A stretch of 49,530 bases of DNA. Source: Endomicrobiia bacterium. Its GTDB lineage: Bacteria; Elusimicrobiota; Endomicrobiia; DTEH01. The first letter of the stretch is position 1. Each line of letters begins with the position of its first letter. The notes under the pieces were generated by a model. That model had not been told where the DNA came from. It did no database searches and was given only the letters and a program-made list of their open reading frames with translations. This document shows positions 1-49,530 of the stretch, piece by piece. The stretch is from positions 1 to 49,530 of the forward strand of contig JANXCA010000005.1 of assembly GCA_025060535.1 (NCBI GenBank). Reading direction: 5' to 3'. A program made the position numbers and the translations under genes.

Positions 1-3000
1 ATGTTGCAGGTAATTTCTCAGAGATGACTAATGCATTTAAGATATTAAAAGATACAGTACCTCCTCAACAAATTACAAATCTTACTGCACAAGCTGGGCC
101 TTTGCGTGGTAGTGTAGAACTTTCTTGGAGTGTTCCTTTTGATTTAGGAAGTGGTGTAGAGCTTTACCAAGTATTTTATTCCTCATATTCAAATTTTACA
201 ACTTCAACAACTGTTATTGCTTATACCAACTCTTTAGTAATCACAGGACTTGATGTTGACACAACATATTATTTCCGTCTAAGGACAAAGGATAAACTTC
301 CTTCACCACCAAATCCTTATCCTAACTGGTCTGGTTTATCAAACATTGCAAGTTGTCGTCCACAGAAAGGAAATATCTGGATAAATGAGATATACTGTTT
401 TGGTTCTTCTGGTAATGACTGGGTTGAACTATACAATAGTTTACCTTTTGCTGTTTCACTTAACGGTTGGCAGTTAAGGTATGCAGGCAATACTGTTTGG
501 ACAGGAACAACAGAAGTTATACAAGTAAGTAGCTGCATTGTAATAAGTGGTTTATCATTTGAACATACCCTTTCCACAAGTATAGTTTTGCTTAACCCTT
601 CAGGTATAGTTGTAAGCAGAGTTATTTATCCTTCACATAACATAGATGTCTCTTATTCTCGTATTACTGATGGTAATGCTACATATTTTGAATTTGACCC
701 ATCACCTACTAAAGGATTAACAAACACAACCACAGAATATGCTTATATAAAGATAAACGAAGTACATTACTCTTCATCTGAACAGTTTATAGAACTTTTT
801 AACACCTCATATATTTCCACAATAACATTCACCGGATATTTAAGAAACACAAATAACAAAATATTTAAGTTTACAAGAAAACTTTATCCAAGATGTTTTA
901 CGATGATTGATTTTTCTTCAACTGACAATGATGGGTTTAGTTTCTTTGACAGATTTGGTGTAGGTGGACTTAAAACTACAAGTGATTTTGTAGTTTTAGA
1001 AAATAATTTAGGACAGACAATAGATAGACTAACATATCAAACTCCCACAGTATATATATACAGAAATGAGACCGCAACACTTACTTCTTTTGTAGAAGCA
1101 CAACAAGGAAATATCTCTTCAGGTAATTCATTGTCTCGTAGTCCTGATGGAGTAGATTCTGATATAGACAATTTAGATTTTGTAGTGCAAGCAAAGACAT
1201 ATGGTTCAAGAAATATATTACCTAATCTGGTTGCTAATTTATTAAATTATCCTATAAATAATAGTGTAATTCCAAGAAAGTTTAAGTTTGATATAAAATT
1301 TAGCACAGATTATACAAAAGGTTTAAATAATGTAATTTATTTTGTTCGTATAGGTGGGAAAGAAGATTTTTATTCTCCTCATATTTATAGATTAGATGAA
1401 TTAGGGTTTGATTTATCTAATTATTTAGTGTTTCAATCCACAACTAAAGTGGGTTTAGAGATGTTAGATATTGACGGATATACTTTATCAAGTGGAACAG
1501 TCTATAGAATGATTCTAAATACAGAAACAGATTTATTTACTTCACCTCAAATAGTAGTTTCATCTATTACATATGATGGGACGATTCATTCAATAAAAAT
1601 ATCCTCTTTTAACTTAAACTATGCTAATGAAGACAAATACTATCCTTTATTTAAAATATCTTTGAGGAACAATTCTATTTTAGGAAGCAAAATTTATCTG
1701 GACTCTTTATATATGAGATTTACTGATAAAGATAACTCTCCACTTTCTACTCAACAAGCCAGAAATCTTTTTAGTGGAATATATTTGTTTAAGGATGTTG
1801 GTGAGAAAGAATTTTATCCTTTTGAAGATATCATAGTAGCACAAAAGCAATCTTTGGAGTTTAATCTAAACACAGAAGGAAAAGATTATATTAGTTTAGA
1901 TTTTATAGATGAAGTACAACCTCAGACTGAAAATGTTTATTTCTTAACAGTGAAAATTTCTTCATTTGCCACTGAAGTATTCCCAGATACATTTAAGACA
2001 TTTATAAAGGAAGGTGTAGATACTTTGTGGCGCGAAACTCTTTCAGATGTAGTTCAACCTTATATAGAGGGTTTTGAAGTTGTCTGTTCTACATTTAAGA
2101 TTGTACGTCCTTTAAAACCACCGATTGGTACTAACTGGCCCTATAGGTTAGATAAAAATATAAATAACATTACTATAACAAACACAAACCAGTATTTGGT
2201 TTTTTGTGAAAATGGTGGAAGTTTTATATTTTCAAATGCTGGAGTTATTTTGAGTTCGTTTACAGCAGATAGCGGTGTTATATCATCTATTTTAGGTGAG
2301 TATTTTACAGGTGAAAGTGGTGTAGTATATTTTGCTACTAAATCAGGTAAAATCTATAAGAATTCTTTATCTGATATATCTCAAAACATATGGATAAGAG
2401 ATCTTTCCAAGAATATAACTTCTGATATTTTAGGATATTATTATGAACTTCCTGCAAAAATTTATGTAGGCAGTCAAGATGGATATATATTTAAAATTTC
2501 CACAGCAGCATTTGATTTATGGACACCTCCAGTTCAGATATTAGGCACACCTGTTAAACTTCCTTCTATAGATGAAGGCTTTACAAGTGGTGTGAGTTCT
2601 CTGTGGTGGGGAACTTCTTTTGGTTATATTTATAGGATATCACTACAAGATGGAAGTATTTTATCAAGTTTATATGTAAGTTCTCCCGTAAGCACAAGTA
2701 TAGAATATGACTCTGGATTTTATAACCAATCACTTAATAGTTTAAATATATACTTTGCTACAATAGATGGAAAAGTTATCTGTAGATATGGACTTAACTT
2801 AAATCAAATACCTCCTGGGTGGGAAGATGTTGTATTAAATACAAGAATTTATAATATGGCGTTTGACAACATAAATAAATTATTATATTTAAGTTGTGAA
2901 AATGGTATATATAAAATAAACGCATCTAACGGTAGTATAATATGGCATTATCCTACACACTCAGCAGTTGAAAATCAGGTTTATATTTGGAGGGCTATAA

Positions 3001-3194
3001 TAGGTTCTCCGTATATTTATTTTACAACTAAAGATGGACTTTTATATAGTATTCATAAAGATACGAAACAACTACAGCCAGGATATCCTATATTTTTAGG
3101 TTCAAAACCTACTAATACTTTAACCTATGATTTTTCATTAGGCAGAATAATTATAGGAACATCTGATGGAGGTATCAATGTTTTTAAGGAGTAA
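1..3194 (+). CDS. Large exported lamin-tail/Fn3/beta-propeller protein, 5'-truncated by window edge
   Basis: The reading frame is open to the left edge (first full codon at 3), so the N-terminus is outside the window; the ATG at 24 is internal. The first residues (VAGNFSE) look like the end of an Fn3 domain. An Fn3 domain follows (about nt 51-360), then two lamin-tail-like (LTD) domains (about 375-720 and 750-1210), each opening with an INE(I/V) strand and a VELYN or IELFN motif; the second closes with SLSRSPDGVDSD. Nt 1220-2090 is beta-rich and unrecognised. The C-terminal third (about 2130-3190) is a PQQ-type propeller with repeats such as YFATKSGKIYK and IYVGSQDGYIFKIS. No catalytic motif is visible. 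A secreted or cell-surface structural or binding role is inferred. The gene overlaps the next one by 17 nt, and the two have related architecture. Confidence 0.85.
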   Translation, partial: VAGNFSEMTNAFKILKDTVPPQQITNLTAQAGPLRGSVELSWSVPFDLGSGVELYQVFYSSYSNFTTSTTVIAYTNSLVITGLDVDTTYYFRLRTKDKLPSPPNPYPNWSGLSNIASCRPQKGNIWINEIYCFGSSGNDWVELYNSLPFAVSLNGWQLRYAGNTVWTGTTEVIQVSSCIVISGLSFEHTLSTSIVLLNPSGIVVSRVIYPSHNIDVSYSRITDGNATYFEFDPSPTKGLTNTTTEYAYIKINEVHYSSSEQFIELFNTSYISTITFTGYLRNTNNKIFKFTRKLYPRCFTMIDFSSTDNDGFSFFDRFGVGGLKTTSDFVVLENNLGQTIDRLTYQTPTVYIYRNETATLTSFVEAQQGNISSGNSLSRSPDGVDSDIDNLDFVVQAKTYGSRNILPNLVANLLNYPINNSVIPRKFKFDIKFSTDYTKGLNNVIYFVRIGGKEDFYSPHIYRLDELGFDLSNYLVFQSTTKVGLEMLDIDGYTLSSGTVYRMILNTETDLFTSPQIVVSSITYDGTIHSIKISSFNLNYANEDKYYPLFKISLRNNSILGSKIYLDSLYMRFTDKDNSPLSTQQARNLFSGIYLFKDVGEKEFYPFEDIIVAQKQSLEFNLNTEGKDYISLDFIDEVQPQTENVYFLTVKISSFATEVFPDTFKTFIKEGVDTLWRETLSDVVQPYIEGFEVVCSTFKIVRPLKPPIGTNWPYRLDKNINNITITNTNQYLVFCENGGSFIFSNAGVILSSFTADSGVISSILGEYFTGESGVVYFATKSGKIYKNSLSDISQNIWIRDLSKNITSDILGYYYELPAKIYVGSQDGYIFKISTAAFDLWTPPVQILGTPVKLPSIDEGFTSGVSSLWWGTSFGYIYRISLQDGSILSSLYVSSPVSTSIEYDSGFYNQSLNSLNIYFATIDGKVICRYGLNLNQIPPGWEDVVLNTRIYNMAFDNINKLLYLSCENGIYKINASNGSIIWHYPTHSAVENQVYIWRAIIGSPYIYFTTKDGLLYSIHKDTKQLQPGYPIFLGSKPTNTLTYDFSLGRIIIGTSDGGINVFKE

Positions 3195-6100
3195 GATATA
3201 TATTTTTATAATAACTTTTTTAATTTTCAAAAATAATTTCTACTCAGCTTCCTGGCAGAATTTTAGATTTAATAAAACAAGAACTGGTTCAAAACAAGAA
3301 ATAATAATTCCTTCAGAGATACCGTTAGGTTGGAGTTTAGAGATTCAGGGTGAGGTAGTTGGGAGTTGTGTAGTAAAGGATGATGTTGTATTTTTTGCGG
3401 CAAGAGACTTTTCTTGTTGGGCTTTAGATGCTAAAAGTGGAGATGTACTATGGCAGTATTCAACTTCAGGTAAAATTGATGCTACTCCTACTGTGTGGAA
3501 AAATTATGTATATGTGTTATCTTATGATGGGAAACTATATTGTTTTAAAAGAAACTATAGGGAAGATGAAGATTGTGTACCTTTATGGACATATGATACT
3601 CAGAGTAAATCTGCTTCCTCTTTATTAGTAGTAGATGAAGAAGAGATTGTTGGTGAAGATGCGTGGCTAATTTTTGTATCCGGGCCCAAACTTAATGGAA
3701 CCCCTCAGGGATACCTTTATATTTTGAAAGCAAAAAATGGTGAGTTAATAAATAAAATACCGATTGAAGGTTTTAGTTACTCTTCTTTAAGTTATGATGA
3801 AGGTAGAATTTATTTTACTTCTAATACTGGAAAAATTTATTGTTATGATTTAAAACAAAATAGATTCATCTGGCAGAGAAACTTAAGAAGTTGTTTTTAT
3901 TTTACCTCAATTGTTGTAGCTGATAACTTGTATTTATATGCTGGGGATATTGAAAGGAAGATATATATTTTAGATAAAAATACTTCAGATATAATATGGA
4001 GTTCTTATGAACTTTCAAATGTAGCTACAGATAATACTTCTATATGTGTTTATAAGGATAAAATTATAGTGAATATATATCCTTCCTCTTTATGGGAAGT
4101 ACAACCACAAGTTGTTTATTCGAGCCAAACTGTTTTATGCATAAGTACATCAACAAAACAGATTTTATGGAGAAAAGATTTTTTTGTTAATTTTTCTCCC
4201 AAGAATTCATATAATTTTACTTCAGCACCAACTGTGGTAGGCAATATAGTATTTTTTGGTACATATTCAGGAAAACTTTATGCTTTAGATATAGAAACCG
4301 CAGAAATTATATCTCAGTATGATTTTAGTTCTCCAATAGTTGCCTCAGTAGTGGTAGCTAATGGTTGGTTATATTTTGGAGAGACAAAAGGAAAATTTTA
4401 TGGCATTAAAGCAGACAAATTTCTTTCTATAAAGTCACCTGATGAGGAGGATGTTGTTGTAAATTTTACTACAATAACGATTTTATCTAAGAATTATGAA
4501 AATAAGAGATTTTCTTTAGAATGCATAAATTTAAAAAATAACAATTGTGAAATTATTTCATCTTCCACAATTGTCAGTGATAGCATTAAAATTTTTTGGG
4601 ACACAAGAAATTTTCCTGATGGTAAATATATGCTAAAGCTAAAAATATCTTCAACAGAATATGTAGAAAATACCATCACAATAGATAACTCTCCTTTAGC
4701 TCCTACAAATATCTCAGCGGTTATTTATCAAAAAACAAAAGTTTTACTTACTTGGACGAGATCTTTAGATGATTTGGCTGGTAATAAAGATGTTAAACGC
4801 TATATTATTTATTATTCAACTGATAACATAAACTATAAGTTATTAGATTATGTTTTGTCTGGTGTTAGTTTTTATATTCATACTCCTTTATTTTTTGGTT
4901 GCAGTTATTACTATAGGATAACCTCTCAGGATAAACATTCAGAATCAATTTTTTCACCTCCTAAGGTTGTTTATATGCCTTCTATGACAAAACCATATTC
5001 TCCTAAAAATCTTAAAGTTGAGAATTATTTACCCTTTATTAGTTCTGGTGTTATTAAGTTAGTGTGGGAGGTACCTTTAGAGTTGTCCTATGATATAGTT
5101 AAGTTTAATTTATACAGAAAAACTACTGGCGAGTTTATATTATATGATAGTATATCTTTTAATAATACATCTTCTTATTATTATTTAGACACTGTAAGTT
5201 TATATACTAGTTACTATTATTTTGTAAAAGCTGTAAACTATTATGATGTAGAGTCAGATACTTCAAACATTGTTTACTTTTATCCTTTCGGTGTATCTAA
5301 GCCTTTAGGAGTAAGAGATTTTGTTGTGTTTGATACTCCTAATGATAATGGTGGGAGTTTATCTCTAAAGTGGCTTTATTCCTTTGATGAGTTTTCTTTA
5401 GTTTCTAAAGTTGTAAACTATAAAATTTACAAAAGCACAAATAACTTAGATTTCTTTTTAGTTGATATTATTTATGATTTAGGAAAAACAACCTATACTT
5501 ACATAGATATAAATTGTCCTGTAGGAGTTACTTTTTATTATTATATTACATCTGTTAACCAACATTCTTTAGAGTCAGAACCTTCTGAGATAAGATATAG
5601 TTATTCCGTAAAAGATGCTATAGAGGTTGACACTACACCTCCTAAAGCTCCTTTTTTTATTACTGCGTTAGATTATCCTAATGACGATGGCAAAAAAATT
5701 ATACTTATGTGGAGTCTTTCTGAAGATGATCTTCAGGGACAAAATGATGTTATAAAATATAATATCTATAAAAGTAGTCAGGTTAATATATATCCTTTGC
5801 TTTTTTACCAAGTTCCCTCTGGGACAAGTTGGTATATAGATACAGATATAGTGTTAGGTGTGACTTATTATTATTTTATTACTGCTTTAGATAGATTTTA
5901 TAATGAGTCAGTAAACACACAGATAGTTTCTGTTTTTTCAAAAGCAGATGGTGTTCCAGCTGCTGTAAAAATTTTTAAAGCAGAACAGACATATTTAGAT
6001 ACTTTAGCTGTTTTACTTTTATGGGAAAAATCAGCAGATGATGGAGGTGGTTTTGATGATGTAGTTTTTTATCAGATTTACAGGTCTACAGATTCTTTTG

Positions 6101-6963
6101 TATATAATTTAATATCTCAAGTAAATAAATCAACCACATATTTTTTAGATACCCAATGTGAACCAGATCAACTTTACTATTACTATATTGTAGCAGTAGA
6201 TAAAGATGGATATGTCTCTCAAAAGTCAAATATAGTTTCTATTCTTACTTTTTTTGAAGTTCTTCTTAAACCAGAAAAAGATTATATTATAGAGTATAAA
6301 AAGTTTAACCGAAAATTAGAACTTATTGTACAATCTAATAGTATATTAAAAGAAGTAAAAATTAGAATACAGAATATAACTTCTTTTCCTAATTTTCCTG
6401 AATATATAAAACCAACTAATTTGGTGTATGAGTTTTTACCTGATGATTTAAGATTTAAAAAACCAGCAAAATTAAAAATATATTATTTAAATGAAGACAT
6501 AAAACAACTAAAAGAAGAAAATCTTAGAATAGTTTGGTATGATAAGTCATCTTCTTTGTGGAGAATATTGGATAGTTCAAAGGTAAACATAGAGAAAAAT
6601 TATATAGAAGCAGAAATTTATCACTTTAGTTTATATGCTTTAGCAGAATATACATCTATTTATTTGGATGCCGTAAAGGAAGAATATGTTTATACATTTC
6701 CTTCGCCTGCTAAAGGTGATGAGATATACTTTAAGTTTTTACTTTATCAGCCGGCTCAGATAAAGATATATGTATATGATATTGCTGGAGATATTGTATG
6801 GCAGTCAAAAGTTTATGATTTTAATCAGCAACACACAGGTAAAACTCACACTATAAAGTGGAATATTAAAAATTTAGCTACAGGTACATACTTATTTAGG
6901 TTAGAAGCAAAAACAGAGAGGTCTACAAAAAATGTTATTAAAAAATTTGCAGTTATTCACTAA
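3178..6963 (+). CDS. Exported PQQ-propeller/Fn3-repeat protein with FlgD-like C-terminal domain
   Basis: I chose the ATG at 3178 because GGAGG at 3168-3172 sits 5 nt before it; the in-frame ATG at 3166 overlaps that site. The 1261-residue product starts with a signal peptide (MFLRSK, then a hydrophobic stretch ending near YSAS). Residues ~25-418 form a PQQ/YVTN-type propeller (WALDAKSGDVLWQY, YALDIETAEI). About five Fn3-like domains follow (starting near residues 502, 600, 708, 817 and 922), each with a YYYxITAxD-type strand. Residues ~1027-1157 end in HFSLYALAE, a motif common in bacterial surface proteins. Residues ~1170-1261 resemble the FlgD Ig-like/T9SS type A C-terminal domain (IYDIAG-like strand VYDIAGDIVW, then GTYLFRLEAKT). 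Such a domain can be an outer-membrane export or anchoring signal. The next gene is a PorV-like barrel, which fits export across the outer membrane (inference). Confidence 0.88.
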   Translation: MFLRSKIYIFIITFLIFKNNFYSASWQNFRFNKTRTGSKQEIIIPSEIPLGWSLEIQGEVVGSCVVKDDVVFFAARDFSCWALDAKSGDVLWQYSTSGKIDATPTVWKNYVYVLSYDGKLYCFKRNYREDEDCVPLWTYDTQSKSASSLLVVDEEEIVGEDAWLIFVSGPKLNGTPQGYLYILKAKNGELINKIPIEGFSYSSLSYDEGRIYFTSNTGKIYCYDLKQNRFIWQRNLRSCFYFTSIVVADNLYLYAGDIERKIYILDKNTSDIIWSSYELSNVATDNTSICVYKDKIIVNIYPSSLWEVQPQVVYSSQTVLCISTSTKQILWRKDFFVNFSPKNSYNFTSAPTVVGNIVFFGTYSGKLYALDIETAEIISQYDFSSPIVASVVVANGWLYFGETKGKFYGIKADKFLSIKSPDEEDVVVNFTTITILSKNYENKRFSLECINLKNNNCEIISSSTIVSDSIKIFWDTRNFPDGKYMLKLKISSTEYVENTITIDNSPLAPTNISAVIYQKTKVLLTWTRSLDDLAGNKDVKRYIIYYSTDNINYKLLDYVLSGVSFYIHTPLFFGCSYYYRITSQDKHSESIFSPPKVVYMPSMTKPYSPKNLKVENYLPFISSGVIKLVWEVPLELSYDIVKFNLYRKTTGEFILYDSISFNNTSSYYYLDTVSLYTSYYYFVKAVNYYDVESDTSNIVYFYPFGVSKPLGVRDFVVFDTPNDNGGSLSLKWLYSFDEFSLVSKVVNYKIYKSTNNLDFFLVDIIYDLGKTTYTYIDINCPVGVTFYYYITSVNQHSLESEPSEIRYSYSVKDAIEVDTTPPKAPFFITALDYPNDDGKKIILMWSLSEDDLQGQNDVIKYNIYKSSQVNIYPLLFYQVPSGTSWYIDTDIVLGVTYYYFITALDRFYNESVNTQIVSVFSKADGVPAAVKIFKAEQTYLDTLAVLLLWEKSADDGGGFDDVVFYQIYRSTDSFVYNLISQVNKSTTYFLDTQCEPDQLYYYYIVAVDKDGYVSQKSNIVSILTFFEVLLKPEKDYIIEYKKFNRKLELIVQSNSILKEVKIRIQNITSFPNFPEYIKPTNLVYEFLPDDLRFKKPAKLKIYYLNEDIKQLKEENLRIVWYDKSSSLWRILDSSKVNIEKNYIEAEIYHFSLYALAEYTSIYLDAVKEEYVYTFPSPAKGDEIYFKFLLYQPAQIKIYVYDIAGDIVWQSKVYDFNQQHTGKTHTIKWNIKNLATGTYLFRLEAKTERSTKNVIKKFAVIH

Positions 6964-8479
6964 AAAATTTTTTATTATTTTTATTTTTATAAATGAAATT
7001 TATTCACAAACAACTTCTATGAATTTTCTTAAGATACCTGCTACATCTAGGCATGCTGCTTTAGGTGGATATAGTGCTTTTTCAGATGATATTGGTGGAA
7101 TTTTTGTAAATCCTGCAGGCCTTTTAAGATGTAATTCTATGGAAATTGGTATGACTCATACCAAACACTTTCAAGATATGGACTATAAATTTTTAGGATT
7201 AGTTTTACCTAAAAAAAGTTATACTTTATCTTTTGGAATATCTTTTTTTCAGATTGAGAATATAGAAGCACGCGATTACAAAGATTTGGATTTAGAATAT
7301 GTGAATATATATCAAACCACATATCCTACTTACTACTATAGTAACTATTCACTTCAGTTAGGAATGGGATTTTCTAAAAAAGTTTTTAAAAATTGTTTAT
7401 TTGGTAGCACATTTAAAATTCTTAATGAAAATATATCCAACACAAATTCTTACACATTAGCTACAGATATTGGCTTTCAAGTTCCACTTAAAAAAGTAAA
7501 AGATTTGAATTTAGCTTTTGCTTTAAATAATTTTGGTTTCCCAGTGAAATATGAAAAACAGTACTATCCTTTGCCAATACAGATTATTTTTGGAAGTAGT
7601 TATAAGTTTAGAGGTATTTCCTTTTTATATGATATAGTTTATCCTATTTTTGACAAGGAAGATTTTTATATTGGAGTTGGTAGTGAAATTTTAATTTTTG
7701 ATTATCTATATTTAAGAGGTGGTTATAAATATAAACCCTATGGTTGGTATCTCAAAGATGATTTTGCTGCCTTAAGTGGTGGAGTTGGATTTAGATTTTT
7801 TGGTGTAAAACTTGATTATTCTTTAGTTTCTTTTGGAGTATTAGGTTTATCTCACAGATTTTCTTTTATATTAGAACTTGACAGGATTAGAAAATTTTAT
7901 GAATTATTTAGAAAAAAAATATTTACAACACATTCTTCTATTTCAGAAGTTAAAACTGAACAAACTAAAGAAGTATTAAAACCTATAAGACAACACAAAG
8001 TAGAATCTTTAGATTCAGGCATTCCTTTTGAATTTCAAGAATTTAAAGTTTCTACTGTTAGTGTAAATTTGATTTCTGTAGATACTCAAAATAAAATTTT
8101 TATATATGAAGTAAAGCTCCCTTCTAAAATATCTATTAATAATGAGTTAGTTTTAGAGAATTTATATGCAAAAATATCCTCTAGGCTTCAACTTAAGAAT
8201 AAAGAGAATTTAAAGATTTATTTTTTAGATTTTAAGGATAGTTCAGAAGAGGTTTTATATTCTAAAGTTTGTGATTTTTCAGATATGTTAAAATTTGGTA
8301 GTGTGTTTGAGTTAGATGTAGAATTTAGTTCTTTATATTCAGAAGTTGCTTTCTATTTGTTAGATAAAGACAATAAAATTTCTGAATTAAAAAAAGAAGT
8401 TTATGAAAAGGATTCTGTTTATCTTTATAAACTTAAACTACCAATTAAATATAAACTACTTGTAAAAATTCTTAAATGA
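6932..8479 (+). CDS. PorV/PorQ-like outer-membrane barrel protein with C-terminal extension
   Basis: 515 residues, beginning 31 nt inside the upstream gene; GAGAGG at 6916-6921 could serve as ribosome site. An N-terminal hydrophobic signal peptide ends near IYSQ. The mature start reads FLKIPATSRHAALGGYSAFSDDIGGIFVNPAGL in two adjoining stretches (residues ~32-64), the hallmark of the PorV/PorQ/UPF0164 family: small-residue-rich A-LGG, then NPAG. Residues to ~310 alternate as amphipathic strands, consistent with a barrel. Known PorV works in type IX secretion as an outer-membrane shuttle, and family members often sit next to secreted FlgD-domain proteins, as here. Residues ~330-515 are an extra, partly beta-rich tail I do not recognise. 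No other type IX component is in the window, so a secretion role is only suggested. Confidence 0.8.
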   Translation: MLLKNLQLFTKKFFIIFIFINEIYSQTTSMNFLKIPATSRHAALGGYSAFSDDIGGIFVNPAGLLRCNSMEIGMTHTKHFQDMDYKFLGLVLPKKSYTLSFGISFFQIENIEARDYKDLDLEYVNIYQTTYPTYYYSNYSLQLGMGFSKKVFKNCLFGSTFKILNENISNTNSYTLATDIGFQVPLKKVKDLNLAFALNNFGFPVKYEKQYYPLPIQIIFGSSYKFRGISFLYDIVYPIFDKEDFYIGVGSEILIFDYLYLRGGYKYKPYGWYLKDDFAALSGGVGFRFFGVKLDYSLVSFGVLGLSHRFSFILELDRIRKFYELFRKKIFTTHSSISEVKTEQTKEVLKPIRQHKVESLDSGIPFEFQEFKVSTVSVNLISVDTQNKIFIYEVKLPSKISINNELVLENLYAKISSRLQLKNKENLKIYFLDFKDSSEEVLYSKVCDFSDMLKFGSVFELDVEFSSLYSEVAFYLLDKDNKISELKKEVYEKDSVYLYKLKLPIKYKLLVKILK

Positions 8480-9249
8480 GTAAAAACATATTGGCAAGAA
8501 ATATCATTATTCATAACTATATTGAACAAATATCTAATGAATGTAGTAAACAAGGTATTAGATTTATTTTACTTAAAGGTGCTGCCTTAATAGAGTTATT
8601 TCCTGAATATAGTTTTGAGAGAGAGATGGAAGATATAGATGTGTTAGTAGAAGAAAAGTTTTATAATAAATTTATAGACATTCTTCAAAAGTTAGGGTTT
8701 AAACAATCTCAAACAGATCCCAATGTGATGTATTTTAATGATATAAAAATAGATGTTACCACCAAACTTTGGTATCTTAACAAAAAAGAAAATACAAAAG
8801 TAATAAAATCAGCAATAAAGTTAAAAGACAACATCTATGTCCTTTCACCTTTAGAGATGTTAAGAAATATTTTATATCATGCATATATAGAACATAACTA
8901 TTTAGATTCTAAATGGGAAAAAGACATAGAAATATTAAAAAAATACTACAGATTAGAATTTTCTTTTAAATTTCCTAAGATAGTAGATTTTTTTTTAAAA
9001 TTAAATATTTATCATAAAGGGCATATAGTTAAATTTTTATTTTTACCTTGGCATAAAAGATTATGTCATTTTTTTAATTACATTTTTCCATCTACAGAGT
9101 TTATGTTAAAAAGATATAATGTGAGATTTGCTTCTTTTTTGCCATTTTTTTATTTATATAGAGTGTTAGATTTATATATAAAATTTTTTAACTTATTTAC
9201 TAATTTCTTAACCTCATATTTTAAATCATCTCTATTAAAAATTACTTAA
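8476..9249 (+). CDS. NTP_transf_5-type nucleotidyltransferase family protein
   Basis: 257 residues, overlapping the previous stop as ATGA. LLKGAAL (residues 32-38) followed by MEDIDVLV (51-58) matches the uncharacterised nucleotidyltransferase family PF14907, where LKG-A and (R/E)-DIDLLV form the polymerase-beta-like active site; D53 and D55 would be the metal-binding carboxylates. Members are usually found among surface-glycan or exported-protein genes and have no established substrate. The region after residue 90 (YVLSPLEMLRNILYHAYIEH) fits the helical part of the family. Residues ~195-257 are rich in aromatic and basic residues. This is the last gene before a 143-nt AT-rich gap, so it probably ends the exported-protein operon. 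Confidence 0.72.
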   Translation: MSKNILARNIIIHNYIEQISNECSKQGIRFILLKGAALIELFPEYSFEREMEDIDVLVEEKFYNKFIDILQKLGFKQSQTDPNVMYFNDIKIDVTTKLWYLNKKENTKVIKSAIKLKDNIYVLSPLEMLRNILYHAYIEHNYLDSKWEKDIEILKKYYRLEFSFKFPKIVDFFLKLNIYHKGHIVKFLFLPWHKRLCHFFNYIFPSTEFMLKRYNVRFASFLPFFYLYRVLDLYIKFFNLFTNFLTSYFKSSLLKIT

Positions 9250-9341
9250 AAAATTTGTTTAAAAAAATCGTATTGAATTGAAAATCTTTATAGCTTTGAT
9301 TTTTAAAATTTTGGATAGTCATAATTTGTTAATGTTGATTT

Positions 9342-9369
9342 TTGATTAAATTTATTGTATTTTTATAAA
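9342..9369 (+). promoter_or_regulatory. Candidate sigma-70 promoter for tRNA-Pro
   Basis: TTGATT (9342-9347) and TATAAA (9364-9369) are separated by 16 nt. The start would fall near 9376, about 17 nt before the tRNA. The surrounding 9250-9392 gap is extremely AT-rich, so chance matches are likely. Position relative to the tRNA is the main support. Confidence 0.4.
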
Positions 9370-9392
9370 TTTAACACAGCTTTTACTTAAAT

Positions 9393-9465
9393 CGGGGTGT
9401 GGCCCAGTGGTTAGGGCACTCGTTTGGGGTGCGAGTAGTCGTGGGTTCAATTCCCACCACCCCGA
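9393..9465 (+). tRNA. tRNA-Pro (anticodon GGG)
   Basis: A complete cloverleaf can be drawn. Acceptor stem: 9393-9399 with 9458-9464, 7 bp perfect. D stem: GCCC/GGGC at 9402-9405 and 9414-9417. Anticodon stem: 9419-9423 with 9431-9435, loop TTGGGGT with GGG at 9426-9428. Five-base variable region. T stem: GTGGG/CCCAC with loop TTCAATT. The acceptor begins C1:G72 with discriminator A73, the unusual first pair typical of bacterial tRNA-Pro and a known ProRS identity element. G follows the anticodon, as expected for m1G37 in this tRNA. CCA is not encoded (GTT follows). It reads CCC and CCU codons. Confidence 0.97.
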
Positions 9466-9483
9466 GTTAGTTTTTAGAAATTT

Positions 9484-9948
9484 ATGATTATAGCAATTGC
9501 TTCTGACCATGCTGGATTTAGGATTAAAAAAGAACTGGTTGAGATGTTATCTCAAGAATATAAAGTTATAGATTTTGGAACTTTTTCAGAAGCATCTTGT
9601 GATTATCCTGACTATGCTAAAAAAGTAGCATTGGCTGTCAAAAATAAACAAGCAGATAGAGGTATAATTTTATGTGGAAGTGGTGAGGGTGTTTGTATTG
9701 TGGCTAATAAATTTAAAGGGATTATAGCTGGAGTATGCTACTCAGAAGAGGTGGCAGCACTTTTATCTTCACATAATTTTGCAAATGTGATATGTTTTCC
9801 TACTAGAGTAAAGTTAGAAAAAGAGATAAACTCTGAAATCCTTTATAGATGGACAAAGATATGGATTTCTACACCTAACTCTACTGAAGAAAGACATATA
9901 AGAAGGATAAATAAAATAAAAGAAATTGAAGAGGAAAATTTCAAATGA
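9484..9948 (+). CDS. rpiB: Ribose-5-phosphate isomerase B
   Basis: 154 residues, full length for the RpiB/LacAB family. It interconverts ribose 5-phosphate and ribulose 5-phosphate in the non-oxidative pentose phosphate pathway. SDHAG at residues 7-11 is the family start motif. LCGSGEGVCIVANK (63-76) carries the catalytic cysteine (C64), with Ser in place of the frequent Thr two residues on. SSHNFANV (95-102) matches the family's HN-ANV loop, though the next residues read CFPTR rather than CLGAR. Only 18 nt separate the tRNA from this ATG, so the two are probably co-transcribed. deoC, another enzyme of deoxyribose/ribose phosphate metabolism, lies two genes downstream. Confidence 0.93.
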   Translation: MIIAIASDHAGFRIKKELVEMLSQEYKVIDFGTFSEASCDYPDYAKKVALAVKNKQADRGIILCGSGEGVCIVANKFKGIIAGVCYSEEVAALLSSHNFANVICFPTRVKLEKEINSEILYRWTKIWISTPNSTEERHIRRINKIKEIEEENFK

Positions 9949-10343
9949 AAAACATTTTATATTTACCATTTTTATTATTTTTTATTTATAACATTATTTA
10001 TTCAAAGGATTTAGAACAGGCAATAGAACTAATAAATAAAAGTAAATTTGATGATGCAATAGAAATTTTAGAAACAAATGGTGAAGAAAATGATATATTG
10101 TTAGCTATTGCATATTTAGGTAAGAAAGATTTCAAAACAGCAAAAGTGTTTGCCTTAGAGTACTGGTTAAAAAATGAAAATGATATATTAGCTAATTATA
10201 TTCTTGCTTTAATTTCAGAAGAGTTAAAAGAATATGATGTAGCTTTGATGTATTGGGAGGTAGTTTCTAAAAACGCAAAGAGTTCATCTTTGAAACAACT
10301 TTCAAAAAAACATATAGAAGTTTTAAATAAATTAAAAAGATGA
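9945..10343 (+). CDS. Small exported TPR-like protein
   Basis: 132 residues, ATGA overlap with rpiB. The first ~20 residues (MKNILYLPFLLFFIYNIIYS) form a signal peptide with no lipobox cysteine. The rest is helical, with a TPR-like pattern: ELINKSKFDDAIEILE, then AYLGKKDFKTAKVFALEYWLKN, then SEELKEYDVALMYWEVV. This suggests two to three short repeats forming a periplasmic protein-binding scaffold. No catalytic residues are evident. It overlaps the next gene, a lipoprotein-like protein, by 4 nt, so the pair may act together at the envelope (inference). Confidence 0.7.
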   Translation: MKNILYLPFLLFFIYNIIYSKDLEQAIELINKSKFDDAIEILETNGEENDILLAIAYLGKKDFKTAKVFALEYWLKNENDILANYILALISEELKEYDVALMYWEVVSKNAKSSSLKQLSKKHIEVLNKLKR

Positions 10344-10903
10344 AAATTTTGAAATTTGTTTTAACAATCTGTTTGTTAGGGTTTTTCTGCTGTGTTACAC
10401 CAAAGGGTGTTTTCTATAAGGGATTTGAGCTAAGTCGTATTGCGGTGATATCTGTAGATGAGTTTAAGCCTTATGGAAATTATTCTTCAAGCGGAGAGAT
10501 GATTAGGGATTTAATAATTCAACATCTTCTTAGAAGAAACTTTATTGTAAAAGATGCTAAATCAGAGGATGTAGAATATGTACTTGTGGGAGCTGTTATA
10601 AAATTTCAACCAGAGAAAAAATATCTTGTATATATGGGAGAAGAAGATAAACAGATGGTATTAGGTAATATTCTTACAGAAATAAGCGGAAGTTACGTAT
10701 ATAAAATTTCTTCTGCATTTGGACTTAAAAATGCAGAAGTGATTGCTACAAACTCTACTGTTGGAGTTTCTGCTAAACTTATAGAGAAAAAAACAGGTAA
10801 AATTTTATGGAGCAGTTCATTTACCTATGAAGCGCTTACTATAGAAACAGCTGCAGATGTAGTCGCTAATTATTTAGTGACTTCTTTGACAGGAAAAAAA
10901 TAA
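10340..10903 (+). CDS. Probable CsgG/LpoB-like envelope lipoprotein
   Basis: 187 residues. The N-terminus is MKILKFVLTICLLGFFCC, a short hydrophobic signal ending in cysteines 17-18. GFFC is not a good lipobox, so lipidation is uncertain. The body begins RIAVISVDEFKPYGNYSSSGEMIRDLIIQHLLRRNF in adjoining stretches, which follows the CsgG/TolB-N/LpoB style pattern (strand, SGE-I-D, helix, then the strand of a hard-to-predict variant). Near the C-terminus, VSAKLIEKKTGKILWSSSF followed by ETAADVVANYLV is also typical of CsgG-like lipoproteins. I assign only the superfamily. It follows the TPR-like protein with ATGA overlap and precedes deoC by 5 nt. Confidence 0.6.
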   Translation: MKILKFVLTICLLGFFCCVTPKGVFYKGFELSRIAVISVDEFKPYGNYSSSGEMIRDLIIQHLLRRNFIVKDAKSEDVEYVLVGAVIKFQPEKKYLVYMGEEDKQMVLGNILTEISGSYVYKISSAFGLKNAEVIATNSTVGVSAKLIEKKTGKILWSSSFTYEALTIETAADVVANYLVTSLTGKK

Positions 10904-10908
10904 ATTGA

Positions 10909-11544
10909 ATGAATAAAATTTCAAGCTTTATAGAGTATACTAACTTAAAACCCTACGCTACTAAAAAAGATATAATAAGACTTTGTAAACAAGCAATTAA
11001 GTATAATTTTTATGCTGTATGTGTTAATCCTTTTTATGTGAAATTATGCAAAAAAATTTTAGAAGGTACTCCTGTAAAAGTATGTAGTGTTGTAGGATTT
11101 CCGTTAGGAGCTACTACTACAGCAACTAAAGTTTTTGAAGCAAAACAAGCTATTAAGGATGGAGCAGATGAGATAGATGTTGTAGTCAATTTGTCAGCTT
11201 TGAAATCAAACGATTTAAAAAGTGTATATAAAGAAATAAAAACCTTACGTGAAGTTACTAAAAATAAAGTTTTAAAGTTGATAATAGAGACATGTTATCT
11301 TACAAAAGAAGAAAAAATTAAAATATGTAATATAGCAAAAAAAGCAAAAGTCGATTTTATAAAAACATCTACAGGATTTGGTAAATCTGGTGCTAAAGAG
11401 TCAGATGTTAGATTGATTAAATCTATTGTGGGAGAAAAAATAGGAATAAAAGCATCAGGTGGAATAAAAAATAAAAAAACAGCTTTAAAAATGATTAAAT
11501 TAGGTGCCACTCGTATAGGTACCTCTTCATTAATTAAGGACTAG
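10909..11544 (+). CDS. deoC: Deoxyribose-phosphate aldolase
   Basis: 211 residues, normal for DeoC, which cleaves 2-deoxyribose 5-phosphate to glyceraldehyde 3-phosphate and acetaldehyde. Visible motifs: IEYTNLKPYAT (8-18, usually IDHTLLKP), VVGFPLGATTT (61-71), ADEIDVVVN (86-94) with the general acid/base Asp, DFIKTSTGFG (149-158) with Schiff-base Lys152, and IKASGGI (180-186) with the second active-site Lys181. All catalytic residues are present. It sits between an envelope lipoprotein and the GGDEF protein, so the operon mixes nucleoside-sugar metabolism with envelope and signalling genes. Confidence 0.95.
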   Translation: MNKISSFIEYTNLKPYATKKDIIRLCKQAIKYNFYAVCVNPFYVKLCKKILEGTPVKVCSVVGFPLGATTTATKVFEAKQAIKDGADEIDVVVNLSALKSNDLKSVYKEIKTLREVTKNKVLKLIIETCYLTKEEKIKICNIAKKAKVDFIKTSTGFGKSGAKESDVRLIKSIVGEKIGIKASGGIKNKKTALKMIKLGATRIGTSSLIKD

Positions 11545-11549
11545 ATTTT

Positions 11550-12983
11550 ATGATTCATAAATGGGAAATAAAACCATTTAAAGAGAGAGAAAAAGTAGAA
11601 TATAGAATAAGAATAAAAGCACAAGAAGAAGATCTTCAACAGTTAAAGGAGTTTTTAAAAGAGAATAAAATAGAAATATCAAAAGAATTTCCTTCTTTAA
11701 GTACAGAATTTAATTATGTTCTGTATATAAGTAAAGTTTCTTTAGAAAATGTAAATAAGTTATCTTTATTACTTAAAAACTTATGCAATGATGGAAGTTT
11801 TATAGAAGAAACTACTTCTTGTAAAGATGAAGCTAACGGGTTAAAATACTTATATGAGGTACTTAAAGGAATGTATGAACTACCGGTAATTGGTGATAAT
11901 AAAAATTTAAAGGAAGAATACTATGATATCTTAAAAGAGGCTAGTAAGATGATATCTTCTATTACAGATTTTAGTCAACTTACAAAGATGCTTTTTAAGA
12001 TATCGCATCAATTAAATTATGATAAAGTAGTTATACTTCTTAGAGATGAAGATATGTTTAGTTTTGTAGATGGATATGGGATAGATAAAAGTATAACTGG
12101 TTTGTATAAGTTAGACCTGAGTATAGGTGAGATGATAAAAGATTTAGGTAAAATTATAAGAAAGGAAGAAATACCTATAGAAATTCTTAATACCCAGGAG
12201 ATATTTAAGATATTCCCAGTTGGAATTATAATTTCTTTGATTTCTGAAAAAGAAACAGAGGGCTTTATATTATTGAATGAAAAATCTTATTCTACAAAAG
12301 ACATAAGATATGATTTTGATTTATTAGAAATTATATCTTCACAAATTTCTTCTGTAATAAAAAATTTTCGTTTGTCAAAAGAAGCTATTACAGATACTTT
12401 AACAGGCACATATAGATATAACTACTTTATAAGAAGACTAAATGAGGAAATTTATAGAAGTGAATTGTATAAACACCCTTTAAGTTTATTAATGATAGAT
12501 TTAGATAATTTTAAAATAATAAATGACACTTATGGACATCAGGTGGGCAATGTAGTGTTAAGAGAAGTAGGTAGGATACTAAAAGAAAATACGAGAGTAA
12601 GTGATATTGTATGTCGTTATGGAGGAGATGAATTTGCTATAATTTTTCCTGAAACAAATATAGATGAAGCATTGAAGTCTGCAGAGATATTGAAAGAACA
12701 TATAAATAGTGTGGTTAAAATTACAAATGAATTACGACAGAAAATAGAAAAACTTGGATTAGAAATGACCTCAAAAATTTTTAATCCAAAAATTGTTGAT
12801 ACTGAACTAAAGGTTACTGCTTCTATGGGTTTAGCTTTTATAACTGGCAAAGAGAATAGAAGGATTACTGTAGAAGAGTTTGTTAATTATGCTGATAAAG
12901 CTTTATATTTATCTAAAGTAGAAGGAAAAAATAAAATAAGTATATGGAATGAAGAAGAAATCACAAAATTTTTAAATGAATAA
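11550..12983 (+). CDS. Diguanylate cyclase: novel N-domain + GAF + GGDEF
   Basis: 477 residues, no membrane segment, so cytoplasmic. Residues 1-90 form a small alpha/beta domain (MIHKWEIKPF start, EEDLQQLKEFLKENK helix, ETTS end) that is also at the N-terminus of the DnaA-like protein at 14794. Its strand/helix order suggests a ferredoxin-like beta-alpha-beta-beta-alpha-beta fold. Residues ~125-275 look like a GAF sensor. GGDEF spans ~282-465: DTLTGTYRYNYF, DLDNFKIINDTYGH, the active-site GGDEF at 358-362, and NYADKALYLSKVEGKN. The inhibitory I-site RxxD (R349-D352) lies exactly five residues before GGDEF, so c-di-GMP feedback is expected. About 20 extra residues (~392-415) interrupt the usual path before VTASMGLAF. 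It is predicted to make c-di-GMP in response to a GAF ligand. pilT follows by 15 nt. Confidence 0.9.
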   Translation: MIHKWEIKPFKEREKVEYRIRIKAQEEDLQQLKEFLKENKIEISKEFPSLSTEFNYVLYISKVSLENVNKLSLLLKNLCNDGSFIEETTSCKDEANGLKYLYEVLKGMYELPVIGDNKNLKEEYYDILKEASKMISSITDFSQLTKMLFKISHQLNYDKVVILLRDEDMFSFVDGYGIDKSITGLYKLDLSIGEMIKDLGKIIRKEEIPIEILNTQEIFKIFPVGIIISLISEKETEGFILLNEKSYSTKDIRYDFDLLEIISSQISSVIKNFRLSKEAITDTLTGTYRYNYFIRRLNEEIYRSELYKHPLSLLMIDLDNFKIINDTYGHQVGNVVLREVGRILKENTRVSDIVCRYGGDEFAIIFPETNIDEALKSAEILKEHINSVVKITNELRQKIEKLGLEMTSKIFNPKIVDTELKVTASMGLAFITGKENRRITVEEFVNYADKALYLSKVEGKNKISIWNEEEITKFLNE

Positions 12984-12998
12984 TAAGATAAAGAGACT

Positions 12999-14081
12999 AT
13001 GAAAACAAATATAGATCAACTACTACAACTTATGGTAAAAAAAGGAATTTCTGATATTCATTTTAAAGCTAACACTTCACCTCTAATTAGGATAAATGGT
13101 AAAATTGTATCTTCTAAGTATGAAAAACTTTCTAAAGAGACGATAGAAAATATAGCTTATGAGTTAATGAATGAAGAACAAAGAAAGATTTTTGAACAAG
13201 AGTATGAGTTGGATTTTGCTTATTCAGTAGAAGGGGTTGCCAGATTTAGAGTAAATGTTTATAGACAGAAGGGGACAATAGCACTGACATTAAGAGTGAT
13301 TCCTTTAGAAATAAAATCTTTTAAAGAATTAAATTTACCAGAGGATGTTTTAAAAAAGTTAGCAAGTGAACCAAGGGGTTTGATACTTATAGCAGGTATT
13401 ACTGGTTCGGGCAAAACCACAACGCTAAATGCTATGTTAAATTATATAAATGAGAATTTTGAGTATAATATAATCACTATAGAAGATCCGATAGAATATT
13501 ATCATACTGATAAAAAGTCATCTATTTCTCAGAGAGAAATAGGTTCTGATACAAAATCTTTTAAAAATGCACTTAAGTATGTATTAAGACAAGATCCAGA
13601 TGTTGTTGTTATAGGTGAAATGCGTGATTTTGAGGCTATTTCTGCTGGTATTACTGCAGCTGAGACAGGTCATTTAGTTCTCTCTACAATTCATACAATT
13701 GATGCTGTACAAACAATTGATAGAATAATAGATAGCTATCCTCCTCATCAACAAAAACAAGCAAGAGTACAGATTTCTAATGTATTAAAAGGTATAGTGG
13801 CACAAAGATTATGTAATTTAAAAGATGGTTCAGGAAGAATACCTGCTGTTGAGGTTCTTATAGGAACTTCTTTTGTAAGAAAACTTATATTAGAGAACAA
13901 AACTCAAGAGCTTTATAAGGCTATGGAAGCTGGAGAGTATTATATGATGAATACTTTTGATCAGTCTCTGCTTAAGTTATATAATTCGGGATTAATTACA
14001 TTTGAAGAGGCATTAGATAAAGCTACAAATCCTGAAGACTTACAATTAAAACTTCGTGGAATTTCTCAGATAAGAGGTTAA
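12999..14081 (+). CDS. pilT: Type IV pilus retraction ATPase PilT
   Basis: 360 residues, typical PilT length. This hexameric motor at the inner-membrane pilus base depolymerises the pilus for twitching, adhesion or DNA uptake. Visible: N-terminal PAS-like region with SDIHFKA (18-24); Walker A GITGSGKT (133-140, Ile in place of the common Pro); Asp box ITIEDPIEY (159-167); Walker B VVIGEMRD (203-210); His box HLVLSTIHT (225-233); and the conserved ISNVLKGIVAQRL region. The absence of an N-terminal PilB-type domain argues for PilT rather than PilB. No other pilus gene is nearby, so the flanking GGDEF, 235-residue and DnaA-like genes are the best candidates for regulators. Confidence 0.93.
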   Translation: MKTNIDQLLQLMVKKGISDIHFKANTSPLIRINGKIVSSKYEKLSKETIENIAYELMNEEQRKIFEQEYELDFAYSVEGVARFRVNVYRQKGTIALTLRVIPLEIKSFKELNLPEDVLKKLASEPRGLILIAGITGSGKTTTLNAMLNYINENFEYNIITIEDPIEYYHTDKKSSISQREIGSDTKSFKNALKYVLRQDPDVVVIGEMRDFEAISAGITAAETGHLVLSTIHTIDAVQTIDRIIDSYPPHQQKQARVQISNVLKGIVAQRLCNLKDGSGRIPAVEVLIGTSFVRKLILENKTQELYKAMEAGEYYMMNTFDQSLLKLYNSGLITFEEALDKATNPEDLQLKLRGISQIRG

Positions 14082-14089
14082 CTAATAAA

Positions 14090-14797
14090 GTGGATTATAA
14101 AGATAAAAAAGTTGAAGAGATATTAGAAGAGTTAAAAACTGTCTTAGATTCTATCACTAAATCAGGTAGTAAAACATTACAAGAGGAAGGTTTTAAAAAA
14201 ATAGAAAATATAAAAAATGTTTTAAAATCGGAAGATATAGAAGTAAAAGCTGAAGAACAAATCTTTTCTAAAAACAAATTAGATTCGACAGAATCATTGT
14301 TATCTAAAGGTGAGAAGCAAAAAGATGAGAAAGAAAATATAATAAAAGAAAAAACATCATCAGATGATAAGACAAAAAAGGACGAAAAGACAATTTTACA
14401 GGATAGAAAAGATGAAAAGTTGTTAATAAAAACTATGCTTGTATTTCCATCAATTTTGCAAGATGCTAAAAATGAATTTTTTGATAATATAAATTCTACT
14501 TTAAAACGTGTTAGCAAAAAAAATATAGAGATTATAAGTGAAGCATGTGTTGGTTATAATTCTTTAGGTAAAGATGTTTTTTTGCAATATAATTTGATAA
14601 TTGAAAAAATAAAAATTTATAATTTAAGTGTTTTTATTTTAATAGTAAATGAAAATACTCCTGAAGTTGAGGAATTTATTAAGAAAATTTCTTCATTTGT
14701 TCTTTTAGCAAAGAGTATAAGCACAAAAGAATTAAAAATGAAGTCTACATATTTAGATCTTTCTATAGATTTACTTTTAACTATAAAACAACAATGA
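14090..14797 (+). CDS. Unrecognised protein; charged linker plus alpha/beta domain shared with DnaA-like neighbour
   Basis: 235 residues from a GTG start at 14090, 8 nt after pilT; no earlier start is available. Residues 1-50 are helical, 50-112 are a Lys/Glu/Asp/Ser-rich, probably disordered linker, and 112-235 form a folded domain. Its strand/helix order (IKTMLVFP; long helix; IEIIS; helix; LSVFILIV; helix; [20 protein letters not shown]) follows the C-terminal domain of the DnaA-like protein at 14794, which ends [14 protein letters not shown]. The two appear to be paralogous domains. No catalytic residues stand out. The gene overlaps the DnaA-like gene as ATGA, so stoichiometric translation is likely. 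A partner or adaptor of the DnaA-like ATPase is the simplest guess. No function is assigned. Confidence 0.78.
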
Positions 14798-16566
14798 TTT
14801 CTGCTTGGGAATTAAAATATTTTTCAACTGAGAAATATCCAAACAGGTATAGACTAAGAATTAGGTGTGCTTTAGAAGATTTAGAAGAGTTATGTAATTT
14901 TCTTAAGGATGAATTAAGTTTGGACATTTCTCCGCCTTTTAATGTTTTATCTTCAGATTATAATATAGGTATTTTTATATATGACTTACCAGTAAATATA
15001 AAAAACAAACTTGTAGACAAAATGTTTTCTATTTGTAAAAATGGGATAGTTGAGGATACTACATCTTTGTCTAATGAAAATCCTCAACAGCAAAAAGTTT
15101 CAAAAAAAGACACTTTTCCTGATGATTTAGGAAGTGTACTTACTGAGTTGGTTGAACAATTAAGTTCAAGAGCAACCGAAGAAGAAAAAGTTTCTAAACA
15201 AAGTATTTTTAGTGGTATGCCTTTAAATCCTAAATTTACTTTTGAGAATTTTGTTGTAGGAGCTAACAACAGGTTTACTCACGCTGCTGCTTTAGCTGTA
15301 GCAGAAAATCCTGGTAAAGCATATAATCCATTGTTTATATATGGTGGTGTAGGATTAGGTAAAACTCATCTTATGCAAGCAATAGGGCATTATATTAAGA
15401 AAAAAAGACCTCTGCTAAAAGTTGTGTATATTCCGGCTGATAAATTTGTTACACAGGTAATAGAAGCAATAAAAGCTGGTAATATTCAGATGTTAAGAGA
15501 TGCTTATATAAATGTAGATGTTTTATTAGTAGATGATGTTCAATTTATGGCTGGCTCTGAATCTACACAAGAGGAGTTTTTCCATATATTTAATACATTA
15601 CATCAATATGGAAAACAAATAGTTCTTACAAGTGACAGGCCACCAAAACTTTTATCTACTCTTGAAGACAGATTAAGATCCAGATTTGAATGGGGTCTTA
15701 TTGCTGATATAAAATCTCCTTCTTTAGAAACAAGAGTCGCTATTCTTAAAAAGAAGGGAGAAGAAGAGCATGTTAATGTAGATGATAATATTCTTTTATA
15801 TATAGCTTCTAAATTAAAGTCAAATATTAGAGAACTTGAAGGATTTCTTAAAAGAATCACAGCATATGCTACCTTGAATAACACACCTATAAATATGGAG
15901 TTGGTCAAACAACTTATGAGTGAGTTGTTGCCTGAGGAAGAGCTTACAGAAGAAGAGAAAGCATTATTAGAAACTAAAAAAGAAAAAATTGAAGAAAAAC
16001 CTAAAGAAGAAATAAAACCGCCACAGGAAGTTCCTACTCCTTCTCAGGTAAAACAGAAAGAAGTTCAAACAATTTCTACAGAACAGATATATAATTCAGT
16101 ACAACCAACCCAACAAGTATCGTCTACCAAACAAAATATTTTAGAGGATCAAAAGTTTTATCAGGATTATGAAACAGGAGTAAATGTAGTAGAAGCAGCA
16201 TTTTTTTATCCTGAAGGTAAAATAGAGGAACTCAATTTAGTAAAACAAAAATTTGCTGAAATTATAAAAAAACATAATTTAAAATATAAATTAATAACAG
16301 CATTTGACAGACCATATATGTTAGAAAATATCAACTACAGGTTATTTGTAGAATTGTGCAAAACAAATAAAGTTAACATTTGTATAGTAATCTCTCCTCC
16401 TCCTAACAGTAACATTTCAGCGGAAGAATTATATAATAACCTTTTACCATTAATGGAGTCAGAAAATATTAGATTAGAATATATTTATTGGAAAGAAATA
16501 ACCAAAGAATATAGATATTTAAACCTGGCCTTAGATATTGCCTTGTCTAGATTTAAAATAATATAG
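14794..16566 (+). CDS. DnaA-derived AAA+ ATPase lacking the DNA-binding domain
   Basis: 590 residues. Residues 1-90 match the N-domain of the GGDEF protein at 11550. Residues ~145-375 are a clear DnaA-type AAA+ core: [12 protein letters not shown], Walker [10 protein letters not shown] (184-192), the DnaA-specific insert between Walker A and B, Walker B LLVDDVQF (244-251), sensor 1 LTSD (278-281), LEDRLRSRF with Arg297 as the candidate Arg finger, and sensor 2 NIRELEG (344-350). The insert carries LRDAYI, where DnaA has an FRxxYR-type motif for single-stranded DNA, so that function may be lost. DnaA domain IV (helix-turn-helix with a DHTTV-like motif) is absent. Residues ~385-460 are a low-complexity Glu/Lys/Pro/Gln linker, and 463-590 an alpha/beta domain like that of the preceding protein. 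It is not Hda: it is too long and has no clamp-binding QL-LP motif. It is unlikely to be the replication initiator; a c-di-GMP/pilus regulatory ATPase is inferred. Confidence 0.85.
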
Positions 16567-16601
16567 TTTTTTCTAAACAACCCACACATCTCCCTCTTTA
16601 C

Positions 16602-16619
16602 TTAATTTTATAAAATTAA
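16602..16619. repeat. 18-bp perfect AT palindrome upstream of proS
   Basis: TTAATTTTATAAAATTAA reads identically on both strands. It lies in the 92-nt gap between the DnaA-like gene and proS, after a pyrimidine-rich stretch with unusually many C residues (cccacacatctccctc). It could be an operator or a weak hairpin. In such AT-rich DNA, chance is a real alternative. A possible TTGATT (16623-16628) with TAAAAA (16646-16651) follows, but that would give an almost leaderless proS message. Confidence 0.35.
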
Positions 16620-16658
16620 CTATTGATTTATTATCGTAAATTTCTTAAAAAATAAACT

Positions 16659-18419
16659 ATGAAATTAACAGATTTTTATTTACCAACATTAAGAGAAACA
16701 CCGAGTGAATGTGATACCATATCATCTCAACTTATGTTTAGGGCGGGTTTAATAAGAAAACTTACTAGTGGAATATATGAATACTTACCTTTAGGTTTAA
16801 GAGTTATTAAAAAAATTGAACAAATTACTCGAGAAGAGATGGATGCTATAGGTGGACTTGAAGTATGGTTGCCTCATCTTTTGCCACGAAATATTTGGGA
16901 TGAGACAGGAAGGTGGCAGTTATATGGAAATGAACTTTTTAGGTTAAAAGATAGAAAAAATGCTGATTTTTGCCTTTCACCCACAGCTGAGGAAGTAATT
17001 ACGGATCTTATTAGAGGAGAGTTAAGATCATATAGACAACTACCAAAAATGTTTTATCAGTTTGGGGTAAAGTTTAGAGATGAAATAAGACCCAGATTTG
17101 GAGTAATTAGAGCAAGAGAGTTTTATATGAAAGATGCATATTCTTTCCATAAAGATGAGAAAGATGCAGAGGAGTATTATAAGAAAGTATTTGATGCCTA
17201 TTGTAGGATATTTAGAAGATGTGGCTTAAAATTTGTAGTAGTAGAAGCTGCTACTGGAGCTATTGGGGGTAAGTTTTCTCATGAATTTATGGTTGTTAAA
17301 GAAAATGATCCTAATTTTATTGGAGAAGAAACAATAGTTTTTTGTTCAGAATGTGGGTATTCTGCAAATATAGAAAAAGCAGAGTGTATAGACAGCCAAA
17401 TTGATTCCTATGAATTTTCAGATTTGAAAAATTTACAAGAAGTTTATACTCCTAATGTAAGAACTGTAGAAGAAGTTAGTAATTTTTTAAAAGAATCAAA
17501 AGAAAAATTTATAAAAACATTGGTATATATAAGTGAGATTTCAAATAATGTTTATTTGGTTCTTATTAAAGGTGACTATGAAGTAAACGAGTCTAAACTT
17601 AAAGATATTATAGGTGATGGAACTATAAGATTAGCTTCTGCTGAATTAGTTAAGGAAATATTTGGTGTCTCAGTAGGTTTTTTAGGACCTGTTAATTTAC
17701 AAGTGAAAAAAGACTATATAGTCAAAATTATAGCAGATAACTCTATAAAATATATAATCAATGGAATTTCTGGAGCGAATAAAGAAGATTATCATGTTAA
17801 AAATATCAATTATGGAAGAGATTACAACGTAGATAAGTTTGGAGATATAAGAAATATTACTAAATATGATCTTTGCCCTATTTGTAAGAAAAAAAACACT
17901 TTAAATTTTTCTAAAGGTATAGAAATTGGTCATACATTTAAATTAGGAACAAAGTATTCAGAAGCAATGAATGCTACATTTCTTGATGAAAACAATAAAG
18001 AAAGATATTTTGTAATGGGTTGCTACGGAATAGGTATTTCAAGAATAGTAGCTGCAGCTATAGAACAGAATTATGATGAAAAAGGTATTATTTGGCATCC
18101 TAATATTGCTCCATTTTTAGTTTACATACTTCCTATAGACTATAATGATTACCAAATCAAAGAAGTAGCAGATAAGTTATATAATCTGCTACTAAAACAC
18201 AACATAGAGGTTATTTTAGATGATAGAGATGAACGTCCAGGAGTAAAGTTTAAAGATGCTGATCTTATAGGTATACCTCTACGAATCACTGTGAGTAAAA
18301 GATTACTTCCTGATCAAGTTGAACTATATATTAGAAAAACGTCAGAGAGACAAGTTATAAATATTAATGAAATAATAAATAAAATTAATGAAACCCTTGC
18401 TTCATTAAAAAATTTTTAG
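16659..18419 (+). CDS. proS: Prolyl-tRNA synthetase (bacterial type with editing domain)
   Basis: 586 residues, normal for bacterial ProRS. It charges tRNA-Pro with proline in the cytoplasm. Class II motifs: motif 1 near residues 28-70 (GLIRKLTSGIYEYLPLG), the TAE loop (SPTAEE, 107-112), motif 2 FRDEIRPRFGVIRAREFY (139-156), and motif 3 GIGISRIVAAA near the end of the catalytic domain. Roughly residues 240-400 are the INS/YbaK-like domain that hydrolyses Ala-tRNA-Pro. The C-terminal anticodon-binding domain contains DDRDERPGVKFKDADLIGIP. Its substrate tRNA-Pro(GGG) lies about 7 kb upstream with the expected C1:G72/A73 identity bases. It leads the rimP-nusA-infB group, with a 23-nt gap. Confidence 0.96.
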   Translation: MKLTDFYLPTLRETPSECDTISSQLMFRAGLIRKLTSGIYEYLPLGLRVIKKIEQITREEMDAIGGLEVWLPHLLPRNIWDETGRWQLYGNELFRLKDRKNADFCLSPTAEEVITDLIRGELRSYRQLPKMFYQFGVKFRDEIRPRFGVIRAREFYMKDAYSFHKDEKDAEEYYKKVFDAYCRIFRRCGLKFVVVEAATGAIGGKFSHEFMVVKENDPNFIGEETIVFCSECGYSANIEKAECIDSQIDSYEFSDLKNLQEVYTPNVRTVEEVSNFLKESKEKFIKTLVYISEISNNVYLVLIKGDYEVNESKLKDIIGDGTIRLASAELVKEIFGVSVGFLGPVNLQVKKDYIVKIIADNSIKYIINGISGANKEDYHVKNINYGRDYNVDKFGDIRNITKYDLCPICKKKNTLNFSKGIEIGHTFKLGTKYSEAMNATFLDENNKERYFVMGCYGIGISRIVAAAIEQNYDEKGIIWHPNIAPFLVYILPIDYNDYQIKEVADKLYNLLLKHNIEVILDDRDERPGVKFKDADLIGIPLRITVSKRLLPDQVELYIRKTSERQVININEIINKINETLASLKNF

Positions 18420-18442
18420 TATTAAAAATTTTATATTCTCTT

Positions 18443-18937
18443 ATGAAAAAAGAAACTTTAGATAAAATTACAGAAATAATTACACCGATTTTAGAATCTA
18501 AAGGGTATGAGTTGGTTGACATAGAATATACTCCTTCACCAGAGGGAATGATTTTGAGAGTTTATATTGATAAAGATGGTGGTGTAAAAATTAGAGATTG
18601 TGAAATTGTGTCTGTGGCTTTGTCAGCTATTTTAAATTCTAATGAAATAATTGAAGAGGATTATACAATTGAAGTTTCTTCTCCTGGTATATATCGTGAG
18701 TTAAAAAGAGAGAAGGATTTTATTAAATACTTAGGTCATAGGGTTAAAGTAAAGTTATATAGTAGTGTAGAAATTCCTAACTATGAGAAACAAAAAGTTT
18801 TTTTTGGTAAGATTAAAGATTTTAAAAATAATACTTTATGGATTATTTTAGATAATAATACAGAAATTGCTTTTGATATGAAAGATGTTGCAAAAGTTAA
18901 CTTAGAGCCGGATATTTCAAGTTTATTTAATAAATAA
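18443..18937 (+). CDS. rimP: Ribosome maturation factor RimP
   Basis: 164 residues, full length. RimP assists late 30S assembly. The family signature is clear: LESKGYELVDIEYTPSPEG (about residues 18-36), LRVYIDKDGGVKIRDCE, then YTIEVSSPGIYRELKREKDF, followed by the small Sm-like C-terminal domain (FFGKIKDF, ending AKVNLEP). It occupies the usual place directly before nusA, with a 22-nt gap holding an AGAAGG ribosome site for nusA. Confidence 0.94.
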   Translation: MKKETLDKITEIITPILESKGYELVDIEYTPSPEGMILRVYIDKDGGVKIRDCEIVSVALSAILNSNEIIEEDYTIEVSSPGIYRELKREKDFIKYLGHRVKVKLYSSVEIPNYEKQKVFFGKIKDFKNNTLWIILDNNTEIAFDMKDVAKVNLEPDISSLFNK

Positions 18938-18959
18938 TCAAGATTAAGAAGGTAAAGTT

Positions 18960-20024
18960 ATGACAGATATAAAAGTTGAAGATATTTTACCTGCATTAGA
19001 ACAGATAGAAAAATTACATAAAGTTTCTCGTAATGAAATTATAAAATTTATAGAATTAGCAGTTACTTCTGCTGCTAATAAATTTTTTGGTTCAGAATAT
19101 AAAATTATAACAGAAATTAAACCTGAAAATTTTAATATTCAAACCTTTATTATTAAGAAAGTTGTAAATAATGTGACTAATGATAAACAAGAAATTTCTT
19201 TAGAAGAAGCAAAAAAATACAACTCAGATGCTAAAATAGGTGATGAGATAAAAATTTTGGTAGATAATGCATCATTTCTTAGATTAGCAGCTCAGTCTGC
19301 AAAGAAGGTAGTTATTCAGAGACTTCGCGAAAGTTACAAGAAGAATTTACTTGAAGAATTTGAGTCAAAAATAGGAGAGGTTATTTCTGCTAATGTATAT
19401 GCTATAAGAGGAAAAACAATTATATTAGAAATAGTTGGGGGTGTTGAAGGTATAATTCCTCAGAGGGAACAAGTATTTAAAGAAAAATTTAAAATAGGAC
19501 AGACGATTAAAGTTTTAGTTAAAGAAGTTGAAAAAACGAAAAAAGGCATAAGAGTAATAGCTTCTAGGTTTGATAAAAATTTTATAAAAAAACTTTTTAT
19601 GTCAGAAATACCTGAGATTAAAGAAAATGTTGTAGAAATAGTTAATATTGTTCGCGCTGCCGGGAATAGAACAAAAATAGTTTTAAAATCTAATAATCCA
19701 AAAGTAGATCCTGTTGGTTCCTGTGTTGGTGTAAAAGGTTCTAGAATAAAGCTTATAATTGATGAACTTCAAGGAGAAAAAATTGATTTAATACCTTATA
19801 CTGAAGATATCTTAAAATTTATAGCTTTGTGTTTATCTCCTTGGAAAGTGGAGAAAGTTGAAATAGAGGATCCTGATAAAAAAATAGCAAGAGTATATTT
19901 ATCTAAGTCTTTATATGATACTGTTTATGGAAAATCCAATATAAATGTAAATCTTGCTAAAGAATTGACTAATTGGGATATAAAAATATATCCTTTAGAA
20001 GATAGTAAGAGCAAAAATGATTAA
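18960..20024 (+). CDS. nusA: Transcription termination/antitermination factor NusA
   Basis: 354 residues, the compact form without the acidic repeats of proteobacterial NusA. NusA binds RNA polymerase and RNA to set pausing, termination and rRNA antitermination. Domains in order: RNAP-binding N-domain (1-~130, including AAQSAKKVVIQRLRESYK), S1 (about 135-200, GEVISANVYAIRGKTIILEI), KH1 (about 205-275), and KH2 (about 275-345). The KH1 region has DPVGSCVGVKGSRIKLIIDEL, the family's best-known stretch. The stop overlaps infB by 8 nt (ATGATTAA), implying translational coupling. nusB lies far downstream at 43885. Confidence 0.95.
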   Translation: MTDIKVEDILPALEQIEKLHKVSRNEIIKFIELAVTSAANKFFGSEYKIITEIKPENFNIQTFIIKKVVNNVTNDKQEISLEEAKKYNSDAKIGDEIKILVDNASFLRLAAQSAKKVVIQRLRESYKKNLLEEFESKIGEVISANVYAIRGKTIILEIVGGVEGIIPQREQVFKEKFKIGQTIKVLVKEVEKTKKGIRVIASRFDKNFIKKLFMSEIPEIKENVVEIVNIVRAAGNRTKIVLKSNNPKVDPVGSCVGVKGSRIKLIIDELQGEKIDLIPYTEDILKFIALCLSPWKVEKVEIEDPDKKIARVYLSKSLYDTVYGKSNINVNLAKELTNWDIKIYPLEDSKSKND

Positions 20025-22026
20025 AAAAAATAAAAAAAGAGATGCTCCACAACAATCAACCAAACAAGAAGTTAGTAAGGGACAAAAAAAGACAAAGGAA
20101 AAATCTGTTTCATCTAAAAATGTTAAAGAATCTTCTTCTTTAAAAACACAGAAGGGAAAATCTGAAAAGTCTGTTGTTGGTAGGGCTAAAAAACCAATAG
20201 TTATTAAATTAAAGAAAGAAGGACTTTCTCCCCAAGAGATTTCGCAATTAATAAAACAACCGGTTAATAAAATTATAACGGAGCTTATAAGCTTAGGAGT
20301 AATAGTCTCCGCTACGCAAAAAATAACTGATAGAGACACTCTTGAGTTGTTATTTATTCAGTTAGGTAAAAAAGTAGAATTTGAGGAAGAAGTAGAAGAA
20401 GTAGAAAAAGTTGTTGAATTAGAGAAGAAAGAAGAGCTTCCTAAAATAGAAGTAAAAGAAGAAGTAAAAATAGAGAAAAAAATAGAACCCATACCCATCA
20501 AAAAAGAAATTCCGCCAAATTTTGTTAAGAAAATTCCAGTGGTAACAGTGATGGGACATGTAGATCATGGTAAAACTACATTATTAGATACTATAAGAAA
20601 AACCAATGTTGCTGCTAAAGAGTATGGTGCTATTACTCAACATATAGGTGCTTATAAAGTTAAATATAAAGAAAATTATATAACCTTTATAGATACTCCT
20701 GGACATGAAGCGTTTTCGGCTATGAGAGCAAGAGGAGCGAAAGTTACAGATATAGTGGTGTTAGTGGTAGCCGGAGATGAGGGGATTAAGCCACAGACGA
20801 TAGAGTGTATAAATCATATAAAATCAGCCAATGTTCCGTTTATAGTTGCTATTAATAAAATTGATTTACCTCAATGCAATGTAAACAATGTTAAAAAACA
20901 ATTTGCTGATATAGGAATTATACCTTCTGATTGGGGAGGTGATGTAGAGTTTGTAGAGATATCAGCAAGAAATAACATAAATATAGATAAACTGTTAGAG
21001 ATAATAATAACTCAAGCAGAAATAATGGAGCTTTATGTACCGATTGATGTTTTCTGTGAAGCTGTTGTGATAGAGACAAAATTTGACCAGAAAAAAGGTT
21101 TTTTAGCTACAGTAATAGTAAACAAAGGTAAACTTAAAATTGGAGATAGTTTTGTGTGTGGTTATTCTTATGGTAAGGTAAAGTCTATATACGATGAAAA
21201 TGCACAACGACTTAATGAACTTAATCCAGGAGAACCTGGTGAGATATTTGGTTTTGAAGTTCCTGCGGTTGCAGGTGATACTTTGAAAGTTGTTAAAGAT
21301 GAAAAGGAAGCAAGAAGAATTTATGAAGAACTTGAAACTCAGAAAAAATTAAAGTTAGGAGAAACTAAGAAGCGTTTATCTATAGAAGATATTATTTCCG
21401 GTAAAAGTAAAGTTTTGACATTGGTTATAAAAACAGACACACATGGTTCTCTTGAGGCTATATTAAAGATGTTAAATAGTTTATCAGAAGAAATCAAAAA
21501 TATTCCTGATCTACCAGAGTTAAAAATAGCGCATTCCTCTGTGGGAGAAATAAAAGAGTCAGATGTTTTAATAGCTACAGCAAGTAATGCCATAATAATA
21601 GGATTTAATGTAAGACCTAATCTTCAAGCTCTAAAAGATGCTAAGCATGAAGGTATAGAAATACGCACTTATAGATTAATTTATGATTTAATTGAAGATA
21701 TAAGAAATATATTAAAACGTTTGGAGACAAAAAAAGAAGTAGAAGAATTTTTAGGTAGAGCCAGAATAAAAAAGATATTTGAAATTTCCAAGGTTGGAAA
21801 AGTTGCTGGTTGTATAGTTGAGGAGGGCAAAATTGTAAGAAGTGCCAAGGTAAGAATTTTAAGAGACAATGTTATTATAGGAGAAACAAAGATTGCTTCT
21901 TTAAAACATTTTAAAGAAGATGTAAAAGAAATTCAACAGGGTTATGAATGTGGAATTTTCCTTGAAAATTTTCAAAATATAAAAGAGAATGATGTTATAG
22001 AATGTTATCAAATTGTTTCAAAATGA
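20017..22026 (+). CDS. infB: Translation initiation factor IF-2
   Basis: 669 residues, a short IF-2. This GTPase brings initiator tRNA to the 30S subunit and promotes subunit joining. The first ~55 residues are a Lys-rich tail. An IF2-N domain follows (about 65-110, [17 protein letters not shown]), then an acidic Glu/Lys linker. The G domain carries G1 [10 protein letters not shown]2 GAITQHIGA (usually GGITQHIGA), G3 DTPGHEAF with the catalytic His, and G4 NKID. Domains II-IV follow to the C-terminus, including [11 protein letters not shown]. The ATG at 20017 overlaps the nusA stop, and the gene overlaps rbfA by 4 nt. Confidence 0.96.
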
Positions 22027-22373
22027 AAAGTTTATATAGACAAGACAGACTTAAAAAACAGATTCATAAAGAAATAGCAAAAATAATATCTAGTTTAAAA
22101 GATCCAAGAGCTAGTAGTGTAACTATTACCGAAGTTAAAATTTCACCTGATATGAAGATAGCTAAGATATACTATTCTGTGATTGACAATAACATAAAAA
22201 GTACAGAAGAAATGTTTGAAGTAGCTAAAGGTTTTATTAAAAGTAGTTTAGCACAGAGATTAAATCTTAAATATGCAATAGATATAGAATTTGTTTATGA
22301 TAAATTCCTAGAGAAAGCTTTTAGAGTAATTACGATTTTAGATAAAATTAAGGATGAAGAAAGTAACAAGTAA
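22023..22373 (+). CDS. rbfA: Ribosome-binding factor A
   Basis: I chose the ATG at 22023, which overlaps the infB stop as ATGA and gives the standard RbfA beginning [19 protein letters not shown]; an in-frame ATG at 22002 would add seven unlikely residues. The 116-residue product is the usual size. RbfA is a KH-fold protein needed for 16S rRNA 5'-end processing and cold adaptation. LKDPRASSVTITEVKISPDMKIAKIY across residues ~21-46 is the family core. The end overlaps the DHH gene by 20 nt. Confidence 0.93.
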   Translation: MKSLYRQDRLKKQIHKEIAKIISSLKDPRASSVTITEVKISPDMKIAKIYYSVIDNNIKSTEEMFEVAKGFIKSSLAQRLNLKYAIDIEFVYDKFLEKAFRVITILDKIKDEESNK

Positions 22374-23352
22374 AGAAGCAAAGAAATTTTTTGAGTTGGT
22401 TAAAAATTCTAATAATATTCTTATTACTGGTCATGAATTTCCTGATGCTGATGTCATAGGAAGTGCATTATCTTTGTTTATTGTGATAAATAAATTATAT
22501 CCTCGCAAGAAAATAGAAATATATTTTAAAGATAAGATTCCGGATTATTTGAAGTTTTTGCCGTACATAAACAAAATAAAAACAACAAAAAAAATTTCTC
22601 AAAAGAGAAAGTATGATTTAGGTATAATTTTAGAATGTATAGATCCTACGAGAATGGGAGGAATAATAGATTTTTCTCAAGCAAAATATATAGCAAACAT
22701 AGATCATCATTTAAATAATCAAAATTACTTAGGCAACAATATGCTAAATATAGTATATCCTGAGTATGCATCTTGTGCAGAAATAGTTTTTGACATTTTT
22801 AAAATAAACAAGATAAAATTAAATAAAGACATAGCGTTATGTATATATGTTGGAATAGTTACAGATACAGGTATGTTTCAATGGAATAATACTAATACAC
22901 ATAGTTTTTCTGTTGCTGGTGAACTTCTTTTATATGGTATAGAGCCTTATTTTGTATATAAAAAATTATATAGAAACAAAAGTTATAAAAGTATGTTATT
23001 GCTTAGTAAAGTGTTAAATACTATGAAATTTAAAAAAATTAAAAAATATCTAATAGGTATGATGGAAGTTACGCAAGAAATGTTGAGACAAACTAATACT
23101 ACTTTTCAAGATACCGAAAATTTCATAAACTTTATAATGGATGTAGCTAATACTAACATTGGGATTTTATTTAAAGAAGAAAATAGCCATTACACAAAAG
23201 TAAGTTTTAGATCCGATACGATAGATGTAGAAAAAATATGTAAAAATTGGGGTGGGGGAGGTCATAAATCTGCTGCAGGTGCTATGATTGAGGGAGGGAT
23301 TGAGGAGGTAAAATATAAAGTGTTGAGATATTTAAAAAAAGTTTTGAAATGA
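22354..23352 (+). CDS. nrnA: DHH/DHHA1 phosphoesterase, NrnA-like (nanoRNase/pAp phosphatase)
   Basis: 332 residues. The family degrades short RNA oligonucleotides (and pGpG in several bacteria) and/or dephosphorylates pAp. Metal and catalytic motifs are present: GHEFPDADVIGS (26-37, usually GH-xPDGDxxGS), ECIDPTR (94-100), NIDHH (115-119), and DTG in VGIVTDTGMFQW. The DHHA1 domain ends with GGGGHKSAAGA. It lies in the standard rbfA-nrnA order, overlaps rbfA by 20 nt and ribF by ATGA. Because a c-di-GMP synthase is encoded upstream, pGpG breakdown is a possible additional role (inference). Confidence 0.88.
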   Translation: MKKVTSKEAKKFFELVKNSNNILITGHEFPDADVIGSALSLFIVINKLYPRKKIEIYFKDKIPDYLKFLPYINKIKTTKKISQKRKYDLGIILECIDPTRMGGIIDFSQAKYIANIDHHLNNQNYLGNNMLNIVYPEYASCAEIVFDIFKINKIKLNKDIALCIYVGIVTDTGMFQWNNTNTHSFSVAGELLLYGIEPYFVYKKLYRNKSYKSMLLLSKVLNTMKFKKIKKYLIGMMEVTQEMLRQTNTTFQDTENFINFIMDVANTNIGILFKEENSHYTKVSFRSDTIDVEKICKNWGGGGHKSAAGAMIEGGIEEVKYKVLRYLKKVLK

Positions 23353-24245
23353 ATAAATGGAGTGTTGCTACTATTGGATTTTTTGATGGTGTTCATTTAG
23401 GACATCAAAAATTAATAGCCACAGTTAAACAATTAGCCAAAAGTTCTAATCTTAGAAGTCTAGTATTTACATTTGATAAGAGTTTAAAGTCAAAAGAGTT
23501 AATTTTTAGTTTTAAAAAAAAAATAAAGGATATAAAGTTATTTAAAGTAGATAAAATTATTGTTTTAAATTTTGAAAAAATAAAAAATTTATCTCCTAAG
23601 AAGTTCTTTGAAAAATTTATAGTTAAAAATAAAGTAAAGATGATTGTTATAGGTAGTGATTTCAGATTTGGAAAAAATGCTTCTGGAGATGTGGATTTGT
23701 TAATTAGCTTAGCTAAAAAACATATGATTTCTGTAGCTGTAATAAAGGATGTAAAAGTGAAAATTAATAACAAAAATTATTCTGTATCATCTTCACTTAT
23801 AAGAGATAAAATTAAAAAATCTAAATTTAAAGAAGTTAAAAACCTTCTGGGAAAAGATTATTATATAGAGGGTAAACCTGTAAGTGGTTATAAAATTGGT
23901 AGTAGATTTTTAGGAGTTCCTACGTTAAACGTTAAACCTGATGGATTGGCTTTACCTAAAGGTGTAATTTTAGGGATAACAGAGATAGATAAAAAGAAAT
24001 TTTTTTCAATAGCAAATTTTGGATATTCACCTACTTTTGATTTTAAAAAAAGAGAGTTTTTAGTCGAGATACATATTTTAGGAGAAAAAAATATTAAGGC
24101 TAAAAACAATCTTTTAAAATTTTATCCTATAAAAAAAATAAGAAATGAGAAAAAATTTCCTTCTATTTTTTCGTTAAAAGAACGTATTATGAAAGATATT
24201 AAAATAGCTTATGATTTTTTTAAAACGTACAAAGGAGGTAATTGA
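23349..24245 (+). CDS. ribF: Bifunctional riboflavin kinase/FAD synthetase
   Basis: 298 residues, normal length. It converts riboflavin to FMN and then FAD. The N-terminal FMN adenylyltransferase domain has ATIGFFDGVHLGHQ (7-20) and IGSDFRFGKNASGD (101-114), plus SSSLIRDKI (147-155), equivalent to the SSTxIR motif. The C-terminal riboflavin kinase domain starts near residue 170 (YYIEGKPVSGYKIGSRFLGVPTLN); Thr192 and Asn194 of the PTxN motif are kept, although the usual GRxxGFPT reads SRFLGVPT. In most bacteria truB lies between nrnA and ribF; here the genes overlap directly, so truB is absent from the locus. ribH, which supplies the pathway, is at 43410. Confidence 0.92.
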   Translation: MNKWSVATIGFFDGVHLGHQKLIATVKQLAKSSNLRSLVFTFDKSLKSKELIFSFKKKIKDIKLFKVDKIIVLNFEKIKNLSPKKFFEKFIVKNKVKMIVIGSDFRFGKNASGDVDLLISLAKKHMISVAVIKDVKVKINNKNYSVSSSLIRDKIKKSKFKEVKNLLGKDYYIEGKPVSGYKIGSRFLGVPTLNVKPDGLALPKGVILGITEIDKKKFFSIANFGYSPTFDFKKREFLVEIHILGEKNIKAKNNLLKFYPIKKIRNEKKFPSIFSLKERIMKDIKIAYDFFKTYKGGN

Positions 24246-26236
24246 TGAATCGGATAATAAATTTAGCAATTATAGGTTCTTCTACTTCCGGAAAAACTTC
24301 TTTGACAGAAGCAATTTCTTACATAGTAGGTATAATTTCTAGGTTAGGTAGTGTACAAAATGGAAATACTATTTCTGACTATCTTCCAGAAGAAATAGAA
24401 AGACAAATCTCAATAAGTAACTCCGTTATTAGTTTTCAGTATAAAAATAAAAAAATAAATTTAATAGACACCCCAGGTTTTCCTGACTTTATAGGAGAGG
24501 TTTTATGTGCTTTAAATGTAGTAGAGAATTGTATATTAGTCGTAAGTGGTGATTCGCAAGTTGATGCTCAAACTTGTGATTTTGTTGAAATGTTAAAAGA
24601 AAAAAATATACCTTTTGTTGTAGTAGTTAATAAGTTGGATAAAGAAAATATAAATTTTATTGAAAAATTAAAAGAATTAGAAGAAAAACTTGAAATAAAT
24701 TTAACTCCGATAACTGTTCCTAAAGTAACTGGAAATAATTTTGAGATTATCAATTTTTTATCTTTACAAGATAAAAATTTTCCAGAAGAAATTAACAGTT
24801 TATATGATAAATTTTTTGAAAACATAATAAGCTCAAATGAATCTTTGATGGAAAAGTACTTAAATAATGAAAATATTCCACCCAATGAAATTATTTCATA
24901 CATTAAAGAGGGATATTCTACACTTCAAGTAAAGCCACTTTTTTGTATTTCTTCAATAAAATTAGTAGGGATAAAGGAATTGTTAGATTTTTTAACAGAA
25001 AATTTTGTTCTTGCAGAAGAATTTCTAACTAAAAATGGTTTTTTAAGTGAGCAACCTGTATCTGCTTTGGTATTTAAAACTGTAAGCGAACCTGGTATGG
25101 GACAGATGAATTATGTAAAAGTCTATAGTGGTAAGTTTGTTAGTGGAATGGATGTGAAGAATATAACACGAAATATAACAGAAAGAATAGGACAGTTAGT
25201 GAATCTTCAAGGTAAAAAACGTCAAGAGGTACCAGAACTTCCATTTGGTGATATAGGAGGTTTGATTAAATTAAAAGAAACAAGAACAAATGATATTTTA
25301 TCTAATGATGAAACAATAGGAAATAAAATAAAAAGGATAGAATTTCCAGAACCTTTAACAGATATGGCAGTTATATCTAAAACAAAAGGAGAAGAAGAGA
25401 AGGTAGGAAATGCTTTTAGTAATGTCTTATTAGAAGATCCTACTTTGAGATTTAAATATAATCCAGAGATAAAACAGATGATTGTGTCTGGTATAGGATT
25501 TACTCAGTTAGAAGTAGTAGTTAAGAGGATAAAATCAAGATATAATGTAGATGTTGAACTTATAAAACCAAAAATTCCTTATAAAGAAACGATTAAAAGG
25601 AAAGTAGAAGCAGAGGGAAAGTATAAAAGACAATCTGGTGGTAGAGGGCAATATGGTCATTGTTTTTTAAGAGTAGAACCTTTACCAAGGGGTAAAGGAT
25701 TTGAATTTGTAGATGAAATTTTTGGAGGAGTAATTCCTAAGAATTATATTCCATCTGTGGAGAAAGGAGTTTTAGAGAAAATGGCAGAGGGTGTGATTGC
25801 TGGGTATCCGGTAGTAGACATAAAAGTAACACTTTTTGATGGTTCCTATCATGAAGTTGACTCCTCTGATATGGCATTTAAAATTGCTTCAAGAATGGCT
25901 TTACAAAAAGCAGTAATGGAAGGCTCTCCTTGTATATTAGAACCAATAATGGATGTAGAAATAAAAGTTCCGGAGGAGTATTTAGGAAGTGTAATAGGAG
26001 ATATAAACAGTCGTAGAGGAAGAATAATATCTTTCGAAAAGGAACAAAAATATCAAAAGATAAAAGCACAAATTCCCTTAGCAGAACTACATGGATATAC
26101 TATGGATTTAAGAAGTTTAACCAAAGGTGCTGGTAAATTTTCTATGAAACTGTCTCATTATGAAGAATTACCTCCCCATTTAGCACAACCATTAATTGAA
26201 GAATATCAAAAAAGTAAATCTCAGCAAGAAGAATAA
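24245..26236 (+). CDS. fusA: EF-G-like translational GTPase (divergent paralogue type)
   Basis: I chose the ATG at 24245, six bases after GGAGG (24234-24238), rather than a TTG at 24242; 663 residues. The protein has the EF-G domain order: G domain, domain II, III, IV (RQSGGRGQYGH, SSDMAFKIASRMA) and V. The G domain is unusual: G1 is GSSTSGKTS (11-19) instead of AHIDAGKT, G2 has Ser56 in QISI instead of Thr, and G3 is DTPGFPDF (75-82) with Phe where canonical EF-G has the catalytic His. These features mark the EF-G-like subfamily often found beside a standard fusA. Ribosome recycling, stress translation or elongation are all possible. The canonical fusA is not in the window. Confidence 0.85.
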   Translation: MNRIINLAIIGSSTSGKTSLTEAISYIVGIISRLGSVQNGNTISDYLPEEIERQISISNSVISFQYKNKKINLIDTPGFPDFIGEVLCALNVVENCILVVSGDSQVDAQTCDFVEMLKEKNIPFVVVVNKLDKENINFIEKLKELEEKLEINLTPITVPKVTGNNFEIINFLSLQDKNFPEEINSLYDKFFENIISSNESLMEKYLNNENIPPNEIISYIKEGYSTLQVKPLFCISSIKLVGIKELLDFLTENFVLAEEFLTKNGFLSEQPVSALVFKTVSEPGMGQMNYVKVYSGKFVSGMDVKNITRNITERIGQLVNLQGKKRQEVPELPFGDIGGLIKLKETRTNDILSNDETIGNKIKRIEFPEPLTDMAVISKTKGEEEKVGNAFSNVLLEDPTLRFKYNPEIKQMIVSGIGFTQLEVVVKRIKSRYNVDVELIKPKIPYKETIKRKVEAEGKYKRQSGGRGQYGHCFLRVEPLPRGKGFEFVDEIFGGVIPKNYIPSVEKGVLEKMAEGVIAGYPVVDIKVTLFDGSYHEVDSSDMAFKIASRMALQKAVMEGSPCILEPIMDVEIKVPEEYLGSVIGDINSRRGRIISFEKEQKYQKIKAQIPLAELHGYTMDLRSLTKGAGKFSMKLSHYEELPPHLAQPLIEEYQKSKSQQEE

Positions 26237-26354
26237 CGATTGTTTATAAAGGTTCGTATCTTTTATACTGATGCGTATTTACATAATTTTTGAGTTAAAA
26301 TTCTTTAGTTGATTTTAGTTTTTAGTTGTCTTTAGAGATTTTTCTATATCATGT

Positions 26355-26378
26355 TTTTAAGATATCTTAAAATTTTTT
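26355..26378 (+). terminator. Possible weak terminator: AT palindrome plus T-run
   Basis: TTTTAAGATATCTTAAAA (26355-26372) is a perfect 18-bp palindrome followed directly by six T (26373-26378). As RNA it could form a 7-bp A/U stem with an ATAT loop and a U-tract. The stem is weak. Its place, about 120 nt after the EF-G-like stop in the 236-nt gap, fits the end of the proS-to-EF-G operon. An operator palindrome is the alternative. Confidence 0.35.
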
Positions 26379-26405
26379 GTTTTTAGTTGAATTTTATTTA
26401 TAATT

Positions 26406-26439
26406 TTGTAATATTTATATAATTGTAATATTTATATAA
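26406..26439 (+). repeat. 17-bp perfect tandem duplication upstream of the lpoB-like gene
   Basis: TTGTAATATTTATATAA occurs twice in a row (26406-26422 and 26423-26439). A TATAAT hexamer is formed across the junction (26418-26423) and TATAAA at 26435-26440, so the duplication makes two phased -10-like elements. No good -35 box is seen 16-18 nt upstream of either. This is the most likely promoter region for the gene at 26473. Confidence 0.6.
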
Positions 26440-26472
26440 AATTTACTCTAACACTAAATTAGGAGGGATGAA

Positions 26473-27069
26473 GTGAAAAATTTAATATACTTTACAGCAA
26501 TTTTTATACTTCTTAACAGTTGTGCCACTACCCCAACTGTTACTCGTATTGATGTTTCAGAACAGATAGATCTAAGTGGAGAGTGGAATGATACTGATTC
26601 TCAACTTGTGGCTGCTGAGATGATAAAAGACGCTTTAGCTCGTCCTTGGATTGATGAGTTTATTTCAGCTAAAAGACAAAAACCTAGAATAATAGTAGGA
26701 ACAGTTAAAAATCGTTCTCATGAACATATAAATACGCAGACATTTGTAAAAGATTTAGAAAGAGAGTTAATTAATTCTGGGAGAGTGATATTTGTAGCCT
26801 CAAAAGAAGAAAGGCAAGAGATAAGAGAAGAAAAACTTGATCAAATGATGCATGCTTCTGCTGCTACAAGAAAGCAGTTAGGTGAGGAATGGGGAGCAGA
26901 TTTCATTCTTCAGGGACAGATAAATACCATCATTGATCAAGCAGGTAACAAAACAGTAAAGTATTATCAGGTTGAATTAGAGCTTGTAAAAATTTTAACT
27001 AATGAAAAAGTATGGATTGGGCAGAAAAAAATTAAAAAACTTGTTGAACGTCCGAGGACAAGATTTTAG
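26473..27069 (+). CDS. LpoB-type penicillin-binding protein activator lipoprotein
   Basis: 198 residues from a GTG start; AGGAGG at 26461-26466 lies six bases before it, and the ATG at 26468 is in another frame and stops at once. A lipoprotein signal ends LLNSC with lipidated Cys17. The body matches the LpoB family: DLSGEWNDTDSQLVA, PRIIVGTVKNRSHEHI, SGRVIFVASKEERQE and GEEWGADFILQGQI, in that order. In E. coli LpoB is an outer-membrane lipoprotein that reaches through peptidoglycan to activate PBP1b; here the long LpoB linker is short. It probably starts the operon running to 33599, and has its own leader with tandem repeats. Confidence 0.88.
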   Translation: MKNLIYFTAIFILLNSCATTPTVTRIDVSEQIDLSGEWNDTDSQLVAAEMIKDALARPWIDEFISAKRQKPRIIVGTVKNRSHEHINTQTFVKDLERELINSGRVIFVASKEERQEIREEKLDQMMHASAATRKQLGEEWGADFILQGQINTIIDQAGNKTVKYYQVELELVKILTNEKVWIGQKKIKKLVERPRTRF

Positions 27070-27096
27070 AAAGTATTTTTAGTAAATTTGTGTTTG

Positions 27097-28029
27097 ATGA
27101 AAATTTTAATTACTGGTGGTGCAGGATTTATAGGTTCTAATATTGTAGATGAGTGTATTAAAAAAGGTTGGAATGTAATAGTTGTAGATAACCTTTCTAC
27201 TGGTAAAAAAGAAAATATAAATTATAAAGCAAAATTTTATAATGTTGACATTACTGATTTCGAAACTTTAAAAAAAGTATTTGAAAAAGAAAATCCAGAT
27301 ATCATCAATCATCATGCTGCCCAGATAGATGTTAGAAAATCAGTCGCTAATCCTCAATATGATGCTTCTATAAATATCATCGGATCTTTAAATCTATTAG
27401 AACTATCTGTTAAGTGTAAAGTTAAAAAGTTTATATTTGCCTCTTCTGGTGGCACTATATACGGTGAATGTAAGGGGAAAAGGCTTCCTAAAGAATCTAA
27501 CAAGCCACTTCCAGAATCACCTTATGGTTGTGCGAAAGCATCTGTAGAATTTTATATGTGGTATTATCATAAAGTTTACGGGCTTAATGTGATATCTTTA
27601 AGATACGCAAATGTTTATGGACCAAGACAAGATCCATTTGGAGAGGCAGGAGTGATTTCTATTTTTATAAATAGAATGTTAAATAATGAAGATGTATATA
27701 TTTTTGGAGATGGAAAACAGATGAGAGATTTTGTGTTCGTAAAAGATGTTGTAGATGCAAATATAAAAAGTATGCTTAGTAACAAAAACTTTGGTATTTA
27801 CAATGTTGGTTCTGGAAAAACAATTTCTATTATTTCATTATTTAAAAAGCTAAAGAATTTGCTAAATTATAATAAGTCACCAATATATCAACCTCCTAGG
27901 AAAGGTGAGATTCTAAAAAGTTGTCTTAGTATTGATTTAATAAAAAAGGAACTAAATTGGAGCCCAAAAGTTTCACTAGATGAAGGGCTTAAGAAAACTA
28001 TTGAATATTTCAAAAATAAAATGAGATAA
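27097..28029 (+). CDS. NAD-dependent sugar epimerase (GalE-like)
   Basis: I start at ATG 27097, giving MKILITGGAGFIGSN; the upstream in-frame TTG at 27088 only adds three residues. 310 residues, extended SDR family. Visible: the NAD-binding GGAGFIG (7-13), HHAAQIDVRKS (72-82), Ser117/Ser118, and the catalytic YxxxK (Y143-K147). RYANVYGPRQ and GDGKQMRDFVFVKDV complete the UDP-glucose 4-epimerase-like pattern. Exact substrate (UDP-Glc, UDP-GlcNAc or another sugar nucleotide) cannot be read off. It probably feeds the surface glycan genes nearby. The TAATG overlap couples it to recR. Confidence 0.85.
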   Translation: MKILITGGAGFIGSNIVDECIKKGWNVIVVDNLSTGKKENINYKAKFYNVDITDFETLKKVFEKENPDIINHHAAQIDVRKSVANPQYDASINIIGSLNLLELSVKCKVKKFIFASSGGTIYGECKGKRLPKESNKPLPESPYGCAKASVEFYMWYYHKVYGLNVISLRYANVYGPRQDPFGEAGVISIFINRMLNNEDVYIFGDGKQMRDFVFVKDVVDANIKSMLSNKNFGIYNVGSGKTISIISLFKKLKNLLNYNKSPIYQPPRKGEILKSCLSIDLIKKELNWSPKVSLDEGLKKTIEYFKNKMR

Positions 28030-28637
28030 TGGAAAAACCAAAGTTTATTAATGAACTTATAAGTATTTTTAAAAGTTTTCCATCCGTAGGGCCTAAAGCA
28101 GCAGAAAGATTTACATATTTTTTATTAGATAATAGAAATTTATTATCTTCTTTTGTAAAAGTTTTAACTGAGATAGAAAATAATATAGTTAGATGTAAAT
28201 ATTGTAATAATTTTTCCTCAGAAAATCCTTGCCATATTTGCACAGATACTAAAAGAAATAATAAGCTTTTATGCGTGGTTGAAAAATATCAAGATATTTA
28301 TTCTATAGAAAAGACTGAGTATAATGGTTTATACTATGTATTAGGTGCGGTTATAAATCCTCTTGAAGGAAAGATGCCAAAAGATATAGATATAGAAGCA
28401 CTATATAGAAGAATAGTTGAAGTGGAAAAAGAATATATTCCTGACGAAGTTATTATAGCATTAGGATTTACAACAGAATCTGAAATTACATCTAATTTTA
28501 TCATAGAGTATTTAAAATCAAAAAATATAAAAATCAAGTTTTCTAGAATAGCTAAAGGACTTCCTGTTGGAGCTGATATAGAGTACTCTGATCCACAGAC
28601 ATTATCTTTTGCTTTTAAAAATAGAATATTGTTATGA
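28029..28637 (+). CDS. recR: Recombination mediator RecR
   Basis: 202 residues, normal length. RecR works with RecF/RecO to load RecA on gapped DNA. It has a helix-hairpin-helix (FPSVGPKAAERF, 17-28), a four-Cys zinc finger (Cys56, 59, 68, 71: CKYC, CHIC), and a Toprim domain starting at LLCVVEKYQDI with YYVLGAVINPLEG. The C-terminal GLPVGADIEYSD loop is typical. It lies between a sugar epimerase and an O-antigen ligase rather than beside dnaX, with 1- and 4-nt overlaps on either side. Confidence 0.95.
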   Translation: MEKPKFINELISIFKSFPSVGPKAAERFTYFLLDNRNLLSSFVKVLTEIENNIVRCKYCNNFSSENPCHICTDTKRNNKLLCVVEKYQDIYSIEKTEYNGLYYVLGAVINPLEGKMPKDIDIEALYRRIVEVEKEYIPDEVIIALGFTTESEITSNFIIEYLKSKNIKIKFSRIAKGLPVGADIEYSDPQTLSFAFKNRILL

Positions 28638-31219
28638 AAATTGAGAGATTTGAATTTCAAAGCAAGTTATATTTGATACTGGATAATTTTTTAAAGTATA
28701 CAATTCCTATATTTTATTTTTTAGTTGCAGTAATGTTTTATTTAAGAACTTACGATTCTTGTCAAATAAAAATTACAATTACCCAAATAGGTGGGACAGT
28801 TATAATTCTTTTATGGTTTATTAAGTTATTAGAAAATCTAAAAGAAGCAAAAAGTTTTTATTTCAATAATTGGCAAATAGTTGTTCCTTTTGTTTTATTT
28901 TTACTTTCAGGACTTCAATCTCATCTTTTTATGTCTCCGCTAAAGAAGGCTTCTGGTATGGAGTTGATCAGAAGGGTCATATATATGTTTTCTGTAATTA
29001 TAATTATGAAGGAAATAAATAGTATAGAAAAATTTAAAAGAGTAATTAAGTGGTTATTAGCAGCTTTATTTATTTCTACTTTTTATGGTATTATACAATT
29101 TTTGGATATAAAGTATTTTCCACCGAATCCTGCTGTAGGTCTTGATCCCTTTATATGGAGACAAGCTTTTGGAAATAGAGTTTTTTCTACTTTTGGCAAC
29201 CCTAATTTTTATGGAGACTTTCTTGTTGCAATAGCTCCAATTTGTTTAGCTTTGTTTATTTATCATAAAAAAATATTTTTTTTGATATTGTGGTTAATGA
29301 CTTTATTTAACACATATGTTACATATTCAAAAGGTGCCTGGATTGGATTTGTAGCAGGTTTTATTTATTTCTGTTATTTATACATTATATTTTTTCTTCA
29401 TACTAAAGCTCAAAAGATTAGACTTTATGTTTTTATCGCTAGTATAATTGCTTTAGTTATAACGAGTTGGGGTGTATATTTCCAACTAACCCAAAGAACT
29501 GATTCAGCTAAATTTAGAATTTATACTTGGCTTTCTTGTTGGGAAATGATTAATACTTCTCCGGTTTTGGGAACAGGTATAGGTACTTTTTACGTAACAT
29601 ATCCTGCTTGGAGAAGACCACAAATATTTTATATTGAAGGAAAACACAATACAGAGTCAGATCATCCAGAAAATGAGTATTTGGAAGTATGGTATGATGA
29701 AGGTACTGTGGGATTTGGTATTTTCTTATTTATTATAGTTTTATTAGTAGTCACTTCTATTAAAGCTCTGAAAAGATTTTCAGAAGAGGTAGCGATATTA
29801 GATAAGAAAGGAAAAAAGAAGATAATTTCTCAAGATATAAGAGCTTTTTATTTACTTGGGTTTTTGTCTGGGTGGTTAGGATCATTAACTCATAACTGGG
29901 TTTGTGTTTCTATGAGGTTTGTATCTTCTGGGACTGTGGTTTGGATGATGGCAGGGCTTATTTCTTCTTTAATAGTAAATAATCCACTTCCTGAGAGATC
30001 CAAAGAGGAAAATGTAGTTTCTTATTACTTTGCGCTATTTATTATATGTTTATTTTGGTTTTTTAATTTTATATGGTGGAAAATGACATTTGATGTTTCT
30101 TTAGTAGTTAGTATTGTTTTGTTTATTTTAGGGATTATTATAGAAGGTTCTCCGTTGAAACCGGTTAATTTAAAAGTGCCTTTTTCAGGTAATAGGTTAA
30201 CTGTTAAAGTAATACAAGTAGTTGGTGTGTTAATTTCAATTTATTTAATGTCTATATTTAGAGGATATTTTATAGGAGATATTCATCATAACATAGCAAT
30301 CTTTTTTTCAAAACAAGGTAATTGGTCTGAAGCACTCACTAACTATAACATTGTAGCAAAAAATAATCCTGGCTTCGTAATGTGTCATTATTTTATGGGT
30401 AATGTTTTTAATGATAGATGGAGTCTTAATAGAGAGTTTCGTCCGGAATGGGGAGACAAAGAAACAGACAAACCAATAGTTGAATTAGATCTTAATAAAC
30501 AAGGCAGAATAGATCCAGAAAGGGCAATTGCAAAATATCAAGATGTATGGAAGTTAGCACCTAATTATGTTCAAAGTCATCATCAAGCTGGAGTTGTATA
30601 TATGAAGTTAGGACTTCACTTTAAGGACATAGATATGCAGAAATCTATTTATTATTTTAATAAAGCTCTTGAATACTTTTGGAAGTATCATAAAATAGAC
30701 CCAATTTTCCCAGTTAATTATCAGAGAATGGCTTCAATATATCTAAACTTAGGTAATCTAGAGATGGCTGAAAAGGTTTTTAAAGGGCATTTATTTACGC
30801 AATGGTTATGCCAAAATCCAAAAGATATTATTAATCCAAAGAAGATAAAAACTCAAGAAGAAAAAATTAAATATGAAGAATTATTACAAAAGTTTGAAGA
30901 AGAAAAAAATTGGATCTGTTGTGACTATCATAAAAGACAACACTATTTGCTTTCTACTGAAGATTGGGCAAAAAGAAGAGCTAATGAATACTCAGATTCA
31001 TACTTACAGTTAGGAAGGCTTTATTTAAACAGAAACAATGAAGAAGCAGAAAAATTTTTTATTCGTGCTATTAAAACTTATCCACAAAATTTTATAGCTT
31101 GGAAAAGTTTAATAGCTTTATATCAACAATTAAATCGTACTGATAAGATAGAACAAACAATAAAGTGGTACCTACAAGAGTTCCCTCAAGATAAAGAATT
31201 GTCTAATTTAAAAAGTTGA
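28634..31219 (+). CDS. O-antigen ligase/polymerase-like membrane protein with TPR tail (copy 1)
   Basis: 861 residues. About a dozen hydrophobic segments lie between residues 20 and 550. The Wzy_C/WaaL signature is seen as STFGNPNF (near residue 183), YSKGAWIGF, and ENEYLEVWYDEGTVGFG in the periplasmic loop (copy 2 has HNE here). From ~552 to the end are TPR-like helices (GNWSEALTNYNIVAKNNPGF, LNLGNLEMAEKVFKG, LYLNRNNEEAEKFF). Such proteins ligate or polymerise undecaprenyl-linked glycans at the periplasmic face, onto lipid A or pilin-like proteins; the acceptor here is unknown. It overlaps recR as ATGA and is followed 7 nt later by a paralogue. Confidence 0.82.
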   Translation: MKIERFEFQSKLYLILDNFLKYTIPIFYFLVAVMFYLRTYDSCQIKITITQIGGTVIILLWFIKLLENLKEAKSFYFNNWQIVVPFVLFLLSGLQSHLFMSPLKKASGMELIRRVIYMFSVIIIMKEINSIEKFKRVIKWLLAALFISTFYGIIQFLDIKYFPPNPAVGLDPFIWRQAFGNRVFSTFGNPNFYGDFLVAIAPICLALFIYHKKIFFLILWLMTLFNTYVTYSKGAWIGFVAGFIYFCYLYIIFFLHTKAQKIRLYVFIASIIALVITSWGVYFQLTQRTDSAKFRIYTWLSCWEMINTSPVLGTGIGTFYVTYPAWRRPQIFYIEGKHNTESDHPENEYLEVWYDEGTVGFGIFLFIIVLLVVTSIKALKRFSEEVAILDKKGKKKIISQDIRAFYLLGFLSGWLGSLTHNWVCVSMRFVSSGTVVWMMAGLISSLIVNNPLPERSKEENVVSYYFALFIICLFWFFNFIWWKMTFDVSLVVSIVLFILGIIIEGSPLKPVNLKVPFSGNRLTVKVIQVVGVLISIYLMSIFRGYFIGDIHHNIAIFFSKQGNWSEALTNYNIVAKNNPGFVMCHYFMGNVFNDRWSLNREFRPEWGDKETDKPIVELDLNKQGRIDPERAIAKYQDVWKLAPNYVQSHHQAGVVYMKLGLHFKDIDMQKSIYYFNKALEYFWKYHKIDPIFPVNYQRMASIYLNLGNLEMAEKVFKGHLFTQWLCQNPKDIINPKKIKTQEEKIKYEELLQKFEEEKNWICCDYHKRQHYLLSTEDWAKRRANEYSDSYLQLGRLYLNRNNEEAEKFFIRAIKTYPQNFIAWKSLIALYQQLNRTDKIEQTIKWYLQEFPQDKELSNLKS

Positions 31220-31226
31220 TTTGTAA

Positions 31227-33599
31227 ATGAAATCTAAGTTAGTAAATTTTTTGTTTTATACTATTATAGTTGTTTCACCTTTGGTATTTTTTACTGATCT
31301 TACAAGGAACCCCTATTATTTCCAAATCGTCTTTGCACAATCAGGAATGGTCTTTTTGTGGTTGGTAGTTTTATTAAAACAGAAGGGTAAGATTATTCAT
31401 TATACTAATCCTTTTGAAAAACCAATGTTAATTTTTTATGGTTATGCAATAGTTAGTTGGTTATTTTCTATGTTTGTTTTAAATCATAACTATTATGTTC
31501 CACAACTCATTTATGACTCTATTAAAGTTTATGGTAAGAATTTCTTTTTTATGAGTATGTTTAATGAGGGATTTAAAAAATTTATTTTTACTGTTACTAA
31601 TATTATTTTGGTATATTTTTTTGCTACTAACTATATAAATAAAGAAAATTTTAAAAAGGTGTATTTTACTTTATTTATTGTAGGTTTTTTAGCAAGTATA
31701 TATGGTATTCTTCAGTACTTTGGTATAGAAATAATCTGGCCTAAAGTTCTTAATCCATTTGGGGGTAGATGTGTGTCTACATTTGGCAATCCAAATTTTT
31801 TGTCTTCATTTTTAATTTTGTTGTTTCCTTTGATGTTTGTTGAGTATATTTATAGTAGAAGTGTATTGATGTTTATATTTCTTATTATATATTATTGTGC
31901 ATTATTATCCACACTTACAAGGTCCTCTTGGTTAGGATTATTTGTAAGTTTAGTTTACATGTTAGGAATTTTATTTTTAAAAGAAAGAAAACTATTAATA
32001 GGAAATAAATACAGAGTAGCTATTTTATTTATATTTATGTCTATATTTTTTCTTTTGTGGCCTAAAAGCCCAGTTGGAGGTAATCCTTCTGTAGTAGAAA
32101 GAATTTTAGAAATCAGACAGGCAAAAGAAGTTTATGCTCCATTACATCAGAGATTTCTTATATGGCTTTGTGGTTGGGATATGATAAAGGAAAAGCCTAT
32201 TACAGGTAAAGGTTGGGGTTTGTTTGAGCTTTTTTATCCTTTTTATCAAGGTAAATATCTTTTTGTTAAGGAATTGTCCCATAGAACTCATGCCAATAAT
32301 GCTCATAATGAAATTGTTGAAATTTGGTCCCAGACAGGAACCTTGGGGTTGGGAATTTATATTTTATTTTTGATTTGTTTTTTTATTTATTCCTATAAGA
32401 TATTTAAAAAAGAAAAAAACTATCCACAAAAACTTTTTATCTTAGCTTTATCAAGTTCAGTTTTAGGTATGATTGTAGATAATCTGTTGAATGTTACGAT
32501 TCATTTTTGTATTCCAGCTTTTCTATATTTTTTTAATATAGGAAGTTTAGCTAGTTTTGATGATAGTAGAGAAAAAAAGGAGATATATTTTAAAGGATTT
32601 AGTAAATACTTTGTTTTGGTTATTGGTTGTTTAATTATCTTACGTCTTTGGTTAAATTTTTTAGGAGAGATAAATTACTTTAAAGGTTTTAAATACTCAA
32701 AGAGAAACGAATTAGAACAGGCATTGTATTATTTATCAAAAGCGAATAAATTTCAGAAATATGAGGTTAATAATAACTATGAGTTAGCAAACACATATGC
32801 TCGCCTCAAAAGATTAAAAGAAGCAATTCATTACTACTATGAAGCATTAGCAAGTAATTGTGGGTATGATGAAATACATTTTAATTTAGCTACGGTATAT
32901 GCTCAGTCTAACAATCCAGAAATGGCTAAACTTCATTATACTCAATCACTTTTTATCAACCCTTTATCAAAGGAAGCGTATATGGCTTTAGGTAGTATAT
33001 TTTTAAGTGAAATAGATAAAAATTTAAAATCAGCAATTAAGCTTTTTGAACAAGCAATTGTAGTTTTTCCTGAAGAAAAAGATTTTTATAACAATTTAGG
33101 ATATTTATATATAAAATCTAATGAAGATTACAAAGCATTAAAGTGTTATGAAAAAGCTCTAAAAATAGATCCCAATTTTGAGTTTGCTAAAAGAAACTAT
33201 ATTTTGTTATCTGATAAATTAAAAATAAAAGATAATATAATTATTACTTATGAAAGACTTTTTACTGAGATGATGAAAGATATAAAAGAAAATAAATTAT
33301 CTGAAGCAGAGTCTAAATGCTATGAACTTCTTAAAATTTTTCCTAATGATTATAATGCAAAATTTTATTTAGCTAATATTCTATTTTCAAAAAATGAATT
33401 TGAAAAAGCTGCTAAGTTATATAAAGAGATAATTTCAGGACAACCAGATAATTTGACTGTAAGATATAATTTTGCAGTTACATTAGTGAAATTACAAAAT
33501 TTTGCCGAAGCAGAACAGCATCTTAAATATATTCTTTCCAAACAACCCGATAATTTTCAAGCAAGAGCTTTATTAGATCAAATTAGAAAAAATTTTTAA
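31227..33599 (+). CDS. O-antigen ligase/polymerase-like membrane protein with TPR tail (copy 2)
   Basis: 790 residues, clearly related to the preceding gene. The same signature STFGNPNF again falls near residue 183, then LTRSSWLGLF and AHNEIVEIWSQTGTLGLG. Hydrophobic segments fill residues 8-~480; TPR repeats follow from ~494 (NYELANTYARLKRLKEAIHYYYEAL, with FYNNLGYLYIKSNEDYKALKCYEKAL later). Catalytic His/Asn/Glu of the HNE loop are present, unlike copy 1, which reads PENE. The pair may act on different donors or acceptors, or one may be regulatory. It closes this operon; a 119-nt gap leads to the cold-shock gene. Confidence 0.83.
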   Translation: MKSKLVNFLFYTIIVVSPLVFFTDLTRNPYYFQIVFAQSGMVFLWLVVLLKQKGKIIHYTNPFEKPMLIFYGYAIVSWLFSMFVLNHNYYVPQLIYDSIKVYGKNFFFMSMFNEGFKKFIFTVTNIILVYFFATNYINKENFKKVYFTLFIVGFLASIYGILQYFGIEIIWPKVLNPFGGRCVSTFGNPNFLSSFLILLFPLMFVEYIYSRSVLMFIFLIIYYCALLSTLTRSSWLGLFVSLVYMLGILFLKERKLLIGNKYRVAILFIFMSIFFLLWPKSPVGGNPSVVERILEIRQAKEVYAPLHQRFLIWLCGWDMIKEKPITGKGWGLFELFYPFYQGKYLFVKELSHRTHANNAHNEIVEIWSQTGTLGLGIYILFLICFFIYSYKIFKKEKNYPQKLFILALSSSVLGMIVDNLLNVTIHFCIPAFLYFFNIGSLASFDDSREKKEIYFKGFSKYFVLVIGCLIILRLWLNFLGEINYFKGFKYSKRNELEQALYYLSKANKFQKYEVNNNYELANTYARLKRLKEAIHYYYEALASNCGYDEIHFNLATVYAQSNNPEMAKLHYTQSLFINPLSKEAYMALGSIFLSEIDKNLKSAIKLFEQAIVVFPEEKDFYNNLGYLYIKSNEDYKALKCYEKALKIDPNFEFAKRNYILLSDKLKIKDNIIITYERLFTEMMKDIKENKLSEAESKCYELLKIFPNDYNAKFYLANILFSKNEFEKAAKLYKEIISGQPDNLTVRYNFAVTLVKLQNFAEAEQHLKYILSKQPDNFQARALLDQIRKNF

Positions 33600-33605
33600 A
33601 AATTG

Positions 33606-33634
33606 TTGAATTTTAATTTAATATATTGTTTAAT
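33606..33634 (+). promoter_or_regulatory. Candidate promoter of the cold-shock gene
   Basis: TTGAAT (33606-33611), 17-nt spacer, TTTAAT (33629-33634). The predicted start near 33641 falls just before the leader hairpin at 33649-33689, leaving a leader of about 78 nt. Confidence 0.45.
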
Positions 33635-33648
33635 TTAGTTGTTATTTA

Positions 33649-33689
33649 AGCAGTGTAGGTTAAGTTGTTTATCTTAATCTGATGCTGCT
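33649..33689 (+). promoter_or_regulatory. Stem-loop in the cold-shock mRNA leader
   Basis: AGCAG (33649-33653) pairs with CTGCT (33685-33689). Inside, AGGTTAAG (33657-33664) pairs with CTTAATCT (33673-33680) with one G-U pair and an 8-nt loop; an internal loop of 3 and 4 nt separates the stems. It ends 14 nt before the AGGAGG ribosome site (33703-33708). Cold-shock mRNAs in other bacteria are controlled by temperature-sensitive leader folding, so a thermosensor is plausible here. Confidence 0.5.
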
Positions 33690-33718
33690 ACAATTTTTTA
33701 TAAGGAGGTTAAAAAGAA

Positions 33719-33925
33719 GTGGTAAGAGGTAAGGTGAAGTGGTTTAACGAAAGGAAAGGTTTTGGGTTTATAAGTTGTGATGATGGTTCTGGTGATGTGT
33801 TTGTGCATTATTCTGGGTTACAACAAAGAGGTTTCAAGACTCTTAAGGAAGGTGAAGAAGTGGAATTTGAAATTACCACAACAAATAAAGGACCCAAAGC
33901 AATAAATGTTAGAAAGATTAGATAA
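33719..33925 (+). CDS. Cold-shock domain protein (CspA family)
   Basis: 68 residues from a GTG start with AGGAGG (33703-33708) ten bases upstream. A single OB-fold cold-shock domain: [15 protein letters not shown] contains RNP1 (KGFGFI, 13-18), and DVFVHY (26-31) is RNP2. It binds single-stranded RNA/DNA and melts structure, acting as an RNA chaperone in transcription antitermination and translation. It is monocistronic, with its own structured leader and a strongly structured 3' region, unlike the dense operons around it. G/C-containing codons look more frequent than in neighbours, consistent with high expression. Confidence 0.95.
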
Positions 33926-33934
33926 TCAAACAAA

Positions 33935-34099
33935 AACTTTGTGCAGTTAACTTTTAAAAAAGAAAATTAGTTTGGTTACATTTGTAACCAAACTTTAAAG
34001 TATATTTTTAGCACAAAGTTGTAAGAAATAAGAGTTTACTAATTGTTAGTTAGTAAAAACTCTTATTTAGTGTAATATATAACTAACCTAATTTCTTAC
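33935..34099 (+). other. Densely folded intergenic element between csp and secA
   Basis: Two adjacent stem-within-stem units. Unit 1: 33935-33944 pairs with 34011-34020 (10 bp, perfect) and encloses a perfect 11-bp hairpin, 33969-33979 with 33984-33994, loop ATTT. Unit 2 starts at the next base: 34021-34029 pairs with 34091-34099 (9 bp, perfect) and encloses a hairpin of 11 + 5 bp (34027-34037/34057-34067, two-base bulge, 34038-34042/34050-34054). The two outer helices abut exactly at 34020/34021. The second hairpin loop (GTTAG within 34045-34049) can pair with CTAAC at 34083-34087, a possible pseudoknot (8 bp if 34045-34052/34080-34087). No open frame of interest lies inside. A structured RNA, csp 3' end or small palindromic mobile repeat are all possible. 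Confidence 0.6.
33969..34009 (+). terminator. Possible terminator of the cold-shock transcript
   Basis: The 11-bp perfect hairpin 33969-33994 starts 44 nt after the csp stop. The following TTAAAGTATATTTTT is T-rich but not a clean U-run, so termination is likely but not certain. It is also the inner helix of the larger element at 33935-34099. Confidence 0.4.
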
Positions 34100-34108
34100 C
34101 TTTAATTC

Positions 34109-34137
34109 TTGCATTTTTTTTGTTTATTTTATATTTT
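34109..34137 (+). promoter_or_regulatory. Candidate promoter of secA
   Basis: TTGCAT (34109-34114), 17 nt, TATTTT (34132-34137). The start would lie about 40 nt before the secA ATG, after the structured element. An AGGAGA ribosome site is at 34172-34177. AT-richness makes this a modest call. Confidence 0.38.
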
Positions 34138-34182
34138 AAAAAATAATCTTTATATTTTATTGTTTTATTTTAGGAGAAAGAA

Positions 34183-36849
34183 ATGTTAAAGTATATTTTA
34201 TCTAAAATTTTTGGTTCACAAAATGAAAGATATTTGAAATCTTTAAAGCCAATAATAGATAAAATCAACTCTTATGAAAGAGAATTAGAACAACTTTCAG
34301 ATGAAGACTTAAGAAAGAAGACTTTTGAATTTAAACAGAGACTTAAAGATGGAGAAACTCTTGATGATATTTTACCCGAAGCATTTGCAGTAGTAAGGGA
34401 AGCTTCTAAACGTACTATAAAACTGCGTCATTTTGATGTTCAACTTATAGGAGGAATAGTTCTTCATCAAGGTAAAATAGCTGAGATGAAAACTGGAGAA
34501 GGTAAAACATTAGTTGCAACATTAGCTGCTTATCTTAATGCTTTAGAAGGTAAAGGAGTCCATATAGTTACAGTAAATGATTATCTTGCAAAAAGAGACA
34601 GATATTGGATGGGACCTATTTATGAATTTTTGGGTTGTAGTGTTGGTTATATTGAGCATGATATGCCACCGGAAGTTAGAAGGCAGATGTATGCTTGCGA
34701 CATAACTTATGTTACTAATAATGAGGTAGGATTTGATTATTTAAGAGATAATATGGTTTTAAGAAAAGAAGATAAAGTTTTAAGAGGACTTCACTATGCT
34801 ATAGTTGATGAGGTTGATTCGATATTGATAGATGAAGCAAGAACACCGCTTATTATTTCAGGACCTGCAGAAGAATCTACAGAAAAGTATTATATAGCAA
34901 ACAAAATTGTACCAAGATTAAACATAAAAATTATTCTTGAAGAGGAAGAGATAGAAGCAAAATATAAAGGGATAAATATATACAAAGGTTATGATGCTAT
35001 AGTAGATGAAAAAAATCATACAGTAGTTTTAACTGATGAGGGAATTAAAAAATGTGAAAAGTTATTAAATATATCTAACATATATGATGATTTAACATCT
35101 GATTGGGTTCATATAATTACTCAAGCAATAAGGGCTCACAAATTATTTCATAGAGATGTTCATTATGTAGTAAAAGATGGAGAAATAGTTATCGTAGATG
35201 AATTCACAGGACGACTTATGCCCGGAAGAAGATGGTCTGATGGTTTGCATCAAGCAATTGAAGCAAAAGAAAACTTACCAATAAGAGAAGAAAATCAGAC
35301 GTTAGCGACTATTACATTTCAAAATTTTTTTAGAATGTATAAGAAATTAGCCGGTATGACTGGTACTGCTTTGACGTCTGCTGATGAATTTTGGGGTGTA
35401 TATAAATTAGATGTTGTAGTAATTCCAACTCATAAACCTATGATAAGAATTGATCATCCAGATGTTGTTTATAGGACAGAAAAAGAGAAATGGAAGGCAA
35501 TAGTTGATGATATAGAAAGGCATTATAGAAAACAACAACCAGTTCTTGTGGGTACTCGTTCTATAGAAAAAAATGAATTTCTTTCTTCTCTTTTAAGAAG
35601 AAGAGGCATACCTCATCAGGTATTAAATGCCAAACATCACGAAAGAGAAGCACAGATAATTGCCCAAGCAGGAAAATTAAAAGCAGTCACTGTAGCAACT
35701 AATATGGCAGGAAGAGGTGTAGATATAATTCTTGGGGGAAAGCCTGACATAGAAAATGCGCCTCATCTTATTTGTAATGATCCTAATTGTAAAGTTGAAT
35801 TTTTACATAACAATGAATATCATGAAGTAGTTAAATTAGGTGGTCTTTATGTTTTAGGGACAGAAAGACATGAAGCAAGAAGAATTGATGATCAGTTAAG
35901 GGGTAGAAGTGGAAGACAAGGTGATCCCGGAGAGTCAAGATTTTATGTTTCATTAGAAGATGAACTTATGAGATTATTTGGCGGAATTAAAATGTCTGAG
36001 ATTATGCTTAAATTAGGAATGAAGGAAGGAGAAAGTATCCAACATCCTTGGATTACTAAATCAATAGAAAAAGCTCAAAAAAGAGTAGAGAGTATGAATT
36101 ATGAGATAAGAAAACAATTGTTAGAATACGATGATGTTATGAATAAACAAAGAGAAGCTGTATATTCTTTAAGAGATGCGATATTAGAAGGTAAGGATTT
36201 AGAGGAAAGAATACTAAATATGTTAGAAGAATCTGTTGAAGATAAAATAGAAAGTTTTTGTTCTGCCAAATACCCTGAAGAATGGAACTGGGCAGCTATT
36301 AATTTATGGTTAACAAGAGTTTTTGGTATTTCACTACAATTAGGAGAAGATCAAATCAAAAAATACACAAAAGAAAAACTTAAACAAGAAATACTTTCCT
36401 TAGTAAAAGAAAAATATAACCAAAGGAAAGAAGAACTCACAGATGAAGTTTTTTTTGAATTACAAAGGATAGTGTTTTTAAATATGTTGGATGTGGCCTG
36501 GAGAGAAAATCTTTATGAGTTGGACCATTTAAAAAGAAGTGTTGGTTTAAGGGCATATGGTCAGAGAGATCCGATAGTTGAATATAAAAAAGAAAGTTAC
36601 ATTTTGTTTACTAATATGCAAACAAGGATAAGAGAACAGACAATAGAGTATATCTTTAAGTTGCAACCAGTGATTACATCAAAGCTTACTCAAAAAAATA
36701 TGAAATCTTCTAAAGTTGTTAATTTTGAAAGTAAAAGTAATGACAAAAATTTGACAAAAAAAGTTAAAATTGAAAAAATAGGAAGAAACGATCCTTGCCC
36801 ATGTGGTAGTGGTAAGAAATATAAGAAATGCTGTGGTAAAAGTGTATAA
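34183..36849 (+). CDS. secA: Preprotein translocase ATPase SecA
   Basis: 888 residues, full length. SecA drives unfolded preproteins through SecYEG with ATP; here it would export the many signal-peptide proteins of the window. It has Walker A MKTGEGKT, Walker B/DEAD-type DEVDSILIDEARTPLI, VTVNDYLAKRD, MTGTALTSADEFWGVY, NMAGRGVDI and the GRSGRQGDPGESRFYVSLEDELM helicase motif. The C-terminus carries the SEC-C zinc-binding tail (IGRNDPCPCGSGKKYKKCCG), which contacts SecB and phospholipid. It starts the last operon-like run in the window; lnt follows after 8 nt. Confidence 0.97.
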   Translation: MLKYILSKIFGSQNERYLKSLKPIIDKINSYERELEQLSDEDLRKKTFEFKQRLKDGETLDDILPEAFAVVREASKRTIKLRHFDVQLIGGIVLHQGKIAEMKTGEGKTLVATLAAYLNALEGKGVHIVTVNDYLAKRDRYWMGPIYEFLGCSVGYIEHDMPPEVRRQMYACDITYVTNNEVGFDYLRDNMVLRKEDKVLRGLHYAIVDEVDSILIDEARTPLIISGPAEESTEKYYIANKIVPRLNIKIILEEEEIEAKYKGINIYKGYDAIVDEKNHTVVLTDEGIKKCEKLLNISNIYDDLTSDWVHIITQAIRAHKLFHRDVHYVVKDGEIVIVDEFTGRLMPGRRWSDGLHQAIEAKENLPIREENQTLATITFQNFFRMYKKLAGMTGTALTSADEFWGVYKLDVVVIPTHKPMIRIDHPDVVYRTEKEKWKAIVDDIERHYRKQQPVLVGTRSIEKNEFLSSLLRRRGIPHQVLNAKHHEREAQIIAQAGKLKAVTVATNMAGRGVDIILGGKPDIENAPHLICNDPNCKVEFLHNNEYHEVVKLGGLYVLGTERHEARRIDDQLRGRSGRQGDPGESRFYVSLEDELMRLFGGIKMSEIMLKLGMKEGESIQHPWITKSIEKAQKRVESMNYEIRKQLLEYDDVMNKQREAVYSLRDAILEGKDLEERILNMLEESVEDKIESFCSAKYPEEWNWAAINLWLTRVFGISLQLGEDQIKKYTKEKLKQEILSLVKEKYNQRKEELTDEVFFELQRIVFLNMLDVAWRENLYELDHLKRSVGLRAYGQRDPIVEYKKESYILFTNMQTRIREQTIEYIFKLQPVITSKLTQKNMKSSKVVNFESKSNDKNLTKKVKIEKIGRNDPCPCGSGKKYKKCCGKSV

Positions 36850-36857
36850 AATATATA

Positions 36858-38456
36858 ATGAATAAAAGTAACTTAATTTGTTTTTTTTTAAGTTTAATTT
36901 CAGGTATACTTTTCTTTTTATCCTTTCCTAAATTTGGAAGCAGCATTTTTGGTTGGTTTTGTCTTGTCCCTTTAATAATAGTAGTTTTTTATATTTATCA
37001 TTATAGTAATTTTCATTATAAACCAAAAAAAGTAATAATTTTTAGTATTATTTCTGGTTTAATTGGTTATTGTGGTATTCTATATTGGATTATACCGACA
37101 TTTATAGTTGCAGGTGAGAGTTTGGTTTGGGGAGTTGTAGCTATGTTATTGTTAGCTCTTTATTGTTCTTTATATTTTGCATTATTTTTTCTATATGTTT
37201 ACTATGCTCAAAGACTAAAAAGTTTCTTTTATGTATTAACAACATCATCATTATGGGTGTTACTGGAATATATAAGAGGTCATCTCTTTAGTGGTTTTCC
37301 TTGGATGCTTTTAGGTTATTCTCAATATGAGAATCTAAGTATAATCCAAGTTGCTGAGTATGTAGGTGTATATGGAGTAAGTTTTGTTTTAGTTTTTTTT
37401 AATACATTTCTTGCAAAAGTTATATATGATTTTGTGGTTGATAAAAAAGTAGAAAAGTTTGTTTTTAATATATTTATACTAATGTTGCTACCTATATGTA
37501 TAAGTTTATATGGTAAGCTAAAGATTAATAAAATTTTAAAAAAAATTGAAAATGCTTCACAAACACTTACGGTAGTTATATTACAAGGGAATATAGATCA
37601 ATACAAAAAATGGGACAAACAATATGTAGATTATATAATGAATACTTATTCTCAGCTTGTTTTTTCTTCTTATCAAGAGATACTTAAAAAAGGTACTAAT
37701 AATTTAGTTCTTTATATTTGGCCTGAAAGTTCTGTACCTGGTTGGGTATTAGAGGAAGATTATTTATATAATTGGATTTCTTCTTTAGTAAAATTAACAA
37801 ATAGCACCAAAGAAGTTATTACTTTTCATTTAGTAGGTAGTGTTAGAATGGATAAAAATAAAAAAAATTATTATAATTCTGCTTTATTGTTTAAATATAA
37901 CTCTGACAAAAAAGATATTGTGGTAGATGAAATTTATGATAAGATTCATTTAGTCCCCTTTGGAGAATATGTTCCATTTAGAAATATTTTAGGTAAATTT
38001 ATTAAAACAGTGAATGAACTAGGAGAGTTTTCTAGCGGTAAAGAATATAAAGTTTTTTATATAGATGGGATTAAATTTTCATCTCTTATATGTTATGAAA
38101 GTATATTTCCTGAGTTAACCCGTAGATTTACCTTAGAAGGTGCGGAGTTTCTTGTAAATATTACAAATGACGCATGGTTTCTTAAAACTTCAGCACCTTA
38201 TCAACATTTTATTTTTAATATATTTAGAGCAGTAGAAAATAGATGTTTTCTTTTAAGAGCAGCAAACACAGGGATATCTTCTATAATTTATCCTACAGGA
38301 GAAGTTATTAAAGCTACAGAGTTATTTAAAACTACCAACATCGTTTATTCTTTTAATATATATAATGAAAAAACATTTTATGTGAAATATGGAGGATTAC
38401 TTTGGGTAGTTTATTTTATTTTGTTTTTAGTATTTAATTTAATAAAACAAAAATGA
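36858..38456 (+). CDS. lnt: Apolipoprotein N-acyltransferase
   Basis: 532 residues: several N-terminal transmembrane segments (residues ~5-220), a periplasmic nitrilase-type domain, and a final transmembrane helix. It adds the third acyl chain to lipoproteins, allowing sorting to the outer membrane. The catalytic triad is complete: E290 (YIWPESSVPG), K362 (YDKIHLVPFGEYVPF) and C412 (SSLICYESIFPEL). WMLLGYSQYEN near residue 149 is the family's FPW-xxGY motif. Together with LpoB-like and other lipoproteins this is good evidence for a diderm cell. It overlaps the WbqC gene by ATGA. Confidence 0.94.
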   Translation: MNKSNLICFFLSLISGILFFLSFPKFGSSIFGWFCLVPLIIVVFYIYHYSNFHYKPKKVIIFSIISGLIGYCGILYWIIPTFIVAGESLVWGVVAMLLLALYCSLYFALFFLYVYYAQRLKSFFYVLTTSSLWVLLEYIRGHLFSGFPWMLLGYSQYENLSIIQVAEYVGVYGVSFVLVFFNTFLAKVIYDFVVDKKVEKFVFNIFILMLLPICISLYGKLKINKILKKIENASQTLTVVILQGNIDQYKKWDKQYVDYIMNTYSQLVFSSYQEILKKGTNNLVLYIWPESSVPGWVLEEDYLYNWISSLVKLTNSTKEVITFHLVGSVRMDKNKKNYYNSALLFKYNSDKKDIVVDEIYDKIHLVPFGEYVPFRNILGKFIKTVNELGEFSSGKEYKVFYIDGIKFSSLICYESIFPELTRRFTLEGAEFLVNITNDAWFLKTSAPYQHFIFNIFRAVENRCFLLRAANTGISSIIYPTGEVIKATELFKTTNIVYSFNIYNEKTFYVKYGGLLWVVYFILFLVFNLIKQK

Positions 38457-39130
38457 TAGTAGCAATACATCAACCCCACTATTTACCTTGGCCTGGATAT
38501 TTTAATAAAATTATAAAATCAGATATTTTTGTTTTTCTTGATGATGTACAGTATAAAAAAAATGAATGGCAGAATAGAAATAAGATAAAAACAGCAACAG
38601 GTGAAATGTGGCTTACTGTGCCTGTTCATTATAAATTTGGTCAAAAAATTAATGAAGTGGAGATTGATAATAAAATTTTTTGGAATAAAGATCATATTAA
38701 AACTATAAAAATAAATTATCAAAAAGCAAATTTTTTTAAAGATTTTTTTCCTTATATTGAAAATCTTTTAAGTCAAAAATACTATCGGTTAGTAGATATA
38801 AATGTTGCTTCTGTTAATTTAATTTTAGAGTATCTGGGAATAAATAAGAAAATAATTACTTCTTCTTCACTTGGTGTTAAAGGAGAGAAGACTCTAAAAT
38901 TAGTAGAGATTTGTAAAAAATTATCAGCATCTGTTTATCTTTCTGGTATAGGTGCAAAAAATTATATAATTGTAGAAGAGTTTAAGAAAAACAATATAGA
39001 GGTTGTATTTCAAAACTATACCACTCCTGTTTATCCTCAGCTTTTTGGGGAGTTTATACCAAATTTATCTATAATAGATATGATTTTTAACATAGGCAAA
39101 GAAGAAACAATTAAAAAAATATCTAAATAA
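38453..39130 (+). CDS. WbqC family protein
   Basis: 225 residues. MIVAIHQPHYLPWPGYFNKI at the N-terminus is the signature of the WbqC-like family (PF08889), followed by DDVQYKKNEWQNRNKIK and WLTVPV. Members occur in O-antigen and polysaccharide loci beside DegT aminotransferases, as here, and are thought to act in amino-sugar modification. The reaction is not established. The ATG overlaps the lnt stop, and the DegT gene begins 4 nt after the stop. Confidence 0.88.
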   Translation: MIVAIHQPHYLPWPGYFNKIIKSDIFVFLDDVQYKKNEWQNRNKIKTATGEMWLTVPVHYKFGQKINEVEIDNKIFWNKDHIKTIKINYQKANFFKDFFPYIENLLSQKYYRLVDINVASVNLILEYLGINKKIITSSSLGVKGEKTLKLVEICKKLSASVYLSGIGAKNYIIVEEFKKNNIEVVFQNYTTPVYPQLFGEFIPNLSIIDMIFNIGKEETIKKISK

Positions 39131-39134
39131 ATAT

Positions 39135-40196
39135 ATGATAAAACATTCACAACCAACAATTATTAATAAAAGAAGACTATGGAATTATTTTAAAGAAATA
39201 ATAAATTCTGCACAATTCGCAGAAGGCAGGTTTGTTGAAGATTTTGAAAAAAAGTTATGTGAATTTTTTAATTTAAAATATGCTGTATGTGTTTCTTCAG
39301 GAAGTGTTGCTTTATATACTGCTTTGTTAAGTTTAGCTGTAAATGAAGACAGTGAAGTTATCCTTCCAGCATATAGTTGTCCAGCATTGCTTAATAGTGT
39401 TTTGCAGCTTCGTGCTAAACCGGTAATAGTAGATGTAGAGATAGGAGATTTTAATATTTCGTATAAGGAAATTAAAAATCATATAACAAATAAAACAAAA
39501 GCTATAATAGTTCCACATATGTTTGGTTATCCAGCAAGAGATATTAAAAGAATAGTTGATTTAGGAATACCAGTGATTGAGGATACAACTCATAGTATTG
39601 GAGCCAAAGTTAATGGAGAGATGGTAGGAAGGTTTGGTAAAATAAATGTAATTTCATTTTATGCCACAAAAATGATTACAACTTTTGGAGAAGGAGGAGT
39701 AATTCTTACTAATGATAAAAAAATATATGAATACATCAAAGACATCAAAAGTTATGATAAAAAAACAAAATTTACTTTACGTTATAATTTTAAACTATCA
39801 GAGATTCAGGCAGCTATGGGTTTAATACAGTTGGATAATATAAATAAATTTATAGAAAAAAGAAAAAAAATTTTTGAATACTACAAAAATGGTTTTAAAA
39901 ATTGTAGTAATATAAATATATTTGAACCTTTAAAACATACTGAAGCAGTATTTTATAGGTTTATAATACAACTTAAGAATATGAATTTAAATACTTTAAT
40001 TAGAGAATATGAAAGGTTTGGAATTGAAGTTAAAAAGCCAGTATACTTACCGTTAGATAAATACTATTTTAAAAAATTTTTATGTAAAAAATCACAATTA
40101 TTATTCAATACAACTTTATCTTTGCCAATTTATCCATCTTTGAAAAAAGAAGAAGTTGAATATATTATAAAAATTACTAAAAAATTGATTGTTTAG
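39135..40196 (+). CDS. DegT/DnrJ/EryC1/StrS family aminotransferase (first copy)
   Basis: 353 residues. PLP-dependent sugar aminotransferase of the fold-type I DegT family, which aminates keto-sugar nucleotides. CVSSGSVALYTAL (52-64) is the phosphate-binding start, IEDTTHSIG (148-156) has the Asp that contacts the PLP ring nitrogen (family usually EDAAQ), and SFYATKMITTFGEGG (174-188) holds the Schiff-base Lys179. The variant TTHS and the ATKMI segment make it divergent from the copy at 48040. Partnering with the WbqC gene suggests a modified amino sugar. Substrate is unknown. Confidence 0.87.
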   Translation: MIKHSQPTIINKRRLWNYFKEIINSAQFAEGRFVEDFEKKLCEFFNLKYAVCVSSGSVALYTALLSLAVNEDSEVILPAYSCPALLNSVLQLRAKPVIVDVEIGDFNISYKEIKNHITNKTKAIIVPHMFGYPARDIKRIVDLGIPVIEDTTHSIGAKVNGEMVGRFGKINVISFYATKMITTFGEGGVILTNDKKIYEYIKDIKSYDKKTKFTLRYNFKLSEIQAAMGLIQLDNINKFIEKRKKIFEYYKNGFKNCSNINIFEPLKHTEAVFYRFIIQLKNMNLNTLIREYERFGIEVKKPVYLPLDKYYFKKFLCKKSQLLFNTTLSLPIYPSLKKEEVEYIIKITKKLIV

Positions 40197-40207
40197 TTTT
40201 AAAATAT

Positions 40208-41011
40208 ATGTATGAACAGTACTGGGGTTTAAAAGAAAAACCCTTTGAAAATACTCCTGATCCAAAATTTTTTTATAATTCAGCACAACATGAAGAAGCA
40301 CTTGCCAGGATGGTTTATGTAGTGAAAGAGTCTAAAGGTGCAGGTCTTCTTACAGGTGTGTATGGTTGTGGGAAAACGCTTCTTGCCAGAGCACTTCTTA
40401 GAGAACTTCAAAAAGATATATATAAAGTTGCTATAATAAATAATCCTAAATTAGATGAAATAGAAATATTAAGAATGATACTTTATAATTTAGGATGTCA
40501 AGATATTCCTACGAGAAAGTCAGAGGTTCTTATTAAGATTGAAAATATTTTAAAAGAAAATACATTAGATGGAAAAAAAACAGTAATTATAATAGATGAA
40601 GCTCATACTATAGATAGTAATGAAATTTTTGAAGAGATAAGGTTATTACTAAATTTTCAGTTAGAAAATAAATTTCTTTTAACTTTGTTACTTTTAGGAC
40701 AGCCAGAACTAAAAGAAAAAGTAGAATCAAACAAACCGCTTAACCAGAGGATTGCTATGAGATATCATTTAACAGGGTTGTCTATTAATGAAGTAGCTGA
40801 ATATATATCTCATAGATTAAAAATTGCCCAAGCAAAATTTAATCCTTTTCAGCCTGATACTATAGAAGTAATTTTTCAATTTTCCAGTGGAATTCCTAGA
40901 AGAATTAATCAAATATGTGACACTGCACTTCTTGCTGGAATGGGTGCTGAGATAAAAAGTATAAACAAAAATTTTGTGAAAGAAGTAGTAGAAAGTTTTT
41001 CTTTATTATAA
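40208..41011 (+). CDS. ExeA/GspA-like AAA ATPase
   Basis: 267 residues. MYEQYWGLKEKPFENTPDPKFFY in two stretches (1-23) is the ExeA/GspA start. It has Walker A GVYGCGKT (50-57), Walker B VIIIDEAH (126-133), sensor GQPEL (164-168), and LNQRIAMRYHLTGL (178-191). In full-length ExeA a membrane segment and peptidoglycan-binding domain follow; here only the ATPase is present. ExeA uses ATP to help secretins assemble through peptidoglycan, and related MshM proteins serve pili. A link with the PilT locus is possible but not shown. It is followed by an LmbE-like gene. Confidence 0.87.
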   Translation: MYEQYWGLKEKPFENTPDPKFFYNSAQHEEALARMVYVVKESKGAGLLTGVYGCGKTLLARALLRELQKDIYKVAIINNPKLDEIEILRMILYNLGCQDIPTRKSEVLIKIENILKENTLDGKKTVIIIDEAHTIDSNEIFEEIRLLLNFQLENKFLLTLLLLGQPELKEKVESNKPLNQRIAMRYHLTGLSINEVAEYISHRLKIAQAKFNPFQPDTIEVIFQFSSGIPRRINQICDTALLAGMGAEIKSINKNFVKEVVESFSLL

Positions 41012-41024
41012 AGAGGAAGAATAT

Positions 41025-41645
41025 ATGAATATTTTGGTAATAGGAGCTCATCCTGATGATTTTGAATTTGGGTGTGGAGGAACTCTTATAAAAATGTCTA
41101 AGAATGCTAAGTTATTTGCTCTTATAATGACTAAAGGAGAGATTGGTGGAGATGCTAATGTTAGATATAAAGAACAAATTGAAGTTTGCAAATACTTAAA
41201 AGCTAAACTTTTTTGGGGAGGATATAAAGATACAAAAATAGAACTTAATAAATCACTTATAGATAAAATAGAAAAAATAATACACAAAACAAAACCAGAT
41301 TTAATTTTTACACATTATCCCAAAGATACACATCAAGATCACCGTAATCTTTCAGAAGCTACTATTACAGCTACAAGATATATAAGAAATGTTTTATTTT
41401 ATGAGACACCTTCAAGTATAGATTTTTCTCCTACAGTTTTTATGGACATCGGAGATGTGATTGAAGAAAAGCTTTATCTGCTAAAGTTGCATGCGTCTCA
41501 AGTAAATGCTACAAGGGTTAAAGGACTTTCTATTATAGAAGCAGCAACATCTACTGCTATTTTTAGGGGATACCAAAATAGAGTAAAATATGCTGAAGGT
41601 TTTGTCCCTTTGAGGTTATCTTTGGACTTTAAATTTAAATTATAA
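41025..41645 (+). CDS. PIG-L/LmbE-type zinc deacetylase (BshB1-like)
   Basis: 206 residues. GAHPDDFEFGCGGTL (7-21) carries the metal ligands His9 and Asp12 and the Asp/Glu of the AHPDD-E motif; THYPKDTHQDHRNL contains the third ligand His and the HxDH motif. The family removes acetyl groups from GlcNAc-type sugars: BshB1 in bacillithiol, MshB in mycothiol, or glycolipid precursors. The pattern TKGEIGGDANVRYKEQ after the active-site loop is common in BshB1. Neither bshA nor bshC is in the window, and the neighbouring WecA-like gene also handles GlcNAc lipid chemistry, so the substrate is open. Confidence 0.85.
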   Translation: MNILVIGAHPDDFEFGCGGTLIKMSKNAKLFALIMTKGEIGGDANVRYKEQIEVCKYLKAKLFWGGYKDTKIELNKSLIDKIEKIIHKTKPDLIFTHYPKDTHQDHRNLSEATITATRYIRNVLFYETPSSIDFSPTVFMDIGDVIEEKLYLLKLHASQVNATRVKGLSIIEAATSTAIFRGYQNRVKYAEGFVPLRLSLDFKFKL

Positions 41646-41660
41646 TATTTTTAAATTTTT

Positions 41661-42776
41661 ATGCAGTTTAAATTTAAAGATTTAATACTTTTATTATTAA
41701 TTTTAGCACTTATATTTATAAGAGAAATAGGACATCAAGCCTATCTCTTAAATATAAGATGGTTATATTTTGTTGTTTTATCTTTTTGTATTTCTTATTT
41801 TCTTACCCCATTTGTTATTAAAGCTGCAAATAGATTTCAGATTCTTGATTATCCTTCAGAAAGAAAGCTTCACAAAGAACCCACTCCAAGAATAGGTGGA
41901 ATTTCTTTGTATTTAGCAATTTTAATTTCATTAGTAAGAAATATTCAGTTTAGAAATGAAATTATAGGTCTTATAATAGGAGGGAGCATTATATTCTTAG
42001 TTGCTCTTTTAGACGATATTTTTAGTTTAACTGCACTAGTGAGATTAATTGCTCAGATATTAGCTTCCTTAATAATTGTTGTTTTTGGTTTTAAAATAAC
42101 AGCTTTACCTTATGGTTTTCCTTTTGAAGGTATTTTAGAAACATTAATCACAATAATTTGGTTTGTAGGAATTATAAATGCAGTTAATTTTCTGGATGGT
42201 ATAGATGGTTTAGTAAGTGGGTTTGGTAGTTTTTGTGCTCTTTTATTTCTTGTACTTTCTTTACTTACTGGACAAAAACATATAAGTTACCTATCTTCAT
42301 CTTTATTAGGTGCTTGTTTAGGATTTTTACCATATAATTGGCATAAAGCAAAAATTTTTTTAGGAGATTGTGGAGCTTCTATAATAGGGTTTAGCTTAGC
42401 TGCTATATCCGTAGTGGGTTGGTGGGCTGAGAAGAATCCTGTGGTTTCACTTTCTACACCTGTGTTAATTCTTTCTGTTGCTATTTATGATATGATATAT
42501 ATCACAATTTCACGAATTAAAAATAAGCAGGTAAAAAATTTAAAAGAATGGATAGAGTATGTAGGCAAAGATCATCTCCATCATAGATTATTAAAGTTAG
42601 GTTTTAGTGTTCCACAAACAGTAGGGTTTGTTGTTCTTGTTTCTTTTTGTATAGGTCTTTATTCAGTAATTATAAGATATAGTTGTGTAAATGACTTTGT
42701 TGCTTTTTTAATTCTATTTCAAACATTTTTAATTTTTTGTATATTATCATTAATAATGTATGTAGGTAGGAAATGA
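41661..42776 (+). CDS. WecA/MraY-like polyprenyl-phosphate sugar-1-phosphate transferase
   Basis: 371 residues with about ten transmembrane segments. It transfers a GlcNAc-1-P-type sugar from UDP to undecaprenyl phosphate, the first membrane step of O-antigen or wall glycan synthesis. Family motifs: HKEPTPRIGGISLY, the LLDDIFSL aspartate pair, NAVNFLDGIDGL, and LGDCGASIIGF; HLHHRLLKLG is the WecA/TagO-type HxHH loop rather than the MraY version. It would prime the lipid-linked glycans for the two ligases at 28634 and 31227. The ATGA overlap couples it to the next membrane protein. Confidence 0.9.
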   Translation: MQFKFKDLILLLLILALIFIREIGHQAYLLNIRWLYFVVLSFCISYFLTPFVIKAANRFQILDYPSERKLHKEPTPRIGGISLYLAILISLVRNIQFRNEIIGLIIGGSIIFLVALLDDIFSLTALVRLIAQILASLIIVVFGFKITALPYGFPFEGILETLITIIWFVGIINAVNFLDGIDGLVSGFGSFCALLFLVLSLLTGQKHISYLSSSLLGACLGFLPYNWHKAKIFLGDCGASIIGFSLAAISVVGWWAEKNPVVSLSTPVLILSVAIYDMIYITISRIKNKQVKNLKEWIEYVGKDHLHHRLLKLGFSVPQTVGFVVLVSFCIGLYSVIIRYSCVNDFVAFLILFQTFLIFCILSLIMYVGRK

Positions 42777-43390
42777 AAAGAATAACCAAAACTATTGTTA
42801 TAGTAGTTATTATATTCTGTTTGGTAGTGATTCATACATATCCAATAGAGTTAAAAAATTATAAGATATCTATAGATAAAACTATTTCTACTTCTTCACA
42901 TATTCTTACTTTAAATCTAAATAACACAGATGATGAAGTAGATTCTTTAGTATTTATTGCACAAAGAAAAATAAGAAAGAAAAAATCTCCAGAGTTAGCA
43001 TTAGTGTTAGCGCTATTTCCAGGATTTATAATTCATGGTTTAGGACATTTTTACGCTGGAAAACCTTTATTAGGAGGTATTTTATTAGTGTGTGGGATAG
43101 TGGGTACTTGTTTAATAATAGCAGGTGTTATAATGATAGGAGTTTCTGGATCTTTATTAGGTCTAGGTATAATACTTACAGCCATTACGGGAGTAGATGT
43201 TGGTGTTTCAACAGGTATAGCTATTGCGACTGAAGCAGTAGGATTAATTAGAGTTGGAGGAATTTTGTTTTTGGGAAGTTGGTGGGTTGATATAGTAGGT
43301 GCTCCGATAGCTTGTATTTTAAGAAATCAAAAAATAGAAAAGGAACAAAAAACTATTTCTCATATTCCACTTTTAGTATTAAGATTCTAA
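42773..43390 (+). CDS. TM2-like membrane protein of unknown function
   Basis: 205 residues. A signal-anchor-like segment (8-24) precedes a polar region (25-72), then about three hydrophobic segments (75-180). PGFIIHGLGHFYAGKPLLGG (83-102) resembles the PG-GxxYxG motif of TM2-type and related small membrane proteins, but I cannot name a family. Many glycines and small residues alternate (GVSGSLLGLGIILTAITG). It is translationally coupled to the WecA-like gene, so a role in envelope glycans is possible. A clear AAGGAGG ribosome site for ribH follows its stop. Confidence 0.68.
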   Translation: MKRITKTIVIVVIIFCLVVIHTYPIELKNYKISIDKTISTSSHILTLNLNNTDDEVDSLVFIAQRKIRKKKSPELALVLALFPGFIIHGLGHFYAGKPLLGGILLVCGIVGTCLIIAGVIMIGVSGSLLGLGIILTAITGVDVGVSTGIAIATEAVGLIRVGGILFLGSWWVDIVGAPIACILRNQKIEKEQKTISHIPLLVLRF

Positions 43391-43409
43391 ATAAGGAGGT
43401 TTTTAAAAT

Positions 43410-43871
43410 ATGTGTGCTAAAATATATGAAGGAAAACTTTTAGGGAAGGATAAAAAAATATGTATTGTGGTTTCAAGATTTAATGATTTTATTACAAAGC
43501 ATATGTTAGAAGGAGCTTTAGATATTTTAGTAAGGCATGAAGTAAAACAAGAGGATATTGATATAGTATGGGTTCCAGGCAGTTTTGAAATTCCTTTTGT
43601 TTGTAAGAAAATTGCGTTAAGTAAAAAATATGACGGCATTGTAGCAATAGGAGCTATAATTAAAGGAGATACTTCACATAACGAATATATTGCTACAGAA
43701 GTAACTAAAGGAATAGCACAAGTGATGTTAGAGACAGGAATACCTATAGCTTATGGTATAATTACTCCGGATAATTTAGAACAAGCTATTGAAAGAGCAG
43801 GTACTAAGCAAGGAAACAAAGGTGCGCAAGCAGCACTGACTTTGTTAGAACTAATCAATTTAAATCTTTAA
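43410..43871 (+). CDS. ribH: 6,7-dimethyl-8-ribityllumazine synthase
   Basis: 153 residues, full length. RibH condenses ribitylamino-uracil with butanone phosphate in riboflavin synthesis. VSRFNDFITKHMLEGAL (21-37) and VPGSFEIPF (55-63) bind the substrate, and GAIIKGDTSHNEYIA (81-95) holds the catalytic His90. GNKGAQAAL ends the protein. The ribosome site AAGGAGG (43393-43399) is strong. No FMN riboswitch is visible upstream. It is adjacent to nusB, a common bacterial pairing, and feeds the RibF enzyme at 23349. Confidence 0.95.
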   Translation: MCAKIYEGKLLGKDKKICIVVSRFNDFITKHMLEGALDILVRHEVKQEDIDIVWVPGSFEIPFVCKKIALSKKYDGIVAIGAIIKGDTSHNEYIATEVTKGIAQVMLETGIPIAYGIITPDNLEQAIERAGTKQGNKGAQAALTLLELINLNL

Positions 43872-43884
43872 TCTTTTTAAAAAG

Positions 43885-44412
43885 GTGTTCAAAAAAAACA
43901 AACCATTAACATTTCGTAGACAAGCAAGAATTTTAGCTTTGAATGTGCTTTATTTGATAGATGTAGGTAAACTCAGTATTGATCAAGCGATAAACTTTGT
44001 TTTTTCTTTAGAAAAAAATTATCCAGAACCAATAAAAAAATACTCTTCATATTTAGTCATAGCAACTATTCAAAATCTTGGATTAATAGATGATATAATA
44101 GAAAAGACTTTAAAAAATTGGAAAATAGAAAGATTAGCTGCTATTGATAGGAATATATTAAGATTGTCTACTTGTGAATTTTTATGTTGCCCAGAAACTC
44201 CAATAAAAGTTATTTTAAACGAAGCTATAGAAATAGCAAAGGCATATTCTACAAAAGACTCAGGTAGATTTGTAAATGGAGTCTTAGATAAGATAAAATG
44301 CGTAAGAGATACACCATCGTTGGTAAATAAATTTATACAGCCGGAGAATGCATCTGAAGCTAAGAAAATAGCTTTACAACATGAATTAATTGAGGAGGAA
44401 AAGCAAAAATAA
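43885..44412 (+). CDS. nusB: Transcription antitermination factor NusB
   Basis: 175 residues from a GTG start at 43885, 13 nt after ribH; no better start is close by. RQARILALNVLYLIDVG (12-28), ENYPEP-type helices, IERLAAIDRNILRLSTCEFL and the final AKAYSTKDSGRFVNGVLDKI (cf. KKYSDEKSGKFVNGVLD of other NusB) identify the family. NusB binds boxA RNA with NusE/S10 for rRNA antitermination and works with NusA, encoded at 18960. The tail after residue ~150 is longer than usual and Glu/Lys-rich. Confidence 0.92.
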   Translation: MFKKNKPLTFRRQARILALNVLYLIDVGKLSIDQAINFVFSLEKNYPEPIKKYSSYLVIATIQNLGLIDDIIEKTLKNWKIERLAAIDRNILRLSTCEFLCCPETPIKVILNEAIEIAKAYSTKDSGRFVNGVLDKIKCVRDTPSLVNKFIQPENASEAKKIALQHELIEEEKQK

Positions 44413-46446
<2,034 letters not shown>

Positions 46447-46488
46447 AATAAATTTTGTCTAACTTGTTGTTATTTTAGAATTGCACAT

Positions 46489-47532
46489 ATGAATGACACT
46501 CAAGTATATTTTGTGAGAAAAGCAAGTGTTGAGAATTTTAAAAAAATTTTAGAAAGGATTGATTTTATTAACGATTTAATAAACCCTAAAGATTTCGTTG
46601 CATTAAAGACACATTTTGGAGAGGATGGGTGTAATACATTTATACCCGCAGAGTTTTATAAACCAATTGTAGATTTGCTACTTAAAAAGGATGCTTTAGC
46701 GTTTTTTACAGATACTAATACAATATATGTTGGTAAAAGAGCAAATGCCGTGGAGCATTTTATGTTAGCAAAACGTCATGGCTTTGATATGGGTATTCCT
46801 ATAATTATAGCAGATGGGATAAAAGGTAATGATTATGTAGAGGTTGAAATCAATTTGAGATATTTTAAAAAAGCAAAGATTGCCTCTAACATTTATTACT
46901 CAGATGTATTAATATGTTTAACACATTTTAAAGGTCATATGCTATTTGGATTTGCTGGAAGTATTAAAAATTTAGGAATGGGTTGTGCAGCTAGACCTGG
47001 GAAGTATCTTTTGCATAATGTTTTAAAACCAAAAGTTAAAGTTGAAAAATGTAGAGGTTGTGGGAGGTGTGTGTCGTATTGTCCTGTGGATGCTTTAAGT
47101 TTAGATAATCAGAACAAGATAATTTTAGATACCTCAAGATGTACAGGTTGTGCTGAGTGCATTCATATTTGTTTAAATAAGGTTTTTTCTATTCCTTGGG
47201 ATTTGTCATATAAAGAAGTTCAAGAAAGAACAGTAGAGTATGCTTATGCCGCAGTAAAAAATAAAAAATCACTTTTTATAAATTTCCTTTTTAATATAAC
47301 AAAAGATTGTGATTGTATTAACAAGAATCAAATACCAGCGATAGAAAATTTAGGAATAGTTTTAGGTTTTGATCCTGTAAGTGTAGATTATGCATCTTTA
47401 AGTATTGTAAATGAGTATTATAGAAAAGATATTTTTAAAGAATTTTGGCCCCATATAGATTATTCTTATCAAATAAATTATGCCCAAGAAATAGGATTAG
47501 GTAAAAAAAAATATACTTTGAGAGAGATTTAA
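46489..47532 (+). CDS. DUF362 domain iron-sulfur protein
   Basis: 347 residues. Residues 1-175 match the DUF362 domain: ALKTHFGEDG (38-47), DTNTIYVGKRANAVEH, and LICLTHFKGHMLFGFAGSIKNLGMG, where LTHFKGH and the G-KN-GMG loop are characteristic. Two ferredoxin-type 4Fe-4S clusters follow: Cys188, 191, 194, 198 and Cys218, 221, 224, 228. The C-terminal part ends with LGFDPVSVDYASL. No substrate is known for the family; a cytoplasmic electron-transfer role is implied by the clusters, and anaerobic or low-oxygen life is a reasonable inference. The next gene starts 2 nt after its stop. Confidence 0.87.
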   Translation: MNDTQVYFVRKASVENFKKILERIDFINDLINPKDFVALKTHFGEDGCNTFIPAEFYKPIVDLLLKKDALAFFTDTNTIYVGKRANAVEHFMLAKRHGFDMGIPIIIADGIKGNDYVEVEINLRYFKKAKIASNIYYSDVLICLTHFKGHMLFGFAGSIKNLGMGCAARPGKYLLHNVLKPKVKVEKCRGCGRCVSYCPVDALSLDNQNKIILDTSRCTGCAECIHICLNKVFSIPWDLSYKEVQERTVEYAYAAVKNKKSLFINFLFNITKDCDCINKNQIPAIENLGIVLGFDPVSVDYASLSIVNEYYRKDIFKEFWPHIDYSYQINYAQEIGLGKKKYTLREI

Positions 47533-47534
47533 AA

Positions 47535-48005
47535 ATGACAGAAAAGCCAAAATTCATAGTTGATTTTATGTGTGGGAGATTGGCTAGATGGTTAAGGATT
47601 TTAGGTTATGATGCTGAGTTTTTTAATGAGACATCTCGTAGTAAAATTTTAATGGAAAGTTTAAAAACTCAAAGAATAATTTTAACTCGGGATACTCAAT
47701 TAAGCAAAAAAAAAGCATATAAAATAATACTTATAACTTCTGATAAAATAAGACAGCAAGTTAAACAAGTTATAAAAGATCTAAATCTGAAATTAAACCC
47801 TAAAGAATTTTTTAGTATTTGTTCAATCTGTAATAAGAAAGTAAACAAAGTAATTGATAAATCTGAAATAAAAGATTTAGTTCCTATTTATATATATGAA
47901 AACATTAATGAATTTTATAGATGTCCTGGATGTAACCGTATATATTGGCAGGGTTCTCATTATGATTTTTTTTTAAAAGAAATTGAAAAAATTTTTTCAA
48001 AATAG
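47535..48005 (+). CDS. Mut7-C RNase domain protein
   Basis: 156 residues. FIVDFMCGRLARWLRILGYD (7-26) is the Mut7-C (PF01927) signature, usually LVD-MLGRLARWLR-LGYD; TRDTQL (51-56) supplies the second acidic cluster of this PIN-like fold. Two Cys pairs, CSIC (96-99) and CPGC (130-133), form a zinc ribbon before the ending WQGSHYD. A bacterial stand-alone version is widespread and its RNA target is unknown. It is closely spaced with the DUF362 gene, and 34 nt precede the DegT gene. Confidence 0.9.
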   Translation: MTEKPKFIVDFMCGRLARWLRILGYDAEFFNETSRSKILMESLKTQRIILTRDTQLSKKKAYKIILITSDKIRQQVKQVIKDLNLKLNPKEFFSICSICNKKVNKVIDKSEIKDLVPIYIYENINEFYRCPGCNRIYWQGSHYDFFLKEIEKIFSK

Positions 48006-48039
48006 TAAATATCATTATTCTTTGAAAAAGGGTTCATAA

Positions 48040-49188
48040 ATGAAAGTTCCATTTATTGATTTATCTTCTTCTGAAAAATTCCTAAGTAGTAAGATAAAAA
48101 AAGCTATAGAAAATGTAATAAGAAGAAAAGATTTTATATTAGGAAAAGAAGTTAAAGAATTTGAAGAAAATTTTTCAAAATATATAGGATGTAGATATAC
48201 TGTTGGAGTTTGTTCTGGTTCTTCTGGATTATTTTTAGCTTTAAAAGCGTTGGATATTTCTTCTAATGATTATGTGATTACTACTCCATTTACATTTACT
48301 GCTACAGCAGAAGTAATTTTGCACTGCAATGCTAAAGTTATTTTCGTAGATATAGATAAAGATACCTACAATATATCTGTAGAAGAAACAGAAAATGCAT
48401 TGAAGAAATTTGGGAATAAAGTTAAAGCTGTTATTCCGGTGCATTTATATGGTCAACCCTGTAATATGCAGGATTTATTAAAAGTCTGTAAGGAATATAA
48501 TATAAAAATTGTTGAAGATGCTGCCCAGGCACACGGAGCTATTTTTAGATTTAAAAATGGCTCTGAAATTATTGAAAAAAAGGTAGGTTCTATTGGAGAA
48601 ATTGGCTGCTTTAGTTTTTATCCCACGAAGAATTTAGGGTGTTATGGAGATGGAGGTGCAGTAACTACTAATGATGAGAAACTATATCAGAAACTTTTAA
48701 GGTTAAGAAATCATGGAAGAGTTGAGCATTATTTATACCAAGAAATCGGTTACAACTCTCGCTTAGATAATCTTCAGGCGGCAATTTTGTTGGTAAAGTT
48801 AAATTACTTGGATAAACTAAATAAAGAAAGACAAAAAATAGCACAAATTTACACACAAGAACTAAAAAACGTAGGAGATATAGTTACTCCATATGTTGCA
48901 GAAAATGTAACTCATGTATATCATTTATATGTAATAAAAACAAGTTATAGAGATAAATTAAAAGAATTTCTAAAACTCCATAATATAGGATGTGCTGTTC
49001 AGTATGATATCCCTTTACATTTACAACCAGCCTATAAAGGACTTTATGAAACAGTTTCTTCTCTAAAAAATTCAGAAATAACATCTCGTAAAGTTTTGAG
49101 TTTACCTATATATCCTGGATTAAAAGAAACGCAGATAGAATATGTTATAAATACTATTAAAAAGTTTTTCAAAAATTTAAAGAAATAA
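48040..49188 (+). CDS. DegT/DnrJ/EryC1/StrS family aminotransferase (second copy)
   Basis: 382 residues, a canonical member. VPFIDL (3-8) start, VCSGSSGLFLAL (57-68), VEDAAQAHGA (158-167) with the PLP-ring Asp160, and SFYPTKNLGCYGDGGA (192-207) with the Schiff-base Lys197. LRNHGR and GYNSRLDNLQAAIL are also typical, as is SLPIYPGL near the end. It makes an amino-sugar nucleotide; the product cannot be named. It differs from the copy at 39135 in the active-site loops, so the two are probably not interchangeable. It is the last gene before a 342-nt region without a convincing CDS. Confidence 0.92.
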   Translation: MKVPFIDLSSSEKFLSSKIKKAIENVIRRKDFILGKEVKEFEENFSKYIGCRYTVGVCSGSSGLFLALKALDISSNDYVITTPFTFTATAEVILHCNAKVIFVDIDKDTYNISVEETENALKKFGNKVKAVIPVHLYGQPCNMQDLLKVCKEYNIKIVEDAAQAHGAIFRFKNGSEIIEKKVGSIGEIGCFSFYPTKNLGCYGDGGAVTTNDEKLYQKLLRLRNHGRVEHYLYQEIGYNSRLDNLQAAILLVKLNYLDKLNKERQKIAQIYTQELKNVGDIVTPYVAENVTHVYHLYVIKTSYRDKLKEFLKLHNIGCAVQYDIPLHLQPAYKGLYETVSSLKNSEITSRKVLSLPIYPGLKETQIEYVINTIKKFFKNLKK

Positions 49189-49390
49189 ATAAAGAAAAAA
49201 TATAAAGTTACAGTATATGATGTATTAGATGAATAGTTTCATTGCAGATATAAGAGACTACAATAGCAAAAATTGGTGTAGGATGATTAAAATATCAGAT
49301 TAAAGATTATATAGATGTAAATGTTGGTGGAAGGAGTAATTTATTAGATATTATTGTAAATCATACTAAAAAGTAAAAAAGCTCATTGTT
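49189..49390. other. Non-coding stretch, possibly a degraded gene remnant
   Basis: No open frame worth calling. Short protein-like pieces interrupted by stops can be read, for example KYKVTVYDVLDE (from about 49200) and DVNVGGRSNLLDIIVNHTKK (about 49315-49374), in different frames. That pattern would fit a decayed polysaccharide gene after DegT, but I could not identify a family, and random AT-rich sequence can look alike. Confidence 0.3.
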
Positions 49391-49430
49391 AACTCATTAA
49401 TGTCTTACTTATGGTGAGTTTATTTATTTT
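49391..49430 (+). terminator. Candidate terminator downstream of DegT
   Basis: AACTCA (49391-49396) pairs with TGAGTT (49415-49420), extendable by two T-G pairs and one A-T pair, leaving a 12-nt loop. TATTTATTTT follows at once. It would end the long run beginning at secA. Beyond it, 49431-49530 holds an 8-bp inverted repeat (49467-49474 with 49501-49508) and a frame open to the edge from a GTG at 49493 reading VYRRFFCPKCKN, which is too short to call. Confidence 0.4.
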
Positions 49431-49530
49431 TGTAGAAGATATGATTTAAAATTTCAACCTGACCTTAAAACCTCAACAGCAGCTTGAGAAAGGTGTATAG
49501 GAGGTTTTTCTGTCCAAAATGTAAAAATTT

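Follow-up and report, generated by a model that had tools for sequence, protein, structure and literature searches.

What does a DnaA-type ATPase, whose usual tie is to the start of replication, do in one run of genes with a PilT-family ATPase and a deoxyribose-phosphate aldolase? The question is raised by the window, that is, the whole 49,530-nucleotide stretch analysed here (Endomicrobiia bacterium, phylum Elusimicrobiota, contig JANXCA010000005.1). A first-pass annotation had read four of its genes, coding for a diguanylate cyclase (GGDEF), a PilT, an adaptor and a DnaA-like ATPase, as a candidate system for the control of type IV pilus retraction or surface behaviour. The latter protein is called DnaAL in the following, and the PilT protein of the locus PilT-L. 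The best explanation, to which we assign a probability of roughly one in three, is that DnaAL would be a DNA-independent, nucleotide-driven scaffold that ties nucleoside-related signalling to pilus retraction via a PilU-like PilT-L.

Gene run and domain organisation

The four open reading frames are co-directional on the + strand and are packed as tightly as first described, the intervals being 15 and 8 nt, followed by an ATGA overlap (mechanical ORF calls). They constitute the end of an eight-gene run, the upstream part of which proceeds by overlaps or 5-nt gaps ahead of the GGDEF gene. The features are as follows:

9484..9948, +, RpiB/LacAB-type sugar-phosphate isomerase, first gene of the run (PF02502, E=1.3e-46)
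9945..10343, +, small TPR-like protein (weak ANAPC3/TPR match), kept between RpiB and DeoC in relatives
10340..10903, +, lipoprotein-like protein (weak GNA1162-like match), kept in relatives
10909..11544, +, DeoC deoxyribose-phosphate aldolase, 5 nt 5' of the GGDEF gene (PF01791, E=2.6e-19)
11550..12983, +, diguanylate cyclase, 477 aa: N-domain, middle region, GGDEF domain (E=1.2e-37, Pfam/NCBIfam)
11550..11837, +, N-domain of the cyclase, common to DnaAL (profile E=2.3e-13)
12999..14081, +, PilT-L, diverged PilT paralogue, 360 aa (pilT_fam, 468 bits)
14090..14797, +, adaptor, 235 aa, GTG start: charged linker and DnaAL-homologous C-domain (profile-profile)
14794..16566, +, DnaAL, 590 aa: N-domain, DnaA-type AAA+, low-complexity linker, novel C-domain (Bac_DnaA, E=1.1e-70)
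15223..15948, +, AAA+ domain of DnaAL: Walker A ([11 protein letters not shown]), Walker B (DDVQ), Arg finger R297, sensor II R346, ISM SES
16162..16557, +, C-domain of DnaAL, no Pfam family

Since the RpiB, TPR, lipoprotein-like and DeoC genes head the run, the four-gene block is not a free-standing unit. Generic neighbours are also part of the window's own run. A promoter scan gave sites that were no more frequent than in shuffled sequence, and a defence system was rejected, as PADLOC gave weak P-loop-type matches only. Elsewhere, the window genome, a MAG, codes for a full-length DnaA of its own, in which domains I, III and IV are all found, as well as for two other PilTs and PilM; no microcompartment shell gene (PF00936) was found in this genome.

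The proteins of the run share domains, as the first-pass annotation had proposed. The N-domains of the cyclase and DnaAL are 38% identical, while the C-domains of the adaptor and DnaAL are matched only in profile-profile comparison (94% probability, E=1.4e-7). Neither domain has a useful Pfam family match; for the C-domain of DnaAL this holds across 30 members, and there is no match by sequence in solved structures. It is reminiscent of MID/PIWI-type Rossmann domains, but this is only an impression. DnaAL is preceded by one or two adaptors in other genomes, and several of these adaptors have both N- and C-domains. A second N-domain is fused onto DnaAL at one locus (L053), and at another (L063) the N-domain is encoded as a separate gene.

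The cyclase has the GGDEF active-site motif and, ahead of it in the sequence, the RVSD (RxxD) of an intact I-site, in agreement with the earlier reading. However, a GGDEF gene between DeoC and PilT occurs in the window genome only, with no such gene at any other locus seen, which rules it out as a core member. The locus of one genome of the same genus (G043) does have a GAF-GGDEF gene, at another place and with no evidence for the N-domain. Cyclic di-GMP is thus outside the conserved system.

What DnaAL has kept and lost

The ATPase part of DnaAL is strictly conserved: there is no variation in Walker A, Walker B, arginine finger or sensor II across 32 DnaAL sequences (G187, G189, K190, T191, D247, D248, R297 and R346). 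DnaA (TIGR00362, PF00308) is likewise an AAA+ protein with all of the ATPase and oligomerisation motifs, but it has in addition domains I and IV and basic ssDNA-contact residues, whereas DnaAL has two new domains instead. Domain I (DnaA_N, PF11638) and the helix-turn-helix of domain IV (Bac_DnaA_C, PF08299) were not found in DnaAL, domain IV being absent at E up to 1, while both are found in the window genome's own DnaA.

In DnaA, the GKE[KR]TQ motif sets a Lys and a Lys/Arg against ssDNA. These basic ISM residues, which we take to be K188/R190 of Aquifex DnaA, a numbering that agrees with the alignment, were placed by aligning DnaAL to the Aquifex protein. At the first basic position, Lys/Arg is found in 62/62 distinct canonical DnaA sequences and in 0/37 DnaAL. 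The motif typically reads [EQ][SA]ESTQ in DnaAL, and the window has SES rather than K-E-K/R.

Judged by these sequence features, DnaAL is a DnaA-derived AAA+ protein in which the ATP machine is kept and all of the tested DNA-contact features are lost. A protein that has lost domain IV would naturally be expected to assemble in an ATP-dependent manner in the absence of DNA, and the earlier suggestion of a non-initiator that forms assemblies off DNA fits this pattern. Hda is also a DnaA relative without the DNA-binding domain (domain IV), but DnaAL is far closer to DnaA (its Hda match reaches 112 bits) and differs from Hda in its extra N- and C-domains and its metabolic and pilus context.

A tie between pilus-mediated DNA uptake and the state of replication was also suggested in the first-pass annotation; DnaAL could provide it, for instance, by acting on DnaA in the manner of Hda. 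DnaAL is indeed a DnaA-type AAA+ protein, and its intact Arg finger means that mixed oligomers with DnaA are conceivable. However, DnaAL has neither domain I nor domain IV, and the basic residues for ssDNA contact are missing as well, which argues against such a link, and the neighbours are metabolic genes rather than replication genes, so that we consider this option highly improbable. An ssDNA-binding role for DnaAL in DNA uptake is similarly disfavoured by the lost basic ISM residues.

Conservation across Elusimicrobiota

In a sample of 198 genomes drawn from the phylum, mostly MAGs, full-length DnaAL is present in 30, representing 16 families. Of the 29 loci with a readable upstream side, 23 have a PilT gene just ahead of adaptor/DnaAL and six do not. 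The order PilT, adaptor, DnaAL is kept across many families and recurs in relatives of the window genome, so this part of the proposed four-gene order stands, while the GGDEF gene is specific to the window.

The typical locus reads TpiA, PduL, RpiB, (shell genes), DeoC, PilT, adaptor(s) and DnaAL, followed by GAF histidine kinase, receiver, transketolase, DeoB, purine nucleoside phosphorylase (PNP) and DeoA. RpiB is a conserved neighbour in 19/30 loci and the histidine kinase is found in 18/30, with receiver genes adjoining; adenine deaminase is a further enzyme among the neighbours. At least two nucleoside or pentose-phosphate genes are found at 26/30 loci, and three of the four loci below two (L046, L051 and L060) are on contigs shorter than 8 kb. 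Nucleoside/deoxyribose-phosphate catabolism is the most constant neighbour of DnaAL, and the stable element is DnaAL inside a catabolism locus with DeoC, RpiB, TpiA, transketolase, DeoB, PNP and DeoA. While the core association between DnaAL and PilT had been recognised from the window alone, this context had been overlooked.

Several relatives have sugar phosphate utilizing (SPU) microcompartment loci, which combine DeoC and RpiB with shell proteins, PduL, a PduS-like protein and TpiA. The locus of G089, of the same genus as the window, is of the SPU type, with BMC-H, BMC-P and PduS-like genes, and shell proteins (PF00936) are present in G089, G039 and G054, which belong to the window's family. 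The window does have the DeoC (PF01791) and RpiB (PF02502) of SPU loci, but the window genome and many relatives differ from such loci in having no shell genes. A function in DNA catabolism has been predicted for SPU loci (PMC4207490, PMC8217296), and the searched literature on them makes no mention of PilT, DnaA or pili. Shell genes occur in 12/30 DnaAL genomes and are absent from 18/30, the window's included, while at least 35 shell-bearing genomes, i.e. most of them, have no DnaAL. With shell genes in only 12/30, organisation of microcompartments was rejected as the general role of DnaAL.

PilT, in contrast, is present in 30/30 DnaAL genomes (Fisher p=7e-5 over 198 genomes, kinship uncorrected), and a PilM match is found in all 30 as well, a marginal one (E=5.4e-4) in the incomplete G147. 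The co-occurrence with pilus genes that had been named as a check is thus observed in every DnaAL genome of the phylum. It is important to point out that for PilT this is weak evidence, because PilT is found in 147/198 genomes and its absences mostly fall in one reduced lineage. Still, with PilT and PilM in all and shell genes in 12/30, pili are the more constant partner of DnaAL.

The enzymes of the locus can also be viewed as a feeding pathway, in which pili assisted by PilT-L in their retraction would import extracellular DNA, nucleases and phosphorylases would degrade it, deoxyribose-5-phosphate would pass via DeoC to central metabolism, and DnaAL would couple retraction to uptake. It is an appealing scenario that overlaps with that of the scaffold. 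The neighbours span the needed chemistry (PNP, DeoA, adenine deaminase, DeoB, DeoC, RpiB, TpiA and transketolase), RecJ lies nearby at 8 loci, with an extra exonuclease domain in the one RecJ examined, and the predicted role of SPU loci cited above points in the same direction. ComEC is present in nearly all of these genomes, but since it is near-universal (137/141 good genomes, with or without DnaAL) it does not discriminate. Moreover, the ssDNA contacts are lost in DnaAL, and the loci contain no recognisable gene for a secreted nuclease or for a DNA receptor. We therefore regard import of DNA as food as unlikely.

The PilT paralogue

The PilTs of the loci form one clade, both in a careful tree with ten other PilTs (100/100 support) and in a tree with 42 others (aLRT 100), separate from the housekeeping PilTs of the same genomes. 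In PilT-L the Walker A, Asp box, Walker B and His box are intact, as in PilT and PilU. AIRNLIRE is absent: the window has FVRKLILE in its place, and similar sequences are found across the whole clade. PilU, a PilT-dependent retraction ATPase, is likewise without AIRNLIRE (PMC6762196). In overall sequence, most solved PilT chains lie closer to PilT-L than PilU does; PilT-L exceeds the cut-off of the pilus-ATPase family by a wide margin, and its closest matches are solved PilT retraction ATPases. Unlike PilT and PilU, it belongs to a separate clade tied to DnaAL.

The best-supported reading is that PilT-L is a diverged, PilU-like accessory paralogue with a putative role in retraction, and not the canonical retraction motor that had been assumed. 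Every PilT-L found adjoins DnaAL, with a partial DnaAL match at the RIFCSPLOWO2 contig L081. The reverse does not hold: G004 has DnaAL, yet none of its four listed PilTs, all included in the tree, falls in the locus clade, so DnaAL can exist without PilT-L.

A second phylum

A search with a profile of the C-domain identified DnaAL in 15/16 genomes of a separate small phylum; a scan of genome contigs with the whole DnaAL protein returned mostly canonical DnaA. The GenBank titles of these genomes read Elusimicrobia or Sumerlaeota. Their loci contain adaptor, kinase, receiver, DeoC, shell genes, DeoB, PNP and DeoA, and add a cyclodeaminase-like gene. PilT and shell genes are each present in 15/16 genomes, but no PilT adjoins DnaAL in these loci, and in one DnaAL-bearing genome (G212, about 1.0 Mb, possibly incomplete) no PilT was found. 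The association with PilT thus holds for Elusimicrobiota, whereas the second phylum keeps the metabolic neighbours without it.

This distribution bears on the main rival explanation, according to which DnaAL, the adaptor and the kinase/receiver pair regulate or organise the nucleoside-catabolism enzymes or an SPU microcompartment, the pili are uninvolved, and PilT-L is a recruited soluble hexameric ATPase. Metabolic neighbours and kinase/receiver genes kept without an adjacent PilT, together with the frequency of shell genes in the second phylum, speak for it, and a PilT-L that is without AIRNLIRE and outside the housekeeping clade also suits it. The many shell-free DnaAL genomes and DnaAL-free shell-bearing genomes of Elusimicrobiota are more difficult to reconcile with it, as is the closeness of PilT-L to solved retraction ATPases. 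On balance, we consider this explanation possible but doubtful.

Another option considered was that the pilus and signalling genes are passengers of an old metabolic gene block, their order being kept without functional coupling. The window's run does hold generic neighbours too, and the GGDEF gene, the shell genes and PilT come and go between lineages. However, the order persists at DnaAL identities of only about 37–50% between genomes, and also over two phyla, and the PilT paralogue is found only at the DnaAL site, which makes mere passengers quite unlikely.

Proposed mechanism

We now return to the DNA-independent scaffold. The analysis shows the order of the genes, the sharing of domains, the motifs gained and lost and the co-occurrences, whereas the docking, the way in which regulation runs and any influence on pili are inferred. 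DnaAL would no longer act on DNA and would form nucleotide-dependent assemblies, its N- and C-domains docking adaptors, signalling proteins and the accessory PilT-L. The module would be co-expressed with the nucleoside/deoxyribose-phosphate catabolism genes and would tune type IV pilus retraction to nucleoside supply, for surface behaviour or for the capture of DNA-rich material. In most lineages the signal would come from the GAF histidine kinase and its receiver; in the window genome it may come from a diguanylate cyclase that gained the N-domain of DnaAL.

A more extended version is a nutrient-acquisition system powered by pili, in which the DnaA-derived, DNA-independent scaffold would couple a specialised retraction ATPase to the intake and breakdown of extracellular DNA or nucleosides; a single locus would then unite retraction with signalling and, in certain lineages, with the metabolism of microcompartments. 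This version appears unlikely. If the scaffold proposal is true, it would represent a new use of the DnaA ATPase fold, linked over phylum-level distances to nucleoside catabolism and in many cases to a paralogue of a pilus ATPase. The DnaAL locus would then be a testable case of pili tied to feeding, in a group that may link surface pili to the use of nucleosides as food.

Finally, DnaAL scores above the DnaA equivalog cut-off TIGR00362 (368.9 vs 343.9 bits) and will consequently be auto-annotated as dnaA, a misannotation that can lead work on the replication origins of these phyla astray.

Variants of DnaAL and genes of its loci

The DnaA-like AAA+ protein of the window (DnaAL, 14794-16566, + strand) scores 368.9 bits against TIGR00362, the curated DnaA equivalog, where the cut-off is 343.9 bits, which means that it will be annotated automatically as the replication initiator. 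Variants of the protein are found in other loci:

L053:8471-11239, DnaAL with two N-domains in tandem, 922 aa
L078:7950-9962, L083:7947-9977 and L086:1280-3352, DnaAL of the second phylum, with two zinc-ribbon-like CxxC...CxxC motifs

The tandem protein is apparently a fusion of DnaAL with the adaptor, the small protein otherwise encoded before it, and supports joint action of the two. In the second phylum, which lies outside Elusimicrobiota, the motif pair is located in the linker between the AAA+ domain and the C-domain, and adaptor/DnaAL is immediately preceded by a formiminotransferase-cyclodeaminase-like gene, matching PF04961 in L078:

L078:6243-6842, L083:7334-7936 and L086:681-1274, cyclodeaminase-like gene

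Further genes of DnaAL loci are the following:

L042:5653-7134, L044:5723-7219 and L055:3591-5102, DeoC with an N-terminal extension of ~260-280 aa, in loci with shell genes
L055:5586-5867 and L042:7489-7806, small protein of about 95-105 aa
L047:6311-8479, RecJ with an inserted RNase_T (DnaQ-like) exonuclease domain, adjoining DnaAL
L043:7741-8820, GAF-GGDEF gene, upstream in the locus of G043, a genome of the window's genus

The DeoC extension, for which no Pfam family was found in L042, might serve in targeting or encapsulation in these shell-bearing loci. The small protein, likewise without a Pfam family, is kept in 11 loci, adjoining the BMC-H gene or immediately upstream of PilT or DnaAL. 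The RecJ is a possible dual-polarity ssDNA exonuclease. With the GAF-GGDEF gene, c-di-GMP genes occur twice near the DnaAL locus in the genus, at differing positions.

What the first reader, a model, noticed from the sequence alone, without database searches (positions are those of the whole stretch)
14794..16566. DnaA-type AAA+ ATPase with its DNA-binding domain replaced
Residues ~145-375 follow DnaA closely, including the initiator-specific insert, Walker A/B, sensor 1, Arg finger and sensor 2. The helix-turn-helix domain IV is absent. In its place are a charged linker and an alpha/beta domain, and the N-terminus is also foreign. LRDAYI replaces the FRxxYR-type single-strand DNA motif. The protein seems to keep nucleotide-dependent assembly while losing origin recognition. 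Known non-initiator relatives such as Hda are much shorter. I know of no described family with this layout.
Basis: partly seen in the sequence, partly recalled or inferred. Interest (0 to 1): 0.78.

Follow-up and report, generated by a model that had tools for sequence, protein, structure and literature searches.

The report
DnaA ATPase fused to Argonaute-MID-type domain
A copy of DnaA, the ATPase that starts bacterial DNA replication, has lost its DNA-recognition domain and gained a foreign N-terminus and a C-terminal domain related to the MID domain of Argonaute proteins; in this bacterial phylum it lies beside a pilus-retraction motor gene and, in most relatives, a sensor kinase gene, so it is probably a signalling switch and not a replication initiator.

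Summary
ORF 14794-16566 (590 aa) has an intact DnaA AAA+ core (residues 143-382) and no domain IV. The same genome carries a normal dnaA with domain IV on another contig. The protein belongs to a conserved, monophyletic family spread over Elusimicrobiota (this genome is of class Endomicrobia) and one small candidate phylum.

New findings. (1) The C-terminal domain is homologous to the Argonaute MID domain: confident AlphaFold model, Foldseek MID hits, a profile hit on the MID of a real prokaryotic Argonaute, and profile-profile probability 96.8% against 0.1-1.1% for controls. The family lacks basic residues at the guide-phosphate lysine positions, and the genome has no PIWI protein. (2) The N-domain also begins a neighbouring diguanylate cyclase and 'companion' proteins; the companions, including the gene just upstream, end in MID-like domains too. 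(3) ATPase residues are invariant, but the ssDNA-contact lysine (E. coli K243) is lost in all 36 main-group members. (4) Gene order is PilT - companion - DnaA/MID - histidine kinase - response regulator in many relatives; the kinase is downstream in 30 of 46 loci.

Best reading: a DnaA-derived, ATP-switched signalling scaffold for type IV pilus retraction or DNA uptake. The family is well supported; the mechanism is inferred.

The parts
14794..16566 (+). DnaA/MID fusion protein (DnaAL), 590 aa: N-domain, linker, DnaA AAA+ core, charged/proline linker, MID-type domain
14794..15057 (+). N-domain (residues 1-88), alpha/beta (beta-beta-alpha-beta-alpha-beta), also found in the GGDEF protein and in companion proteins; no significant fold or sequence match to known domains
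   Evidence: 38% identity to the GGDEF N-terminus, E 3.8e-10; profile hits; AlphaFold pLDDT 84; Foldseek best E 0.03, eIF1-like
15220..15939 (+). DnaA-type AAA+ core (residues 143-382) with Walker A/B, sensor 1, Arg finger (R297), sensor 2 (R346)
15556..15564 (+). B-motif positions (residues 255-257, S-E-S) where canonical DnaA has the ssDNA-contact K (E. coli K243) and often R/K (R245)
   Evidence: PMC8235120
15940..16176 (+). Charged/proline-rich linker in place of domain IV (residues 383-461)
16177..16566 (+). C-terminal Argonaute-MID-type domain (residues 462-590)
   Evidence: AlphaFold pLDDT 91.1, pTM 0.84; Foldseek MID hits; profile hit to the pAgo MID; hhalign 96.8% with controls
14090..14797 (+). 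Companion protein (235 aa, overlaps DnaAL start by 4 bp); C-terminal half is a second, divergent MID-type domain
   Evidence: hhalign to DnaAL C-domain 97.4%, to pAgo MID 86.4%
12999..14081 (+). PilT/PilU-family retraction ATPase
   Evidence: TIGR01420 468 bits, cut-off 319; upstream PilT in 26 of 51 family loci
11550..12983 (+). GGDEF (diguanylate cyclase) protein whose first ~85 residues are the same N-domain as DnaAL
   Evidence: orthologue in G054 beside DeoC
10909..11544 (+). DeoC aldolase, conserved upstream neighbour
   Evidence: DeoC upstream in 32 of 51 loci
9484..9948 (+). RpiB-like isomerase (named from memory of the family), conserved upstream neighbour
   Evidence: homologues upstream in 23 of 51 loci

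Best explanation
DnaAL is a DnaA paralogue that has left replication. The AAA+ core keeps ATP binding, inter-subunit Arg-finger sensing and sensor 2 (shown by residue conservation), so it can probably form ATP-dependent oligomers (inferred). It has lost double-strand origin recognition (domain IV absent, shown) and probably DnaA-type ssDNA stretching (B-motif lysine lost, shown; effect inferred). Its DNA-binding module is replaced by an Argonaute-MID-type domain (homology shown) whose guide-phosphate lysines are missing (shown), so it more likely binds another ligand or a partner protein than a guide (inferred). The N-domain, shared with companion proteins and a GGDEF protein of the same operon, is probably a docking domain that brings these proteins to one complex (inferred). 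Co-location with PilT upstream and a histidine kinase plus CheY-type regulator downstream (shown in relatives) suggests that the ATP-dependent assembly relays or scaffolds a two-component signal, and in the window's family a cyclic-di-GMP signal, onto type IV pilus retraction, for surface behaviour or DNA uptake (inferred).
For: Core residues (Walker A K/T, Walker B DD, Arg finger, sensor 2) 36/36 in main-group members. No domain IV in 32/32 and 43/43 members, with a canonical dnaA elsewhere in the genome. Family monophyletic at 100/99 against all canonical DnaA. K243-equivalent basic in 91 of 96 aligned canonical rows (one of them a gap) and 0/36 family members. MID homology. Shared N-domain. 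Companions with N-domain plus MID but no AAA+. Synteny: PilT upstream in 26 of 51 loci; kinase downstream in 30 of 46 with at least 2.5 kb of flank, many with the 4-bp overlap of translational coupling; response regulator after it in 11. All 31 genomes with strong family hits have PilT above cut-off.
Against: The kinase is not adjacent in the window itself, where ProRS follows, nor in its closest relatives; RecJ follows in one group and ComM/DprA lie close in another, so a DNA-uptake role is also possible. Many PilT-bearing Elusimicrobiota (Endomicrobiaceae, f18, f19) gave no family hit. PilT is common in the phylum, so co-occurrence alone is weak. No experiment shows ATP binding, oligomerisation, or an interaction with PilT or the kinase. 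The N-domain fold is unidentified.
Confidence: 0.5

Rival explanations
1. A DNA-uptake (competence) ATPase: DnaAL assembles with ATP on incoming single-stranded DNA, or at its end through the MID-type domain, and works with PilT retraction, RecJ, ComM and DprA.
For: RecJ is directly downstream in three Endomicrobia loci (L119, L120, L136); ComM lies downstream in 9 loci and DprA in 5. PilT retraction drives DNA uptake in other bacteria (PMC6668835). Both the AAA+ core and the MID domain come from nucleic-acid-binding families. The MpAgo MID pocket binds 5'-OH guides without positive residues (PMC6279821).
Against: The ssDNA-contact lysine is lost in 36/36 and the MID phosphate lysines in 32/32. 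The tightest and commonest downstream partner is a histidine kinase, not a DNA enzyme.
Confidence: 0.27
2. A regulator of replication, such as an Hda-like inactivator of canonical DnaA, or a second initiator.
For: The core is DnaA, and TIGR00362 is passed (368.9 against 343.9 bits), so mixed oligomers with DnaA are conceivable.
Against: No domain IV, no Hda family match, no link to dnaN or oriC; cumulative GC skew rises without a turn through the window; the neighbours are PilT, kinase and DeoC genes; the core branches apart from DnaA.
Confidence: 0.08
3. A guide-dependent Argonaute-like defence or sensing system in which the MID-type domain loads an oligonucleotide and the AAA+ core is the effector.
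For: Sequence homology to the MID domain; two MID-type proteins per operon.
Against: No PIWI match in this genome and only 1 of 199 in the phylum above cut-off; phosphate-pocket lysines lost; vertically inherited in a housekeeping-type locus, unlike defence islands.
Confidence: 0.08
4. Artefact: assembly chimera, truncated dnaA or pseudogene.
For: The genome is a draft of 235 contigs.
Against: The same full-length architecture recurs in dozens of independent genomes over many families, with intact frames and conserved gene order.
Confidence: 0.01

Closest known systems
Bacterial DnaA (Pfam PF00308, TIGR00362)
   Same: AAA+ core with all nucleotide-sensing residues, about 43-59% identity over about 240 residues
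   Different: No domain I or domain IV; B-motif ssDNA lysine lost; N-domain and MID-type domain added; separate monophyletic branch
Hda / HdaA (TIGR03420)
   Same: DnaA-type AAA+ without domain IV
   Different: Scores below the Hda cut-off (112 against 194.8 bits); 590 aa against about 230; extra domains; the core is closer to DnaA than to Hda
Argonaute MID domain (MIWI 4p1z, AGO2, CpAgo/CbAgo)
   Same: Fold (TM 0.69/0.73 to MIWI MID) and colinear profile homology over 116 columns
   Different: No PIWI, PAZ or N domains; lysines of the guide 5'-phosphate pocket absent; fused to an AAA+ ATPase
Type IV pilus retraction regulators and two-component modules (PilT/PilU, GAF histidine kinase, CheY-type regulator)
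   Same: Conserved operon neighbours
   Different: A DnaA-derived ATPase in such a module was not found in the literature searched

Membership tests
DnaA replication initiator | AAA+ core with Walker A/B, sensor 1, Arg finger, sensor 2 | tested here: met
   Invariant in 36/36 main-group members
DnaA replication initiator | Domain IV helix-turn-helix for DnaA-box binding | tested here: not met
   0/32 in Pfam, 0/43 by motif; 95/95 canonical DnaA have it
DnaA replication initiator | H/B-motif ssDNA contacts (E. coli V211, K243) | tested here: not met
   V211-equivalent kept (V in 35/36) but K243-equivalent S/A/G/V in 36/36, against K/R in 91 of 96 canonical rows
DnaA replication initiator | Required for initiation at oriC | not testable with these tools
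   A canonical dnaA is present elsewhere in the genome
Hda | Passes the Hda family cut-off | tested here: not met
   112 against 194.8 bits
Hda | N-terminal clamp-binding motif | not tested
   Not examined
Argonaute | PIWI domain | tested here: not met
   Absent from the protein and from the genome
Argonaute | MID fold and sequence homology | tested here: met
   Foldseek and hhalign with controls
Argonaute | MID pocket residues for the guide 5'-phosphate (Y, K, Q, K) | tested here: not met
   Both lysine positions non-basic in 32/32; Q-equivalent Q in 14, E in 13 of 28

The most novel reading that the evidence does not exclude
DnaAL and its companion are an RNA- or DNA-end sensor built from a DnaA ATPase and Argonaute-type MID domains: an oligonucleotide end or nucleotide bound by the MID-type domains controls ATP-dependent assembly of the DnaA core, which sets type IV pilus retraction or DNA uptake. 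This would be a signalling system unlike any known one.
Probability: 0.12. Interest if true: 0.92.

Novelty: new variant of a known kind. Interest (0 to 1): 0.72.

Why it matters
DnaA is one of the most conserved bacterial proteins and is almost always read as 'the initiator'. This is a phylum-wide, vertically kept paralogue in which the ATP switch is reused, its DNA-reading domain is exchanged for a domain of Argonaute origin, and it is wired to pilus and two-component genes. It would be the first MID-type domain fused to an AAA+ ATPase that I could find, and it gives a case for how the DnaA oligomerisation switch can be redeployed. It is also an annotation trap: the protein passes the curated TIGR00362 DnaA cut-off, so automatic pipelines would call it dnaA.

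Tried and rejected
(a) LRDAYI as evidence of lost ssDNA binding: rejected as window-specific. (b) TIR-like identity of the C-domain, from a weak PDB sequence hit (TLR2, E 0.012): not supported by the fold search or by hhalign. (c) Lumazine synthase, the top Foldseek E-value (1.7e-5, TM about 0.61): not preferred, because TM to MIWI MID is higher (0.69/0.73) and the sequence profile independently found an Argonaute; no lumazine synthase profile was available for a direct control, and Pfam listed neither family for single sequences. (d) N-domain as eIF1/SUI1-like (E 0.03): not significant; PDB sequence search gave nothing. (e) Origin by recent duplication of Elusimicrobiota dnaA: the tree separates the family from all canonical DnaA, and forcing it with Elusimicrobiota dnaA is borderline (p-AU 0.046), so the origin is undecided. 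(f) Split Argonaute with a PIWI protein elsewhere: no PIWI in the genome. (g) Viral contigs: no relatives of the C-domain. Plasmids: only canonical DnaA matches among the rows listed.

Full report
OBSERVATION. The ORF at 14794-16566 (+) encodes 590 aa. Pfam Bac_DnaA matches residues 144-304 (E 1.1e-70) and TIGR00362 matches residues 120-383 (368.9 bits, above its cut-off of 343.9), leaving the domain IV end of the profile unmatched. B. subtilis DnaA (8btg) aligns over residues 137-382. The genome (G000, 1.9 Mb draft, 235 contigs; kin annotated as Endomicrobia, Elusimicrobiota) has a second, ordinary 455-aa DnaA with domain IV on contig C158 (L002). So the window protein is a paralogue, not the initiator.

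FAMILY. Full-length orthologues occur throughout Elusimicrobiota. With the C-domain profile, 82 of 199 genomes of the phylum match (31 strongly, E below 1e-45; most of the rest are Elusimicrobiaceae-type proteins of up to 1624 aa with a divergent core). Further divergent members in other families were seen with the N-domain profile. One small other phylum (the one that holds L047, named Sumerlaeota at NCBI) has the domain in 15 of 16 genomes. Samples of the phyla of a Desulfuromonadales genome (0/198) and of a Vicinamibacteria genome (0/199) had none. Endomicrobiaceae (f2) genomes gave no match among those listed. The core forms a clade separate from all canonical DnaA sampled (100/99 support); whether it came from the dnaA of this phylum is unresolved (p-AU 0.046).

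CORE. Walker A K/T, Walker B DD, Arg finger (R297) and sensor 2 (R346) are invariant in 36 main-group members; the divergent group of 7 keeps Walker A/B but has lost sensor 2 and often the Arg finger. Domain IV is absent from all 43 members and present in all 95 canonical DnaAs. E. coli V211 and K243 are the well-conserved ssDNA contacts (PMC8235120). The V211 position stays V (35/36), but the K243 position is S/A/G/V in 36/36, against K/R in 91 of 96 canonical rows.

C-DOMAIN. AlphaFold gives pLDDT 91.1 and pTM 0.84. Foldseek returns lumazine synthase (best E 1.7e-5, TM about 0.61) and many Argonaute MID domains (MIWI MID TM 0.69/0.73; AGO2, CpAgo, CbAgo, AaAgo, AfAgo). Independently, when the C-domain profile was run over 151 genomes of the Fibrobacterota-type phylum, one gene matched (E 6.3e-8): a 734-aa protein whose MID region is hit, which has a Piwi domain and is a near relative of CpAgo and CbAgo (PDB E about 1e-170). 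That genome is also the only one of the 151 with a Piwi match. Profile-profile alignment with 15 prokaryotic Argonaute MIDs gives probability 96.8%, E 2.9e-10, colinear over 116 columns; against full-length Argonautes it selects the MID (94.8%). Leaving out the Argonaute that the profile had found still gives 95.0%, E 3.9e-8; 20 column-shuffled and one reversed MID give at most 0.9%; receiver, RpiB, DeoC and PilT profiles give 0.1-1.1%. I take MID homology as shown. The two lysine positions of the guide-phosphate pocket are non-basic in all 32 sequences; N577 (31/32) and D581 (32/32) are conserved instead (the alignment at the first of these positions is uneven). MpAgo shows that a MID pocket without positive charge can still bind 5'-OH guides (PMC6279821), so nucleic acid binding is unlikely but not excluded. 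No PIWI protein is found in this genome.

N-DOMAIN AND COMPANIONS. Residues 1-95 are 38% identical to the start of the GGDEF protein at 11550-12983 (E 3.8e-10). The same domain begins companion proteins between PilT and DnaAL in other genomes, which end in a C-domain but lack the AAA+ core. The window's upstream gene (14090-14797) has no N-domain, but its C-terminal half is a divergent MID-type domain (97.4% to the DnaAL C-domain, 86.4% to Argonaute MID). The N-domain model is fair (pLDDT 84) but has no significant fold match.

NEIGHBOURHOOD. Over 51 loci, within 6 kb on the same strand: DeoC upstream in 32, PilT in 26, RpiB in 23, companions in 18; histidine kinase (GAF domains in most of those examined) downstream in 30 of 46 loci with enough flank, often with the 4-bp ATGA-type overlap; a CheY-type regulator after it in 11; ComM in 9, DprA in 5, RecJ in 4. 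In the window itself the order is RpiB - CsgG-like - DeoC - GGDEF - PilT - companion - DnaAL - ProRS. All 31 strong family genomes have PilT above cut-off, but PilT is common in the phylum, so this is only consistent, not decisive.

INTERPRETATION. Shown: a conserved non-initiator-type DnaA paralogue with intact nucleotide machinery, lost DNA-recognition features, a MID-type C-domain, an operon-shared N-domain, and linkage to PilT and two-component genes. Inferred: ATP-dependent assembly used as a signalling scaffold for pilus retraction or DNA uptake. The main rival is a direct role in DNA uptake. Membership: it is not DnaA in the functional sense (domain IV and B-motif tests not met), not Hda, not Argonaute (no PIWI); it is a new family combining a DnaA core and a MID-type domain. 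Searches of open-access literature found no description, but subscription papers were not searchable.

Noticed in passing
window 14794-16566: The protein passes NCBIfam's DnaA equivalog cut-off (368.9 against 343.9 bits), so automatic annotation would name it dnaA and make the genome look as if it had two initiators.
   Followed up: yes
L147:3789-7079 (G034, a single contig of 1,643,562 bases), L151:6398-11272: Elusimicrobiaceae-type genomes carry very long divergent homologues (1097 and 1624 aa) with core and C-domain at the C-terminus, followed by a lipoprotein-like gene, ComM and DprA.
   Followed up: partly
L039, L041, L044, L047 linkers: Homologues in the L047 group have two CxxC...CxxC zinc-ribbon-like segments inserted in the linker between the AAA+ core and the MID-type domain.
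   Followed up: no
L176:412-2616: A long prokaryotic Argonaute of the CpAgo/CbAgo type in one genome of a sample of 151 from the Fibrobacterota-type phylum (the only Piwi-positive one).
   Followed up: partly
L125:7471-10239: A 922-aa family member with two N-domains in tandem.
   Followed up: no
window 28634-33599: Two adjacent large proteins, both with an IctB-like (O-antigen-ligase-type) membrane part and TPR repeats; they look like tandem paralogues.
   Followed up: no
G000:C164:8311-8748 (L004): A further, distant AAA+ match (27% identity, E 3e-7) in the same genome, possibly a DnaC- or IstB-type ATPase.
   Followed up: no
L155 (G000:C202:1-12000): A second PilT lies beside two PilB-like ATPase genes, so the PilT at 12999-14081 is an additional paralogue away from that pilus cluster.
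   Followed up: partly

Follow-up and report, generated by a model that had tools for sequence, protein, structure and literature searches.

What is known of csp message control comes mostly from 5′ UTR thermosensors in model bacteria. The present locus raises the question of what a dense cluster of inverted repeats is doing directly downstream of a cold-shock gene. The window, by which we mean the whole stretch of 49,530 nucleotides analysed here, forms contig 191 of a draft genome (1.9 Mb; completeness 88%) from an uncultured member of the Endomicrobiia (phylum Elusimicrobiota). The element lies between csp and secA, starts about 10 nt past the csp stop codon, and is surrounded by long ORFs carried on the + strand. 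An earlier note, made from the sequence of the window, had described it as five sets of inverted repeats packed into 165 nt and arranged as two abutting stem-within-stem units, and had proposed a structured regulatory RNA, a small RNA derived from the csp 3′ UTR or a palindromic mobile repeat. Our analysis confirms the observation and partly supports its interpretation. The features concerned are given below; conservation was compared across three genomes of the genus, namely that of the window and two relatives, G001 and G002.

33606 to 33634, + strand: candidate csp promoter, TTGAAT, 17 nt, TTTAAT; read from the sequence, weak
33649 to 33689, + strand: csp 5′ UTR hairpin; folds in all three members of the genus
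33702 to 33708, + strand: Shine–Dalgarno sequence of csp, AAGGAGG; from the sequence
33719 to 33925, + strand: csp, encoding a 68-aa cold-shock protein; ORF, Pfam PF00313 (CSD), E 3.6e-30
33935 to 33944, + strand: P1a, 5′ arm of the unit 1 outer helix, AACTTTGTGC; first 9 nt the same in all three species
33945 to 33968, + strand: L1, single-stranded, with GAAAA common to all three species (alignment A4)
33969 to 33994, + strand: P1b, inner hairpin of unit 1; perfect 12-bp stem, 33969–33980/33983–33994
34011 to 34020, + strand: P1a, 3′ arm of the unit 1 outer helix, GCACAAAGTT; perfect 10-bp pairing with 33935–33944
34021 to 34029, + strand: 5′ arm of the unit 2 outer helix; perfect here, species-specific, with no counterpart in G001 or G002
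34026 to 34068, + strand: P2, second hairpin; 12-bp stem, 34026–34037/34057–34068 (alignment A7)
34035–34042/34050–34057: fifth helix, 8 bp, overlapping bases of the fourth (P2); by reading
34043 to 34049, + strand: P2 loop, UUGUUAG (UAGUUAG in both relatives); from folds and alignment
34091 to 34099, + strand: 3′ arm of the species-specific unit 2 outer helix; perfect over 9 bp with 34021–34029
34183 to 36849, + strand: secA, the 3′ neighbour, outside the element; ORF and Pfam search

The packing of inverted repeats into 165 nt is as described, with perfect helices of 10, 12, 9 and 12 bp and the 8-bp fifth, and the outer helices of the two units do meet between 34020 and 34021. The + strand folds at −47.3 kcal/mol with a z score of −5.3 and the − strand with a z score of −4.8, none of 200 shuffles being equally stable in either case. 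When the 257-nt intergenic region (33926–34182) was shuffled 1000 times with dinucleotide composition preserved, one shuffle nested a perfect helix of 11 bp or longer inside another of 10 bp or longer, and one contained two or more perfect 12-bp helices. The observed number of helices of at least 9 bp was reached or exceeded in 47 of the 1000 shuffles, so the sheer count is less special than the size and nesting of the helices. The stems had also been said to be richer in G+C than their surroundings; this holds locally (27.9% in the stems, 22.4% in the 165 nt and 19.5% in the intergenic region) but not against the whole window, which averages 28.2%.

In a 449,530-base sample of the same genome, for which gene calling was crude, perfect helices of 9 bp or more in a nested arrangement occur in three of 71 intergenic regions, and by best fold z the csp–secA region ranks third, below the tmRNA gene and a cobalamin-riboswitch-like leader. 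This company indicates that the region is structured like known RNA. Two other folded regions of this genome may be mentioned in their own right. On the minus strand of contig 55 (L290, 2744–3051), a strongly folded leader (z −6.5) matches the cobalamin riboswitch below threshold (19.4 bits against a gathering score of 31.5; E 0.0089) and is possibly a divergent member of that class. Nested hairpins immediately 5′ of a Shine–Dalgarno sequence (L279, 12078–12161) are perhaps a 5′ UTR control element.

A search of the genome for dispersed copies, which the earlier note had suggested as a check, gave a single real match for a 206-nt query. The weak DNA matches L004, L005, L006, L008 and L010 were rejected as AT-rich chance similarity, the structure being absent on folding. 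The pattern of the unit 1 outer helix, which matches both strands owing to its own palindrome, had a single occurrence in every one of the three genus members and none in 27 other genomes of the class. Two covariance models were searched, their matches to their own training sequences being so by construction. R1, which models unit 1 by its outer helix only, since the inner hairpin defied alignment by sequence, recovered the csp sites of the three genus members among 95 genomes with E values of 1e-14 to 4e-11; its next-best match, at 0.0093, comes from the reverse strand at the G002 copy. R2, a model of P2 searched in five genomes of the family, gave three csp matches at 5e-7 or better and no other significant copies, the next match (0.024) lying off the csp contig. 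No Rfam family matched the element at its gathering score.

The element thus found once per genome lies directly 3′ of csp in all three members of the genus. The order csp, element, secA is kept in G002. In G001, and in that relative only, a gene of 1019 codons with GGDEF and HD domains (L073, 333–3392) separates the element from secA, which argues that the element belongs to csp. When the GTDB genome collection was scanned for the outer-helix pattern, at least 117 stretches matched, about the number expected by chance according to our own arithmetic. At least eight rows of the scan for AACTTTGTG...CACAAAGTT (L086, L100, L110, L126, L132, L138, L150 and L161) come from one uncultured Christensenella draft, CASFQL01, which suggests an unrelated dispersed palindromic repeat in that genome; Lutibacter drafts also recur among the matches listed.

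Comparison within the genus indicates which parts of the structure are kept. Nine of the ten P1a pairs are identical in all three species, and the tenth is C–G here and U–A in both relatives. P1b is present at the matching place in both relatives with another stem sequence and its pairing kept; in a structure-anchored hand alignment, six of seven basal pairs show both-sided changes. For P2, aligned by sequence (A7), 97.1% of cells are paired and six of 12 pairs have changed on both sides, a level reached by two of 500 shuffles; slid versions of the structure yield 0–1. This excess over the controls, in three sequences, suggests that the pairing of P2 is under selection; covariation support is modest because the sequences number only three. 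The MAFFT alignments A1–A3, A5 and A6 misplaced arms, so R1 was built from A4, and both the counts and R2 rest on A7. P1b and the 5′ UTR hairpin were counted by hand, a bulged base of G001 being omitted once in the upper part of P2 and once in the 5′ UTR hairpin. No hand alignment enters into the tool count of P2 on A7.

Not all of the structure seen in the window is shared. Both by reading and by folding, the outer helix of unit 2 (34021–34029/34091–34099) has no counterpart in G001 or G002, so that the picture of two abutting nested units is correct for the window but, in its second unit, particular to this species. As far as the three sequences tell, P2 is the only conserved portion of unit 2. 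A loop complementary to a downstream segment had likewise been reported, and GTTAG and CTAAC are indeed present in the window species; CTAAC is absent from the G002 region searched and occurs in G001 only within the P2 stem arm and far downstream. A pseudoknot between loop and downstream segment was accordingly rejected as a conserved feature, this complementarity not being kept in either relative. An arm complementarity with the csp coding sequence, seen by eye, was dropped as not constant in the relatives.

The z scores do not separate the strands, ranging from −4.6 to −5.7 on the + strand of the three species and amounting to −6.55, −4.83 and −4.38 on the − strand. Fold stability is greater on the + strand in all three (−45.8 against −44.4, −49.5 against −40.2 and −41.6 against −35.3), and G–U pairs are more numerous there in two of the three (2 against 2, 7 against 2 and 4 against 1). 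Stronger folds and more G–U pairs on the + strand are as expected of an RNA made from that strand. The covarying stems, the near-invariant outer helix and loop and the linkage to csp in three of three genomes bear out the proposal of a structured RNA attached to csp, and the csp 3′ UTR of this one genus contains a real RNA structure that is probably under selection.

The csp messages of all three species also seem to begin with a 5′ hairpin. The hairpin at 33649–33689 sits between the candidate promoter and the Shine–Dalgarno sequence in each of them and has both-sided changes in four of eight upper pairs. The promoter call in the window is weak because it scores under the promoter-scanner rule; the corresponding site is TTGACA...TATAAT-like in G001 and TTGAAA-17-TACTAA in G002. 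By reading, many other csp leaders of the class carry hairpins before the Shine–Dalgarno sequence.

How these messages end may set the genus apart. Searches of 95 genomes of the class gave 92 csp matches, with one csp copy found in each genus member, and the 3′ regions of 70 of them were examined. A hairpin followed by a U-run lies downstream of csp in 58 of the 70 and in none of the three genus members. The 12 without such a terminator comprise these three; G003, which has a strong hairpin with a poor U-run; L218, L221, L223, L233 and L258, whose hairpins are visible on reading and fail the terminator rule; and L263–L265, which fail it too. G004, of the same family, passes the rule. In G003 and G004, both members of the family, the csp 3′ stretch before the terminator is no more stably folded than its shuffles (z −0.58 and −1.0), and unit 1 is therefore seen in this genus only. 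Across the genome sample, a terminator-like hairpin was found at 11 of 65 gene ends by a lenient rule, some of these being parts of tRNAs; with so few strong terminators in the genus, the lack of one at csp may be nothing unusual. A canonical intrinsic terminator was rejected for the element, the U-run after the hairpin being missing in all three species, and the terminator scanner found none on the + strand there. Rho is encoded above cut-off in all five family genomes. Hfq was detected in none of the five; in the control search, five of 14 control genomes, E. coli among them, were positive, four over cut-off.

The most likely role of the element is that of a tail protecting or regulating the csp message. 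More specifically, we give about an even chance to its being a structured csp 3′ UTR in two domains, transcribed from the + strand and acting as a barrier to 3′–5′ decay, with Rho ending transcription. In this genus the usual csp terminator hairpin would have been replaced by AU-rich hairpins; RNA polymerase would continue into the AT-rich spacer and either be released by Rho or read on into the next gene; and 3′–5′ exonucleases would trim the transcript back until halted at the hairpins. The outcome would be a stable csp mRNA that also starts with a 5′ hairpin. Both parts of such a scheme have precedents: Rho-dependent ends are trimmed to stabilizing hairpins without U-tracts, according to PMC13289151, and the malE 3′ structure resists 3′–5′ exonucleases, according to PMC5927463. 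The element shares with malE a 3′ position and a strong fold. Several observations count against the scheme. The C excess to be expected close to a Rho site is slight in the 100 nt downstream (C/G of 9/5, 12/10 and 8/7), the fold z scores hardly differ between the strands, strong terminators are few in the genus in any case, and simple protection from decay would not call for near-invariance of the outer helix or of the loop. A barrier alone leaves the helix and loop unexplained; they point to a binding partner, and contact with a protein, for which Csp itself is a candidate, or with a second RNA might make the stability of the message adjustable.

If a partner is involved, the element could serve autoregulation, Csp binding L1 or the UAGUUAG loop, or melting the AU-rich stems, such that decay of the message or read-through into the downstream gene changes with temperature or Csp level. 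We regard this as possible, though doubtful. The loop and the outer helix are near-invariant beyond the needs of pairing, and the element is closely linked to csp, of which each of the three genomes gave a single copy. E. coli CspD is reported to bind transcripts of both the terminated and the read-through kind, to stabilize them and to attenuate termination (PMC9765468), and Csps may act as transcription antiterminators (PMC4551563). Against this, R2 found no further significant copies in the five genomes, so that no regulon is seen, and the different downstream gene in G001 means that a dedicated csp–secA read-through switch is not conserved. A related proposal, which we put forward tentatively and consider rather unlikely, is a novel csp-linked RNA whose outer helix and UAGUUAG loop form a recognition site, through which Csp or a partner RNA would set decay or read-through from the 3′ end, paired with the conserved 5′ UTR hairpin. 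The conserved loop would also suit an sRNA some 165 nt long that is released by cleavage from the csp 3′ UTR and acts on other mRNAs, perhaps via UAGUUAG, as would the compact, strongly folded shape and the start about 10 nt past the stop codon. It seems improbable, given a 3′ end that is not U-rich and the missing Rfam family; the failure to detect Hfq lowers only the Hfq-dependent version.

Two adjoining hairpins might stop RNA polymerase unaided as an unusual intrinsic terminator, as they lie 150 nt or less from the stop codon, in the place of the relatives' terminator; moreover, most RNA-seq-supported terminator units in 13 genomes are hairpin clusters according to PMC8355165, which counts hairpins permissively. 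The stems are AU-rich, none of the three species has a U-run 15 nt or less from P2 and a terminator has no use for a near-invariant loop, and we judge this quite improbable. The earlier remark that an ordinary terminator can do without outer helices is apt for unit 1; the outer helix of unit 2 is missing in the relatives. A palindromic mobile repeat (MITE, REP or integron attC-like) would account for nested inverted repeats that fold as a single strand; a single copy per genome at the orthologous place, diverged vertically, excludes a dispersed REP or MITE within these three genomes, and the flanks of the element do not match the attC core, leaving this reading barely credible.

The decay-blocking 3′ UTR is the preferred account. 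Were the element only a decay barrier, it would be ordinary. As a selected 3′ UTR element in uncultured Elusimicrobiota, with Rho present and Hfq undetected, it offers a small, testable case of 3′-end control outside model organisms; a limited literature search found no report on csp 3′ UTR elements in Elusimicrobiota.

Among known systems, intercistronic decay barriers of the malE–malF type, and with them the stem-loop of the puf operon, offer a likeness in their strong hairpins without a U-run, 3′ of a gene whose product should be abundant and before a gene in the same direction. The element differs from them in its near-invariant outer helix and loop and its single occurrence per genome, and its protective role is a predicted one. 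REP-type barriers are repetitive, a property absent here. The cspA thermoregulator of Rfam (RF01766) is likewise a structured RNA on a cold-shock mRNA, but this thermosensor lies at the opposite end of the message, whereas the element is 3′ and matches the model with 12.2 bits against a gathering score of 78. Trimmed ends of Rho-dependent transcripts share the hairpin without a U-run after a gene and the presence of Rho; the hairpins described in PMC13289151 are GC-rich, whereas those of the element are AU-rich and nested and its 3′ end is predicted. Clustered-hairpin intrinsic terminators also have two adjoining hairpins near the stop codon, but the element lacks the U-run and shows extra sequence conservation when set beside those in PMC8355165. 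The element, with its conserved loop and helix, belongs to a known general kind, of which it is a modest new example.
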